The notes below the pieces were generated by a model that had not been told where the DNA came from, ran no database searches, and worked only from the letters and a program-made list of their open reading frames with translations. Shown one piece after another: positions 1 to 64,000 of a stretch of DNA of 64,000 bases. This DNA comes from an uncultured Lachnospiraceae bacterium (GTDB lineage Bacteria > Bacillota > Clostridia > Lachnospirales > Lachnospiraceae): contig CACZBF010000002.1 in NCBI GenBank assembly GCA_902779355.1, positions 197,633 to 261,632 on the forward strand. Direction: 5' to 3'. The first letter of the stretch is position 1, and each line of letters opens with the position of its first letter. Position numbers and translations under genes: made by a program.

Positions 1-1
1 C

Positions 2-817
2 AATTCGCTGTATGACCTTTCCACACACCTGCATTTTGCATCGATTTCCGGAAAGGCTGTTGCCTATCCCACAGCATTCCCGATCAACCCGTCCAAAGAG
101 TTGTTCTTCACCTCTTTTGACGAGAGTTCTTCTTCACGTGCGCATGACTATATGCGGCACGCCTCTCTCGGAGAGAATGGATATTGCGAGATCAGGATCA
201 GCCCCGGCGAAAAGGCTTCCTGGGATGATCCCGAGACACAAAAGCGGCTGCTCGGGCTCACCCGTTTTCTGGAGATGATCCTGGAACGCCGGATCATGTT
301 GATGAACGTGTCACGTATGCCGCTCATTGATATGTCTTCGGGGTTACTTAATTCTTACGGGATGCGGACTGTAGGCGAGACGCTGATCGCAGAAGGAGAA
401 CCGGAGAAATATACCGGCATCTTTTTGAACCTGAAAGATACCAAGCATTTTATCCACAAATACAACGATCGTCTGATCGAAAAGTACTTAGTTGGCGTCA
501 GCCACAAGCTTTTCAGCTTCCTTGATACGGATTGCGAGCTCGGCGCTCACTATGGCGGAGACAACTTCTATGTGCTCCTTCTGAAAGAACGTATTCAGGA
601 ATTTCACGAGTATCTGAAAGATGCTGTCATCGAAGTGCAAGATATGGATCAGGCGATCCAGATCCCTTTTTTCGCACGTCTCGGGATCTACGAAGGACAA
701 AAGGGCGACACCATCACCAGTTTCATGAACGGTGCATCCATTGCGTTCCAGACGGCGCGCCGCCTCAGCGAGGACGTCGTCTACTTCCAGCCGGAAATGA
801 TGCGGCCGAGACCCTGA
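2..817 (+). CDS. Degenerate GGDEF-domain protein, 5' end outside window
   Basis: The reading frame is open to the left edge, so the gene starts outside the window and only its last ~271 codons are seen. The C-terminal ~150 residues have the layout of a GGDEF (diguanylate cyclase) domain. The signature half-site reads YGGDNF instead of GGDEF, so a metal-binding and catalytic acidic residue is replaced by Asn. Active enzymes of this family make c-di-GMP; with this change I infer a receptor-like or otherwise regulatory role rather than full cyclase activity. The upstream part has no domain I recognise. It converges on hypE with a 35-bp gap and is transcribed against the hydrogenase block. Confidence 0.75.
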   Translation, partial: NSLYDLSTHLHFASISGKAVAYPTAFPINPSKELFFTSFDESSSSRAHDYMRHASLGENGYCEIRISPGEKASWDDPETQKRLLGLTRFLEMILERRIMLMNVSRMPLIDMSSGLLNSYGMRTVGETLIAEGEPEKYTGIFLNLKDTKHFIHKYNDRLIEKYLVGVSHKLFSFLDTDCELGAHYGGDNFYVLLLKERIQEFHEYLKDAVIEVQDMDQAIQIPFFARLGIYEGQKGDTITSFMNGASIAFQTARRLSEDVVYFQPEMMRPRP

Positions 818-852
818 TCGTTCTCAGAATCCCGGCCGTTCGTTCCGTTTAT

Positions 853-1872
853 TCAGCAAATCCGCGGAAGCCCTTCTCCTTGCAATACTGAGAGCCTTCG
901 CGTTCCGCCGATGGCAGTTTTTAAAAACAGTTCACCGCCGTCCGGCTTGATCTGCATTTCCTCTTCTTCCTCAAACCTTAAGACATGCCCGATTCTGCAG
1001 GCATCTTCCCCGTAATGAGACGCTTTCATAATGGAGAGTGCTTTTTCCGCCGCTTCTTCCGGCAATACCAGAACCAGTTTTCCTTCATTTCCCATATAAA
1101 GCGGATCCAGGCCCGTCAATGCGCAAAAATCTTTCACTTGTGCGCTGACCGGCAACTGCTCCTCTTGGAGCATTAAGGTCTTACCGCTCTGCGCAGCCAC
1201 CTCTTTACATACGGTCGCAAGGCCGCCCCTCGTAACATCACGCATCGCATGGACAGGCACGCCCTCATTGATCATGGAACGCACAATATCATTTAACGGC
1301 GCGCAGTCGCTTGCTATTTCATTTTCAATGCTCATGCGGCTGCTCAGGATCGCGACGTGATGATCCCCGAGATTCCCTGATACGAGGATCACGTCACCCT
1401 TTTCGATCTGCGCCGGGCTGATCTCCATCCCGACCGGCACAAACCCGACACCGGTGGTATTGATATACAAGCCGCCGTGCCCCTCCACGACCTTTGTATC
1501 TCCTGCAACGATGAGAATTCCGGCTTCTTCTGCCGTTTTTGCCATGGAATGGACGATCTTTTTCAGATCGGAGATCGGAAGCCCTTCCTCCATGATAAAA
1601 CCGACCGTCATGTATTCCGGCACGGCGCCCCGCATCAGAAGGTCATTGACCGTCCCTGCAACAGACATCCTGCCGATGTCGCCGCCCTTGAAAAACAGTG
1701 GTTTCACCACGAAGCTATCCGTGGTCAGCGCGAGTTCCGCGCCTCCCGCCACGACACTGGAATCGTTCATCTGGGCCAGGTATCCGTTCCAGAATTCCTT
1801 TGCAAAGACTTCATTGATCAAGTCGGACGTTGCCTGTCCGCCGCTTCCGTGGATCATTTCGATCTTTTCCAT
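853..1872 (-). CDS. hypE: [NiFe] hydrogenase maturation protein HypE
   Basis: HypE dehydrates the thiocarbamate on its own C-terminal cysteine to a thiocyanate, giving the CN ligands of the [NiFe] active-site iron. The sequence has the N-terminal HGSGG (residues 8-12), the AIRS/PurM-type ATP-binding fold with VAGDTKVVE, and ends exactly in PRIC, the tail that carries the modified cysteine. At 339 residues it is full length. The ATG has a good GGAGG ribosome site. It is the last gene of the hyp run, 90 bp after hypD, and completes the HypF-HypE-HypC-HypD ligand assembly set. Confidence 0.97.
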   Translation of the reverse strand: MEKIEMIHGSGGQATSDLINEVFAKEFWNGYLAQMNDSSVVAGGAELALTTDSFVVKPLFFKGGDIGRMSVAGTVNDLLMRGAVPEYMTVGFIMEEGLPISDLKKIVHSMAKTAEEAGILIVAGDTKVVEGHGGLYINTTGVGFVPVGMEISPAQIEKGDVILVSGNLGDHHVAILSSRMSIENEIASDCAPLNDIVRSMINEGVPVHAMRDVTRGGLATVCKEVAAQSGKTLMLQEEQLPVSAQVKDFCALTGLDPLYMGNEGKLVLVLPEEAAEKALSIMKASHYGEDACRIGHVLRFEEEEEMQIKPDGGELFLKTAIGGTRRLSVLQGEGLPRIC

Positions 1873-1962
1873 GGTGTTCCTCCTTATACTCTGCTATATG
1901 GCAGTTTCACCTACGGGTCGCCCCGCCCTCCCGGCATGGCATGCTGCCCTGTGCCCCGCCAG

Positions 1963-3000
1963 TTATTGGTATCGCATTGCAGTGTGGCAGCTGCCTTCTT
2001 CGGAGACCATGCAGGCGCCCTGCGGAGTCAGGGGCGTGCATACTTTTCCGAAAAGCGGGCAGTCAGTAGGCGCGAGTTTCCCGGTCAATACCTGTCCGCA
2101 GCGGCAGGCTTGATTCTGCTGGTTGTCTTCCGTCAGATCCCGGCTGCCGGCATCAAAGGATGCATACGCCGCGCGAAGACACAGACCGCTCCCGGGGATG
2201 ATCCCGAGGCCACGCCAGGCCGCATCGGACGGTTCAAAGAAACGCTCGATCAGCTCTTTCGCCTTTGGATTGCCTTCTGCCGTCACCACCGAGGGGTAAA
2301 AGTTTTTGACCATCCCTTTTCCCTGCATATGCAAGAGCCCGTACAGCGCTGCAAGCAGCTCCTCGCCTTCAAACCCTGCTACCGCAAAGGGGATCCCATA
2401 CTTTTTCGCCAGCGGCGCAAACGCGTCACTGCCTGTTACAGTACAGACGTGGCCCGGTGCCAGAAATCCCTGCAGGTCGGCGCCGTTCTCCAGCAGAAAA
2501 GAGACCGCCCCCGGCATCGTCTTACATGCTGTCAGGAGCTTGACGTTCGTGATCTCCTCCCGGAGCAATTCTTCCATCAAAAGTGCATAGACCGGTATGG
2601 TTGTTTCAAATCCTATGGCGGCAAACACGAACTGTTTGTCCGGTTCTTTTTTTGCAAACGTCACGACATCCGCAGGGGCATAGACCATCTCTACGCTTGC
2701 GCCCATTCCCTTTGCAGCCGAAAGGCTTTCGCTGCTTCCCGGCACGCGCAGAAGATCGCCGAATGTCACAAGACACGTATCCGGCCGCTTTGCCAGGGCG
2801 ATCGCGCGGTCGACATAGGCTGTGGGGGTTACGCAGACCGGACAGCCGGGACCGCTGATCAACTGGATCGCGGGGGACAATATCTCCTTGATCCCGTTCT
2901 TTGCGATCGATGCGGTATGGCTGCCACAGATCTCCATGATACGCATCTTAGGTCCATCGTATTGTGACAAAAACCTTCGCATCTCCGCCAGATCTGTCAT
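1963..3000 (-). CDS. hypD: [NiFe] hydrogenase formation protein HypD
   Basis: HypD is the [4Fe-4S] scaffold on which, together with HypC, the Fe(CN)2CO unit is assembled. Visible family motifs are CGSHT near residue 25, GPGCPVC near residue 70, and the cysteine-rich C-terminus (CRCGQVLTG, DCPLFGKVC) that holds the Fe-S cluster. Its 345 residues are somewhat shorter than many HypD proteins, but no motif is missing. Its ATG overlaps the hypC stop by 4 bp (ATGA), which indicates translational coupling between these two partner proteins. Confidence 0.97.
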   Translation of the reverse strand: MTDLAEMRRFLSQYDGPKMRIMEICGSHTASIAKNGIKEILSPAIQLISGPGCPVCVTPTAYVDRAIALAKRPDTCLVTFGDLLRVPGSSESLSAAKGMGASVEMVYAPADVVTFAKKEPDKQFVFAAIGFETTIPVYALLMEELLREEITNVKLLTACKTMPGAVSFLLENGADLQGFLAPGHVCTVTGSDAFAPLAKKYGIPFAVAGFEGEELLAALYGLLHMQGKGMVKNFYPSVVTAEGNPKAKELIERFFEPSDAAWRGLGIIPGSGLCLRAAYASFDAGSRDLTEDNQQNQACRCGQVLTGKLAPTDCPLFGKVCTPLTPQGACMVSEEGSCHTAMRYQ

Positions 3001-3212
3001 GCGTCTGCCTTCACCTCTTCCATCAATGCTTCCAGCTCCGCCGCCTCGTTTTCGGAGACTTTTTGCAGGATACAGCCTGCATGCACGAGCACGCGGTCAC
3101 CCACGGCGACATCCACGAGGCCGGTACGTGCTTCCACGCGGTTGCCGCTGAAGTCTACGGTTGCTGTATGCGGTTGTACCTTGATCACGGTTCCCGGATA
3201 TGCGACACACAT
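2997..3212 (-). CDS. hypC: [NiFe] hydrogenase assembly chaperone HypC/HybG
   Basis: This 71-residue chaperone binds the Fe(CN)2CO unit and delivers it to the large-subunit precursor. It begins MCVAYPG, so the essential Cys2 exposed after Met removal is present, and it has the OB-fold pattern VGDRVLVHAG. A ribosome site AGGAG precedes the ATG. Upstream lies the 185-bp hypF-hypC gap with a cruciform element; downstream it overlaps hypD by 4 bp. Confidence 0.96.
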   Translation of the reverse strand: MCVAYPGTVIKVQPHTATVDFSGNRVEARTGLVDVAVGDRVLVHAGCILQKVSENEAAELEALMEEVKADA

Positions 3213-3278
3213 GATGTTGCTCCTATCTTTTTCTATATCATTTCTCTATACTCGCAGATTTCGCTATGCTTGCTGTGC

Positions 3279-3363
3279 GCAGACACGCTTTCGCTCTGAG
3301 CTGCTTGCTCACGTTGCTAAACTCGCTTCGCTCGCTAAGCAACGAGCAGCAGCTAAGGTCTGC
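3279..3363. repeat. 85-bp cruciform element between hypF and hypC
   Basis: An inverted-repeat structure fills the middle of the hypF-hypC gap. The outer 6-bp arms are GCAGAC (3279-3284) and GTCTGC (3358-3363). Inside is a longer bulged stem of about 15 bp pairing the GCTGC...GTTGCT side with AGCAACGAGCAGCAGC. Small hairpins close on GAA or GAAA loops. There is no T-tract, so it is not an ordinary terminator. It shares the 10-mer GCTTCGCTCG with the palindromic insert inside hemZ. It may be a processing or stability element in the mRNA, or a dispersed palindromic repeat. Confidence 0.6.
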
Positions 3364-3397
3364 TTACAGGAAGCACAGCGCAATCTGCTCGGATGTA

Positions 3398-5635
3398 TTA
3401 CATCCCCCATAGCTGACCCAAGGCGAGGCCGCCGTCGCCGCAGGGGACTTTCTCGTTGAGGAGCACAGTATAGCCTCGCTCACGGAGCGGCAGAACGGTC
3501 TCCCGCAGGAGGATCCGGTTGACAAAACAGCCACCGGACAAGGCAATCCGATCCATCTGGTTTTCTTTTGCGATATGACCTGCCATCTCCACGGCAAACT
3601 GCGCCACGGCATGATGAAACCCCAGCGCTAGCTCCGAGCGGTCAACGCCCTGCTGCACGGCCTGATAGATCGCCGCGATCAATGCCGGACCGTCGCCGAA
3701 AAGCATCCCTTTCGAAGAGATGCGGGGCAGCGTCAACGGATAGGCTTCGTTTGCCTGCTCCGCAAGGACTTCCAGCTCTGCTGCGGATTGTCCTTCATAG
3801 GTATTCTCTTTGCAGCCCGTGAGGATTGCGGAAGCCGCGTCAAAGAGCCTCCCCATCGAGCAGTTCTCCACGGTATGGATCCCGCTTTCCAATGCGGCAT
3901 CCAAGACCGGATCGCCATAGGAGATCCCCGCTGCCCTCAGATACGCCGCCAATGCAAGTGCAGGGCGTTTTGCAGCCGCATCACCGCCTGGAAATACCAC
4001 GGGACGCAGAGACCCTGCTTTCTCAAAGCGCTCTCTGGAACAGAGCAAAAATTCACTTCCCCAGACGCGTCCGTCGGTGCCATAGCCTGTGCCGTCAAAT
4101 GCAAGTCCGAGGATCGGCCCTTTGCAGCCATGCTCTGCCATGACGGACAAAACATGCGCATAATGATGCTGAATCCGCTTTTCGACCCCCTGTGCGGAAA
4201 TATATCCCGGGTGCAGATCTCCCACACGCACTTTTGGTGCGAAAGAAAACAGGTCCTTCATCCGATCAATCTCCCGTTCGCGTGCCTGCACACAGGAGAA
4301 CTCCATGAGGTCGCCAAAATGAGGACTGAGGTAAGCCGCTTTGCCTTTCCCAAATGCAAACACTGCTTTCAAGTCCGAACCTGCGGCAAATTTTTCAGTA
4401 TTTAATTCTTCATTTAACAAAATCGGATCCGGTACAATCCCTCTTGCACGTCTAAGAATCTGTGTTACATGACTTCCGTCAGACAGCGGAACCACCTGAT
4501 AGATGGAGTCATCCAGCGGAGAAAGGATCCTGCGGTTATGGGTCAGGATATAATCCGGACAGCCCTCTTTCAGCAGGCCTTGCATTTCCACTGTATGCGT
4601 GATGATCGGCTCATTTCCGCGGTTTCCGCTTGTCATAACAAGCGGGCCGAGTTCTCTGGTCAACAGCATCTGCAGCGGATTGCAGGGCAGCATAGCACCG
4701 ATCCTGCTGCTTCCTTTCAAGATGCCGTCCGGGAGCGGGCGATGCCACTCCAGCAAGACGATCGGACGCGCGGCAGAGCAAAGGAGACGCTCCTCCTCCA
4801 CGGAGATCGCACAATGATCCGCCACTGCTTCCAACGAAGGAAAGCATACCGCAAGCGGCTTTGCCTCCCGATGTTTCAACTCACGCAGCCTTTCTGCCGG
4901 CACATCCTCCGGAAGAAAGACAAAATGAAATCCACCGATATCCTTGACCGCAACAATTCCGCCGTTTCGAATCTGATAGATCGCCTCTTCCAAGGCCGCT
5001 TCTCCGACATCCTTCTTGGCATTTCCGAGATATATGCCATCTAAATAAGCCCCTGCGATCCCGGAAAGCTCCGGTCCGCAATCCGGACAGCAGATCGTCT
5101 GCGCATGCCTTCTTCTGTCATACGGCCGCTGATATTCCCCCGCACAATCCGCGCACATCGGAAATTCATCCATTGTAACACGGTCTCTGTCATAGGGCAC
5201 ACGCTTTAAAATGCTGTATCGCGGGCCACAGACAGCGCAGCTGATAAAGGGATGATGAAACCGCCGATTCCCCTGCGTAAACAGCTCTTTCTCGCACTCC
5301 GCGCAGGTCGCAAGGTCCGGCGGCAGTAGCCTCATCGATTCCTCTCCCGGTGTGCTGTCCTCGATCAGAAAGCCTTCGTATGCGGACGGATCGAGAAGCT
5401 GTATCTCTACCTTTTCCACTTGGTCAACCCTGGCACCCGCAGGGGCAGAGACGCAGAGGCGACGGAGAAATTCCTCCATCGCCTGCTTTTCTCCCGAGGC
5501 CGTGATCTCCACGATCCCTCCGGCATTCTTCACTTTTCCGCGTATTCCGAGCTCCTCTGCCAGTTCTGCTGTAAAGGGCCGGTAACCAACCCCCTGCACC
5601 ATACCGGACACCCGGATCTCCATTGCTGTCTCCAT
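3398..5635 (-). CDS. hypF: Carbamoyltransferase HypF
   Basis: HypF converts carbamoyl phosphate to a carbamoyl group and places it on the HypE C-terminal cysteine, the first step of cyanide ligand synthesis. Domains in order: N-terminal acylphosphatase with VSGMVQGVGYRPF (residues 9-21); two C4-type zinc fingers (CAEC...CAVC and CADC...CPDC, about 110-190); YrdC-like domain; and a Kae1-like domain with the HHYAH metal motif, AFDGTGYGTDG and LSGGCFVN. The 745 residues match the family. It follows echF by 12 bp, so it belongs to the Ech operon. Confidence 0.97.
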   Translation of the reverse strand: METAMEIRVSGMVQGVGYRPFTAELAEELGIRGKVKNAGGIVEITASGEKQAMEEFLRRLCVSAPAGARVDQVEKVEIQLLDPSAYEGFLIEDSTPGEESMRLLPPDLATCAECEKELFTQGNRRFHHPFISCAVCGPRYSILKRVPYDRDRVTMDEFPMCADCAGEYQRPYDRRRHAQTICCPDCGPELSGIAGAYLDGIYLGNAKKDVGEAALEEAIYQIRNGGIVAVKDIGGFHFVFLPEDVPAERLRELKHREAKPLAVCFPSLEAVADHCAISVEEERLLCSAARPIVLLEWHRPLPDGILKGSSRIGAMLPCNPLQMLLTRELGPLVMTSGNRGNEPIITHTVEMQGLLKEGCPDYILTHNRRILSPLDDSIYQVVPLSDGSHVTQILRRARGIVPDPILLNEELNTEKFAAGSDLKAVFAFGKGKAAYLSPHFGDLMEFSCVQAREREIDRMKDLFSFAPKVRVGDLHPGYISAQGVEKRIQHHYAHVLSVMAEHGCKGPILGLAFDGTGYGTDGRVWGSEFLLCSRERFEKAGSLRPVVFPGGDAAAKRPALALAAYLRAAGISYGDPVLDAALESGIHTVENCSMGRLFDAASAILTGCKENTYEGQSAAELEVLAEQANEAYPLTLPRISSKGMLFGDGPALIAAIYQAVQQGVDRSELALGFHHAVAQFAVEMAGHIAKENQMDRIALSGGCFVNRILLRETVLPLRERGYTVLLNEKVPCGDGGLALGQLWGM

Positions 5636-5647
5636 TCACCAAAGCAC

Positions 5648-6253
5648 CTACATTGAAATACACTTCTTCGGGCAGTTCTGCGCGCAAAGCCCGCACTGGA
5701 TACAATCCTCCTTTGCAAGCTCCCATTTCTTCTCGGTACGATCCACCGTCAATGCAGACTGCGGACATTTTTTTGCACACAGTGTACAGAACACACATTG
5801 GGAAAGATCTGCTTGCGGATAACCGTCTCCGGTGCTCGCCGCTGCCTGTGCTGCATTCTCTCCTGCCGGCGCTGCACTGTCCGCTGCTGCAGGTTTCGGC
5901 GTCGGTGCAGGCACATCTCTGTGCTGTACTTCCTCAAACTTCTCCGGTCCCGGCTCCTGATAGCCCGGCACGATGGACAGGCATTTCTTCGGACATTTCA
6001 GCGTGCAATATCCACACTGGATGCAATCAAACCGGTTGATCTTCCAGTTCCCCTCGTTCTTTTCCACAACGATAGCGCCTGTGGGACAGTTACGCATACA
6101 CAGTCCGCACAGGATGCACTGGTCAAAATCATTCTCGATATGACCGCGGCTGCGCTCCGGATACTGCGCAGGCTCTGCGGGATAGTTTTTGGTGACCGGC
6201 TTGGAAAACAGATTTTTCAAAATCGTGCCGGAAAAATTCATAATGTTTGACAT
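5648..6253 (-). CDS. echF: Ech hydrogenase polyferredoxin subunit EchF, four-cluster form
   Basis: This is the electron-entry subunit of Ech, carrying electrons from ferredoxin towards the small subunit. It has four CxxCxxCxxxC motifs: Cys46-56, 77-87, 153-163 and 184-194. The two halves are clear copies of each other (DCIQCGYCTLKCPKKC against DCIQCGLCAQNCPKKC). They are joined by a Pro/Ala-rich linker at about residues 113-147. Known EchF proteins usually have two clusters, so this one has twice the binding sites. It lies between echE and hypF. Confidence 0.92.
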   Translation of the reverse strand: MSNIMNFSGTILKNLFSKPVTKNYPAEPAQYPERSRGHIENDFDQCILCGLCMRNCPTGAIVVEKNEGNWKINRFDCIQCGYCTLKCPKKCLSIVPGYQEPGPEKFEEVQHRDVPAPTPKPAAADSAAPAGENAAQAAASTGDGYPQADLSQCVFCTLCAKKCPQSALTVDRTEKKWELAKEDCIQCGLCAQNCPKKCISM

Positions 6254-6301
6254 CTTATTTTTCTCCTCATCTCCGAAGATACTAAACTTACCTCCGACGA
6301 A

Positions 6302-7381
6302 TCACCGTTCCGTACAGCTGATGCAGGGATCGATCGTCAGGATCAGGATCGGTACATCCGCATAATCTGCGCCCTTCAGCGTCTGGAGCATGCCGGGAAT
6401 GTTGGCAAAGGTAGGTGTGCGCACCCGCATCCGATCCAGGAACTTGGTGCCGTTGCCTTTGCTGAAATAAACCGCTTCTCCGCGCGGCTGTTCCACGCGC
6501 ATGAAGTATTCGCCTTCGGGATTGCCTTTCACCTCTACCGCAAGATCCCCTGCCGGGATCTTCGCGGAAGCCTGGCGGATCAGATCGATCGCCTGGAAGA
6601 TCTCGTTGATACGGACTTCGCAACGTGCCCAACAGTCGCCGTCTTCTGAGGTCACCGGTTCAAAATCAAGTTCCGGATAAGCCGCATAGCCGCGCTTCCG
6701 CAGGTCAAGCACCACGCCGGATGCACGCGCAAACGGACCGACCGCACCAAGATCATGCGCCTGTTCCTTTGTCAGAACACCGACCCCCCGCAGTCTCGTC
6801 TCCACCGTGTAATCAAAGAGGAACGTCTTTTTGATCTTCGTCAGCTCTTTTTCGATCCAGTCGATCGTCTCCAGAATCTGACGGATCTGGTCCTCATCCA
6901 TATCCTTTAACACACCGCCGACCTTATTCACGGAAAAGATCACGCGTCCGCCGGTCGTCATCTCAAACATATCCAGGATCTTTTCACGCATCCGCCAGCA
7001 CTGATAGAACAGGCTTTCAAAACCGAAAGCGTCCGCCAGCAGGCCAAGCCAGAGAAGGTGACTGTGAATCCGGCTCATTTCACACCAGATCGTCCGCAGA
7101 AACCGCCCTCTTGCCGGTACTTCCACCTGCATGATGTGCTCGATGCTCTCACAATAGCCCATGCCGTGCATAAAAGAGCAGATCCCGCAGGTACGCTCGA
7201 TGACATAGACCATTTCCTGATAATCTTTCTTTTCGACAAGGCTCTCCAACCCGCGATGTACAAAGCCGATCGAGGGCACTGCCTCCAAAATCTTTTCGTC
7301 CTCCATTACGAGATCCAGATGGATCGGCTCCGGAAGTACCGGATGCTGAGGACCGAAAGGTATGATACTTTGTTTACCCAT
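6302..7381 (-). CDS. echE: Ech hydrogenase large subunit EchE (group 4 [NiFe])
   Basis: This is the catalytic subunit, related to NuoD, with the [NiFe] centre where protons are reduced to H2. The N-terminal metal motif RTCGICSFMH supplies Cys65 and Cys68; the C-terminal motif DPCISC supplies Cys353 and Cys356. The protein ends three residues later at TER. There is therefore no C-terminal peptide to remove, and no maturation endopeptidase gene lies nearby, as known for several Ech enzymes. The start overlaps the echD stop (TAATG). Length is 359 residues. Confidence 0.96.
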   Translation of the reverse strand: MGKQSIIPFGPQHPVLPEPIHLDLVMEDEKILEAVPSIGFVHRGLESLVEKKDYQEMVYVIERTCGICSFMHGMGYCESIEHIMQVEVPARGRFLRTIWCEMSRIHSHLLWLGLLADAFGFESLFYQCWRMREKILDMFEMTTGGRVIFSVNKVGGVLKDMDEDQIRQILETIDWIEKELTKIKKTFLFDYTVETRLRGVGVLTKEQAHDLGAVGPFARASGVVLDLRKRGYAAYPELDFEPVTSEDGDCWARCEVRINEIFQAIDLIRQASAKIPAGDLAVEVKGNPEGEYFMRVEQPRGEAVYFSKGNGTKFLDRMRVRTPTFANIPGMLQTLKGADYADVPILILTIDPCISCTER

Positions 7382-7758
7382 TACGCATTCTCCTCCGCTT
7401 TCTTAAAGAACGGCGTCTCCTGACGAATCCGGTACAGTTTGTTCTGATAATCCGGCTTCGTCATCTGGATCTTGACACCAAACAGTTCCCTCATCTCATT
7501 TTCATAGAGGAATGCATAAGGGAAAAACTCCGTAATGCTGCTGACCTCTGTCTCCGGATCGATCACGGTCCTGAGCGTCGTCAGCTGATAGGTGCCCTCT
7601 TCCGCAAAGGAATAGGACAGCTCATATTTTCCGTTTACGTATGCCGCACATGCCTGAGAAAGCCGGAGTCCTTTGTTTTTCATGATCATGCTTTCATCGA
7701 GAATGCGGTCGACATCGACTTCTCTTAAGATATTCTCCGGACAGATCACTTCCGCCAT
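7381..7758 (-). CDS. echD: Ech hydrogenase subunit EchD (NuoC-like)
   Basis: A small soluble subunit of 125 residues, related to the 30-kDa NuoC subunit of complex I, with the characteristic segment SSITEFFPYAFLYENEMREL. It has no metal motifs and is structural in the complex. It starts directly after the echC stop and its own stop overlaps the echE start, in the conserved order echC-echD-echE. Assignment rests on the segment and on position. Confidence 0.9.
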   Translation of the reverse strand: MAEVICPENILREVDVDRILDESMIMKNKGLRLSQACAAYVNGKYELSYSFAEEGTYQLTTLRTVIDPETEVSSITEFFPYAFLYENEMRELFGVKIQMTKPDYQNKLYRIRQETPFFKKAEENA

Positions 7759-8217
7759 TTAGCCTTCCTCCCTTCGACCGGTCTTTTTCTCTTTGTCATG
7801 CTCATCCGATCGTTGCTGGAAGAGCGCCACGGCTTTGACGATCCCGTCGATGATCGACTGCGGACGGGCCGCGCATCCCGGTACATAAATATCCACGGGA
7901 ACCGTTGTGTCAGCCCCGCCAAGAATGTTGTATGCTTCCTTAAACACACCGCCTGTGCAGGCACAGGTGCCTATCGCGACAACAACCTTCGGCCGCGGCA
8001 TCTGCTCGTAAATCTGTTTCACCACTTCCTGACACTGGGCGTTGATCCCGCCGGTCAAAAGAAGGATATCCGCCTGCATCGGATCCCCGGTATTCACGAT
8101 GCCGAAGCGCTCCGCATCATAAACCGGTGTCAGGCAGGCCAGTACTTCAATATCGCATCCGTTACAGCTCGCACCGTCATAGTGGAGCACCCACGGAGAT
8201 TTTTTTACTTTTCCCAT
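7759..8217 (-). CDS. echC: Ech hydrogenase small subunit EchC (NuoB-like)
   Basis: The small subunit holds the proximal [4Fe-4S] cluster next to the [NiFe] site. The four likely ligands are Cys18 and Cys21 (SCNGCDIEV), Cys85 (AIGTCACTGG) and Cys115 (VPGCAARP), matching the NuoB/PSST pattern. At 152 residues it is a compact group 4 type. It sits between echB and echD with tight spacing. It has no Tat signal, as expected for a cytoplasm-facing enzyme. Confidence 0.96.
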   Translation of the reverse strand: MGKVKKSPWVLHYDGASCNGCDIEVLACLTPVYDAERFGIVNTGDPMQADILLLTGGINAQCQEVVKQIYEQMPRPKVVVAIGTCACTGGVFKEAYNILGGADTTVPVDIYVPGCAARPQSIIDGIVKAVALFQQRSDEHDKEKKTGRREEG

Positions 8218-8236
8218 TTTCTTCCACCTCGCATCC

Positions 8237-9106
8237 TTAGAATACCAGCATCAGGATCAGCATGTTGACACCTGCAGCGAGCAGCGTCACGACCCAGGTA
8301 ACCTTGAGGAGCACATCCCATTTCACACGCGCACACGTGTTATCGATCAGAATCTCCAAAAACCAGACTGCCAGTGCTACGATCACAGCCGCAATGTAAC
8401 TGAGCGGATTGTCGTTCACGATGAAAAGCGCAACCACTGCCAGCAGGAACACTTTCTCATACCATTCTGTAATGGTGTAGATTGCAAAGTTCTTGGCACC
8501 AAGCTCTGTGGTGATACCCTTAACCACTTCCTGATGTGCGTGATGTGCCGTCGCAAGATCGAACGGGCTTTTGCGCATCTTGATCGTCAGGATAAAGACA
8601 AATGCCACAAAGAATCCCGGCAGATACAAGATCAGGCTGACCGGTGTCTGGATCAGTTCAGACACGCTGAACGTGTGATCCGGCGGTGCCAGATAAAAGC
8701 CTAAGCAGGTAAGGAGTACTGCCGGCTCGTATGCCATCATCTGCAGGAGCTCTCTGTTGGTACCGAGGGTAGACAACGGTGAGTGCGTGACCGATCCGGC
8801 AAATACGAGGAACGTCGCGCCCGTGGAAAGCAGGAAGAAACACATCAGAATATCACTACCCGCGAAAAAGAGCACACCGACAAAGATCTGTACGGCCATA
8901 TAGGTCAGCATCAAAAAGGTCTGCGCCTTGTTGACGACGATCGTCTGCTTATTAAAGAGTTTACGTACATCATAAAAAGGCTGTAACACGGGGGGACCGA
9001 TCCTCCCCTGCATCCGTGCGGATATCTTACGATCCAATCCGTCCAGAAGACCACCGAGGAAAGGTGCCAGGACGAGGAAACATACAATGGCGATTACACT
9101 GCTCAT
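8237..9106 (-). CDS. echB: Ech hydrogenase membrane subunit EchB (NuoH-like)
   Basis: This 289-residue integral membrane protein has about eight hydrophobic segments and the NuoH/HycD-type loops GLLDGLDRKISARMQGRIGP near the N-terminus and RKSPFDLATAHHAHQEV in the middle. In the complex I family this subunit links the hydrogenase module to the ion-translocating membrane arm. The start overlaps the echA stop by 4 bp, so the two membrane subunits are likely translationally coupled. Confidence 0.96.
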   Translation of the reverse strand: MSSVIAIVCFLVLAPFLGGLLDGLDRKISARMQGRIGPPVLQPFYDVRKLFNKQTIVVNKAQTFLMLTYMAVQIFVGVLFFAGSDILMCFFLLSTGATFLVFAGSVTHSPLSTLGTNRELLQMMAYEPAVLLTCLGFYLAPPDHTFSVSELIQTPVSLILYLPGFFVAFVFILTIKMRKSPFDLATAHHAHQEVVKGITTELGAKNFAIYTITEWYEKVFLLAVVALFIVNDNPLSYIAAVIVALAVWFLEILIDNTCARVKWDVLLKVTWVVTLLAAGVNMLILMLVF

Positions 9107-11019
9107 CTCAACGCACCTCCTATGATCATGGCCAGCATGACGATGATCACCGCAGCCGCCACAAGGCTGCTCGGCTCCATCAATTTCCGCTGTCCGACGT
9201 AATTTTTAAAATACCAGTTGGAAAGCTGCAGTTCTTTCGGATCTCCGAGGGAATCCGTAAAGTCGCGGTTGTCGCCGCGGTTCACGCCGCTCATGTAAGA
9301 AATCTTCTGATTCGCGGGGATGTTCTTTGTGGCCGAATGTGCGATCAACGGCACCGCAAAGATCACCACGATCACCACGATCAGCACGTACAAGAGCTTG
9401 CTCGGGAGCGCCGCCGAAGAATACCCGAAGGTCTCCAGAAGAAGCGGTTCTACATAAGTCGTGGAAAGCACCGGGAACAACACACAGAGCGCGATCATCA
9501 GAACCGCATGTATGATCAGCGAAATCTGCTCATTTTTCTTTGTAATATCCTTAATCTTGGGCTCTGTCGTAGAACTTAAAAGACGGTTTAACCATTTGGT
9601 CCAGTAGAACATCGTCGTTGCGGAACCAAAGCAGATCAGCAGCGCAAGGATGATATTGTGCTCGTTGACCGAAGCACGAAGCGCCGCCCACTTACTGACG
9701 AGCATACCGAATGGTGCCAGATACATACCCGCGATACCGATAAACATGATCCGACCCAGCATCGGGAGCCGATAGATCAGACCGTTCAGATCCTCGATGT
9801 CTCTGGTGTGCGTGGAGTTCTCGATCGCACCCATATCCTGGAACAGCATGGATTTACTGATGGCATGGAAGATCATCAGGAATACACCCGCCCAAACTGT
9901 CTCTGCCTGTCCGACGCCGGCGCAGGCCACCATCAGGCCGAGGTTACTGACCGTGGAAAGGGCGAGCACCTTTTTGCCGTCGCTCTGTGCCATCGCCATC
10001 AGGGATGCCATAAAGAACGTGAAACCACCGATAAAGGTGATCATCGAGCCCGTCAGCGTATCTGCCATGGCAGGCGATAATCGGAAGAGGATATAAATCC
10101 CGGCTTTAACCATCGTCGCCGAATGCAGCAATGCCGATGACGGCGTCGGCGCAACCATCGCACCCATCAACCACTTGGAGAACGGGAGCTGCGCGGATTT
10201 CGTCAGCGCCGCAAATGCGATCAACGCGATCGGGATCACCGTCGCGCTGTTTTCAAAGACGCCTTTCTCTACCAGATTAATAATGGAAACATCATGTTGT
10301 GCCAATGCGAAATACACGATCCCGCAAGCAAGTGCCGTACCGCCGAGGAGGTTCATCCACAACGCACGGAAAGAATTCTCGACCGCTTCGTCCGTCTTGG
10401 TATACCCGATCAGAAGGAACGAGCAGATCGAGGTGATCTCCCAGAACAGATCGATCCAAAGGAGGCTCGCCGACAGGACAAATCCGAACATCGCACCCAG
10501 GAACGCAAACAGCAGCATAAAGAAATAATACCGCCGATCCTGAAACTCCAGATGGTGGTGATGGTAGCCATGCATATACCCAACGGCATAGACGATAATA
10601 AGTCCTCCGATGAGGCCGATGATGATGCACATCAAAATGGCCAGGTGATCGATCCTCACATGATTTAACGGTGCCAGCTCCGGTCCGAAAAACTCCAGCC
10701 ACAAAAGCAGCAGCGTGGGGAAGATCATCAGCAGGCTGATCCAATACCTCTTATACTTAAAACAGAGGTAAGTCACGGCAACCATAAGCACGATCTCCGC
10801 GACACTAATGACGTGATCTGCCACTTCCGTGTTCTGATAAAGCAGGACGGTCTCGCCTCCGTCAAGCCCCCATAACGCCGCGAGCACGCCGACCGCGACC
10901 ATGATGACCACGGCGCTGGCATAGGCGATGGCATTACGAACCTTGTTTACCCGGATACAGAACATCAAAATCGATACCAGAAATGGAAAACAGATCAGAA
11001 ATGGTACAACAAAAGACAT
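9103..11019 (-). CDS. echA: Ech hydrogenase antiporter-like subunit EchA (NuoL-like)
   Basis: This 638-residue protein has some 14-16 predicted membrane segments and the Mrp/NuoL antiporter core (FWEITSICSFLLIGY, TKSAQLPFSKWLMGAM, PTPSSALLHSATMVKAGIY). It is the H+ or Na+ translocating subunit. It is the first gene of the hydrogenase operon proper, with an AAGGGAG ribosome site and an extended -10 promoter 22 bp upstream of the start. It overlaps echB by 4 bp. Confidence 0.96.
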   Translation of the reverse strand: MSFVVPFLICFPFLVSILMFCIRVNKVRNAIAYASAVVIMVAVGVLAALWGLDGGETVLLYQNTEVADHVISVAEIVLMVAVTYLCFKYKRYWISLLMIFPTLLLLWLEFFGPELAPLNHVRIDHLAILMCIIIGLIGGLIIVYAVGYMHGYHHHHLEFQDRRYYFFMLLFAFLGAMFGFVLSASLLWIDLFWEITSICSFLLIGYTKTDEAVENSFRALWMNLLGGTALACGIVYFALAQHDVSIINLVEKGVFENSATVIPIALIAFAALTKSAQLPFSKWLMGAMVAPTPSSALLHSATMVKAGIYILFRLSPAMADTLTGSMITFIGGFTFFMASLMAMAQSDGKKVLALSTVSNLGLMVACAGVGQAETVWAGVFLMIFHAISKSMLFQDMGAIENSTHTRDIEDLNGLIYRLPMLGRIMFIGIAGMYLAPFGMLVSKWAALRASVNEHNIILALLICFGSATTMFYWTKWLNRLLSSTTEPKIKDITKKNEQISLIIHAVLMIALCVLFPVLSTTYVEPLLLETFGYSSAALPSKLLYVLIVVIVVIFAVPLIAHSATKNIPANQKISYMSGVNRGDNRDFTDSLGDPKELQLSNWYFKNYVGQRKLMEPSSLVAAAVIIVMLAMIIGGALR

Positions 11020-11040
11020 TCCGGAATCTCCCTTCTAAAA

Positions 11041-11049
11041 ATTATATCA
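11041..11049 (-). promoter_or_regulatory. Extended -10 promoter for echA
   Basis: On the minus strand the sequence TGATATAAT (extended -10, TGnTATAAT) lies in the 38-bp gap between the response-regulator gene and echA. No good -35 is visible, as is common with extended -10 promoters. Transcription would start about 15 nt before the echA ATG. The hydrogenase genes could thus be transcribed separately from the kinase and regulator upstream. Confidence 0.55.
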
Positions 11050-11057
11050 AAAATTAA

Positions 11058-11843
11058 TTATTCAGCTCTTCGCGGTATTCCACTGACTACGACCTTGTCT
11101 TTGTCAAAGTACTCGTCAATGGCTGCCACAAGTTCAAACGGTTTCATTGTTTTCAGGAGGTACTTCACCGGTTTCAGTGCCAGCACCTTCATGATACTCT
11201 TTCGATCGCTTTTATTGGTCAAAAACATGACCGGTATATCTCTGGTGGTCTCATCGCTTTTCAGCATTTCAAGCACCTGCGGTCCGGATGTCACCGGCAT
11301 CTCATAATCCAGCAGGATCAGATCCACATCATTCTTTGCAAGGAATGTGATGGCTGCCATACCGGAATTCACCATGAACACTTTATATTTTCCGGAAAGC
11401 CAGGATTTGATCGCACGGAGCATCGTCCCGTCATCGTCCACCACAAGGATACGCTTCTTATCCGACCGGTGCTCTCCCGCCTCCATCACGCTCTGCAGTT
11501 TCTCGCCGAGCTCTTTGATATTCACGGGACGTTTGCAGACCATAGACAGTCGCTCTTCCGGGATCAACTTGTAAAATGTGTCCAGCTCCTCGTATTTCCC
11601 GATGACGCAGAGATCGATCTCATCCTCGTCGATCCGGTCATTGAGGTAAACACAGAGGTCTCGGTCAACCGCAGCGCCGTCCAGATACATCAGGTAAATG
11701 TCCGGTCTCTTCTCCAGACGATCGATCGCGTTCACATCCGGCAATACATGCAGGACATCAAAGCCTTCTTTTCCCAAGTCCGTCTCGATCGCATTGACCA
11801 TGAAACTTTTAAAATCGCCGATCAAAAGTACTTGTCTATCCAT
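11058..11843 (-). CDS. Two-receiver response regulator without output domain
   Basis: The C-terminal half (about residues 130-255) is a canonical receiver domain: acidic pocket VVDDD, phospho-acceptor Asp in LILLDYEMP, a Thr in FLTN and Lys in LLKTMKP. The N-terminal half has the same secondary-structure pattern (LLIGDF, YLMYLDG, VIGKYEE, CKRPVN) but lacks the acidic pair, and looks like a degenerate receiver. No DNA-binding domain is present, so it probably acts by protein contact. The ATG at 11843 is preferred over a GTG nine bases earlier because of the purine-rich GGTGGGG site. It follows the kinase gene with a 14-bp gap from its stop. Confidence 0.85.
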   Translation of the reverse strand: MDRQVLLIGDFKSFMVNAIETDLGKEGFDVLHVLPDVNAIDRLEKRPDIYLMYLDGAAVDRDLCVYLNDRIDEDEIDLCVIGKYEELDTFYKLIPEERLSMVCKRPVNIKELGEKLQSVMEAGEHRSDKKRILVVDDDGTMLRAIKSWLSGKYKVFMVNSGMAAITFLAKNDVDLILLDYEMPVTSGPQVLEMLKSDETTRDIPVMFLTNKSDRKSIMKVLALKPVKYLLKTMKPFELVAAIDEYFDKDKVVVSGIPRRAE

Positions 11844-11857
11844 CCGCCCCACCTATC

Positions 11858-14800
11858 TCAAAGTATCTCCAGCAGACGGTCACGATCCACCCCTGCCATC
11901 AACGTTTTTATTCTATCATATTTTTCCTGATATTCATCCGGTATTTGATAATTTTTTAATTGTTCCATAATCTGATCCGCATTATCATAATCATAGACGA
12001 GCAAAAGCTCTTTCAGATCGTCCAGCGCAGACAGGAATCCCTCGCTGTCCAAAAACGGCTTGGAGTCCTCATCTTCGCCGTCCTCGTCGGAAATGGCCGA
12101 CAGATTTTCCACATAACTGCGATATAAGGAAAGCAGACCGGACGTCTTTTCGTTGATCTCTGCCTCGTTCTTGTCATTTCCGCATTGCTCCAGATGAGCA
12201 GCCTGCGAGGAAAGATCCATGGCTCCGATCAGTCTGGCAGAACTCTTGAGGGCGTGCACCTCAATCGTGTAGTTCTCGTAATCGCGGTCGTGAAACAGTT
12301 TTTCGATCTTGTCCGCTTTCTCCAGGATCAACGTCCGGAATTCCTTCACGATCCCCCGCAGCGTATCCGCATCTCCGCAGTTTTTGAGCGCCTCGGAAAG
12401 ATCAATGCCCTGCAGGTTCATCAGATCTGTCATGCCCTCTCCCGTTTCACCGTTTGCACTCTCATCCTGTCCGGACGATCCGGCCGTAGTCGTTTCCTCC
12501 CTCTCAAACCCGTCTCCCATGGGGATTTCCACGAGCTCCGGCGGAAGATAGGTGATCATCATCTCCTCCAGCCGTGCCCCGTCGACCGGCTTGCTGAGGT
12601 AATCCCAGAAGCCGTGCTCCAGATACATCTCTCGCGCACCGGATACGACGTTCGCAGTCAATGCAATCGCCGGCGTGTCATAGTTCGGATTATCCGGCAT
12701 TTCGCGCAAATGATCCAGCACTTCGATGCCATCCATGCCCGGCATACGATGATCGATGAACAGCATATGATAATGATGCGTTTTCATCAGATAAAGCGCT
12801 TCACTGCCGCTGTCAGCGGTATCGATCTTGACTTTGGTATTTTTCAGAAGACCCTTCATGACCATGTGGTTCGTCGAAGTGTCATCCACCACAAGGATAG
12901 TCGCGTTCGGCGCCCGGAAACTCTCCCGATATTTCTTCTGCGGTTTCAGTTCGGAAGACATGATGTCGACATCACCGACCTCTTTCCACTCCAGGACCTC
13001 CTGCACCAGTTCGAAGGAAAAATTCGACCCGCGGCCATAGGTACTCTTGACATCCAGAGAGGATCCCATCTGGAAAAGAAGGCTGCGCACGATACTCATA
13101 CCAAGGCCGGTTCCCTCGATGGTAAGATTGCGTTTTTCATCGATCCGTTCAAACGGCGCAAACAGTTTTTCCAGATCCTCGCTCTTGATCCCAATCCCGG
13201 TATCCTTGACAGAAACCTTAAGCAGGATATGCTTATTATCCAGCTTCTCATAATCCAGAGACAGCGTGACATATCCCTTTTCCGTGTATTTCACGGCATT
13301 TGTCAGGATATTCGTTATGATCTGGCGGATCCGCAGTTCATCGCCGTAAAGGTGCTGCGGGAGCCGCGGGCTGACTTTTGCCTCCAGGTTGAGACCTTTT
13401 CCTCTGGCACGGAAGCCGATCATATTGACCAGTTCTTCCACCATCTCCCGCACGTCGTATTCCGTCGGGATGATCTCCATTTTACCGGATTCGATCTTGG
13501 AAAAATCAAGGATATCGTTGATCAGGGCAAGGAGCGTCCGGCCGGCGCTTTGAATATCCTGCGCGTAGGAAAGGGTGTTCTCCTCCTTGGTCTCTCTGAT
13601 AATGACCTCATCCATGCCGAGCACTGCATTGATCGGAGTCCTGATCTCATGGGACATATTGGAAAGGAAAGCAGTCTTTGCGTCGCTCGCCTGTCTCGCA
13701 ATTTCAAGTTCTGCCTCGATCTGCCGGTCTTCCTTGATCTTTGTGATATAACGGTTCATGTTGCCGAGCATGATAAGCAGGGAATGATAGATATCCCAGA
13801 TCTCATCCCGCACCTTCGGCTCGATCTCCGGCATCTCCTGCAGGAGCGCTTCCTTTTCTTCATCAGTCGCATCGGCATACGAGCTCATGAAGGAGGCGAT
13901 CTTGCGCATCGGGTTCACGGCATAGGTATTCACCGCATAATAGGTCAGCACGATGACCGGAACGACTACCACAGCCATCATCATGCCGAGCTCCATGCAA
14001 AAGGCATAGTAAGTATCCCCGCGGGATACGCTTGCGCCCGGCACGATCTCTCCGGTCTCGGCATAGGTTTCATCGATGGTGATGATTTGTGAGAGGCTGC
14101 CGACAGCGCCATTCTCTCCGTGTGCCGTATCCGCCTGCACACTCTCGCTCTTCCCGATAGACTCCCGCGTATCCGGATCGGACATCGACTTCGGCGCGAT
14201 CGCACCGAATAAAAGGCCCGCCAGCAGAATCGCCGCAAACATGATCACGATCAGATCGATCACCAGTCCGGTCAGCATCCGTCTCCCGAGGATCGAGGGC
14301 TTCTCCTCAACCTCGGCCTTGCGTTTCGCATAGCGGCTCGTATAAAAGTAGCCAACGAAGAAAAAGTCCTTCACACGATCCGGCGCCAGTTTAAAAAACA
14401 GATACAATCCCAAATAACCGATCAGGCATTCAGGAAGCATCATGACAAACAGCATGACAAGGCCGAGCAGTGACACCTGCGAAAAACCGGTTTCGGTCAA
14501 AGAGCAAGTCAAAAGATACCAGCCGTCACCCAGCACGAGCGCCGAGATCGCAGCGGCAAGCAAGGTCTTCCAGATGCTTTTCAGCCAGAGTTTTCTGGAA
14601 AAGAAATAGGCAAGACCTGAGATCACAAGAAACAGGAAGACCATATAACTGCGTGTGATATCCGTCGTGACCGCATACAAAAAGATCAGGACGACAAAGA
14701 CCATCGAATGCACATAGCCAAACAAACCGGCCAGGATGATCGCAAACATATGGGCGAATGAGAAGCCGATGAGGCCGATATGCATATAACTCGGCGTCCC

Positions 14801-14914
14801 GTTATACTTAATGTCCAGGATCGTGTACCACGAGCAGAACACAAGCACAACGGCATCTAATAGGAAATGAAGCCGCTTTTTCCGAAGACTGAATTCATCC
14901 AGATAATGATCCAT
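11858..14914 (-). CDS. Membrane hybrid sensor histidine kinase (HisKA-HATPase-REC-HPt)
   Basis: About 1018 residues. The N-terminal ~240 residues contain several hydrophobic segments; a short extracytoplasmic stretch, another membrane segment and a HAMP-like linker follow. HisKA has SNMSHEIRTP with the phospho-His near residue 422, followed by a HATPase domain (GTGLGMSIV) and a receiver with acceptor Asp in FIDHRMPGMDG (~719). The C-terminal HPt domain has VHALKSSARLIG, His near 887. This is a full four-step phosphorelay in one chain. The ATG chosen has GGAGGG seven bases upstream; a GTG lies 15 bases earlier. It is the first gene of the block leading into ech; its signal is unknown. Confidence 0.93.
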   Translation of the reverse strand: MDHYLDEFSLRKKRLHFLLDAVVLVFCSWYTILDIKYNGTPSYMHIGLIGFSFAHMFAIILAGLFGYVHSMVFVVLIFLYAVTTDITRSYMVFLFLVISGLAYFFSRKLWLKSIWKTLLAAAISALVLGDGWYLLTCSLTETGFSQVSLLGLVMLFVMMLPECLIGYLGLYLFFKLAPDRVKDFFFVGYFYTSRYAKRKAEVEEKPSILGRRMLTGLVIDLIVIMFAAILLAGLLFGAIAPKSMSDPDTRESIGKSESVQADTAHGENGAVGSLSQIITIDETYAETGEIVPGASVSRGDTYYAFCMELGMMMAVVVVPVIVLTYYAVNTYAVNPMRKIASFMSSYADATDEEKEALLQEMPEIEPKVRDEIWDIYHSLLIMLGNMNRYITKIKEDRQIEAELEIARQASDAKTAFLSNMSHEIRTPINAVLGMDEVIIRETKEENTLSYAQDIQSAGRTLLALINDILDFSKIESGKMEIIPTEYDVREMVEELVNMIGFRARGKGLNLEAKVSPRLPQHLYGDELRIRQIITNILTNAVKYTEKGYVTLSLDYEKLDNKHILLKVSVKDTGIGIKSEDLEKLFAPFERIDEKRNLTIEGTGLGMSIVRSLLFQMGSSLDVKSTYGRGSNFSFELVQEVLEWKEVGDVDIMSSELKPQKKYRESFRAPNATILVVDDTSTNHMVMKGLLKNTKVKIDTADSGSEALYLMKTHHYHMLFIDHRMPGMDGIEVLDHLREMPDNPNYDTPAIALTANVVSGAREMYLEHGFWDYLSKPVDGARLEEMMITYLPPELVEIPMGDGFEREETTTAGSSGQDESANGETGEGMTDLMNLQGIDLSEALKNCGDADTLRGIVKEFRTLILEKADKIEKLFHDRDYENYTIEVHALKSSARLIGAMDLSSQAAHLEQCGNDKNEAEINEKTSGLLSLYRSYVENLSAISDEDGEDEDSKPFLDSEGFLSALDDLKELLLVYDYDNADQIMEQLKNYQIPDEYQEKYDRIKTLMAGVDRDRLLEIL

Positions 14915-14940
14915 GCCAAAACCCTCCACACACTGTTTCT

Positions 14941-14949
14941 ATTGTACCA
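14941..14949 (-). promoter_or_regulatory. Extended -10 promoter for the hybrid kinase gene
   Basis: The minus strand reads TTGGTACAAT about 27 bp before the kinase ATG, an extended -10 (TGnTACAAT). The -35 region is only T-rich. This is the most likely start of the kinase-regulator transcript and possibly of read-through into the ech genes. Confidence 0.4.
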
Positions 14950-14980
14950 AGTTTTCACGGAAAAAACCAGAAAAATAATG

Positions 14981-15010
14981 TTGACTTTCTGTCTGACGTC
15001 ATTGTATAAT
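14981..15010 (+). promoter_or_regulatory. Sigma-70 promoter of the tRNA pair
   Basis: TTGACT (14981-14986) and a perfect TATAAT (15005-15010) are separated by 18 bp and lie 30 bp before the first tRNA. A strong consensus promoter is expected for stable RNA genes. Confidence 0.8.
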
Positions 15011-15040
15011 ACCAAAGCGGTTCTTTCGGGAATGGCATAC

Positions 15041-15113
15041 GGGATCTTAGCTCAGCTGGGAGAGCATCTGCCTTACAAGCAGAGGGTCACAGGTTCGAGC
15101 CCTGTAGGTCCCA
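15041..15113 (+). tRNA. tRNA-Val (anticodon TAC)
   Basis: A complete cloverleaf can be folded. The acceptor GGGATCT pairs with AGGTCCC (one G-U), the D arm contains AGCTGGGA, the anticodon stem TCTGC/GCAGA encloses CTTACAA, and the T arm has TTCGAGC. The anticodon TAC reads valine. The CCA end is not encoded. It shares a promoter with the next tRNA. Confidence 0.97.
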
Positions 15114-15167
15114 TCTGATCGTTTACGATACGGCTTAGGTTTCGGCCGTCTCCAAGATCAACAATAT

Positions 15168-15241
15168 GGCGATGTAGCTCAGCTGGCTAGAGCACACGGT
15201 TCATACCCGTGGTGTCGAGAGTTCAAGTCTCCCCATCGCTA
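15168..15241 (+). tRNA. tRNA-Met (anticodon CAT, elongator type)
   Basis: The acceptor GGCGATG pairs with CATCGCT. The anticodon stem CACGG/CCGTG encloses TTCATAC, giving anticodon CAT. The stem lacks the three G-C pairs of initiator tRNA, and the first base pairs with position 72, so it is an elongator Met tRNA. The body closely resembles known Firmicute elongator tRNA-Met. A tRNA-Ile with modified C34 is less likely. CCA is not encoded. Confidence 0.95.
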
Positions 15242-15243
15242 CG

Positions 15244-15285
15244 AAAAAGGTCATCACACGGATACGTGCGATGGCCTTTTCTTTT
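15244..15285 (+). terminator. Rho-independent terminator after the tRNAs
   Basis: The stem AAAAGGTCATCACACG pairs with CGTGCGATGGCCTTTT around a GATA loop, followed by CTTTT. Two internal pairs are weak. It directly follows the tRNA-Met 3' end and closes the tRNA transcript. Confidence 0.85.
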
Positions 15286-15441
15286 GCAACACAATTTCTT
15301 CACAAAAAAAACGAATTTCCAACACAAAAACAACGAACTTCTTTCACAGTTTTTCTTTAGGATAAGTGCAGAAAGAACAGTGCATAAAAGATGTGCGCGA
15401 TCCGTGCAGATCGAAACAGAAACTTGTGAAAGGAGTTTGCA

Positions 15442-16848
15442 ATGAAACAACGCGGAATCAAAAAATTTATCCAGAAAATGGCGGTGGTCGCGGCGGGAGC
15501 CGCTGTATTCGGGCTCGTTGCCGGCGGTACGTTCACGGGCGTGACCAAACTCACAGGCGCATTTGACCGGGCAGAAGCGTCCGCTGTCAGCGAAAATCAG
15601 CCTGTGATCGTGCAGGAGGAGCAGTCTTCCGGCGGAAACCGCTTACTGACCACAACGCCTGTGGACGGAAGTGCTACGGAGGCAGCGGTCGCAGCGGTCG
15701 CCAAAGAAGTGATGCCTTCCATCGTGGCGATCACGACACTCTCGGAAGCCGAGTACATGGATATGTTCGGACAGCATACCGGTCAGACCTACCAGAGCAA
15801 AGCAGCCGGGTCGGGCATCATCGTCGCACAGGATCAAAACTACCTTTATGTGGCGACGAATAACCATGTGGTGTCCGGTGCTAAGGAGCTGACAGTGCAG
15901 TTTGCGGACAATTCCACCGCACCGGCCGAGGTACAGGGAACAGACAGCAGAAATGACCTTGCGGTTGTGAAGATCTCTCTTTCCGATCTGAAAGACGGTA
16001 CGACGGATAACATCCGCGTGGCAACGCTTGGGGACTCGGATCAGGTTCAGGTCGGCGAAACAGCGATCGCCATCGGAAATGCACTTGGATACGGCCAGTC
16101 CGTGACCACCGGCATCATTTCGGCAGCGGGGCGCGAAATCACCTCACAGGATGCGGAGACAGGACAGACCGTCACCTTAACGCTCCTGCAGACAGATGCC
16201 GCGATCAACCCCGGAAACTCCGGCGGCGCGCTTCTGAATGCGAACGGCGCCGTAATCGGGATCAACTCCGCAAAATATTCTGATACGGCTGTAGAAGGCA
16301 TGGGATTTGCGATCCCGGTGAACACCGCAAAAGAGATCGTGGAAGCGATCATCAACGGAAATCTGGAAGAACTTCAGATGCAGGCCGGCTATCTCGGCGT
16401 CAGCGGTTGGGACATCGGCGAGGAAGAAGTCCAAAAATACAATATGCCGCAGGGTGTTTATATCGCAAAGATTGAAAGCGATTCCGCAGCAGAGCAGGCA
16501 GGACTTCGCGTGGGGCAGATCATTACCAAGGTCGACGGCAAGGAGATCACAACAACATCCCAATTGTCACAGGCAGTCCAGAGCCATAAAGGCGGAGATA
16601 CCATCACTGTGACGGTTGCAACGGCAGATAACGGATCCTATCCGGAAACGGATGTGACGGTAACGCTCGGCAGCCAGGCCGACAGACCGCAGGCAGAAGA
16701 TGCTGCAACGGAAGAACAGCCGCAGGATCAGCCGTCCGAAGGAGGACAGGACACACCGGATCAGCAGGTGCCTGAGCAGGGTCAGGGGCAGCCGAGCCCG
16801 TACTCCGAGGAAGATATCATGCAGTTCTTCCAGCAGTTTATGAGATAA
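15442..16848 (+). CDS. HtrA/DegP-family serine protease with PDZ domain
   Basis: This is a membrane-anchored envelope protease or chaperone of 468 residues. A single hydrophobic segment (residues ~14-30) is followed by a linker and a trypsin-like domain with catalytic triad His142 (TNNHVVSG), Asp172 (RNDLAVV) and Ser260 (NPGNSGGAL). One PDZ domain occupies about residues 310-405. The tail is rich in Gln, Pro, Asp and Glu. The ribosome site is AAAGGAG, eight bases before the ATG. It is a single gene between the tRNAs and a convergent HAD gene. Family members are usually induced by envelope stress; no specific operator was seen. Confidence 0.95.
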   Translation: MKQRGIKKFIQKMAVVAAGAAVFGLVAGGTFTGVTKLTGAFDRAEASAVSENQPVIVQEEQSSGGNRLLTTTPVDGSATEAAVAAVAKEVMPSIVAITTLSEAEYMDMFGQHTGQTYQSKAAGSGIIVAQDQNYLYVATNNHVVSGAKELTVQFADNSTAPAEVQGTDSRNDLAVVKISLSDLKDGTTDNIRVATLGDSDQVQVGETAIAIGNALGYGQSVTTGIISAAGREITSQDAETGQTVTLTLLQTDAAINPGNSGGALLNANGAVIGINSAKYSDTAVEGMGFAIPVNTAKEIVEAIINGNLEELQMQAGYLGVSGWDIGEEEVQKYNMPQGVYIAKIESDSAAEQAGLRVGQIITKVDGKEITTTSQLSQAVQSHKGGDTITVTVATADNGSYPETDVTVTLGSQADRPQAEDAATEEQPQDQPSEGGQDTPDQQVPEQGQGQPSPYSEEDIMQFFQQFMR

Positions 16849-16852
16849 TAAA

Positions 16853-17698
16853 TCAGGATTTAAGAAACCCCCAGATTGTCGCCGCGACACCGTCTTCCCT
16901 ATTGGATAGGGTGACGAGATCCGCGGCGGCTTTCGTTTCTTCTTCACTGTTGCCCATCGCAACGCCGATCCCGGCAGCACGGATCATATCGAGGTCGTTC
17001 CCGCTGTCTCCGATCGCCATGGTATCGGCAAGCGTAAAGCCCAGGTGTTCCGCAAGTTTTTCAAGTGCCATGGCCTTGCTCACATCATGTCTCGTCAGCT
17101 CCAGATTCGAAAACCCACCGGACACGATCCGAAAATACGGGTCATTAGAAAAGCGCTCCCAGACTTCGCGGCGCGCGCCCTCCTGTTCATCTTTCGGAAA
17201 GTTCATCGTGATCTTCTGAACGGGATCGGGAGCCTTTGCCACGTAAGATGCAATATCATCCACCACATTCCGGCTTTCCCTGATATAATTCCGCAGGGAT
17301 AGCGGCATCGGAAGCTCATCAATATACTGCCGGCATTTCTTGTCGGAATAGCCGTCCCCATCGATAAACACATCAAAATGCACTCGTCTTTCCAATAGGA
17401 ACGGCAGGATCTCCGTGATCTTCTCCAGGCTCATACATTGCGAGAACAGGCAGGTCCGTTGCCCGTTTCCGTCATATTGATAGACCGCCGCGCCGTTCGT
17501 TGTGATCGCATAGCGGATCCTCGCTTCTTCCATATAAGAAAGCGGCAGGCCGATATACGGGCGTCCTGTCGAGATTGTAATGACAACGCCCGCCTGCTGC
17601 GCCGCGGTGATCGCCTCTTTATTTTTTTCGGAAACGGCACTGGCCTCGTTAAACAAGGTCCCATCCAGATCCATTGCAAGTAGTTTTGGTTTTTTCAC
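16853..17698 (-). CDS. Cof-type HAD-superfamily phosphatase
   Basis: A sugar-phosphate or nucleotide phosphatase of the Cof/YwpJ type, about 281 residues. Motif I is AMDLDGTLF with the nucleophile Asp, motif II TISTGRPY, and the C-terminal motif IGDSGNDLDM. The large C2 cap lies between. The start is set at a GTG that has AGAAGGA eight bases upstream; an ATG 75 bases earlier lacks a ribosome site. The exact substrate cannot be read from sequence. It is divergent from metH and convergent with the HtrA gene (4-bp gap). Confidence 0.9.
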   Translation of the reverse strand: MKKPKLLAMDLDGTLFNEASAVSEKNKEAITAAQQAGVVITISTGRPYIGLPLSYMEEARIRYAITTNGAAVYQYDGNGQRTCLFSQCMSLEKITEILPFLLERRVHFDVFIDGDGYSDKKCRQYIDELPMPLSLRNYIRESRNVVDDIASYVAKAPDPVQKITMNFPKDEQEGARREVWERFSNDPYFRIVSGGFSNLELTRHDVSKAMALEKLAEHLGFTLADTMAIGDSGNDLDMIRAAGIGVAMGNSEEETKAAADLVTLSNREDGVAATIWGFLKS

Positions 17699-17807
17699 TC
17701 TGTATCCTTCTTTGTTTATATGATATGATAGTTCTGTTCTCATGAACGTAATGTGCGGATCGCACTTTCTCATTTATATCATGAACACTTAGGAGCGTGC
17801 AACTATC

Positions 17808-20237
17808 ATGACAAGAGATTTCTTCCGAACCTTGACCAAAGATCACCCGCTGTTTCTGGACGGTGCAACCGGGACAAACCTGCAAAAAGCCGGTATGCCG
17901 GTAGGTGTCTGTCCGGAACAATGGATCTTAGATCACCCCGAAAAAGCACTGGATCTGCAGAAAGCCTTCGTCGCAGCGGGGACAAAGATCCTTTATGCGC
18001 CGACTTTTACCGGAAACCGCATCAAACTCGCCGAGTACGGTCTTTCCGACCGTCTGAAAGAGATCAACACGGAGCTGATCGCGCTTTGCCGCCAGGCTGC
18101 CGGAGACAGCGCCTATGTTGCCGGTGATATGACCATGACAGGCCGCCAGCTCTATCCGCTCGGCGATCTGCCGTTTGAAGAACTGGTAGAGGTCTACCGC
18201 GAGCAGGCCGACGTCCTTTTGTCAGCCGGCTGCGATCTTTTTGTCGTAGAAACGATGATGAGCCTGCAGGAAACGAGAGCAGCTGTGATCGCGATCCGGG
18301 AACTTTCCGAAGAGATCCCTGTCATGACGAGCCTTACCTTTGACGAAAACGGCAAGACCCTGTTCGGATCCGACCCCGTGACTTCCGTCGTGGTGCTGCA
18401 GTCTCTCGGCGCGGATGCCGTCGGCATGAACTGTTCCACAGGCCCGGAGGATATGCTGCCGTTGATCGAAAAAATGAAGGGATATGCGACAGTCCCCCTT
18501 CTTGCCAAACCAAATGCAGGGCTTCCCGAACTGGATGATAATGGGAACACGATCTATCGCATGACGCCGGAGACCTTTGCGTCCTACGGTCCGAAACTCA
18601 TTGAAGCAGGTGCGGCCATCCTCGGCGGCTGCTGCGGGACGGAGCCGTCTCATATCAAAGCACTTGCGGATACGGTCAAAGATCTGCCGACCCCCGTAGT
18701 CCATGCAAAAAAACGCCGTGTCGTCACTTCCGAACGCCGATTTTACGAGCTCACACTCGACGGGACGTTCGGCGTCATCGGCGAACGGATCAACCCGACC
18801 GGCAAGAAAAAACTGCAGGAACAGCTGCGGGAAGGCTCTCTTTCTCTGGTCAAGCAGATGGCGAAGGAGCAGGATGCACTCAGCGCTGCGATCCTCGATG
18901 TCAACATGGGCGTCAACGGCATTGATGAAAGACAGATGATGCTCGACGCGATCGACGAAGTTGCCTATACCGTCGACACGCCGCTCTGTATCGATTCCAG
19001 CTCGCCGGAGGTCATCGAGAGCGCACTGCGCCTCTATCCCGGCCGTGCACTGTTGAACTCCGTCTCTCTCGAATCGGAAAAGATCACAAAGATCCTGCCT
19101 CTTGCAAAAAAATACGGCGCGATGTTCATCCTGCTGCCCGTTTCAGACGAGGGACTGCCGAAAGATCAGGAAACAAAGCGGACTATCATCCATGCCGTCA
19201 TGGAAAAAGCGAAAGCGCTCGGCATGGACGAAACGGATATTGTTGTGGACGGACTTGTTGCGACCGTCGGCGCAGAACCGACCGCCGCGCTGGAATGCCT
19301 GGAAACGATCCGCTACTGCAAAGAGGAGCTGCAGCTTGCGACGGTCTGCGGTCTTTCCAATATCAGTTTCGGACTGCCGCAACGGTTGTATGTCAATACC
19401 GCCTTCCTTTCCATGGCGATCAGTAAAGGCCTGACGCTCGCCATCGCAAATCCATCCCAGGAGCTGCTGCTGAATGTTGCCTTTGCAACGGATCTGCTGC
19501 TGCATAAAGAAGACAGCAGCCTCGCCTATATCAACCGTATGAATATGCTCTATCCGCCCACGGAGCAGGCGAACGGTCCAACTGCCGGCGTTTCCGAAAA
19601 GAAAACCCTTACTCCCGGTGAAAAGGTTTATCAGGATGTGTTAAACGGAGAAAAGCAGGACATCGTCGCGGATGTGAAGGTATTACTTGCAGAGGGAAAA
19701 AGCGCCGGTGAGATCATCAACGAGTTCCTGATCCCTGGAATTAACGAGGTTGGAGACAGATATGAAAAGCAGATTTATTTTTTGCCCCAACTCATTTCCA
19801 GTGCCAACGCCATGAAAACAGCCATGGATCATCTGGAGCCGTACCTCGGCGGAGACGCTGCATCGGAAGCACCTGCCACGATCGTCATCGCCACCGTGGA
19901 AGGGGATATCCATGATATCGGCAAAAACCTCGTGGTCCTCATGCTCAAAAACTACGGCTACCGGGTCATCGACCTCGGAAAAGACATAGCCGCAGAGGAG
20001 ATCGTAGACCGCGCCCTTGCCGAAAACGCTGAATTCATCGGCCTTTCCGCGCTGATGACGACCACGATGATGCGGATGAAGGACGTCGTGACGCTCGCAA
20101 AGGAACGGCACTATACCGGCAAGATCATCATCGGCGGCGCCTGCATCACGGAAAGCTTTGCAGACGAAATCGGCGCCGACGGATATGCCGCCGACGCCGC
20201 TGATTGCGTAAAAGTGGTACAAAGACTGTTGGGGTAA
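17808..20237 (+). CDS. metH: Cobalamin-dependent methionine synthase, short form
   Basis: MetH transfers the methyl group of methyltetrahydrofolate through cobalamin to homocysteine. Domains in order: homocysteine/zinc domain with Cys209, Cys275 and Cys276 (GGCCG); pterin-binding domain (about 320-575); cobalamin cap; and B12 domain with DIHDIG, where His702 is the axial ligand. The chain stops at 809 residues, so the C-terminal AdoMet reactivation domain of the long form is absent, as usual in Clostridia, and a separate activase must serve it. There is only ~110 bp between the divergent starts, and no cobalamin or SAM riboswitch was seen there. Confidence 0.96.
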   Translation: MTRDFFRTLTKDHPLFLDGATGTNLQKAGMPVGVCPEQWILDHPEKALDLQKAFVAAGTKILYAPTFTGNRIKLAEYGLSDRLKEINTELIALCRQAAGDSAYVAGDMTMTGRQLYPLGDLPFEELVEVYREQADVLLSAGCDLFVVETMMSLQETRAAVIAIRELSEEIPVMTSLTFDENGKTLFGSDPVTSVVVLQSLGADAVGMNCSTGPEDMLPLIEKMKGYATVPLLAKPNAGLPELDDNGNTIYRMTPETFASYGPKLIEAGAAILGGCCGTEPSHIKALADTVKDLPTPVVHAKKRRVVTSERRFYELTLDGTFGVIGERINPTGKKKLQEQLREGSLSLVKQMAKEQDALSAAILDVNMGVNGIDERQMMLDAIDEVAYTVDTPLCIDSSSPEVIESALRLYPGRALLNSVSLESEKITKILPLAKKYGAMFILLPVSDEGLPKDQETKRTIIHAVMEKAKALGMDETDIVVDGLVATVGAEPTAALECLETIRYCKEELQLATVCGLSNISFGLPQRLYVNTAFLSMAISKGLTLAIANPSQELLLNVAFATDLLLHKEDSSLAYINRMNMLYPPTEQANGPTAGVSEKKTLTPGEKVYQDVLNGEKQDIVADVKVLLAEGKSAGEIINEFLIPGINEVGDRYEKQIYFLPQLISSANAMKTAMDHLEPYLGGDAASEAPATIVIATVEGDIHDIGKNLVVLMLKNYGYRVIDLGKDIAAEEIVDRALAENAEFIGLSALMTTTMMRMKDVVTLAKERHYTGKIIIGGACITESFADEIGADGYAADAADCVKVVQRLLG

Positions 20238-20243
20238 ACGCCT

Positions 20244-22031
20244 CTACCCGGAGACTTCCTCCTCCGTCTTTGTCACCGCGATATTCAGTTCTTTCAGCTG
20301 CTTGTCCTCTACAGGACCGGGCGCACCCATCATCACATCCTGTGCGTTCTTGTTCATCGGGAACGGAATGATCTCCCGGATCGACTCCTCGCCCGCGAGC
20401 AGCATCACCATCCGGTCAACCCCGGGCGCAATGCCTGCATGCGGCGGTGCTCCGTAGCAGAATGCATGATACATCGCCGGGAACTTCGCTTTCACATCTT
20501 CTTCCCCGAGCCGTACCATCTCAAAGGCCTTTACCATGATCTCCGGATCGTGATTTCGCACGGCACCGGAGGACAACTCGATCCCGTTGCAGACCAGATC
20601 GTACTGATCCGCCTTGATCTGAAGCGGATCGATCTCTCCGCGTTCCGCCTTCAGAAGTGTCTCCATCCCGCCGGACGGCATGGAGAATGGATTATGGCAG
20701 AATTCCAGTTCTCCGGACTCTTCCCCGATCTCGTACATCGGGAAGTCCACGATCCAGCAGAAGGTATACTGTTCTTTATCCATATGGCCAGGCACAACCG
20801 GGCCAAACGTCTTGATGATCACGCCTGCGGTCTTCTGCACCGCCGAAAGTGCGCCGGCAGAGAGCACCACGAGATCGCCGCTCTTTAAGGACAGCGCTTC
20901 GATCACTTTTTCTTTTGTCGGGGTCACAAACTTCGCGATCCCGCCGACGATCTCCTGATTTTCGTCCACACGGAACCAGTAAGCCTTGTTGCCGGCCACC
21001 ACCTCCACCTCGGCAAGGGTCTTTTCGATCACCTTGCGGCTCTCCTTGAAATCAGAGATCACAACTGCTTTCACCGTATTCCCGGCGAAAGGCTCAAACC
21101 CGCATCCGGAGAGAACTTCGGTCGCATCCGTGACTTCGAGGTCGATCCGCAGATCCGGTTTGTCCGTACCGAAACGCTCCATGGCCTCGAGATAAGGGAT
21201 CCTCTGGAACGGCGACGCGCTCGCCCTGTCATAGAGTCCGTATTCCGCAAAGATCGGCGGCAGAACATCCTCCAATACTGCAAAGACATCCTCCTGGGTT
21301 GCGAATGCCATTTCCATATCAAGCTGATAAAATTCCCCGGGGCTCCGATCGCCTCTGGCGTCTTCATCACGGAAGCACGGTGCGATCTGAAAATACCGGT
21401 CAAACCCTGCCGTCATCAATAACTGCTTAAACTGCTGCGGCGCCTGGGGCAGTGCGTAAAACTTGCCCGGGTGCTTACGGCTCGGCACGAGATAATCCCG
21501 TGCACCCTCCGGCGAGGAAGCCGTCAGGATCGGCGTCGTGATCTCCAGAAAACCGTGATCCGTCATCGACTGCCGGAGTGCTGCGATCACTTTGGAACGG
21601 AGCACCATATTCGCCTTCACCGCAGGATTACGAAGGTCGAGATACCTGTAACGGAGTCTTGCGGTCTCATCCGCCTCGCGGCTGTGGTTGATCTCAAACG
21701 GAAGTTCTCTGAACCGGCATCTGCCAAGCACTTCCACCTTTTCCGGCACGATCTCGATCTCACCGGTGGGGAGGTTCGCATTTTTTGCGCTTCGTTCTCT
21801 GACCGTTCCTTCTACAGAGATCGTGGACTCCTTCGTGATCTCCCGGAACAGTTTCACCATCTCTTCGGTCTCCGCCACGATCTGTGTCGTACCGTAAAAA
21901 TCTCTCAGCACAACAAAACCGAGAGATGCACCCACCTCCCGGAAATTTTCCATCCATCCCGAAAGCTTCACCTGCGCGCCCGCGTCCGAAAGCCGCAGTT
22001 CGTTACAGGTATGCGTTCTTGACTGTGTCAT
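20244..22031 (-). CDS. aspS: Aspartyl-tRNA synthetase
   Basis: A class II synthetase of 595 residues, the usual bacterial AspRS length. It has the N-terminal OB-fold anticodon domain, motif 2 (FRDEDARGDRSPGEFYQLD), the bacterial GAD insertion and motif 3 (GIAPGVDRMVMLL). It charges tRNA-Asp with aspartate; whether it also charges tRNA-Asn cannot be decided here. It lies 41 bp downstream of hisS on the same strand, a common pair in Firmicutes, and converges on metH with a 6-bp gap. Confidence 0.97.
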   Translation of the reverse strand: MTQSRTHTCNELRLSDAGAQVKLSGWMENFREVGASLGFVVLRDFYGTTQIVAETEEMVKLFREITKESTISVEGTVRERSAKNANLPTGEIEIVPEKVEVLGRCRFRELPFEINHSREADETARLRYRYLDLRNPAVKANMVLRSKVIAALRQSMTDHGFLEITTPILTASSPEGARDYLVPSRKHPGKFYALPQAPQQFKQLLMTAGFDRYFQIAPCFRDEDARGDRSPGEFYQLDMEMAFATQEDVFAVLEDVLPPIFAEYGLYDRASASPFQRIPYLEAMERFGTDKPDLRIDLEVTDATEVLSGCGFEPFAGNTVKAVVISDFKESRKVIEKTLAEVEVVAGNKAYWFRVDENQEIVGGIAKFVTPTKEKVIEALSLKSGDLVVLSAGALSAVQKTAGVIIKTFGPVVPGHMDKEQYTFCWIVDFPMYEIGEESGELEFCHNPFSMPSGGMETLLKAERGEIDPLQIKADQYDLVCNGIELSSGAVRNHDPEIMVKAFEMVRLGEEDVKAKFPAMYHAFCYGAPPHAGIAPGVDRMVMLLAGEESIREIIPFPMNKNAQDVMMGAPGPVEDKQLKELNIAVTKTEEEVSG

Positions 22032-22072
22032 CTTTCTTACTCTCCTCTATACTCGCTTTATTAAATCGCTAC

Positions 22073-23332
22073 TTAATTATTAAAGATTTCCTTGATCTCT
22101 TCGTAACCCTGATTCGTCAGTTGTTCCTTCTGGAACTTCTTGTTTTTGTTCATGCGCACGATCAGAACCTGATCGCCGTTTGCCCTGGCGGCCTTCGCTT
22201 CCGCAAATACGGCCGAAAGCTTCTCGGCCGGGTATCCCTTTTCGATGAGATATGCCGTCTTTTTCCCACCTGTGGGAACCGTAAACCCGCTCTCCAAAAG
22301 CAGCAGGATGATCCGCTCAAATCCAATGGAGAAGCCGCATGCGGGGACATTTGTCCCGGTAAACTTCCCGATCATCTCATCATACCGTCCGCCGCCGCCG
22401 CAGCTCCCGCCAAATTCCGGGATCGCGATCTCAAAGATCGTGCCGGTATAATAGCTCATGCCGCGCACCAGCGTCGGGTCGAAGACGAGCGCAAAATCCG
22501 CTTCCTTTGCGCTTTCCACGGCAGATGCGATCTCCTTTAAGCTAGTTGCGATCGCAGGATCCAGACGCTCTCCCAGTTCTTGCAGCAAAAAGTCCACGCC
22601 GGAAGGAACATCCTTTTTGTCAGAAAGAGCCTGAAACAGCCCCGTATACGTCTCAACTGCTTCTTTTGCATAGCCTGCTTCGATCAGTTCCGCCGACACC
22701 CCGTCGAGTCCGATCTTATCGAGCTTATCCAGCACGATAAAGATGCTGTCATAGGCTTCCTCCGGAAAACCGCTGTATCCGGCCATCGCTTTTAGAATGC
22801 GTCGCTCGTTGATCCGGATCTCAAAGCCCTTAAAGCCGAGTTTACCGAGCGTCGCCGTCGTCGCAAGGATCAGCTCGATCTCCGCCAGATTCCCGCTTTC
22901 TCCGAGAATATCGATATCGCACTGCGTAAACTGGCGATAACGACCGCGTTGCGGACGGTCTGCACGCCATACATTTCCGATCTGCAAGGCCTTAAACGGA
23001 TTCGGCAGCTCATTCGCATGATTGGCATAAAATCTCGAAAGCGGCACCGTCAGGTCATAGCGCATGCCGTAATCCACGACATCCCGCTCTTCTTTCGCTT
23101 CCGCCAAATTCAGCTTTTCTCCCCGCTTCAGCACCTGAAAGATCAGCTTTTCGTTCTCTCCGCCCTGGCGGTTCGACAGGTTCTCAATATTCTCCATACA
23201 AGGCGTTTCGATCGGTGTAAAACCGAATTGCCGGTATGTTTCCTTGATCACTCCGGTGACATAGTCCCGGATTTCCATTTCCTGCGGCAGAATGTCCTTC
23301 ATGCCGTTTACGGGTTTCTTGGATAATCCCAT
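22073..23332 (-). CDS. hisS: Histidyl-tRNA synthetase
   Basis: A class II synthetase of about 419 residues. The N-terminus MGLSKKPVNGMKDILP is typical, motif 2 reads RADRPQRGRYRQFTQCDID, and the histidine-specific region has LVRGMSYYTGTIFEIA. The anticodon-binding domain is at the C-terminus. The ATG at 23332 has CTGGAGG seven bases upstream; an earlier in-frame codon 36 bases away lacks a ribosome site. A strong stem-loop sits in the leader just before the gene, and no T-box could be recognised. Confidence 0.96.
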   Translation of the reverse strand: MGLSKKPVNGMKDILPQEMEIRDYVTGVIKETYRQFGFTPIETPCMENIENLSNRQGGENEKLIFQVLKRGEKLNLAEAKEERDVVDYGMRYDLTVPLSRFYANHANELPNPFKALQIGNVWRADRPQRGRYRQFTQCDIDILGESGNLAEIELILATTATLGKLGFKGFEIRINERRILKAMAGYSGFPEEAYDSIFIVLDKLDKIGLDGVSAELIEAGYAKEAVETYTGLFQALSDKKDVPSGVDFLLQELGERLDPAIATSLKEIASAVESAKEADFALVFDPTLVRGMSYYTGTIFEIAIPEFGGSCGGGGRYDEMIGKFTGTNVPACGFSIGFERIILLLLESGFTVPTGGKKTAYLIEKGYPAEKLSAVFAEAKAARANGDQVLIVRMNKNKKFQKEQLTNQGYEEIKEIFNN

Positions 23333-23350
23333 TGATTGCCTCCAGCTTTT

Positions 23351-23395
23351 GGCATGAGGTGTCACCAACTGCGTTGGTGACGGAGTCCTGATGCC
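23351..23395. repeat. Stem-loop element in the hisS leader
   Basis: GTCACCAA (23361-23368) and TTGGTGAC (23374-23381) form a perfect 8-bp stem around a 5-nt loop. A weaker outer stem GGCAT/ATGCC (23351-23355 and 23391-23395) encloses it. No T-tract follows on either strand, and a T-box core is not visible. It could be an mRNA structure controlling hisS or a dispersed palindromic repeat. Confidence 0.55.
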
Positions 23396-23435
23396 GTTTT
23401 CATAGATTGCTTTTCACTACCTGCAATCACGCAGC

Positions 23436-24410
23436 TCAATAATTATTCAGGTCGATCATTTCCGATTCGAAACGGCAGAATCCGTTGCCGCCGCCCAACC
23501 GGACATTGTACTTCGCTTTATCCGCTTTCCTTGCCAGATCGTGGTACAAGATCCCCTGCTCGGGATAGATGCAGTATCCGACCGAAAGCGTGTACGTATA
23601 GGTATTGCCGTCAAATTCCATTTCGTGCGCTGCATTGGAGTATTTGCTGACCATCTCTCGCACCTCATCCGTTTTGCGGTTCTTGATGAGCACCAGGAAT
23701 TCCTGTCCCGCATTCCGGCTGATGATAGACTCCGTCCCGAAAAAGGTGCGCAGCTCCTCTGCGATCGTCTTCAACACCATATCTCCCGTATGATGTCCGT
23801 GGCATTCGTTGAAGTCCTTAAACCGATCCACTTCGATCAGGACCAGCGCCGCCGGCTCGTCCGAATGGTGGTTGAAATAGTCCTTGGCATAGGCATCTCC
23901 CGCATGACGGCTGAAGAGCTTCGTCAAAGGATCATATTCTGCATAGCGTCGCGCCAGAGAATGCGGATCATAAAGCTCTGAAATATCATTCATGAGGAAC
24001 AGCGCGCTGACGATATCATCTTCCTCCGACAGTTCACAGGACACCAACATCCGCCGGGTATTTCCCTCCTCGCCGCAGTCTCCGTCCACACAGAGGAACG
24101 TCTCCCCGTCCCGATAGGTTTGCAGGAGGTTCTCTCTCTGAAAGATTGTATATAACTCACCCGATTTCTCTTTTGGGTCCATCAGTTCCAGCAATTTTTC
24201 GACAAATGCGTCATAATCGCTCTCACGCGCCGCGAGCCGGAGTCGCTCCGCAAGATGCGAATATCCCACTTTCCCATTGGTCAGGTCGGCCCTAAAATAG
24301 CCCGTCCTGCGCTGGTATTCCGGAAAAGAAGGATAGCCCAAATAATCCGCAAAACTTTTTCCCGTAATGCGATAGAGCGCTTCCGTTGTAATCTCTTCCG
24401 GTTTGCTCAC
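23436..24410 (-). CDS. GGDEF-like protein with degenerate signature
   Basis: About 324 residues. The N-terminal half (~150 residues) is an unassigned, possibly PAS-like sensory region. The C-terminal half begins with the typical DPLTKLFSRHAGD and has the GGDEF fold, but the signature reads AGQEF. The half-site Gly and Asp are both changed, so cyclase activity is doubtful; a receptor or scaffold role is an inference. A GTG start with GGGAGGAAA upstream is preferred to an ATG 90 bases earlier. It has its own consensus promoter. Confidence 0.85.
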   Translation of the reverse strand: MSKPEEITTEALYRITGKSFADYLGYPSFPEYQRRTGYFRADLTNGKVGYSHLAERLRLAARESDYDAFVEKLLELMDPKEKSGELYTIFQRENLLQTYRDGETFLCVDGDCGEEGNTRRMLVSCELSEEDDIVSALFLMNDISELYDPHSLARRYAEYDPLTKLFSRHAGDAYAKDYFNHHSDEPAALVLIEVDRFKDFNECHGHHTGDMVLKTIAEELRTFFGTESIISRNAGQEFLVLIKNRKTDEVREMVSKYSNAAHEMEFDGNTYTYTLSVGYCIYPEQGILYHDLARKADKAKYNVRLGGGNGFCRFESEMIDLNNY

Positions 24411-24450
24411 TGCTCTTTCCTCCCTACACAAAATCTCTGAAACAGTCTTT

Positions 24451-24479
24451 ATTTTAGCGAATTCGCGCCTTTCCGTCAA
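24451..24479 (-). promoter_or_regulatory. Sigma-70 promoter for the GGDEF-like gene
   Basis: On the minus strand TTGACG and TAAAAT are 17 bp apart, about 40 bp before the GTG start. Both hexamers are close to consensus. Confidence 0.65.
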
Positions 24480-24509
24480 CGGCGGCAAGGCGTCCCACAA
24501 TTGCCTTCC

Positions 24510-25601
24510 TTACAGCAGGATCGAGATCCGGCTCTTGCCATCATAGGTATATTCCAGCCTGGCCGCCATTTTCTTTAAGATCGTGACGCCCAGCTCGTCT
24601 TCTTCCTGGGCAAACGGATTGTATTCTTTTCCGCCACAGGTCAGTTCGATCTCGCATCTGCCGTCCGCTTCGGCATAGGAAACCGCCAGATGCATGGAAA
24701 CCGGTTCTTTCGGCTCATAGCACTGTGCCATCATCTCATAGACCAGTTCCTCGCAACAAAGCTGGAGTCTGCCGATCCGTTTATGGCGCATGCCGTATTT
24801 CTCGCCGAAGATCAGAAGCCCGCCCTGCATTTTCATAAGGTCAAACGTGCGGCTTTGGATCTCAAACGAGAAGTATTTGATCTTTTGGATGAAAGCTACC
24901 GTCTTTTCCCGCTTGGGATGCTCAAACACCTCTGCCGGCGTTCCCTGCTCATAGATGCCGTGCTCCGCAAAAAACAGCACCCGGTCTGCAAGCTCTCTCG
25001 CAAAACTCATCTCATGCGTCACGATCAGCATCGCCAGATGGCGTTTGGATAACATCCGGATCACGGCCAGCACTTCACCGACCATCGTCGGATCCAGCGC
25101 GCTCGTCGGCTCGTCAAACAGCAGCACCTTCGGGCTCATCATGAGGCTCCTGCAGATCGCGATCCGCTGCTGCTGCCCGCCGGAGAGCACGTCCGGGTAA
25201 TCATAGGCCCGCGTGGAAAGACTGACCTGCGATAAAAGGTCCTTCGCTTTTTCCTCCGCTTCCTCGCGCGACATGCCAAGCAGTTTCACCGGGGCGAGGC
25301 ACAGATTGTCCATCACGTTCATATGGGAAAACAGGTGGAATTTCTGGTAAACCATGCCCATACTGCGGCGGATCTTGTCCACATCCGCGCCTTTCGCCGT
25401 GATCTCCTGCCCGTCGATCCAGATCTGCCCGCTGTCCGGCACCGTAAGGAGTTCCAACGACCGCAGAAAAACACTTTTCCCACAGCCGGATTCTCCGATG
25501 ATCGCGATCCGTTCGCCCTCTGACACAGTCAGCTCCACATCCTGCAGCACCTGCCGATCCCCAAAGGATTTACAAAGCCCTTTTACTTCAATCAACGGCA
25601 T
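24510..25601 (-). CDS. Amino-acid ABC transporter ATPase fused to an RsbW-like domain
   Basis: Residues 1-240 are a GlnQ/HisP-type ATPase with Walker A GESGCGKS, signature LSGGQQQRIAI and Walker B LLFDEPTSALD. The last ~120 residues resemble an RsbW-type GHKL ATPase domain: EELVYEMMA at the N-box position, CGGKEYNPF at the G1 position and ELGVTILKKMA at G2. The N-box Asn and the G1 Asp appear changed, so this domain may bind a partner rather than ATP. Typical GlnQ proteins are ~245 residues long and lack it. It overlaps the permease gene by 14 bp. Confidence 0.88.
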   Translation of the reverse strand: MPLIEVKGLCKSFGDRQVLQDVELTVSEGERIAIIGESGCGKSVFLRSLELLTVPDSGQIWIDGQEITAKGADVDKIRRSMGMVYQKFHLFSHMNVMDNLCLAPVKLLGMSREEAEEKAKDLLSQVSLSTRAYDYPDVLSGGQQQRIAICRSLMMSPKVLLFDEPTSALDPTMVGEVLAVIRMLSKRHLAMLIVTHEMSFARELADRVLFFAEHGIYEQGTPAEVFEHPKREKTVAFIQKIKYFSFEIQSRTFDLMKMQGGLLIFGEKYGMRHKRIGRLQLCCEELVYEMMAQCYEPKEPVSMHLAVSYAEADGRCEIELTCGGKEYNPFAQEEDELGVTILKKMAARLEYTYDGKSRISILL

Positions 25602-26268
25602 GGCGGGCTCCTTTCTTCCTCCGGTTTGTCAGGGCGAAGATCCCGTAAACCAGATAAGACAGACCAAGATACAAAAGCATCCCGATCGTGATCGTCAGAA
25701 ACGGCTGCATTGTGCGTGCCGCCGTATTATTGATCACTCTCGTCAGATCCGTGATCGAGATGTATCCCACCACGCTCGTCCATTGGATCAGGTTCACGAT
25801 CAACGACTGATAGACCGGCTTCGCGATCGTGAGGATCTGCGGAAGCGCGACCAGGCGGAACGCCTCTTTTCTCCCGAACCCTAACGTCCGCGCCGCTTCT
25901 ACCTGTCCGATATCCACTGCCTTTGAAGCAGCACGCAGCAATTCTGCCACATGCGCGGAAAGGTTGAGTGAAAACGTCATGATCGCCACCACCACGGGCG
26001 CAAAGCCTGCACGGGCGAACACACCGTAATACAACAGCAAGAGCAACATAAGCACCGGCGTCCCGCGGAGCACCGCGATATAGACACCCGCAATCGCACT
26101 GACCACCTTATTTTTCCTTGTACGCAAAAAACAGACGCCTGCACCGAGCAGCGTCCCGAAAAGGAGGGAAACCGCCGTGATCTGCAGCGTCACCAGAAGC
26201 CCGCCAAGGATCGTGCGGTAGGAGTTTCCCTCGATCAAAACCTTGTATAACTGTTCCTGAAACGTCAT
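25588..26268 (-). CDS. Polar amino acid ABC transporter permease (HisM/GlnP type)
   Basis: A membrane protein of 226 residues with about five membrane helices. It has the family N-terminal segment GGLLVTLQITAVSLLFG, the PVLMLLLLLYYGVF stretch and the EAA-like loop VEAARTLGFGRKEAFRLVALP that docks on the ATPase. Its start overlaps the stop of the binding-protein gene by one base, and its end overlaps the ATPase gene. One permease gene implies a homodimer. The substrate is probably an amino acid. Confidence 0.94.
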   Translation of the reverse strand: MTFQEQLYKVLIEGNSYRTILGGLLVTLQITAVSLLFGTLLGAGVCFLRTRKNKVVSAIAGVYIAVLRGTPVLMLLLLLYYGVFARAGFAPVVVAIMTFSLNLSAHVAELLRAASKAVDIGQVEAARTLGFGRKEAFRLVALPQILTIAKPVYQSLIVNLIQWTSVVGYISITDLTRVINNTAARTMQPFLTITIGMLLYLGLSYLVYGIFALTNRRKKGARHAVD

Positions 26269-27458
26269 TACTTCGCAGCTTCCTCCATGATCTCCTGCTG
26301 CTTCTGCTTCGTCAGCACGTTCGTGATCAGATCCGAGTAATAGGACTGCGTCGTGATCGTGCGATCCGGAATATCCAGTTTGCCGTAATTTGCAAAGTCC
26401 AGAATGCTGTCAATGTAGCTCATGCAAGCCAGCTCTTCCTCCGTCATGCTCTGCATCAGCGCTTCTTTCTGATTCTTTTTCTCTTCATCCGTCGCGTTGG
26501 CCAGTTCATCTGCCGCTGCGGAAGTTCTGGTCCAGAAGACCGCATCCACATTGCCGCTGGAAAGCGCCGTCGCACGGCCGATACTGTCAACGACCACCAG
26601 CTCGATATTCTTCCCGATCCGTTTCCCGATCTCTGCAAGCACTGCCGTGTTAAATCCTGCCGGCTTGCCGTCTGCGGATACATAGTCCATCGGCGGCAAC
26701 GCACCGGTAACCGCCACGCGGATCGTATCGGCACCGTCAATCTTGTCCATCGCTACGGGCTGCGGCGTCTGTCCGTTGATCACGTTCGTGATCTGCTCTT
26801 CAATAAGGCGGTCCATCGTACCGTCCACCTTCATATCCGCGATCGCGGCATTGAAAAGATCCCGCAGATCCGTCCTGTCCTCCATCATCAGGAAGGAAAA
26901 GTCGTTGCTGAGAATACCGCGGAACATCAGGTCCGCAAAGGTGTTGCGCTCTTTGTTCATGTCGTACATATAAAGCGTCACAAGAGAATCATCCAGCGAG
27001 CAAAGATAGTCGCCCACGTTCTTGTAACAGTTCATATAATCGATCTCGCCGGCATTCAGCGCCATCTGCATTTCCGTCAGGGAATCGTAGAACTTGATCT
27101 CCACCTGGCCGCTCTGCATGCTGCCCATCACATCAAACTGAAATGGAAACCAAACATAGCCCTCCTTCGAAAGAAGGGAAAGCGCCGTTGCACGCGTCAG
27201 GCTGTAGGTACCCATCCCCTCCGGCGTCATATTGAGCATCGACAGCATTCCGATCCGGGAAACTCTCGCGCCCACCTGCGTCGGGTCGTATTTCAACGGG
27301 ATCTCCGGCTCATCTGCCGGATCCGGCTGTTTCGGCATCTCTTCGGTCTGCTCTGTATTCTGCGCAGTATCGCCTGCCGCCCCTTTTTCTCCGCATCCTG
27401 ACAGCATTCCAAGTCCAAGCGCCGCCACCAGGAGCGCCGCGATCATTCTTTTTTTCAT
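26268..27458 (-). CDS. Solute-binding lipoprotein of the amino-acid ABC transporter, unusual tandem layout
   Basis: The signal peptide ends in the lipobox LSGC, so the protein is lipid-anchored outside. At 396 residues it is longer than the usual ~270. The first ~235 residues end with FNAAIADMKVDGTMDRLIEE, a motif normally found at the C-terminus of SBP_bac_3 proteins. A second stretch then starts (from about 243) with IRVAVTGALPPMDYVSADG, the motif normally at the N-terminus of that family. It thus looks like a whole binding domain plus part of another. It is the first gene of the transporter operon. Confidence 0.88.
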   Translation of the reverse strand: MKKRMIAALLVAALGLGMLSGCGEKGAAGDTAQNTEQTEEMPKQPDPADEPEIPLKYDPTQVGARVSRIGMLSMLNMTPEGMGTYSLTRATALSLLSKEGYVWFPFQFDVMGSMQSGQVEIKFYDSLTEMQMALNAGEIDYMNCYKNVGDYLCSLDDSLVTLYMYDMNKERNTFADLMFRGILSNDFSFLMMEDRTDLRDLFNAAIADMKVDGTMDRLIEEQITNVINGQTPQPVAMDKIDGADTIRVAVTGALPPMDYVSADGKPAGFNTAVLAEIGKRIGKNIELVVVDSIGRATALSSGNVDAVFWTRTSAAADELANATDEEKKNQKEALMQSMTEEELACMSYIDSILDFANYGKLDIPDRTITTQSYYSDLITNVLTKQKQQEIMEEAAK

Positions 27459-27482
27459 TCTCCTCTTCCTCCTATGCTATCC

Positions 27483-35988: not shown

Positions 35989-36960
35989 TTATTCCTCATC
36001 CGCGCGGCAGTTGATCACTACCACGGTACGTAATACTGCTGCAATGGGCCAGATAATCCAGGTCAGCTCCCAGTGAAATGTCAGGAAACTGACGATCAGA
36101 TAGGCGCATGTTACAAGCGGCCAGTAGATCGCCACGACCGTTTCGGCGGCTTTGCTCTTGTACTTTACAGGCGCATTTCCGGGTGCATCATACGACGCAC
36201 CGGGCACATTGATGTCATTGATCTGCAGAAGCTTTTCAAATCCGCCGTATACATTGGATGCATAGACGATCAGCAGCACACCGAAGCCGACCAGGAAAAA
36301 CATCAGGGCAGGTGCAAATGTGCTGATCCTTCCCGCAAAAAGATTCGGTACCCAGCAGATGATGCAGAGCACCACGCCAAGGGTCACACAGAGCGCGCGT
36401 ACCGATTCAAAGCTGCGCTTTCTTTCTTTGACAGCTGCGGCTGTCGCCATATCAACCCTGCAAAGCTCCGTGTTCATGAATTTCCAATCAGCATCCACAA
36501 AGTTGCTGTATACGATGAAGCCGACGCCGGCTGCGATGGATACGAACATCAGGCACACACCGCCGACCGGACTGATCCCGGAAAACAGGATCGTCCAACC
36601 CACAGCGATGATGCAGCACATCACGCCGATTGCGCGAAAAATAGATTTCTTCGTGTTGTTAGCAAGATACGCCATCGCTTCATCCATCGAGATCTGTCTG
36701 CGCGGCACTTCGCTCTCCTTCGCGCGCGTTTCCTCGACCTCTTTGGAAAGACCGAGGTCATCCGCCAGTTCATCGAGGTTTCCGAATTCGGAAATGACCG
36801 TCCCGACGGCTGTGTTTTCACTCTGGCCTTCGCTGATCAGCTCGTTGTATTTGTCCTCCATCATCTGGAGAAGCTCCGCCTTGGCTTTCCGCACTTCTGC
36901 GGTGTTCGGCAGTGAGGCAAACATTGTCTCAAGGTAATTTTTGATGGTTTCCATTTTCAT
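35989..36960 (-). CDS. HAAS-domain (DUF1700-type) membrane protein
   Basis: 323 residues. The N-terminal ~80 residues are a HAAS/DUF1700 helical domain (YLETMFASLPNTAEVRKAKA, then TVISEFGNLDELADDLGL). At least six membrane helices follow. In related modules this domain interacts with the PadR regulator. The ATG overlaps the padR stop by 4 bp, which supports a coupled regulator-sensor pair. Confidence 0.88.
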   Translation of the reverse strand: MKMETIKNYLETMFASLPNTAEVRKAKAELLQMMEDKYNELISEGQSENTAVGTVISEFGNLDELADDLGLSKEVEETRAKESEVPRRQISMDEAMAYLANNTKKSIFRAIGVMCCIIAVGWTILFSGISPVGGVCLMFVSIAAGVGFIVYSNFVDADWKFMNTELCRVDMATAAAVKERKRSFESVRALCVTLGVVLCIICWVPNLFAGRISTFAPALMFFLVGFGVLLIVYASNVYGGFEKLLQINDINVPGASYDAPGNAPVKYKSKAAETVVAIYWPLVTCAYLIVSFLTFHWELTWIIWPIAAVLRTVVVINCRADEE

Positions 36961-37304
36961 TCTCCTTTATCTGCAATGAACTTTTCGATCACTTCCCGCG
37001 TCACGTCCCACTCCTCACATTTCGTGCCGTAATAAGCCTTGCCTTCGTCTGTGATGCGGTAATAAGTCCGTTTCTTTCCGTTTCCTTTCGGATCCTCATC
37101 CGCGATAAATGATTCGATGTACCTGTTCTTCTCCATGCGTGTGAACGCTGAGTAGAGTGTCGTTTCCTTGATGGCGTATTTCCCGTCCGAGATCTCTTTG
37201 ATCTGCCGGGAAATGCCGTAGCCATACGACGGCTCTTTCATGAGAATGCTCAGGATGATGGTATCATTGTATCCGCGGATCACATCGCTGCTGATTTCTA
37301 CCAT
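36957..37304 (-). CDS. PadR-family transcriptional regulator
   Basis: 115 residues with the PadR winged helix: ILSILMKEPSYGYGISRQI, the wing TYYRITDEGKAYY, and a short C-terminal dimerisation helix. These proteins repress envelope or efflux genes and often their own operon. It is the first gene of the module, preceded by the ribosome site CGGGAGGAATCAT, a tandem repeat array and a consensus promoter. Confidence 0.93.
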   Translation of the reverse strand: MVEISSDVIRGYNDTIILSILMKEPSYGYGISRQIKEISDGKYAIKETTLYSAFTRMEKNRYIESFIADEDPKGNGKKRTYYRITDEGKAYYGTKCEEWDVTREVIEKFIADKGE

Positions 37305-37349
37305 ATGATTCCTCCCGGGCTCTGCCCTTTATTCTGTTTTCCTCCGACA

Positions 37350-37419
37350 GTCGTACCACGCCGGTCGTACTACGTGTGCCGTGCTATGTGTGTCGTACTA
37401 CGTCTGTCGTACTATGTCT
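37350..37419. repeat. Five 14-bp tandem repeats upstream of padR
   Basis: Five units begin at 37350, 37364, 37378, 37392 and 37406, with consensus GTCGTACTACGTGT. The core CGTACTACG is itself a near palindrome. The array starts just after the predicted padR transcription start, so it would lie in the 5' leader as DNA and RNA. It is best explained as a multi-site operator, most simply for PadR. Together with the promoters it fills the 301-bp gap between padR and the GH3 gene. Confidence 0.75.
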
Positions 37420-37428
37420 GATGAGGTA

Positions 37429-37457
37429 AATATACAACTCCTGTTTTCGGTTGTCAA
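37429..37457 (-). promoter_or_regulatory. Consensus sigma-70 promoter for the padR operon
   Basis: The minus strand has a perfect TTGACA (37452-37457), a 17-bp spacer and TATATT (37429-37434). Transcription should begin near 37422, right at the edge of the 14-bp repeat array. Confidence 0.75.
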
Positions 37458-37512
37458 CAACTTTTTTGAAAAAAACTTCCGGCGTGAAAATGACGCCGTG
37501 TCCGGCCGTTTC

Positions 37513-37542
37513 TTGACAAGCCTTGCGCTGATTTGTTATGTT
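37513..37542 (+). promoter_or_regulatory. Sigma-70 promoter for the GH3 gene
   Basis: TTGACA (37513-37518) is followed after 17-18 bp by TTATGT/TATGTT. The transcript would have a leader of about 55 nt before the lipoprotein start. Confidence 0.6.
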
Positions 37543-37605
37543 TCAGATAGTCATGGAAGATACATGAATGAACTGTATGATCTGTCAAATGGGAGGACTT
37601 CTTGT

Positions 37606-39465
37606 ATGAACTACCGGAAAATCATTGCACTGCTGCTTCCTCTGTCTTTGCTGCTTGCTTCCTGCGCACCGGCTGCACAGGCCGCATCGCCGGGACAGGC
37701 GGCTGTTTCACAGGAGGCAGCTGCAGAAGGCATTGGAAAATACGACGGCATGACGGCGGAGGAGATCGTCGATACGCTGACGCTTGACCAGAAGGCTGCA
37801 CAGATGGTAGAGGGCGCGATCTATTGCATCAGTGATGCGCAGATGCAGCAATACGACTATGGTTCCGTCCTTTCCAAATTCGATGAGCTGCCGAATCCTA
37901 CGGATCAGGAGTGGCTTCAGATCGTCAATGCCTATCAGCACGACGCACTTTCTTCCGAAGCAGCAATCCCTTATATCTACGGGCAGGACAGCGTACACGG
38001 CGTCAACTATGCCTCCGGCAGCGTGATCTTTCCGCAGAACATCAATATGGGCGCTGCCAACGACCCGGCCCTGATGAAGGAGTACGGTGCGCTTGTAGGA
38101 TCGGATATCGTCCACACGGGGATGCTCCTGAACTTTTCCCCCTGCGTGGATGCGGCCCAGGATCCCAGATGGGGCCGGACTTACGAATGCTTTTCCAATG
38201 AAAACGAGATCGTGAAAAACCTTTCCGTCCCTTACGCAGAAGGCCTCTTGTCCGAAGGCGTCGTGGTCTGTGCCAAGCATTTCTTCGGCGGCGGATATAC
38301 GCAGTACGGGAGCGGCGAGAATTCCGACTCGGTTGCCAGGCTCATCGACCGCGGGGATGCGCAGATGTCAGAGGAAGAAATCGCAGCGCAGCTTTCCGTA
38401 TACGAAGCCCTGATCAACGCAGGCGTGCAATCCATCATGATCTCCCACTCTTCCCTTTGGGGGACGAAGATGCATGAGAATGCAGAGTATATCCGTTATC
38501 TGAAGGAGGATCTCGGATTTGACGGTTTTATCCTGTCTGACTGGGATTCCATTGAGAAATGCTCCGGCGCAAATGTGAAAGATAATGTAATCCTCTGCAT
38601 CAACGCCGGCCTGGATATGCTGATGGAAGCGGAACACTATGAAGAATGCCGACAGTATATCGTTGAGGCGGTCCAGGAAGGCGGCATCAGCGAGGAACGT
38701 GTCAACGATGCAGTCACGAGGATCCTGAAAGTAAAAATGGACGCGGGCCTTTTCCGGGATCCTTATCTGGAAGAGATGGACCCCACCTATGAATACGGGA
38801 GCGAGAAGTCGCATCAGGTGGCAAGGGAACTGGCGGCAAAATCGTTCGTGCCGCTGAAAGCCGGAAAGCATCTGACCATCGAAAAAGGGATGAAGGTTTA
38901 TGTGACCGGACCCGCAGCTACGGATACCGGCGCTCTTTGCGGCGGCTGGACTTATCTTTGGCAGGGTGCAAGCGATACGCTTTATGACGAGCGGATTCTT
39001 CCGAATGACCCCACGATCCTGGAAGCGCTGAGTGCTGCCGCCACAGAAAACGGCTTTGAAATCATCACGGATCCGAAACAGATCGGGGACTGCGATCTGG
39101 TGCTGCTGTGTGTCGGCGAGCATCCCTATGCGGAATGGGAAGGCGACACCGAGGATCTTTCCATCGTGGGGGATATGGCACTAGACGGAAACAAGCAGGC
39201 GATCGAAGAAGCCGCTGCATCCGGGAAGCCCACGCTGACGCTGATCATCGCCGGGCGCAATGTGCTCATCAACGATTATCTCGATAACTGGGATTCCTGC
39301 ATCATGTGCTATCTGCCTGGATCGGAAGGCGGAAACGCCGTAGCAGACGTGCTGACCGGAGCGGTCGATCTCACCGGCACGCTCCCCATGCCCTACTACT
39401 CTTCCGTTTCCCAGATCGGCAGCGGAGAGTGCTGGCATGAAACCGGGTGGAATGCGTTGCAGTAA
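37606..39465 (+). CDS. Glycoside hydrolase family 3 lipoprotein (beta-glucosidase type)
   Basis: 619 residues. It starts at the ATG preceded by GGGAGGA, giving a lipoprotein signal (LLLPLSLLLASC) and a lipid-anchored exoenzyme; the frame stays open 225 bp further upstream but without a ribosome site. The GH3 N-terminal barrel has CAKHFFGGG and the nucleophile Asp312 in ILSDWDS. The C-terminal alpha/beta sandwich domain includes LCVGEHPYAEWEGD. It probably hydrolyses beta-glucosides or xylosides; the exact sugar cannot be read. It is divergent from padR and stands alone. Confidence 0.93.
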   Translation: MNYRKIIALLLPLSLLLASCAPAAQAASPGQAAVSQEAAAEGIGKYDGMTAEEIVDTLTLDQKAAQMVEGAIYCISDAQMQQYDYGSVLSKFDELPNPTDQEWLQIVNAYQHDALSSEAAIPYIYGQDSVHGVNYASGSVIFPQNINMGAANDPALMKEYGALVGSDIVHTGMLLNFSPCVDAAQDPRWGRTYECFSNENEIVKNLSVPYAEGLLSEGVVVCAKHFFGGGYTQYGSGENSDSVARLIDRGDAQMSEEEIAAQLSVYEALINAGVQSIMISHSSLWGTKMHENAEYIRYLKEDLGFDGFILSDWDSIEKCSGANVKDNVILCINAGLDMLMEAEHYEECRQYIVEAVQEGGISEERVNDAVTRILKVKMDAGLFRDPYLEEMDPTYEYGSEKSHQVARELAAKSFVPLKAGKHLTIEKGMKVYVTGPAATDTGALCGGWTYLWQGASDTLYDERILPNDPTILEALSAAATENGFEIITDPKQIGDCDLVLLCVGEHPYAEWEGDTEDLSIVGDMALDGNKQAIEEAAASGKPTLTLIIAGRNVLINDYLDNWDSCIMCYLPGSEGGNAVADVLTGAVDLTGTLPMPYYSSVSQIGSGECWHETGWNALQ

Positions 39466-39529
39466 AGGAAGATCACCTGTCAGTTTCATATCTCGTACCT
39501 CCTTTTTTCAGGCCTTCTCCGTTCCTCGC

Positions 39530-39559
39530 TATTATATACGACAAACTTTCGTTTGTGGC
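39530..39559. repeat. 30-bp hairpin repeat, copy 2
   Basis: This copy matches 35112-35141 at 24 of 30 positions. The hairpin ACAAAC-TTTC-GTTTGT is perfect here. It lies between the convergent GH3 and DUF1349 genes and is followed by GTTTTTAT on the plus strand, so it may double as a weak terminator for the GH3 gene. Confidence 0.6.
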
Positions 39560-39589
39560 CGTTTTTATAGAGCAGCGAAGATCTTTTTA

Positions 39590-40195
39590 TCAGTCGGGCT
39601 GCTGTCCGTCATGTGCTTTCCACACACATTCCGTAAGGCTCATATCTGTAAATACGGCTTTAAAACTGGATTCTTCCGGGCTGCAGGCATATATGCCAAA
39701 TCTGATCTTTCCTGCACCCTCCCACATATGGCAGATTCGCATCTGACTGTAGTTTTTCCCGTCACTTGAACATTCAATACAGTAGTCATCTTCTCTGCGG
39801 CTAAAACGATACCACATAGACTTCACATCAGAAGGAATCTCCGTGGTCGCCCAGTCAGAATATCCATGATTTGTCACCACAGAACCAAGATGCTGGAATG
39901 TTTCGTTTTCATACTCCACAGACCCTTTCAGCCAGTTCTCGCTATCCAGATACATCACGATCCCGCACTGGTCAAACCGATGGTGACTATCAGAAAAGTC
40001 CGTCTTTACCACGAACGAGAAGAACTTATCCTCTGTCTCCATCTGAAACACGGGCGCGTTATCATTCCGAAAGTGATAATAGGTTCGCTGCCACAGGTCT
40101 GTATGGGGCTCCGTCGTGATTTCAATCCGATCCGGCTGCACCGTGTATCCCGCAGGTTCCCTTGTCCATTTCATTTCTGATACGATCTGCTTCAT
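39590..40195 (-). CDS. DUF1349-family protein
   Basis: 201 residues, a concanavalin/lectin-like beta-sandwich family with the conserved stretches FQMETEDKFFSFVVKTDF, DQCGIVMYLDSENWLKGSVE and MWYRFSRREDDYCIE. No signal peptide. Family members are thought to bind carbohydrates, but function is not established. It converges on the GH3 gene, so a link to sugar use is possible. Confidence 0.85.
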   Translation of the reverse strand: MKQIVSEMKWTREPAGYTVQPDRIEITTEPHTDLWQRTYYHFRNDNAPVFQMETEDKFFSFVVKTDFSDSHHRFDQCGIVMYLDSENWLKGSVEYENETFQHLGSVVTNHGYSDWATTEIPSDVKSMWYRFSRREDDYCIECSSDGKNYSQMRICHMWEGAGKIRFGIYACSPEESSFKAVFTDMSLTECVWKAHDGQQPD

Positions 40196-40234
40196 TTCAA
40201 ATCACGTTCCTTTTTGTACTGCTGCTTTTTGCCG

Positions 40235-40516
40235 TCAATTCATTGTCAGTCCGTGGCCGAAACCATAGATCAGAATTCCTATCCAGATCACCAGAAATAA
40301 CGGCACCAGAATCCGGAACTTCCACTTTCTGGTCTTATGATGCCAGACAAACATGCCAAGCAACGCGCCCGCCGCTCCGCCGATCGCAGCAAACAAGACC
40401 AGCGTGGCTTCCGGAATCCGCCAGCGTTTTTTCACAGCCCTGTATTTGTCGATCCCGTACAAAATAAAGGCTATGACACTTATGATCAAAAGATAAATAC
40501 ACACCCATTTCATCAT
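40235..40516 (-). CDS. DUF1294 small membrane protein
   Basis: 93 residues with three hydrophobic segments and the family motif YGIDKYRAVKKRWRIPE followed by GGAAGALLGMFVWHHKTRK. Function unknown. Its start overlaps the Smr gene stop by 4 bp, the last gene of an msrA-smr-DUF1294 operon. Confidence 0.88.
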   Translation of the reverse strand: MMKWVCIYLLIISVIAFILYGIDKYRAVKKRWRIPEATLVLFAAIGGAAGALLGMFVWHHKTRKWKFRILVPLFLVIWIGILIYGFGHGLTMN

Positions 40517-40764
40517 AATTCTCTTAACACAAGCTCCGTAATTCCCGGATTTGATCCCTGTTTGATACGTTTTACCTTCTCATTGCGACCATAGGAAAAC
40601 TCCTCCTCGATCGCATCGCGGATCCTTGTGCCACCATGATAGCCATGGATCAGTCTGATGATATAAACGCCGGATGAAGCCTTTTTCACTTCACTCTCTG
40701 CCTTTTTGATGGCTTCCTCCACTCTGAGGCCGTGGAGATCCACCTCGATCACACCTGATGTCAT
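40513..40764 (-). CDS. Small stand-alone Smr-domain protein
   Basis: 83 residues, essentially a bare Smr domain: EVDLHGLRVEEAI at the start and LIHGYHGGTRIRDAI (HGxxGG-type) in the middle. Related domains have nuclease or nucleic-acid-binding activity. The ATG overlaps the msrA stop (ATGA), which sets the start; a longer frame would run into msrA. Confidence 0.82.
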   Translation of the reverse strand: MTSGVIEVDLHGLRVEEAIKKAESEVKKASSGVYIIRLIHGYHGGTRIRDAIEEEFSYGRNEKVKRIKQGSNPGITELVLREL

Positions 40765-41288
40765 GCTTTGTTTGCTCCCGAAGAAACAGTGGACGGTTCT
40801 GCGTCTTTCAATCTCATCATCTCCGGTCTGATATGGCAATACCCACCGGGATTTTTATCCAGATACTTCTGATGATATTCTTCCGCGTTGTAAAAGGATT
40901 TTAGCGGCATGACTTCCACCGCCAGCGGAACCTGATATTCTTTCCTTTTCAATTCCATGAATCCATCTATATCCGGAAGCATTTCAGGATCCGTATAGTA
41001 AATACCCGTGCGGTACTGGATTCCGGTATCGCCGCCCTGCCGGTTCACCGAAGTCGGATCGATCACCAGAAAATAGTACTCCAGTAATTGCCGGATCGTT
41101 ATGATCTTCTCATCATAAACGATCTTTACTGTTTCCGCATGACCGCTGTTATTGCATACTTCCTCATATGTGGGGTTTTCTTTGTCCCCATTTGCATACC
41201 CCACGGTCGTTTCCATGACACCGGCAAACTGGTCAAAAAACTTCTGTGTTCCCCAGAAGCAGCCTCCGGCAAGATAGATTGTTTTCAT
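40761..41288 (-). CDS. msrA: Peptide methionine sulfoxide reductase MsrA
   Basis: MsrA reduces Met-S-sulfoxide in proteins. 175 residues with the catalytic GGCFWG near the N-terminus (Cys10), GYANGD and the tail motif YHQKYLDKNPGGYC. The ATG at 41288 has AGGGG at the right distance; a GTG lies six bases earlier. No MsrB domain or gene is adjacent. A separate free-Met-R-sulfoxide reductase is found ~9 kb away. Confidence 0.96.
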   Translation of the reverse strand: MKTIYLAGGCFWGTQKFFDQFAGVMETTVGYANGDKENPTYEEVCNNSGHAETVKIVYDEKIITIRQLLEYYFLVIDPTSVNRQGGDTGIQYRTGIYYTDPEMLPDIDGFMELKRKEYQVPLAVEVMPLKSFYNAEEYHQKYLDKNPGGYCHIRPEMMRLKDAEPSTVSSGANKA

Positions 41289-41341
41289 ATTCACCCCTGT
41301 AATCGAGCTGTTTCTATTCGTCTTCCAGATGTTCTCTTTTC

Positions 41342-41350
41342 ATCATAGCA
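41342..41350 (-). promoter_or_regulatory. Possible extended -10 promoter for msrA
   Basis: The minus strand reads TTGCTATGAT (TGnTATGAT), about 54 bp before the msrA start. The -35 is not clear. Confidence 0.35.
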
Positions 41351-41421
41351 AAAAAGAAATCCTCTTGCACTCCTACCGCTGTAGTTTAGAAAAAATTTAG
41401 AAATATTTTAGACTTTCTTTA

Positions 41422-41451
41422 TTGCTTTTGCGCTTTTTGCCATGCTATAGT
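41422..41451 (+). promoter_or_regulatory. Promoter for the Rpn-family gene
   Basis: TTGCTT and TATAGT are 18 bp apart, and TGC before the -10 adds an extended element. A short hairpin CCGCC-GTTC-GGCGG (41465-41478) follows in the leader, and AGGAGG precedes the ATG at 41520. Confidence 0.55.
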
Positions 41452-41519
41452 ATCTCTTGTCGCACCGCCGTTCGGCGGGGCAATTCTAACTATCATTTCT
41501 ATTTTCAGGAGGTATCCTC

Positions 41520-42434
41520 ATGTCTGCGAAGCAATCCAATGTCACCCATTCACTTCTCGACTCCGCAACAGGTCCCATCCGATACAAGATGACAAATGAC
41601 CTTATGTTCAAGGCAGTTCTTCAGAGCAACAACCATGTGCTGACTGGTTTGGTCTGCGCGCTACTCCACTTGGATGAAAGCGCTGTGAAATCTGCTGTGG
41701 TCCAGAATCCGATCATACCGGGCGAAAAAATCGATGATAAGAATGTTGTTCTCGATGTCAAATTACTCCTCAACAACAATGCGATCATAGACATCGAGAT
41801 GCAGGTCGAAAATGAAAAAGATTGGGTAGAACGTGCCTCGTACTATCTTTGTCGGAATTATTCAAACCTCGAATCAGGGCAGGGCTACCTGAACGTGAAG
41901 CCCTCCTATCATATCGGATTTCTCGACTATACTTTGTTTCCTGATCATCCTGAATTCTATGCAACCTATCTGTTCATGAATAAGCGCACCCATCAGATTT
42001 TTACTGACAAACTGCGCATCTCTGTGATAGACTTAAACCACATAGATCTCGCAACCGAAGAGGATCGGCGTCATAAGATCGACCAATGGGCTCGCCTCTT
42101 CAAAGCAAAAACCTGGGAGGAACTCAAAATGCTGTCTGTATCTGATTCCATTTGGGCTGAAGCCGGGGAAACCATCTTGAAGATATCGGCTGACGAGCGT
42201 ATGCGCCAGCTTATAGAAGCGCGCGAGGACTACCATCGTCGACAGATTGATGCACAAACTCTCTTTGATAGAGCGATAAAGGAACGGGATGAAGCAAATT
42301 CAAAACTAGAGGCAACAACTGCTGAGTTGGAAACTAAAACCGCTGAACTTAGCAAATCCAAAGCCGAGCTCGAAGACAAAGACCGTCAGATCGCCGAATT
42401 AAAAGAACAGCTCGCGGCGAAATCAAACCCATAA
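41520..42434 (+). CDS. Rpn-family recombination-promoting nuclease / PD-(D/E)XK transposase-like protein
   Basis: 304 residues. The N-terminal 200 match the Rpn/PDDEXK family: KMTNDLMFKAVLQ, the nuclease core DVKLLLNNNAIIDIEMQVE, and LSYHIGFLDY-type segments. A C-terminal heptad coiled coil (about 245-304) is rich in Glu, Lys, Ala and Leu. Members cleave DNA and can promote RecA-independent recombination; many are present in multiple copies. An AGGAGG ribosome site is present. Confidence 0.85.
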   Translation: MSAKQSNVTHSLLDSATGPIRYKMTNDLMFKAVLQSNNHVLTGLVCALLHLDESAVKSAVVQNPIIPGEKIDDKNVVLDVKLLLNNNAIIDIEMQVENEKDWVERASYYLCRNYSNLESGQGYLNVKPSYHIGFLDYTLFPDHPEFYATYLFMNKRTHQIFTDKLRISVIDLNHIDLATEEDRRHKIDQWARLFKAKTWEELKMLSVSDSIWAEAGETILKISADERMRQLIEAREDYHRRQIDAQTLFDRAIKERDEANSKLEATTAELETKTAELSKSKAELEDKDRQIAELKEQLAAKSNP

Positions 42435-42541
42435 TTATATTTTAGTTATCCCCAACACTTCCGATCTCCGTGTAGATCATGCCGCTTTTTCCTCTGTCTA
42501 GCCGTTACAATACAGGTTTCCATTTTTCCTCGTAATCTGCC

Positions 42542-42949
42542 TCACGTATTTCTGATCAGTTTCTTCCCGCACTCCGGGCAGCGGATCTCGATCCTGCCCT
42601 TCCCTTTCGGGACACGGAGCACCTTTCTGCAGTCCTTGCAAAGGAAGTATTTATGCGTCCCTCGGTCCTTGATATTCAGTCGGATCACGGTAAAGAACGG
42701 CCGGATGCGGCTGACAAACAGCAGGTACTTCTGCCGTTCTTCCAAACGTTTCGGGATGTTCCTTGATGTCATACGGAACAGGTTAAACCCGATCAGAACA
42801 AGAGCAGCCAGCGACAGAAATCGAAGCGGTCTGATCAACGACAAAAGCAATAAGACGATACCGAGGATATTGAGCATCTTAGTCAGCTCATCTATCCCGT
42901 ATCGTCCCTGCATCCAAATGGTAAGCTTACGTCTTAATTCTTCCAACAT
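42542..42949 (-). CDS. Small membrane protein with C-terminal zinc ribbon
   Basis: 135 residues. Two adjacent hydrophobic segments (about 25-60) are followed by a cytoplasmic C-terminal zinc ribbon (CKDC...CPEC). The family is common in Firmicutes, with unknown function. It sits 8 bp downstream of the TerB-like gene and is likely cotranscribed with it. Confidence 0.75.
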   Translation of the reverse strand: MLEELRRKLTIWMQGRYGIDELTKMLNILGIVLLLLSLIRPLRFLSLAALVLIGFNLFRMTSRNIPKRLEERQKYLLFVSRIRPFFTVIRLNIKDRGTHKYFLCKDCRKVLRVPKGKGRIEIRCPECGKKLIRNT

Positions 42950-42957
42950 TTTTCAGC

Positions 42958-43365
42958 TCACACGCTCTCCAAAATCTGCTCTCTCTTCTTTTTGAGCGCT
43001 TCGGTTTCTTTTACAAGCTCGACAATTTCTTTTACTTTATCTTCTTCCACGTTCAGATGGTCTGCCGCGCCTTTGATCCCTTGATATTCTGCTTCGCCAA
43101 TGACGCCGTCCGCACACGCCAAGATCATCATCTGATACAAAAGCTGCAGCTTTGTGCTTCTTTCCTCAATTTGATCGAGGTTTTCCTCGAGCGTTTCTTT
43201 TCCGCTCAGGACAGCCGATTGAATATTGGAAACTTCGTCGCTGCCGAGTCCGATCTCCACACCCAATGTCTGGTAGTAGGACAACTCCGTAATATCCGTA
43301 TCGCTGTCAGCCTTTGCCACACATAAAAGCGCTTTCAAAAATGGTATCTTCTCATTTCGTTTCAT
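42958..43365 (-). CDS. TerB-like protein
   Basis: 135 residues, all helical. The repeated acidic loops AKADSDTDITELSYYQT and ACADGVIGEAEYQGIKG match the TerB (tellurite-resistance-like) fold, which binds metal ions at acidic residues. The C-terminal helix is charged. No other ter genes are nearby, so resistance is not implied. Confidence 0.78.
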   Translation of the reverse strand: MKRNEKIPFLKALLCVAKADSDTDITELSYYQTLGVEIGLGSDEVSNIQSAVLSGKETLEENLDQIEERSTKLQLLYQMMILACADGVIGEAEYQGIKGAADHLNVEEDKVKEIVELVKETEALKKKREQILESV

Positions 43366-43459
43366 GTTTTCCCTCCAAATACATAAACTACAACGCTGTC
43401 TCTATCATAACAGAAAAAAGTGCTGCTTGCACGCCTGTTACTTCAGGTTGGAAAACTCC

Positions 43460-44599
43460 CTATGTAGCCTTTGACTTCCTCATATCTTCAAACATCTTCT
43501 TCGCGGCAGCAAGATACAACTCCTCTGCTTTTTCCATCGCTTCCGCGAGCGGCATATGATCCGGTTTCGTTGCATATAGTTCTGTGATCCCGTACTGCTT
43601 CAACACTTCTGCGCCGGGCGCGATCATACCGCACAGACCAACTGCCGGAATGTCTGCTTTCTTTGCGCGCAGTCCGACTCCCTGCATAACTTTCCCGTGG
43701 CAGCTCTGTTCATCTGCTCTGCCCTCTCCCGTCACGATCAGGTCCGCACCTTTGATGAGCCGGTCAAACTGTACCAGATCCAGCATTGTTTCAATGCCTG
43801 ATCGCACCTGCCCCTGCAAAAAAACATGCAGTGCAGCGCCAAGCCCACCGGCGGCGCCTGCGCCGGAAACACAGTCGCAGTCTATACCAAAGTTCGTCTT
43901 GATCACGTCACGATAATTTTGCATTCCTTCTTCCAGTAACTTAAGGTCATCCGCCGAGGCACCTTTCTGCGGGCCGAAGGTCATCGTGGCTCCGTTTTCT
44001 CCGCAGAGCGGATTCGTGACATCACTCATGATCGTAAGCTTCGCATTTCCTGCCTCTTTCAATAAACCGGAAGCATTGATGCTTTTCACCCTTCCAAGGT
44101 CTGCTCCGATTCCGGCCAATTCCACACCGCTTTCATCAAGAAAGCGAATCCCCAGAGCACGCATGCAGCCCATCCCGCCATCATTCGTCGCAGAGCCTCC
44201 GATCGTGATCGTGATCTTTTGGCATCCGCGAAGTAGCGCATCCCGGATCAGTTCGCCGGTCCCAAAGGTTGATGTGAAAAGCGGATTTCTCTCTGACTCC
44301 GTCAGAAGCGTCAGCCCGGAAGCCGCAGCCATTTCGATCACTGCCGAGCCGTCGGAAAGGATCCCATAGGAGGACAGGATCTGGCGGTTCAAAGGGTCAT
44401 GCACCGAAATGGTTTCTTTTCTTCCCTGCTCTGCGAAAAGCACCGCTTCCAAGGTCCCTTCTCCTCCGTCTGCGATCGGGACGATCACGGTTTCGCATTC
44501 CCCATAGACGGATTGTGCCGCTGTCTGCAGCAGCTCGCCTGTTCTTTTGCTGGAAAGACTGCCTTTCAAGGAGTCCGAAACAAATACGAGTTTCATCAT
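43460..44599 (-). CDS. Glycerate kinase (GlxK/GarK type)
   Basis: This enzyme phosphorylates D-glycerate. The core has FVSDSLKGSLSS at the start, PIADGGEGTLEA, the GGSATNDGGMGC loop and GEGRADEQSCHGK near residue 285. About 379 residues from the ATG chosen; the frame stays open 200 bp upstream but shows no family sequence there. No strong ribosome site is seen, so the start is uncertain by a few codons. It is divergent from the radical SAM gene. Confidence 0.92.
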   Translation of the reverse strand: MMKLVFVSDSLKGSLSSKRTGELLQTAAQSVYGECETVIVPIADGGEGTLEAVLFAEQGRKETISVHDPLNRQILSSYGILSDGSAVIEMAAASGLTLLTESERNPLFTSTFGTGELIRDALLRGCQKITITIGGSATNDGGMGCMRALGIRFLDESGVELAGIGADLGRVKSINASGLLKEAGNAKLTIMSDVTNPLCGENGATMTFGPQKGASADDLKLLEEGMQNYRDVIKTNFGIDCDCVSGAGAAGGLGAALHVFLQGQVRSGIETMLDLVQFDRLIKGADLIVTGEGRADEQSCHGKVMQGVGLRAKKADIPAVGLCGMIAPGAEVLKQYGITELYATKPDHMPLAEAMEKAEELYLAAAKKMFEDMRKSKAT

Positions 44600-44670
44600 G
44601 TTTTCATTGTGGCGCATTTCCGCTGATGATTCAATCGGTATTTGAAAGTCATCCGCTATGTTCCTAATCG

Positions 44671-44679
44671 TGGTACAAT
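44671..44679 (+). promoter_or_regulatory. Extended -10 promoter for the radical SAM gene
   Basis: TGGTACAAT (TGnTACAAT) lies 61 bp before the start codon with a poor -35. The transcript would begin just before a perfect 10-bp inverted repeat. Confidence 0.45.
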
Positions 44680-44694
44680 AAGTCGAAAGACAAC

Positions 44695-44719
44695 TTGATC
44701 TTCCAAAGCGGAAGATCAA
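44695..44719. promoter_or_regulatory. Perfect 10-bp inverted repeat in the leader of the radical SAM gene
   Basis: TTGATCTTCC and GGAAGATCAA are perfect inverted arms around AAAGC. It lies between the predicted -10 and the start codon, so it could be an operator or an RNA hairpin. The ribosome site GGAGG follows 6 bp later. Confidence 0.5.
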
Positions 44720-44739
44720 CGGAACGGAGGCTGTCGGAG

Positions 44740-45618
44740 ATGAAGATCCGCACCCTGAATGATTATCTGAAAGAAACCTACGGAGAAAAAATCTATAAGA
44801 TCGCACTCAACGGAGGCTTCACCTGCCCGAACAGGGACGGAACGATCGGAACGAACGGATGCATCTTCTGCTCCGGGCAAGGATCAGGAGAATTTGCAGA
44901 GGATGCCGAGCTTTCGGTAACGGAGCAGATTGAACGGGGAAAGAAACGAGTTTCGGAAAAGATCCGGGACGGACGATACATCGCCTATTTTCAGGCTTTC
45001 ACAAACACTTATGCGCCCGCAGCGCGTCTGCGAGACCTCTTCACGGAAGCCATCCATCACCCGGATGTCGCCATCCTGTCTGTTGCCACAAGGCCGGATT
45101 GTCTGCCCGAAGAAACTGTCTCTCTGCTGACAGAGCTGAACCGGATCAAGCCGGTTTGGGTAGAACTGGGCCTGCAGACGATCCATGAAAGAACTGCTGC
45201 ATACATTCGGAGGGGATATCCGCTTACCGTCTATGACGACGCGGTAAAACGGTTGAAAGCAGCAGGCCTGACTGTGATCGTTCATGTGATCCTCTGCCTG
45301 CCCGGAGAAAATGAGTCGGATATGTTGGAGACTGTAAGATATGTCGCAGACAGCGGCGTTGACGGGATCAAGCTGCAGCTTCTGCAGGTATTGAAGGGCA
45401 CGGATCTGGCCGTAGACTATCTTGCCGGGAAATTCTCCCTGCCCTCTCTGGACGAATACTGTGATCTGATCTGCAAATGTCTGCGGCTGCTTCCGGAAGA
45501 CGTGGTCGTCCACCGGCTCACCGGAGACGGCGACAAAAAACTGCTGCTCGCACCGGAATGGTGTGCGGATAAGAAACGCGTATTGAATACGCTCAGGCGC
45601 AGGATCGCCGAGGCTTGA
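44740..45618 (+). CDS. TIGR01212-family radical SAM protein (YhcC-like)
   Basis: 292 residues. The N-terminus MKIRTLNDYLKETYG is typical. The cluster cysteines lie in GGFTCPNRDGTIGTNGCIFC, with wider spacing than the common CxxxCxxC, which is characteristic of this family. The fold continues through LGLQTIHERTAAYIRRGY. Function is not settled; it has been linked to tRNA or metabolic modification. The ATG chosen has GGAGG upstream; the frame extends 45 bp earlier. Confidence 0.92.
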   Translation: MKIRTLNDYLKETYGEKIYKIALNGGFTCPNRDGTIGTNGCIFCSGQGSGEFAEDAELSVTEQIERGKKRVSEKIRDGRYIAYFQAFTNTYAPAARLRDLFTEAIHHPDVAILSVATRPDCLPEETVSLLTELNRIKPVWVELGLQTIHERTAAYIRRGYPLTVYDDAVKRLKAAGLTVIVHVILCLPGENESDMLETVRYVADSGVDGIKLQLLQVLKGTDLAVDYLAGKFSLPSLDEYCDLICKCLRLLPEDVVVHRLTGDGDKKLLLAPEWCADKKRVLNTLRRRIAEA

Positions 45619-45627
45619 GTGCCCCGA

Positions 45628-46500
45628 TCATTTTTCTCCTACCGTATTGATAAGCTCCCCGATGCCTTTAATGACGCACCTGACTTTGTCACCTTTTTTC
45701 AGGTAAACCGGGTTCTTCATGCCCATGGCGACACCGCCCGGCGTGCCCGTTGCAATGATTGTTCCGGCTTTCAGCGTCATTCCCTGAGATAACTCCGAGA
45801 TCGCTTCTTCTATGGATGTGATCATTTTGGAAGTATTGCTGTGCTGTCGTTCTTCTTCGTTCACATAGCAGAATAAGTCAAGATCATAGGCATCCGGTAT
45901 CTCCTCTTTTGTGACAATGCACGGCCCCATCGGCAGATACCCATCCAGACTTTTCCCGCGAAACCACTGCTGATGCTTGAACTGAAGATTCCTTGCGCTG
46001 ACATCATTGACGATCGTATATCCGAAAATGGCATCGTGTGCCTCCTCATGGCTGACGGAAAGCACATCTTTCTTCAGAACCACACCCAGTTCCACCTCAT
46101 AATCAAGACAGTCCACAAACTCATATGCCGGGATCACGCCATCCGGATCATTACAGCGATTAGCGTGTTTTGAAAAATACACCGCATCTTTCTTCTTGGT
46201 AAAATCCGTAATATGCACTGTCTCCTCGATATGTTCTCTGTAGTTGACGCCAAGGCATAACACATCTCCCACGGGCACGGGGATCGGCGCGAGAATGCGG
46301 CACTCTGCAAGATCCAGACTCTCTGCAGCCGGCGCCTTGCATGCGCCTTTGATCGCGTTCTCCAGCTCCTCATATCTTCTGATCAGTTCATTCATATCAC
46401 AGACCGTGATCCCTAGGCTTTCCAGCAGAGCCAGTTTTCCGTTTTCAATCTCAACAGCGACTTGTTCTTTGTTGTCTTTTTCAATGGTGTAAAATCTCAT
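45628..46500 (-). CDS. Fumarylacetoacetate hydrolase-family protein
   Basis: 290 residues. The FAH fold is shown by GVNYREHIEE, the metal-binding acidic residues in DYEVELGVVLKKD, the FGYTIVNDVSARNLQ stretch and ATGTPGGVAMG. Family members are hydrolases, decarboxylases or isomerases of 2-oxo acids such as acylpyruvates; the substrate is unknown. The ATG at 46500 has a perfect AGGAGG nearby. It stands alone, convergent with the radical SAM gene. Confidence 0.93.
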   Translation of the reverse strand: MRFYTIEKDNKEQVAVEIENGKLALLESLGITVCDMNELIRRYEELENAIKGACKAPAAESLDLAECRILAPIPVPVGDVLCLGVNYREHIEETVHITDFTKKKDAVYFSKHANRCNDPDGVIPAYEFVDCLDYEVELGVVLKKDVLSVSHEEAHDAIFGYTIVNDVSARNLQFKHQQWFRGKSLDGYLPMGPCIVTKEEIPDAYDLDLFCYVNEEERQHSNTSKMITSIEEAISELSQGMTLKAGTIIATGTPGGVAMGMKNPVYLKKGDKVRCVIKGIGELINTVGEK

Positions 46501-46608
46501 CTTCGGGCCTCCTAATTCCGTCAAGTTCGTAAAATCATTGATCGCCTTAGATACTTTACCGCTTTCATCACAGTCTGTCCATCTTCAACTTTTATAATAA
46601 CTCTGCGA

Positions 46609-46644
46609 GAAAACCCCATCCGACATCAGTCGGTTGAGGGTGGT
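46609..46644 (-). terminator. Terminator after the DUF3793 gene
   Basis: The minus strand has AACCACCC, a stem CCGAC-TGAT-GTCGG and then GGGGTTTT. The outer arms pair imperfectly. It lies ~65 bp downstream of the DUF3793 stop. Confidence 0.45.
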
Positions 46645-46706
46645 TCATTCGTTTCTGATTGCCACTCCGATTTGCAGCTAATGCTCCGATCTGCAATGAA
46701 AATATC

Positions 46707-47261
46707 TTATTCATCTCTTTCCGCAACGATCATATCTTCCAAAGGTCTCCCGCTTTCTGCTTTCTTTCTGTATACCCGCATGCATTTTTTGAACTGCTCA
46801 AAGGTCTTTTGGGCCTTTCTGCAATTTGTATATGCTTTCCAGCATCCACTGCACCGGACTCCTTCACAGGGGTTTTTCATAAAACACTTTACGTCTTTCG
46901 GCGGATATCCGAGGAACAGTCCGATCTCATGCGGAAAATCCTCATCTTTCTCCAGATGCTTTACCAGCTCAACCAGACAGCAGTTCGGATTTTTGCAAGG
47001 ATATCCCTTTTCTTCCAGAATGTCTGCTGCTTCCGGGCTGTCCAGATCGTCCCGAAGCTTCTTTGGTCTGTACAGATAGACAAGCGTATATTTCTCCGCC
47101 TTCTTGACCGGGATCAGTCTTAAGCCTTTCTTTGTCAGTATTCCATTTAACGCCCGGATCTCGTCCGTGAGCTCTTCTTCCGTATGCACGGAAAACAGAT
47201 TTCCCGTCTTGATGCCTGCCAGTGTCGGAGCGCAATGCGCGATCATCGCTTCCTGTAACAA
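46707..47261 (-). CDS. DUF3793-family protein
   Basis: 184 residues. The conserved opening HCAPTLAGIKTGNLFSV, the central EIGLFLGYPPKDVKCFM and a cysteine cluster (CKNPNCC, CEGVRCSGC) identify DUF3793. These genes often sit near flavodoxin and iron-uptake genes. The start is a TTG with GGAGG nine bases upstream, matching the usual N-terminus of the family. Two iron-box-like operators lie upstream, which fits an iron-limitation response. Confidence 0.88.
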   Translation of the reverse strand: MLQEAMIAHCAPTLAGIKTGNLFSVHTEEELTDEIRALNGILTKKGLRLIPVKKAEKYTLVYLYRPKKLRDDLDSPEAADILEEKGYPCKNPNCCLVELVKHLEKDEDFPHEIGLFLGYPPKDVKCFMKNPCEGVRCSGCWKAYTNCRKAQKTFEQFKKCMRVYRKKAESGRPLEDMIVAERDE

Positions 47262-47284
47262 CTTCCTTTTCCTCCGCTTTGTAG

Positions 47285-47298
47285 TTAGCGCAAGCTAA
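47285..47298. promoter_or_regulatory. Iron-box-like operator 1 (DtxR/IdeR type)
   Basis: TTAGC-GCAA-GCTAA is a perfect 5-bp inverted repeat, 24 bp before the DUF3793 start. It resembles the TTAGGxxxxxCCTAA half-sites of DtxR/IdeR-type iron regulators. Confidence 0.5.
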
Positions 47299-47338
47299 TC
47301 GTTGAACAAAAAAATAGGTATTGTCGTTACCTCTTTGG

Positions 47339-47352
47339 TTAGCCTTGCCTAA
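47339..47352. promoter_or_regulatory. Iron-box-like operator 2 (DtxR/IdeR type)
   Basis: On the minus strand it reads TTAGGCAAGGCTAA, close to the DtxR/IdeR core. With site 1, 40 bp away, it would frame the DUF3793 promoter region. Confidence 0.55.
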
Positions 47353-47460
47353 TTCATGATAACGCCTCTCTGTTTTTATGTCTATACTTTTTTTACTCGC
47401 TCTTGAGCGACACCCGGATCAATACCGTCATATCATTTGAACCCTCTTCAGGCTCGGCAT

Positions 47461-47489
47461 TTGCATTCTCCCGCAGACTCCTGTATAGT
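47461..47489 (+). promoter_or_regulatory. Sigma-70 promoter for the methyltransferase gene
   Basis: TTGCAT, a 17-bp spacer and TATAGT, 27 bp before the start codon. Confidence 0.6.
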
Positions 47490-47516
47490 GGTTTCTGTAG
47501 AAGGGAGCAGCCTTTT

Positions 47517-48308
47517 ATGATCATTCAGGATATCGACAAGGGCAAATCTTTTGACTGGGGAAAAACTTCTTCAGATTATGCAAAATACAGGGACATCTAT
47601 CCGCAGGAATTCTATGACTGCATTTTGGATCTCGGACTATGCAAGGATGGGCAGAACGTTCTGGATATCGGCACGGGGACCGGCGTCCTCCCGCGAAACA
47701 TGTACCAATACGGCGCGAAGTGGACGGGTACGGATGTCGCTGAGAATCAGATCGAACAGGCAAAAAAACTCGCGAGTGAAGCGGGGATGGAGATCACGTT
47801 CTTTGTGGCAGGCGCCGAAGATGTATCTTTCCCTGACAATACCTTTGACGTGATCACGGCCTGCCAGTGCATCTGGTATTTCAACCACGATGTCACGGCG
47901 CCGCAGTTTGCAAATATGCTGAAGCCCGGCGGAAAGTTTCTGATCCTCTATATGGGCTGGCTTCCCTACGAAGATCCGATCGCAGGAAAAAGTGAGGAGA
48001 TCATTTTGAAGCATAATCCGGAGTGGTCATCATACGGCGATACCGTGCACCCTGTCTGGGTTCCGGATCAGTACAAGGATCGATTTGTGATAGAAACGCA
48101 AAAAGAATTCCGGGTAGATATCCCGTTTTCACGAGATGGCTGGCACGGCAGGATGCGCGCCTGCAGAGGCGTCGGGGCATCTATGTCCCCGGAAGCGCTT
48201 GCTGCATGGGATCAGGAACATAAAGCTATGCTGGAAGCTTCGGCACCGGAAAGCTTTCCGGTAAAGCATTATATCTCCTTTGCGGAATTGGAAGTGAAGA
48301 AGGGGTAA
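47517..48308 (+). CDS. Class I SAM-dependent methyltransferase
   Basis: 263 residues. The SAM site is shown by VLDIGTGTGVLPRNM (motif I), TGTDVAENQI (acidic loop) and the post-motif FDVITACQCIWYFNHD. The region ALKPGGKF-like (MLKPGGKFLI) completes the fold. The substrate is unknown. The ATG with AAGGGAG upstream is chosen; the frame is open 114 bp further but that part would overlap the promoter. Confidence 0.88.
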   Translation: MIIQDIDKGKSFDWGKTSSDYAKYRDIYPQEFYDCILDLGLCKDGQNVLDIGTGTGVLPRNMYQYGAKWTGTDVAENQIEQAKKLASEAGMEITFFVAGAEDVSFPDNTFDVITACQCIWYFNHDVTAPQFANMLKPGGKFLILYMGWLPYEDPIAGKSEEIILKHNPEWSSYGDTVHPVWVPDQYKDRFVIETQKEFRVDIPFSRDGWHGRMRACRGVGASMSPEALAAWDQEHKAMLEASAPESFPVKHYISFAELEVKKG

Positions 48309-48356
48309 CCGGAAAAGAAACGCAAAGCAAAGCAAGCGTAACTGTAATGAAATAAA

Positions 48357-48385
48357 GGAAATGTCGTTTCAGAAACGACATTTCC
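48357..48385. terminator. Bidirectional stem-loop between methyltransferase and toxin-antitoxin genes
   Basis: GGAAATGTCGTTT and AAACGACATTTCC form a perfect 13-bp stem around CAG. On the minus strand TTTATTTCATT follows, so it acts best as a terminator for the antitoxin transcript; it may also stop the methyltransferase transcript. Confidence 0.7.
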
Positions 48386-48438
48386 CAGGAGATAGTTTAT
48401 AGTTCAAGTCTTATAAGACAGGCAGAGTGTTCTAACGC

Positions 48439-48753
48439 CTATTGTGTCGTAGAAATAAACGATAGCTCACTTTCCTTTCCTTGCTCCAATATATTAATGA
48501 GACGATAAGCCGGTCCCGTCGGATGTGTTCGTCCCAATTCCCATGCCTCAACTGTTTTCTTTGATACCCCCATGTAATTAGCAAATACCGACTGTGTCAT
48601 GCCAGATTTATTTCGGATAGCCTTTATCTGCGTATTTGAATATTTTTTTACCGGGTCTATCATTAGTATGCGGGTTTTTGCAGTTCCGGAACCCTTTTCA
48701 TAATCAATTGCTTCCTGTAATCCGGTTTTAAGATCCTCAAATAATGAACTCAT
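48439..48753 (-). CDS. XRE-family antitoxin (NadS-like)
   Basis: 104 residues. A C-terminal helix-turn-helix is seen in AIRNKSGMTQSVFANYMGVS, followed by KKTVEAWELGRTHPTGPAYR. This matches NadS-type antitoxins encoded after a RelE-like toxin. It overlaps the toxin stop by 4 bp and has an AGGGGG ribosome site, so it may be translated more strongly than the toxin. It is expected to bind the palindrome in the promoter. Confidence 0.88.
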   Translation of the reverse strand: MSSLFEDLKTGLQEAIDYEKGSGTAKTRILMIDPVKKYSNTQIKAIRNKSGMTQSVFANYMGVSKKTVEAWELGRTHPTGPAYRLINILEQGKESELSFISTTQ

Positions 48754-49130
48754 GATACGTACCCCCTATTCTTGGCTGCTTCAGCCTTTAGAGATTTGAC
48801 CAGTTTTTTTAAGACATTTTTCTCATTCTTTGTTAAGTTGTCTTTCTCGTTTTTGGTAAAAGCGGTTATTAAATAGGTGACCTCAAATTCCTCAAAATCT
48901 GTATAACAAATTCTAACACTGCCGCTTTTCCCTCTGTTTTCCAAAGGAAACCTCACTTTTCGAATTCCTCCTGTTCCCTCCATTACAGGTCCTGCCTGGG
49001 GATCCTTCAGTAGAAAAATCTGTAATGCAAGCAGTTCATCGTCTCCCAGACCTATTTCAGCCCATCTCTTGGAGAACAGAGGAACTTCCACAAATGTTCT
49101 AATTAATCCGTCTGAACGTTCTTCTTTCAT
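48750..49130 (-). CDS. RelE/HigB-like toxin
   Basis: 126 residues. The stretch GTGGIRKVRFPLENRGKSGS followed by VRICYTDFEEFEVTYLIT matches RelE/ParE-superfamily mRNA interferases, with basic residues in the C-terminal tail (TKNEKDNLTKNEKNVLKKLV). The ATG at 49130 is taken because the promoter -10 ends only 6 bp before it; no ribosome site exists, so the mRNA may be leaderless. The antitoxin follows. Toxin-first order is the HigBA/NadS style. Confidence 0.85.
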   Translation of the reverse strand: MKEERSDGLIRTFVEVPLFSKRWAEIGLGDDELLALQIFLLKDPQAGPVMEGTGGIRKVRFPLENRGKSGSVRICYTDFEEFEVTYLITAFTKNEKDNLTKNEKNVLKKLVKSLKAEAAKNRGYVS

Positions 49131-49136
49131 ATGTTC

Positions 49137-49165
49137 ATTGTATACCCTACATTGTAGGGTGTCAA
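49137..49165 (-). promoter_or_regulatory. Toxin-antitoxin promoter with operator palindrome in the spacer
   Basis: A perfect TTGACA (49160-49165), a 17-bp spacer and TACAAT (49137-49142). The spacer contains the palindrome ACCCTAC-ATT-GTAGGGT (49144-49160). Repressor binding there would exclude RNA polymerase. Transcription would begin at or within a base or so of the toxin ATG. Confidence 0.8.
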
Positions 49166-49187
49166 TCATTGGTATGATTTTTCTTTT

Positions 49188-49399
49188 TTATATAGTTTTG
49201 CCGACAGGGCAGTCATTCAGAAAAGCCTGCTCATCAGCGCTATCGTTCAAGATGGCAATGATTGCATTTTTGCTTAACGCAAAATAGATCTTCTTTTTAC
49301 AACTCGTTCCAGTTCCTCCGGACTAATCAGATGCCTTTTTTCTATATCCTCGCCTTTTCCGTCATTCCATGTCAAGCCCGGCTTTATGAGCCTGTACAT
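49188..49399 (-). pseudogene. Small gene interrupted by a frameshift (~70 residues if joined)
   Basis: An ATG frame of 41 codons (49274-49399) has protein-like sequence (LTWNDGKGEDIEKRHLISPE) and stops. The -1 frame then continues with equally protein-like sequence (YFALSKNAIIAILNDSADEQ) to a stop at 49188. The switch falls in a run of five A (TAAAAAG). Joined, they give about 70 residues without a known family. It lies 10 bp after the acylphosphatase gene. It could be a decayed gene, a sequencing error or -1 recoding. Confidence 0.5.
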
Positions 49400-49409
49400 G
49401 CTGAAGTGA

Positions 49410-49691
49410 TCATCTCCTCACCGAGAATCCATACTCATCTCTCTCCAGCGGGATCACTTTTTCTTTCCATTCCGTGATCCGGATCCAGGATCCCTGCTCC
49501 AGAATTGAAGCCATCTGGCCGATCAAGTCTTCCTCTCCCTGCAGTTCCATGGTTACCGTACCGCTGGCGTCATTTCTGACCCAGCCCGTCAAGCCAAGCA
49601 TCCGTGCCGCATGGGAAGCCGTATACCGGAATCCGACCCCTTGGACACGGCCGGATACAACAATCTGTTTTCTTACAGTCCGTCCACTCAT
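49410..49691 (-). CDS. Acylphosphatase
   Basis: 93 residues, the standard size. The signature SGRVQGVGFRYTA contains the catalytic Arg, and GWVRNDASGTVTMELQG the catalytic Asn. It hydrolyses acyl phosphates such as acetyl phosphate. It overlaps the fRMsr gene by 4 bp (ATGA). Confidence 0.95.
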   Translation of the reverse strand: MSGRTVRKQIVVSGRVQGVGFRYTASHAARMLGLTGWVRNDASGTVTMELQGEEDLIGQMASILEQGSWIRITEWKEKVIPLERDEYGFSVRR

Positions 49692-50158
49692 AGCTGTCCC
49701 TGACCCCGTAAGTCGATCATTTCCTGGAGCAACTCCGCAATTTCTTTCAGTCCAGCTTCATCTTCTTCAGAAAACCGGTCCAACACCTGACTGTCTATAT
49801 CCAGAACTCCGAAGATCTCCCCATTCTTTTCCAGCGGAAGCACAATCTCAGAGCGACTGGCGCTATCGCAGGCGATATGCCCCGGAAACTGATGAACGTC
49901 CTCTACCCGAATGATTCGCTTCTCCTTCACTGCAGTTCCGCAAACACCCTTCCCGATCGCAATATGAATACAAGCAGGATTCCCCTGAAATGGGCCGAGC
50001 ACAAGTCTGCCCTCATGCATCAGATAAAAACCTGCCCAGTTGATATCCGGGAGAGACTGGTAAAGAACTGCTGCCGCATTGGATAGAAGTGGCAGGAGCC
50101 ATGGATCTGTCTCTGCAAACCCCTTGATCTGAACTTTGATCAATTGATAATCTGTCAT
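49688..50158 (-). CDS. GAF-domain free methionine-(R)-sulfoxide reductase (fRMsr)
   Basis: 156 residues forming a single GAF domain. Family-specific features are NWAGFYL, GPFQGNPACIHI, GKGVCGTAV and HIACDSASRSEIVLP, with the three cysteines used for catalysis and resolution. It reduces free Met-R-sulfoxide. It is first in a small operon with acylphosphatase. Confidence 0.93.
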   Translation of the reverse strand: MTDYQLIKVQIKGFAETDPWLLPLLSNAAAVLYQSLPDINWAGFYLMHEGRLVLGPFQGNPACIHIAIGKGVCGTAVKEKRIIRVEDVHQFPGHIACDSASRSEIVLPLEKNGEIFGVLDIDSQVLDRFSEEDEAGLKEIAELLQEMIDLRGQGQL

Positions 50159-50181
50159 ATTTCCCTCAAAAACTTCTTTTC

Positions 50182-50352
50182 CTACATTTGGTGTCTTACG
50201 ACCTCATACTCGTCATCGCTCCGGTAGAACGGGCAGTTCTTATTTCCGCCGGTCAGGAATCGATAGTAATCATCCTCATCCATGTTCACGCCGCAGTACC
50301 ATGCCTCGTCGTCCTCATCATATTCATAATTGGCGCAATGATCACAAAGCAT
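50182..50352 (-). CDS. DUF6472-like small Cys/Asp-rich protein
   Basis: 56 residues. Starts MLCDHCANYEYDED, has a second cysteine in WYCGVNMDEDDYYRF and a third site in NCPFYRSDDEYEVV, a CxxC-C-C pattern suited to bind a metal. The family is widespread in Clostridia, of unknown function. A strong ribosome site AGGAGGGAACGG precedes the ATG. It lies 10 bp downstream of the lipoprotein gene. Confidence 0.8.
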   Translation of the reverse strand: MLCDHCANYEYDEDDEAWYCGVNMDEDDYYRFLTGGNKNCPFYRSDDEYEVVRHQM

Positions 50353-50362
50353 CCGTTCCCTC

Positions 50363-51379
50363 CTACTTGATGTAGTCTTTCACATTGAGGGTTTCCTCTG
50401 TCCGTTCTTCCTCGGGGGTGATCCCGGAAACAAACTCTGTGACGTAGGTCTCGCCCGAAGCAGGATCGATGTAGTAGCGGACCAGTGCGCCCGTGTATGA
50501 CCGGAATAAGACCACGATCTGATCGCCGTCACTGGATTCAATCTCCCAATAGACCGGGTATTCTTCTTCGATGCTCTTCAGATCCGGGATGCTGGCATAG
50601 CAATAATCTTTGATCGCCGAAAGCGCCTGCTCGTCCGTGATCGCTCCATCCGTGGCTGTTTCGCCTTCGCTTCTGGGGATCACGATCAAAGTGTTCATCA
50701 TATAGGCAAAGCGTCTCCCAAAGCCTTCCGCGCCCTCAAACGAATAGTGCGCGATCCCGATCCTGCTGCCATCCTCTGCAGGAATGACATACACCATCTG
50801 CATCTGTTCTGCCGTTTGGTTGGTGCCTTTGTCTTCAGAAGCACCGATCCGTGTACAGGGACCTGCGTAATCGAGGTCATAGGACTCCTGCGTGATATCA
50901 TACGTTTGGGAAAGCATCTCACTCACCATCGCTATGACTGTATCCGCATCCTCCGGGCTGTAAGACACTTCAAGATAATTCTCCGGGTTTTCGGGATCGT
51001 CGTATTCCGATACAAAGACCTCCCGATCTGATCGTTTCTGTCGAACAAACTGCTCATAGTCATAATCCATCTCGATCCCGATCGCCTCATCTACGATATG
51101 CTCGTATTGGACGGTTTCCTCCATCCCTTCCATGACGATGGTCGCTTCAAACCGTTCGCCGTCTTTTCTCGTTGGGAATTCCTTCTCTGTTGCGGCCTCT
51201 GTCTCTTCCGTGCTGACCGGCTCCGGTGTAACAACAGGCGCAGCTTCTGCAACCGTTTCCGTAGCCGCAGCCGGCTTCTCTGCCGGCGCATTGGTACTGC
51301 CGCATCCGCTGACCGCCGCTATCAGCGGCAGCGTGATCGCAAGTGTTTTGATCGAAGTACACAAAGTTTTCTTTTTCAT
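50363..51379 (-). CDS. Lipoprotein of unknown function
   Basis: 338 residues. The signal peptide ends in AAVSGC, followed by a low-complexity Ala/Glu/Thr/Pro linker (about 30-65). The C-terminal folded part has no family I recognise; it is acidic and rich in Tyr and Glu, ending with YYIDPASGETYVTEF, which resembles a PepSY-like end but not enough to claim it. The second ATG fits the ribosome site AAAGGGG best. Confidence 0.75.
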   Translation of the reverse strand: MKKKTLCTSIKTLAITLPLIAAVSGCGSTNAPAEKPAAATETVAEAAPVVTPEPVSTEETEAATEKEFPTRKDGERFEATIVMEGMEETVQYEHIVDEAIGIEMDYDYEQFVRQKRSDREVFVSEYDDPENPENYLEVSYSPEDADTVIAMVSEMLSQTYDITQESYDLDYAGPCTRIGASEDKGTNQTAEQMQMVYVIPAEDGSRIGIAHYSFEGAEGFGRRFAYMMNTLIVIPRSEGETATDGAITDEQALSAIKDYCYASIPDLKSIEEEYPVYWEIESSDGDQIVVLFRSYTGALVRYYIDPASGETYVTEFVSGITPEEERTEETLNVKDYIK

Positions 51380-51539
51380 AATCATTCCCCTTTCCTAACG
51401 GAAGTTTCGAACACCCCTATTTTATCACACGTTCTCTTTGGTCGGAAGTTTTTCCGAAAAACAAAAAACCGGCTTCGAATCCATCTGATGAGTTCTCTGC
51501 CGATCCTCTGTTTTCCTTTTTGTGATTGTCAGTTTTTGT

Positions 51540-51695
51540 TTACTGAAATCCTTTTGCCATCTCCTCCGCCTCTGCCTGGCTGTCCGCCTCGGCAAGCGGT
51601 TCGTACTCTGCGTAATTATCCGCAAAGTCCGAGGTCTTCATGACTTGGATCGCATTTGTTTTGATGACGCTGACAACTAGAAATTCCTTATCCAT
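51540..51695 (-). CDS. Small acidic protein of 51 residues
   Basis: Translation starts MDKEFLVVSVIKTNAIQVMK and ends in an acidic Ala/Glu-rich helix. The ATG has GGGGAGGTAAAAC upstream. Not a family I recognise, but codon use and the ribosome site support a real gene. It lies between the lipoprotein and Pr6Pr-type genes. Confidence 0.6.
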   Translation of the reverse strand: MDKEFLVVSVIKTNAIQVMKTSDFADNYAEYEPLAEADSQAEAEEMAKGFQ

Positions 51696-51734
51696 ATGTT
51701 TTACCTCCCCAAATCACGTTTTGACTATATCACA

Positions 51735-52382
51735 TCAGGTCCGTTGCCGCAAGATTTGATGGATCGCGCGCATGACGACCGCCAGGATCCAGGAGATCAG
51801 CATGATCACGCCGAAGATCACAAACGCCACCGGCATCCCCCAGGTGGTGAATCCATACCAGTCATTGGTATCCGGCCATTCGCCCACGCCGTTGATCGCA
51901 ATGTTCGTCAGATAAAACACACCATACAGAAGAACAGGGATTACCGCAAATACCGTGTCGCGGAACGGGTTTTTCCCGATCTTCTCTACGAAACAGTAAT
52001 CTACAAATGCCGCCAGCGGGATCACCAGATGAAAGAAAAAGTTGGAGCCCGCATACATTTTGTCAAATCCGTACACCGGTCCCAGGAATGCGACCACAAC
52101 GAGAAACGTCACCATGACCGCCGATGCAGACATCAGCTTCAGCCTGGCAAGACCGGCCGGAAGGCTCATATCCTCCTTGTTTCTGATCAGATAGATGAGC
52201 ACGATCAGCGCAACCGCTCCGGCAAAGAAGTTGGAAAGCGTGGTAAAAAACCGCAGACCCGACAGGCCTGACACATCAAGCCGGTTGTGCTGCGGGAAAA
52301 AGACGGATATCAGATATCCGAAAACAGTCATTCCGAGGATCGCTGTGTTGAAAATGATCGCTGCCGTTTTACTGCGTTTCAT
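51735..52382 (-). CDS. Pr6Pr-family (FAR-17a/AIG1-like) membrane protein
   Basis: 215 residues with six membrane helices. The family pattern includes FFTTLSNFFAGAVALIV at the second helix and an EWPDTNDWYGFTTWG loop before the last. Homologues are intramembrane hydrolases or of unknown function. The ATG has GGAGG five bases upstream. It lies 36 bp after the second hybrid kinase. Confidence 0.8.
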   Translation of the reverse strand: MKRSKTAAIIFNTAILGMTVFGYLISVFFPQHNRLDVSGLSGLRFFTTLSNFFAGAVALIVLIYLIRNKEDMSLPAGLARLKLMSASAVMVTFLVVVAFLGPVYGFDKMYAGSNFFFHLVIPLAAFVDYCFVEKIGKNPFRDTVFAVIPVLLYGVFYLTNIAINGVGEWPDTNDWYGFTTWGMPVAFVIFGVIMLISWILAVVMRAIHQILRQRT

Positions 52383-52418
52383 AGTTCCTCCATTGGGTTC
52401 GGTGACATCTGCCGCGGC

Positions 52419-54719
52419 TCAAAACACGCCCTGCAGAAGCTCTTTGATCTTCATGACATCAGAAAAAAACGCTTCCTGATTCGCTGTGATATACTCCATG
52501 TCCTCGGCCTTCCCTGCGTTCTCCAACAGCTGGGCGGCCTCACCCGTCTTCCCCGCGCCGATCGTACGCAGAGAACTCTTCAACGAATGCACCTTGATCG
52601 TATAGTTTTGAAGATCTCCTGCGACGTACAGATCCTTTAACTCCTGCACCTTTTCATCCAGGGACTCGTAGAATATCTGCAGGATCATCAGAAACGCCTC
52701 CACCGTATCACAGTTCTCCACGCCGGCTTCCACATCGATCAAGTCCTGTCCCTGCAGAGCCAAAATTTCCCGGGGCAGTTCCTCCGGTTCCGGCGCTTCC
52801 TCTTCCTCTGTATCCGCCTCCGCCTTCGTTTCCTCCGACAGATGATATGTCACCTTCTCCTCCGGCAGATAGCGGATCAGGATCTCTCCCAGCTTTTCAT
52901 GGTCGATGGGCTTCGTCAGATAGTCGTCAAAACCCTCCGAGATATACTGCTCCCTTGCGCCGGAAATGGCGTTTGCCGTCAGACAGATCACCGGCGTAAA
53001 TGTGTTTGGATTGCCCACCATCGATTTCAGGCGGTGCAGGGTCTTGATCCCGTCCATGCCGGGCATCATATGATCCAGGAGGATCAGGTCATATTTCTTT
53101 TCCATGGAAAGCTCCAGACATTTCTCACCGCTTTCCGCCATATCCGATTGGATATGCGTCAGGCGGATCAGATTCCGGAACACCTCCAGATTCAGGGCAT
53201 TGTCATCCACGACCAGCACAAGTGCATCCGGCGCATAGAGTTTTTCGGTGTACTTCTTATGCCGTCTGGCACGCTCTTGAAATACCGCAGCGTAATCGCC
53301 GATGGGAGTCGGATCGACCACCTTCTGCCGAAGCTTAAACGAAAAGGTCGAGCCTTCCCCGTAAACGCTCTCCACCTCTATGGTCGAACCCATCATTTCC
53401 AGAAGGCTTCTGGTAATGTTCATGCCAAGCCCGGTTCCCTCGATATTCCGGTTTCTTTCCTGCTCAAGCCGGTCAAATTTTGAGAACAGATTCGCTAAAT
53501 CTTCCTCCTTGATCCCGATCCCGGTATCCTTTACGGACACAATGAGATTGACCGCCTGCTTCTCATCCAGCCATTCAAATCCAAGCCGAAACGTGACCGA
53601 TCCGGTCTCCGTGTATTTGACAGCGTTGGTCAGGATATTTGTGATGACCTGCTTGACACGGATCTCATCGCCGTTTAAGAACTTCGGCGTATCCTTATCA
53701 ATATCGATCACAAGCGCAATCCCTTTCATGTCCGCTCTCGGACCGATCATGATCATGAGATCATTGATCGCGGAGGAAAGGTCATAATCCACCGGGAGGA
53801 TCTCGATCTTTCCGGCTTCGATCTTTGAAAAATCCAGAATATCATTGATGAGCCCCAACAGCGTATTTCCGGCGGATTTGATATTCTCCGAATACTGAAG
53901 GATCTTGGGATCATCGCTTTCCCTGAGTACCATCTCATTCATGCCCAGAACGGCGTTCAACGGCGTACGTATCTCATGGGACATATTAGATAGAAAGGCG
54001 CTCTTGGCCTTGTTCTCCTTCATGGCACGAAGCGACATCTCCGCTTTTTTGTTTGTATCGATCAGGTCGAAGGTAAACAAAAGAATTGCCATGAAAGTGA
54101 GGGCCATATTCGTTGTATCGAAACCGGGGAAAAGCGCCTGCAAGATCGGATCGAGAATCGGAACGATCGCAAAGAAAAGCAGGAATAAGCGCAGCGTCTT
54201 TGACAGTTTTTTGTAATACTGGACGATCAGAGAAATCTGTACCGCCATGGATACAAAGGTGATGACGGAAAACAGCTGGAGAAGATCTCCGTTATGATAG
54301 ATCCCATTCTCATCATAGTAATAATACAGTCCCGTAAAATGGAAAACAACGATGAGTATGCCCCCGATCGTAAGTAAAACGTTATTGAAGCGAAAGCGTT
54401 TCAGATCCGAATCCAATCCTTCTTGCGCAAATAAGAACCGTAAGTACTGATTAAAGGCCACAAAGATCGCCATGGTCATTTCAAAGCAGATAAAAGCGTT
54501 GATCCTGCTCATCCACCAACCCACAGTGCTAAGATCCCCTTCATATATCCAGATATACCGGTCAGAAATGATAAGAAGCGACGCGGCACATTCCAGGAAA
54601 AATAGGATTCTTCTCCTCCTGTCTTTCAAGCCAAAAAGCATCGATAAGGCAATCCCTCCGCAGATATTGCCGAGGGAAAGCATGATATTCAGCTGATGAT
54701 CTGCAAATAATTCCAACAT
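52419..54719 (-). CDS. Membrane hybrid sensor histidine kinase (7TM-HisKA-HATPase-REC-HPt)
   Basis: 766 residues. Seven or so N-terminal membrane helices (to about 210) have no large extracellular domain. HisKA has SNMSHEIRTPLNA (His near 249), then HATPase with GTGLGMNITRS, a receiver with Asp in LLDHMMPGMDG (~549), and a C-terminal HPt with KVHSLKSSLRTIG (~709). From HisKA onward it is clearly paralogous to the kinase next to the ech genes. No response regulator is adjacent. It has its own consensus promoter. Confidence 0.92.
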   Translation of the reverse strand: MLELFADHQLNIMLSLGNICGGIALSMLFGLKDRRRRILFFLECAASLLIISDRYIWIYEGDLSTVGWWMSRINAFICFEMTMAIFVAFNQYLRFLFAQEGLDSDLKRFRFNNVLLTIGGILIVVFHFTGLYYYYDENGIYHNGDLLQLFSVITFVSMAVQISLIVQYYKKLSKTLRLFLLFFAIVPILDPILQALFPGFDTTNMALTFMAILLFTFDLIDTNKKAEMSLRAMKENKAKSAFLSNMSHEIRTPLNAVLGMNEMVLRESDDPKILQYSENIKSAGNTLLGLINDILDFSKIEAGKIEILPVDYDLSSAINDLMIMIGPRADMKGIALVIDIDKDTPKFLNGDEIRVKQVITNILTNAVKYTETGSVTFRLGFEWLDEKQAVNLIVSVKDTGIGIKEEDLANLFSKFDRLEQERNRNIEGTGLGMNITRSLLEMMGSTIEVESVYGEGSTFSFKLRQKVVDPTPIGDYAAVFQERARRHKKYTEKLYAPDALVLVVDDNALNLEVFRNLIRLTHIQSDMAESGEKCLELSMEKKYDLILLDHMMPGMDGIKTLHRLKSMVGNPNTFTPVICLTANAISGAREQYISEGFDDYLTKPIDHEKLGEILIRYLPEEKVTYHLSEETKAEADTEEEEAPEPEELPREILALQGQDLIDVEAGVENCDTVEAFLMILQIFYESLDEKVQELKDLYVAGDLQNYTIKVHSLKSSLRTIGAGKTGEAAQLLENAGKAEDMEYITANQEAFFSDVMKIKELLQGVF

Positions 54720-54769
54720 AACAAAAGCCCCGTAAACCGATTACAGCCGAATAAAAGACATCTATTAGG

Positions 54770-54799
54770 ATTATAAATACCGATGCAACGGAAAGTCAA
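54770..54799 (-). promoter_or_regulatory. Sigma-70 promoter for the second hybrid kinase
   Basis: TTGACT and a perfect TATAAT, 18 bp apart on the minus strand, about 50 bp before the start. The -35 and spacer length match the tRNA promoter. Confidence 0.75.
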
Positions 54800-54904
54800 C
54801 AGAAAGGGACTCCAGGATATCGTTTACATCTATGACGCCGGCGTCGGTTCCTTTTTTTGCAGGAATATTGTTTCTACTTCTTTTGAATGCAGAACTGCCA
54901 TATC

Positions 54905-56407
54905 TCAGAGATTCTTCTCTGTTCCGAACAGTTCTCTCTTCCGTTCGATCATTTCCCCGATCCGGCTGATGTATTGGTCGAGGTCCTTGACCGTATCACA
55001 GCGTTCGATTCTGCCCTCGAGCTTCGCTCGAGGGAGCCCGTCGCGGCTTTGAGCGACTTCAGAGGAACTCGTAAGAGTTCCTTCCTCTCTGCCGTCAGGA
55101 AACACTCTTTTCGACACCGTTCCTGCCCCGCAGGCGGCGATGTCTCCCACTTCCTCCATCATCAGGATGTTGTAAATGCCGGCCTTGCCCGGAGCGGCGT
55201 AACCCACATTCTCGAAGTTGCCGGCCATATTCTTCTGGCGGTAGAGGTAGTATGGCGTCCGCCCGATCTCGCGGCAAACCGATTCCGCGATCTCCATCTG
55301 CTCTGACGTGTTTTCCATCTGATACTGCCGGTAACTGTCCATCTCAATCTTCAGGCGCGAGGCGCGTTTGATCGCAAGGGAATGCACCGTGACATCGTCC
55401 GGTGAAAGCGCGCGAATCCGCTCCATTGTATGTGAGACGTCCTCCGTGTTTTCTCCGGGGAGCCCGAGGATGAGATCCATGTTGATGTTGGAAAAGCCCA
55501 TCCGGCGCGCAAGCGCATAAGCCTCTTCCGTCTGCGCAACGGTATGATTGCGGCCGATCAGGTCAAGCGTCTTCTGAGAAAACGTCTGCGGATTCACGGA
55601 GATCCGATCCACCCCGTATGCCCGCAAAACCGCAAGCTTTTCTTCCGTGATGCTGTCCGGACGCCCGGCCTCCACGGTAAATTCCCGGCAGGACGATAAA
55701 TCAAATGTCGATTTTATTTTTGAGATAACCTGTTCTAATTCCACAGGTTCCAGAGCTGTCGGTGTGCCGCCGCCGAGATAGACCGTGTAAAGTTTTCGAC
55801 CGGCAAAAAGCGCCGCCGTTTCGGTCAATTCCCGGAAAAGCGCCGAGAGATACGGTGCAATTTGATCATGGCACTTTTTGACAGGATATGAGGCGAACGA
55901 ACAATAAAGGCAGGTGGTCGGGCAAAAAGGTATCCCGACATAAAGGCTGTAACCCGCGGTATAATCGGCTTCCTGCAAAATACTGCGTTCCCGCTCCGCA
56001 ATCTCGATCGCGAGACGCGCCTTTTTCTCGGAGCAGAAGTAGGTTTGGCGCATGTGGTCTGAGATCTCGGCATGCGTTCTCCCCTCAGCCAGCATCATCA
56101 TAGGGATACGCACCGGCCGGATCCCGGTCAGCGACCCCCATGGCAGTTCCCGCCCGGTCTCCGCCACCAGTCTCTGATACAATCCCTGCTTCAGCGCGTC
56201 CTTGGTCTGCTTCCGATCCGGAAGGCCTTGCGGGATCACCACATCCATCGTACGGGACACCTCGGCAGCGCTTTCCGTCTGCCGCTGCCGCACAGGAGCT
56301 TCCTTTCCCGGCGGTAAAACAATGACATCCTCCGCCGGATAAAACGCCTTCACCAGCGAGTGGATGTCATAAGTAAAATCATCTTGATCTGTTCTGACAA
56401 TGATCAT
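54905..56407 (-). CDS. hemZ: Coproporphyrinogen dehydrogenase-like radical SAM protein HemZ
   Basis: About 500 residues. The radical SAM motif is CPTTCLYC (Cys162, 166, 169), followed by VYLGGGTPTALEP and GLPGENTEDVSHTM. The N-terminal ~150 residues are the HemZ-specific extension. Near residues 440-465 the protein carries a 26-residue insertion encoded by a palindromic DNA element; removing it restores the usual VFPDGRIERC run. The frame remains open, so the protein is probably made. The start ATG lies 60 codons inside a longer open frame. It is in an operon with the MBL hydrolase and relA. Confidence 0.93.
   Translation of the reverse strand: MIIVRTDQDDFTYDIHSLVKAFYPAEDVIVLPPGKEAPVRQRQTESAAEVSRTMDVVIPQGLPDRKQTKDALKQGLYQRLVAETGRELPWGSLTGIRPVRIPMMMLAEGRTHAEISDHMRQTYFCSEKKARLAIEIAERERSILQEADYTAGYSLYVGIPFCPTTCLYCSFASYPVKKCHDQIAPYLSALFRELTETAALFAGRKLYTVYLGGGTPTALEPVELEQVISKIKSTFDLSSCREFTVEAGRPDSITEEKLAVLRAYGVDRISVNPQTFSQKTLDLIGRNHTVAQTEEAYALARRMGFSNINMDLILGLPGENTEDVSHTMERIRALSPDDVTVHSLAIKRASRLKIEMDSYRQYQMENTSEQMEIAESVCREIGRTPYYLYRQKNMAGNFENVGYAAPGKAGIYNILMMEEVGDIAACGAGTVSKRVFPDGREEGTLTSSSEVAQSRDGLPRAKLEGRIERCDTVKDLDQYISRIGEMIERKRELFGTEKNL
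55010..55093. repeat. 78-bp palindromic element inserted in-frame in hemZ
   Basis: The 6-bp sequence TCTGCC occurs at both ends (55010-55015 and 55088-55093), spaced exactly 78 bp. Between are three stem-loops: a 9-bp stem at 55014-55034 (CCCTCGAGC-TTC-GCTCGAGGG), GTCGC/GCGAC around 55040-55056, and a 7-bp stem at 55064-55081 (GGAACTC-GTAA-GAGTTCC). The length is a multiple of three. It looks like a short mobile palindromic element with a duplicated end. Confidence 0.75.
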
Positions 56408-56420
56408 GGTCCGTTCACTT

Positions 56421-57044
56421 TCAGAGAAACATATTTCCGGTTCTTTCGGCGCCGATCGTCGTGCTCTCCATATGGCCCGGATACACGATCGTCTCGTCCG
56501 GCAGCGTAAGCAGTTTTTCCCGGATACTGCCGACCAGAACGCCCATACTGCCGCCCGGAAAGTCTGTCCGCCCGACAGAGCCGGCAAACAGCGTGTCTCC
56601 GGAAAAGAGCACGTTCTCCGAAGCCAGATAATAGCAGACGCCGCCTCTCGTATGTCCGGGCGTCAGCAGCACCTGAAAGGTATAGCCCGCCAGATTCAGA
56701 AGCTCTCCGTCTCTCACATAATCCGTCGCATGAAATGTCATGGTCCTTCCCATCATCCCGCTGACATTCATCTCCGGATCCTCCAGGGTCTCCCGCTCCA
56801 GCTCATGCGCAAAGACCTTCAGCCCGTACTCCGCGGAAAGTGCGTCTACCGCCATCACATGGTCAAAATGCCCGTGCGTCAAAAGGATCGCCTGGGGCTC
56901 ATAACCGTTTTCTTTGATCAGACGGTCGATCCGCTTTGCTTCATCACCGGGATCAATGATCACCGCTTCCTTTGACATCTGATTTGCTGCCACATAGCAG
57001 TTGGTACCGACCATTCCGACAGTCAGATGTTTGACTTCCAGCAT
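56421..57044 (-). CDS. Metallo-beta-lactamase-fold hydrolase (glyoxalase II-like)
   Basis: 207 residues. The metal motif is THGHFDHV, followed by GHTRGGVCYYL and FSGDTLFAGSVGR. It matches the YcbL/GloB-like group often found beside relA and hemZ in Clostridia. Substrate not known. It starts 15 bp after the relA stop. Confidence 0.93.
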   Translation of the reverse strand: MLEVKHLTVGMVGTNCYVAANQMSKEAVIIDPGDEAKRIDRLIKENGYEPQAILLTHGHFDHVMAVDALSAEYGLKVFAHELERETLEDPEMNVSGMMGRTMTFHATDYVRDGELLNLAGYTFQVLLTPGHTRGGVCYYLASENVLFSGDTLFAGSVGRTDFPGGSMGVLVGSIREKLLTLPDETIVYPGHMESTTIGAERTGNMFL

Positions 57045-57059
57045 AAATCTCCTCTCCGC

Positions 57060-59381
57060 TTACCCGCTTGTCCGTTCGATATCTATGACACTTTCAATCT
57101 GGCGGATCTTCGCGACCAACGCCGCCAGCTGGTCTTTGTTCTTTACAGTGAAGGAAACGGCGATCGTGGCTGTCCCCTGCTTGTTGACCGAGGAATTGAT
57201 CCCGTGGATACTAATCTCCTGGCTTGTGAAAACCTTACTGATGTCCACAAGGAGGCCTGTCCTGTCATGGCAGAAGATCCTGATCTCCGCCAGATACTCG
57301 CCGCTCACCGCCGACGCATCATGCTGCCACTCGGCCTCGATAAGGCGTCCCTTCTCGTCATCCGTCAGATGGATGATGTTGACACAATCCGTACGATGGA
57401 TGGAAACACCACGGCCTCTCGTCACAAAACCGACGATCTCATCCCCCGGCACAGGGCTGCAGCATTTCGAAAAATGCACCGCCACATCGTAAAGCCCGCG
57501 CACAATGATCCCGCTCTTGCTGTGCAAGACCTCCCGTTTCTGCTGTCCCTCGTTGAGCTCCTCGATCAGTTCGGCGTCGGTCACATGGATCGGATGGTCC
57601 TTTTCGTACTCCTCCACCATCTTATTGACGATCTGGCCTTCCTTTAAGCCGCCGCGTCCGACGGATGCGAGCAGCGCTTCCCAGTCATGATAGCCGTATT
57701 TCCGTACGACCTTCTGCTGGTATTCCGGTTTGCCGAGGATCGCTGTATCAATAGACTTCGCCTTGCAATAAGCGAGGATCATTTCCTTGCCTTTGGCGAT
57801 ATTCTCTTCTTTCAGTTCGCTGCGGAACCACTGGTTGATCTTGTTTTTCGCCTGCGTGCTCTTCACGACCGAAAGCCAGTCGCGGCTCGGTCCCTTGGAG
57901 TTCTGGGAGGTGAGGATCTCGATCCGGTCGCCGTTCTGGATCTCATAGTCGATCGTCACGAGTTTGCCGTTTACCTTGGCACCTACCATCTTGTTGCCGA
58001 CTGCGGAGTGGATGCTGTAGGCAAAGTCCACCGGCGTCGATCCGGCGGGCAGGTTTTTCACGTCTCCGGTAGGCGTAAAGCAGAAAACCGTATCCGAAAA
58101 CAGGTTCAGGTCGCTCTTTAAAAGGCTCATGAACTCGCGGTTGTCCGCCATGTCCTGCTGCCACTCCAGGATCTGCCGCAGCCAGGAAAGCTTTGCCTCT
58201 TCCTGTCCCGCAGTGTCCTTGCCGTCCGACCCTTCCTTGTATTTCCAATGCGCTGCGATACCGTATTCCGCAGTACGGTGCATCTCCGCCGTACGGATCT
58301 GGATCTCAAACGGACGCCCGTCATGCCCGATCAGCGTCGTATGCAGCGACTGATACATATTCGGCTTCGGCATCGCGATATAATCTTTGAACCGCCCCGG
58401 CACGGGCTTATACATCTCATGGATGATCCCGAGCGCCGCATAACAGTCTTTGACCGAATTCACAATAATGCGGATCGCAAAAAGATCGTAGATCTGGTCG
58501 ATCGTCTTACCCTGATTGACCATCTTTTTATACACACTGAAGAAATGCTTGGCGCGGCCGTAAACCTCCGCCTCGATGTGCGCTTCCTCGATCGCCTCCC
58601 GCACTTCCTTCGCGAGATTCCCGATATATTCCTCTCTCGCATCTTTCCGAAGGACAACCTTTTCCACCAGGTCGTAGTAGGCTTCCGGCTCCAGATACTT
58701 CAGCGCCAGATCGTCGAGCTCAATCTTGATCTTGCTGATACCAAGCCGCTGCGCGATCGGCGCGTAAATCTCCTGTGTCTCCCGCGCGATCCGAACCTGT
58801 GACTCCCGCGGCTGGTATTTTAATGTCCGCATGTTGTGCAGGCGGTCCGCCAGCTTGATGATGATGACGCGGATGTCCTTTGCCATCGCAAGGAACATCT
58901 TCCGCAGATTCTCAGCCTGGAGCTCCAAACGCTCCTGACGTTTGTCCGTGATATCCGTATGAAGCTGCAGATTTTGCAGCTTTGTCATGCCGTCCACGAG
59001 CAGCGCCACTTCCGGGCCGAAATTTTGTTCCACGTCCGCGATGGTCAAGACGGTATCTTCTGCCACATCGTGCAAAAGCCCCGCCACAATGGTCTCTTTG
59101 TCCATTTCCAGCTCTGCCAGAATGATGGCGACACTCAGCGGGTGAATGATATACGCCTCGCCGGACTTACGCATCTGTCCCTGATGCGCCTTTTCGGCCA
59201 CGGAATATGCTTTTTCAATCATGGAAATATCGTCCGACGGGTGATAGCGCCGGACATTCTCGATCAGATGTCCGTACAGGTCGGCCGGGTCGGTGAAGTC
59301 GCTCTGCTTCGGCAAGGTGGCGGATTTTGACATGACGCGGCTTTCCAGCTCTTCCAGTTTTTCCGTTGAAAAATCTGACAA
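57060..59381 (-). CDS. Bifunctional (p)ppGpp synthetase/hydrolase RelA/SpoT
   Basis: About 773 residues with HD hydrolase (HDVAEDT, DRLHNMRTLKY), synthetase (GRFKDYIAMPKPNMYQSLHT), TGS and C-terminal ACT domains. The RFKD motif is that of bifunctional enzymes, rather than the EFDD of synthetase-only RelA. The start is set at a TTG because GGAGG lies eight bases before it; an ATG 45 bases upstream lacks such a site. First gene of the relA-MBL-hemZ run. Confidence 0.95.
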   Translation of the reverse strand: MSDFSTEKLEELESRVMSKSATLPKQSDFTDPADLYGHLIENVRRYHPSDDISMIEKAYSVAEKAHQGQMRKSGEAYIIHPLSVAIILAELEMDKETIVAGLLHDVAEDTVLTIADVEQNFGPEVALLVDGMTKLQNLQLHTDITDKRQERLELQAENLRKMFLAMAKDIRVIIIKLADRLHNMRTLKYQPRESQVRIARETQEIYAPIAQRLGISKIKIELDDLALKYLEPEAYYDLVEKVVLRKDAREEYIGNLAKEVREAIEEAHIEAEVYGRAKHFFSVYKKMVNQGKTIDQIYDLFAIRIIVNSVKDCYAALGIIHEMYKPVPGRFKDYIAMPKPNMYQSLHTTLIGHDGRPFEIQIRTAEMHRTAEYGIAAHWKYKEGSDGKDTAGQEEAKLSWLRQILEWQQDMADNREFMSLLKSDLNLFSDTVFCFTPTGDVKNLPAGSTPVDFAYSIHSAVGNKMVGAKVNGKLVTIDYEIQNGDRIEILTSQNSKGPSRDWLSVVKSTQAKNKINQWFRSELKEENIAKGKEMILAYCKAKSIDTAILGKPEYQQKVVRKYGYHDWEALLASVGRGGLKEGQIVNKMVEEYEKDHPIHVTDAELIEELNEGQQKREVLHSKSGIIVRGLYDVAVHFSKCCSPVPGDEIVGFVTRGRGVSIHRTDCVNIIHLTDDEKGRLIEAEWQHDASAVSGEYLAEIRIFCHDRTGLLVDISKVFTSQEISIHGINSSVNKQGTATIAVSFTVKNKDQLAALVAKIRQIESVIDIERTSG

Positions 59382-59480
59382 AATCCTCACCTCCTCTGCA
59401 TGAAATGATATGAAGCCTAAAAACATATTATACTCAATTACGAAAACGATTTCAAGATTTTGCCCTGGCGATCTGCCTTT

Positions 59481-61382
59481 TCAACGGGCTTTTGAGAGAT
59501 CCACCCACACCACCGGCCGGATCGCGCCGTTGGGGCGGTTTACCTCTTTTTTTTCCAAGATGATCTCTCCATCGCTTGTGACATACGGGGCGTAGACAGA
59601 CTTCTCTTCCCCCTTGAGCCACCACCACGAGGATCGATACCCTTTCATGTCCCAATGCCCGTCCTTGCTAAAGGTGTTTGCATTTGTCCCCCGCACCATC
59701 GCGACATCCGTAATGGAAACCTCCCTTTCTGTATCCGTCGGCAACATCTGCGCGGCCTCCTCCGGTGTCAGAAGTGTCAGCACGTCACCATCCTTTTTGC
59801 AGACAACCTCCATCTCATAGTTACTGAAGATTTCGGCAAACTCTCCGGAGTTGATGAGAGAACGGATGTCTGCATCCTCCCAAGTGACTTCCTTATGTTT
59901 TTTATGATAGGCGCTTCCGGAAATCCCTTGCTCACACAAGAGACAGACCCGGTCTCCGTCTTTTTTAGCGACAATCCAAGACAACCTCTCTCTCCCCGGT
60001 TTGATCAAATCCGTATCGAAATATCCGAAGCAGACCCGGTCTCCGACCTCGGCCGTCCGTATGGTCTCCATCTCCTCCCCGTATTCATAACGGATCCTGA
60101 AAAACCATACGAATGTGGAGATCAGAGCAAAAACGCATACTCCCAATACGGCAATCCCAGCGCCTGTACGGATCATCTTCCTTGTCTTTTCCCGCTTCTC
60201 CTCCGCACGCCTGCCTTCCAGTGTATCGCGGACGATCCGTTTCTTTGTCAAAACGCCGGTGATCTTTTTCACGAGAAGCCTTATCAACGGTGACAGAACG
60301 GCAGCACAGGCAATGCTGGAGGCGATGACGCAGGCAAACCGCAGCATCGCGTTCATCCTGACTTCGCCGAAAACCTGGTTCACAAAATAACCGTGCACCA
60401 AAAACAGTTCCATGGCGATGCCCCCGATATACGAAAGCGCTCTGTTCCCAAGCGTAATCTTCATATTCAGGAGCACAACCAGCAGCACGAAAAAGGTTGC
60501 AGCAGCCGACTGGGAGATCAGTGTGATCGTCTCGTCTCGTTTCGCATGTATGGTCATCGTGTGATAATAACCATAACGAGATACGGTGATGACAGACAGG
60601 ATAAATAAAACCACAAAAAGCGACGCGACGATCAAAAGTTTCAACGGATAACGCCTGTTGAAAAAAGCGATCAGGCGTTCCCGAAATCGGGCGAAAAGCA
60701 ACCCGAACGGAAATGCAATCGTGGAATTGTACCACCATTCCCCTTTGAACCAGCTGGATTTCACCCCATTTACATCATGCCCCCTGAGCGAAGCAAAAAC
60801 GATCAAAAAAACCGTAAAAATGCAAAGCAGCACAAGTGCCAGATCCCTGTTCCGAAACAAAGAAAACAGCACAAAAAACACAATATAAAGAACGACAATT
60901 TCGATAATAAACCACCCGTTGCTGTTCACCAGCGTAAGCCCAAAAATATCGGACAATGCGTCCTTCCATGTATAGCTGATCCCGTATCCGGCCGCAAGAA
61001 GAACGACTCCCAGTGCGTTAATGATCCAGAAAGGAACCAGCACAGCCACCAGCCGCCTTTGCAGAAAGGTGCTCAAATATCCGGGCTTATTTTGAAGGCT
61101 GGTCAAAAGTCCGTATCCGGAAAAGAAAAAGAAGATGGCAGTAAAAAGGAAGCCGCAAAAGTTGAGGATGGTGATCGGCATTTGCGGGAGAAAGGCATAG
61201 TTTGTCACAGATTGCGTCAAATGATGCAAAAGAATCCCTAGGCAGGCAGAAGCCTGTATCAGCTTCGCCTGCTTTAAAGACAGAAACTCCCCGGATATTT
61301 CATGTTTCCCGGCGCGCTTCGCTCCAAAAAAAGTCAGAATCAAAAGCAGCGCCGGATAGAGAAGCAATAGGTTTTTTTCCAT
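59481..61382 (-). CDS. Acyltransferase-3 membrane protein fused to a DUF6273 domain
   Basis: 633 residues. The first ~370 form an acyltransferase-3/OafB-like domain with ten membrane helices (starting LIQASACLGILLHHL, with the conserved His). After a further membrane helix (~410-430) an extracytoplasmic C-terminal domain of ~190 residues follows with SWIVAKKDGDRVCLLCEQGI, TWEDADIRSLIN and RPVVWVDLSKA, the DUF6273 pattern. It probably acylates a surface glycan. The fusion suggests the DUF6273 part binds or positions the substrate. Confidence 0.85.
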   Translation of the reverse strand: MEKNLLLLYPALLLILTFFGAKRAGKHEISGEFLSLKQAKLIQASACLGILLHHLTQSVTNYAFLPQMPITILNFCGFLFTAIFFFFSGYGLLTSLQNKPGYLSTFLQRRLVAVLVPFWIINALGVVLLAAGYGISYTWKDALSDIFGLTLVNSNGWFIIEIVVLYIVFFVLFSLFRNRDLALVLLCIFTVFLIVFASLRGHDVNGVKSSWFKGEWWYNSTIAFPFGLLFARFRERLIAFFNRRYPLKLLIVASLFVVLFILSVITVSRYGYYHTMTIHAKRDETITLISQSAAATFFVLLVVLLNMKITLGNRALSYIGGIAMELFLVHGYFVNQVFGEVRMNAMLRFACVIASSIACAAVLSPLIRLLVKKITGVLTKKRIVRDTLEGRRAEEKREKTRKMIRTGAGIAVLGVCVFALISTFVWFFRIRYEYGEEMETIRTAEVGDRVCFGYFDTDLIKPGRERLSWIVAKKDGDRVCLLCEQGISGSAYHKKHKEVTWEDADIRSLINSGEFAEIFSNYEMEVVCKKDGDVLTLLTPEEAAQMLPTDTEREVSITDVAMVRGTNANTFSKDGHWDMKGYRSSWWWLKGEEKSVYAPYVTSDGEIILEKKEVNRPNGAIRPVVWVDLSKAR

Positions 61383-61388
61383 ACGATG

Positions 61389-61937
61389 TTACTCCGTTTT
61401 TTCCGGCCGCACGATCCAAAAATGGTCCAGTTTCCGTTCTCTGTCGCGGTAATCCGGCAGAGCGGATGCCAACACCTTGTAAAAAGCCTTGCTGTGGTTG
61501 GCTTCCACGAGATGCGACAACTCATGCGCGATCACATATTCCTGGCAATCTTTTGGCAGGAGTTTCAACAGTTTATTCAGCGTCACCTCTGCCTTTTTCC
61601 TGGTGCAGCTCCCCCAGCGGCTCTTCATCACGCGAAATGTGAGCTTCGGAAAAGGGATCCGGTAGGAAGAAAACAGCGGATAGATCTGTTCCGTAAGATA
61701 CGTCAGGTATTCCGCGTCTCCCTCGTGAAACTTCAGCGTCGCAGGGTCGAGCGGGATCCGCCGCAGGGTCTCTTGCCGTTTCTTTAAGATCCAGTCCGCC
61801 TTGCTCTGTACAAAGCGCTCCGCGTCTCTCATCGTACCGGAAAACGGCACCGTAACGATCACGGTGCCGTCTCCATCAATCCTGATACTGTAACGTTTCA
61901 CCTTCTTGCGGTGAAAGGTAATGTCAAAATCGTCCAT
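61389..61937 (-). CDS. YgjP/DUF45-family metallopeptidase-like protein
   Basis: 182 residues. The motif VIAHELSHLVEANHS (HExxH plus downstream His) and the conserved SRWGSCTRKKAEVTLN identify the YgjP (WLM/SprT-related) family. Probably a cytoplasmic zinc peptidase. It lies 6 bp from the acyltransferase gene and 6 bp from the SufB-like gene. Confidence 0.92.
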   Translation of the reverse strand: MDDFDITFHRKKVKRYSIRIDGDGTVIVTVPFSGTMRDAERFVQSKADWILKKRQETLRRIPLDPATLKFHEGDAEYLTYLTEQIYPLFSSYRIPFPKLTFRVMKSRWGSCTRKKAEVTLNKLLKLLPKDCQEYVIAHELSHLVEANHSKAFYKVLASALPDYRDRERKLDHFWIVRPEKTE

Positions 61938-61943
61938 ACCCGG

Positions 61944-64000: not shown

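Follow-up and report, generated by a model that had tools for sequence, protein, structure and literature searches.

Palindromic elements that lie within protein-coding sequences have so far been described mainly from Rickettsia and Wolbachia, which are obligate intracellular bacteria. The palindromic elements of these genera are short repeats that interrupt many unrelated conserved genes in frame and also occur in intergenic regions, and the encoded peptides tend to be located at the protein surface (PMC2229807, PMC3767692, PMC10969869). Rickettsia palindromic elements (RPEs) form long stem-loops of 105–146 bp and carry terminal inverted repeats (PMC2229807), and the identity of their repeats is reported to be lost (PMC6649704). 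Some copies of REP/REPIN sequences are also present inside genes (PMC3733652), and the MITEs ERIC/RU-1, RU-2, and RU-3 are non-autonomous and intergenic, with occasional in-frame intragenic copies (PMC2229807, PMC2759123). In nematomorph mitochondrial coding palindromes and mitochondrial double-hairpin elements, the hairpins are kept perfect, and template switching was proposed as a way of correcting the arms (PMC6649704). A 2024 review of prokaryotic MITEs considered a similar process outside Rickettsia conceivable (PMC10969869). A literature search on Lachnospiraceae, Firmicutes, and Clostridi, with most subscription papers outside its coverage, found no description of a three-hairpin family such as that reported here.

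The window analyzed is a 64,000-nucleotide stretch of the genome of an uncultured Lachnospiraceae bacterium (the home genome, G000). An initial annotation, made from the letters alone, described three stem-loops in a 78-bp segment inside hemZ and compared them to RPEs. The features of this locus are as follows:

54905–56407, minus strand: hemZ, oxygen-independent coproporphyrinogen dehydrogenase, 500 aa including the insert (NCBIfam TIGR03994, 590 bits).
55010–55087, minus strand: three-hairpin palindromic element of 78 bp, in frame in hemZ, encoding EEGTLTSSSEVAQSRDGLPRAKLEGR; empty site in orthologues, covariance-model hits.
55063–55082, minus strand: hairpin 1 of the element, AGGAACTC-TTAC-GAGTTCCT; inverted repeat, DNA fold, covarying stem.
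55040–55057, minus strand: hairpin 2 of the element, GTCGC-TCAAAGCC-GCGAC; seen in the sequence and DNA fold, with a near-invariant loop TCAAAGCC (91–100% conserved).
55014–55034, minus strand: hairpin 3 of the element, CCCTCGAGC-GAA-GCTCGAGGG; inverted repeat, DNA fold.
55010–55015, minus strand: 3′ end of the element, GGCAGA (family consensus GCAGA); same end in many copies.
55088–55093, minus strand: HemZ Gly-Arg codons GGC AGA, the ancestral target sequence at the junction; orthologues have GGACGG or GGGAGA.

The three stem-loops are perfect inverted repeats (55014–55022/55026–55034, 55040–55044/55053–55057, and 55063–55070/55075–55082) located between two TCTGCC copies. Folding of the element as single-stranded DNA gave exactly these three hairpins (z = −4.1), and none of 200 shuffled sequences was as good. 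The TCTGCC framing noticed initially is present at 55010–55015 and 55088–55093. The left-hand copy is the 3′ end of the element and the right-hand copy corresponds to the HemZ Gly-Arg codons, so the pair does not represent a general target-site duplication. On the coding strand, the site reads ..GAC GGCAGA, followed by GAGGAAGGAACTCTTACGAGTTCCTCTGAAGTCGCTCAAAGCCGCGACGGGCTCCCTCGAGCGAAGCTCGAGGGCAGA and then ATCGAACGC...

The 26 residues EEGTLTSSSEVAQSRDGLPRAKLEGR are located between VFPDGR and IERC of HemZ, and their interruption of this C-terminal run with the frame kept, as originally proposed, was borne out by comparison with relatives. In an alignment of about 50 HemZ homologues, taken from the same family and from public genomes, every sequence covering the site passes directly from VFPDGR to IERC, or the equivalent, and lacks the 26 residues. 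Insert-free proteins include those of Lachnospiraceae RGIG2561 (L008, 86.6% identity) and RGIG3553 (L009, 62.6%). The orthologues of two genus-mates, L090 (G002) and L091 (G001), have the same identities as L008 and L009 and appear to come from the same two genomes. Nucleotide alignment with orthologues defined an in-frame insertion of 78 bp and a clean empty site. Rather than distant homologues sharing these residues and a lack of other copies, relatives devoid of the residues and many further copies were found, in agreement with the RPE-like interpretation. The HemZ insert is thus confirmed as a real in-frame insertion and is one copy of a palindrome family.

The AlphaFold model of HemZ, based on 32 HemZ sequences, had a mean pLDDT of 87.6. 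Since residues 441–463 had pLDDT below 50 and lie between the strands 431–436 and 466–471, the insert is predicted to form a disordered loop at a turn between two C-terminal beta strands. The enzyme probably works despite the insert.

BLAST search of the home genome with the hemZ insert revealed one more partial copy, whose second stem differs in sequence and is still paired. A covariance model built from these two copies (R1) identified two further home-genome copies on the same contig, including G000:C1:60316–60393. A three-hairpin model (R2), built from the two in-frame home-genome copies, matched 9 of the 397 genomes of the family, including a weak match in G272 (26 bits) that was left out of the copy count. 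The hemZ element was matched at 55010–55085 (G000:C2:252642–252717) with 100.7 bits by R2, a self-inclusive score, as this copy is one of the two behind the model, and with 92.5 bits by R3, a model built from 29 copies. Whole-genome searches with R3 found 36 copies in G079, 27 in G207, 22 in G312, 20 in G321, 5 in G000, 3 in G288, 2 in G156, and 1 in G251, and none in three genus-mates of the home genome. In total, 106 copies were fetched and aligned (G079, 31; G207, 26; G321, 19; G312, 19; G000, 5; G288, 3; G156, 2; G251, 1), and the family therefore comprises at least 106 copies of about 78 nt each. Most of them were found by models built from earlier copies, so the alignments lean towards structure, and related copies are not independent.

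The eight carrier genomes each represent a different genus and all belong to one Lachnospiraceae-type family of the Bacillota, with a patchy distribution. Four of them (G079, G207, G321, and G312) contain 19–36 copies each. Among 392 genomes searched at the order level, positives occurred only within the same family. Weak model hits of 16–20 bits in G001, G002, G007, G034, G040, and G053 were excluded as copies. A 22-bp match in G025 was rejected, being located in a coding gene without the three-hairpin structure. Seven pattern hits in viral contigs scored at most 13 bits with the model and were not copies, and no plasmid match to the element was found.

The home genome contains two copies in frame in genes and three between genes. 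Two home-genome copies (L059 1398–1549 and L069 1424–1548) have hairpins 1 and 2 followed by a different 3′ module with the common hairpin GGCTGCAAGAAAACRTCC..GGAYGTTTGCAGCC. The copy at 74.2 kb of G000:C1 is flanked by two matches to the Rfam GA-cis RNA family (RF02987) at L069 595–682 and 2909–3009 (about 73.3 and 75.6 kb; 41 and 49 bits). In the genus-mate G003, a degenerate remnant detected by R1 (L060 1501–1555), which retains an intact hairpin 1 but has a decayed hairpin 2, lies upstream of a chemotaxis-receptor-like gene.

From 5′ to 3′, the element consists of GGA or GGT, hairpin 1 (8–9 bp, loop often TNAC), TGA, hairpin 2 (5 bp, loop TCAAAGCC), GGGCTC, hairpin 3 (8–9 bp), and GCAGA, and its typical length is 72–84 bp. 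The segments TGA, TCAAAGCC, and GGCT are 89–100% conserved, while many stem positions reach only 40–66%. Stem identity averaged 73% within genomes and 51% between them; for the core linkers, these values were 95% and 94%. Of 2,032 stem cells, 95.6% were paired, and with 589 double changes, substitutions almost always affected both sides at once. The covariation score was 0.715 versus 0.205 in shuffles and at most 0.175 in slid structures. Without the two edge pairs, stem cells comprised 1,784 Watson-Crick, 20 G-U, and 32 mismatched pairs. G-U pairs made up 1.1% of the element cells versus 7.1% in 21 local tRNAs, a comparison limited to the G-U share because the bracket notation used may hide tRNA mismatches. 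The stems thus accept G-U pairs no more readily than mismatches, pointing to the DNA and not the RNA level. Single-stranded DNA folds of three copies gave three hairpins each (z = −4.1, −5.2, and −3.6), and the RNA fold of the hemZ element with flanks had a z of only −2.2 and a rearranged predicted structure.

Tandem copies are present at L170, L175, L191, L201, L217, L240, and L247. Palindromes of different kinds are nested at the same point of loop 2, after TCAAAGC, in G207 (L215 4134–4260, L217, and L230) and G079 (L196–L198). Most copies of G207 (L216, L218–L225, and L228) form part of a longer conserved repeat, ..CTTGCGCTAAG.. / ..CGCAGCGGACGCTAAGCT...

The second in-frame copy of the home genome, G000:C1:60316–60393, is located in an ORF of 297 aa that has no Pfam match and adjoins a FlxA-like gene. 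The G003 orthologue of this ORF is exactly 81 bp shorter at the element, with flanking DNA identities of 89% and 80%, and the G011 homologue also lacks the element, which makes this a clean empty site as well. Insert lengths of 78 bp in hemZ and 81 bp in this gene indicate that two to three junction bases vary.

Fourteen copies of G079 were scored inside ORFs, 12 in the sense and 2 in the antisense orientation; we think that the two antisense ORFs are spurious. The sense copies, in about 12 genes, are all read in phase 2 and add peptides such as KVTSPDGEVLKSLKAGTGSPDLKSGAGK. Their hosts encode a HydF-type maturase, a precorrin-3B C17-methyltransferase (CbiH-type), a YlqF-type GTPase, a transglutaminase-like protein, a YkuD transpeptidase, DUF6311, two acyltransferases, and an acyl-CoA ligase (AMP-ligase) with two tandem copies. 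The predicted insert peptides of HydF or YlqF are such as KVTSPDGEVLKSLK, and both proteins have extra residues at the element site relative to solved structures. The CbiH-type insertion is less clear because the solved structure has its own loop there. The copies in G079 usually have a single open sense phase, yet one or two antisense frames are also open, so the sense orientation inside genes is not forced by stop codons.

Between genes, 38 copies were codirectional with both neighbours versus 15 antisense (p = 0.002, with heuristic ORF calling). Many copies are situated downstream of a stop codon and ahead of the next gene start, and the neighbouring genes differ widely. In G312 (L235–L238 and L246–L248), the 3′ stem and tail CGGAGGA of the element directly precede ATG and could serve as a Shine-Dalgarno sequence. 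The flanks are A-rich and have no strict target motif. Across 90 non-redundant copies, direct repeats were not consistent at any combination of k-mer and offset, and a target-site duplication was rejected on this basis. Terminal inverted repeats were not found, the element ends (GGA.. and ..GCAGA) being non-complementary. Among the genes checked beside clustered copies, no transposase was found; all were ordinary (MBOAT, AlgX-like, amylase, AsnC regulator, glutamate dehydrogenase, ThiC, ThiD-like, ABC transporter, and flagellin).

Copies are dispersed, have been amplified within genomes, have clean empty sites at two positions, are inserted in frame in the sense orientation, and differ by paired stem changes with almost no G-U. 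We consider it likely that they constitute a family of non-autonomous mobile palindromic DNA elements acting at the DNA level. The element may move as folded single-stranded DNA, with cutting and joining performed in trans by a putative enzyme of the host or of another mobile element. Such an enzyme would read the linkers and the hairpin shape instead of the stem sequence. Perfect arms could be preserved through selection each time the element moves or through arm-to-arm copying (template switching). Copies would survive where harm is small, either in the sense orientation between operon genes or inside genes, read in the only phase free of stops and placed in a loop that tolerates them; HemZ would be an example of the latter. 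A more specific version, in which the element is recognized by its loops and linkers only and both arms are rewritten together by template copying around single-strand moves, so that stems diverge fast yet stay perfect, is offered tentatively; orientation would then be tied to transcription, and a fixed disordered peptide would be systematically added to host proteins.

A normal variable loop of HemZ, palindromic by chance, would fit the position of the site at a C-terminal turn that tolerates change. However, an insertion of exactly 78 bp compared with relatives, together with more than 100 homologous copies in unrelated genes and intergenic DNA, refutes this explanation, which has practically no chance of being correct. 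A structured RNA element, cis-regulatory or involved in mRNA processing, that also lands in coding regions is unlikely. Its loops would bind a protein or ligand and its stems would be selected for RNA folding, which is in line with the preferred sense orientation, the many copies placed after a stop codon and before the following start, the CGGAGGA of G312 at a Shine-Dalgarno position, and possible AGCC/GGCT pairing between the loop TCAAAGCC and the linker GGGCTC in 98% of cells. However, this pairing is invariant and thus without covariation, G-U pairs are no commoner than mismatches (20 versus 32; 7% in tRNAs), copies occur in frame within unrelated genes, and adjacent genes differ widely. 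No Rfam family matched the element at the gathering score, and a relaxed threshold produced only a chance-level snoRNA match on one copy.

We give still less credence to REP/REPIN-like elements moved by a RAYT (Y1 HUH transposase). Like REP/REPIN sequences with their RAYTs, the Lachnospiraceae copies are small dispersed hairpins that form clusters, lack target-site duplications and terminal inverted repeats, and presumably have a single-stranded DNA substrate, and Y1_Tnp genes are present in the carriers G000, G079, G321, G312, and G251. On the other hand, they contain three hairpins, conserve the linkers and not the stems, and have no evident GTAG or CGTC tag. Y1_Tnp had no match in G207 (27 copies, 100% complete), G288 (3 copies, 100% complete), or G156, whereas some genomes in which no copies were detected, for example G006 and G002, do carry one. 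RAYT is therefore not the general answer, as it was not found in the two complete carriers.

Returning to mobile DNA elements as the preferred reading, the Lachnospiraceae element resembles RPEs in that it interrupts conserved protein genes without loss of frame (hemZ, the 297-aa ORF, and about 12 genes of G079) and is dispersed both between and within genes. The differences are its length of about 78 bp, three separate hairpins, the lack of terminal inverted repeats, the different phylum, nearly perfect stems that vary by paired changes, and the preferred sense orientation. It behaves like RPEs but is not classified as one, because the descriptions of RPEs set it apart by size, architecture, and phylum. 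Similarly to ERIC/RU MITEs, the element is non-autonomous and occurs between genes and in frame within them, but terminal inverted repeats and consistent target-site duplication are missing. Hairpins kept perfect are shared with the nematomorph and other mitochondrial palindromes. The latter differ in that the nematomorph ones arise within conserved coding sequence, while the Lachnospiraceae element resides on bacterial chromosomes and has three hairpins, defined linkers, and discrete insertion. The perfection of arms whose sequence changes fits selection at each move or arm-to-arm copying (PMC6649704). Single-stranded DNA hairpins and the absence of duplication would be compatible with IS200/IS605-type transposition, which is also characterized by a fixed short target; the flanks here are A-rich without a strict target motif.

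Coding palindromes do not need a reduced intracellular genome, since gut Lachnospiraceae carry such a family. Because the family has more than 100 copies, empty sites that are clean, and a clear code in which linkers are constant, stems swap, and G-U is nearly absent, it allows tests of how coding palindromes work and what they cost at the protein level. The family would also account for odd insertions of 26–27 residues in annotated proteins.

Elsewhere in the window, a long imperfect inverted repeat at 3240–3380, between genes named hypF and hypC in the initial annotation, contains the 10-mer GCTTCGCTCG and is outside the three-hairpin family. A kinship of this cruciform with the hemZ element was not supported: with one mismatch allowed, 9 occurrences of the 10-mer were found versus 8.1 expected by chance, and no copy of the element was found at hypF-hypC. 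An array of 14-bp direct repeats, GTCGTACTACGTGT-like, is located at 37350–37419.
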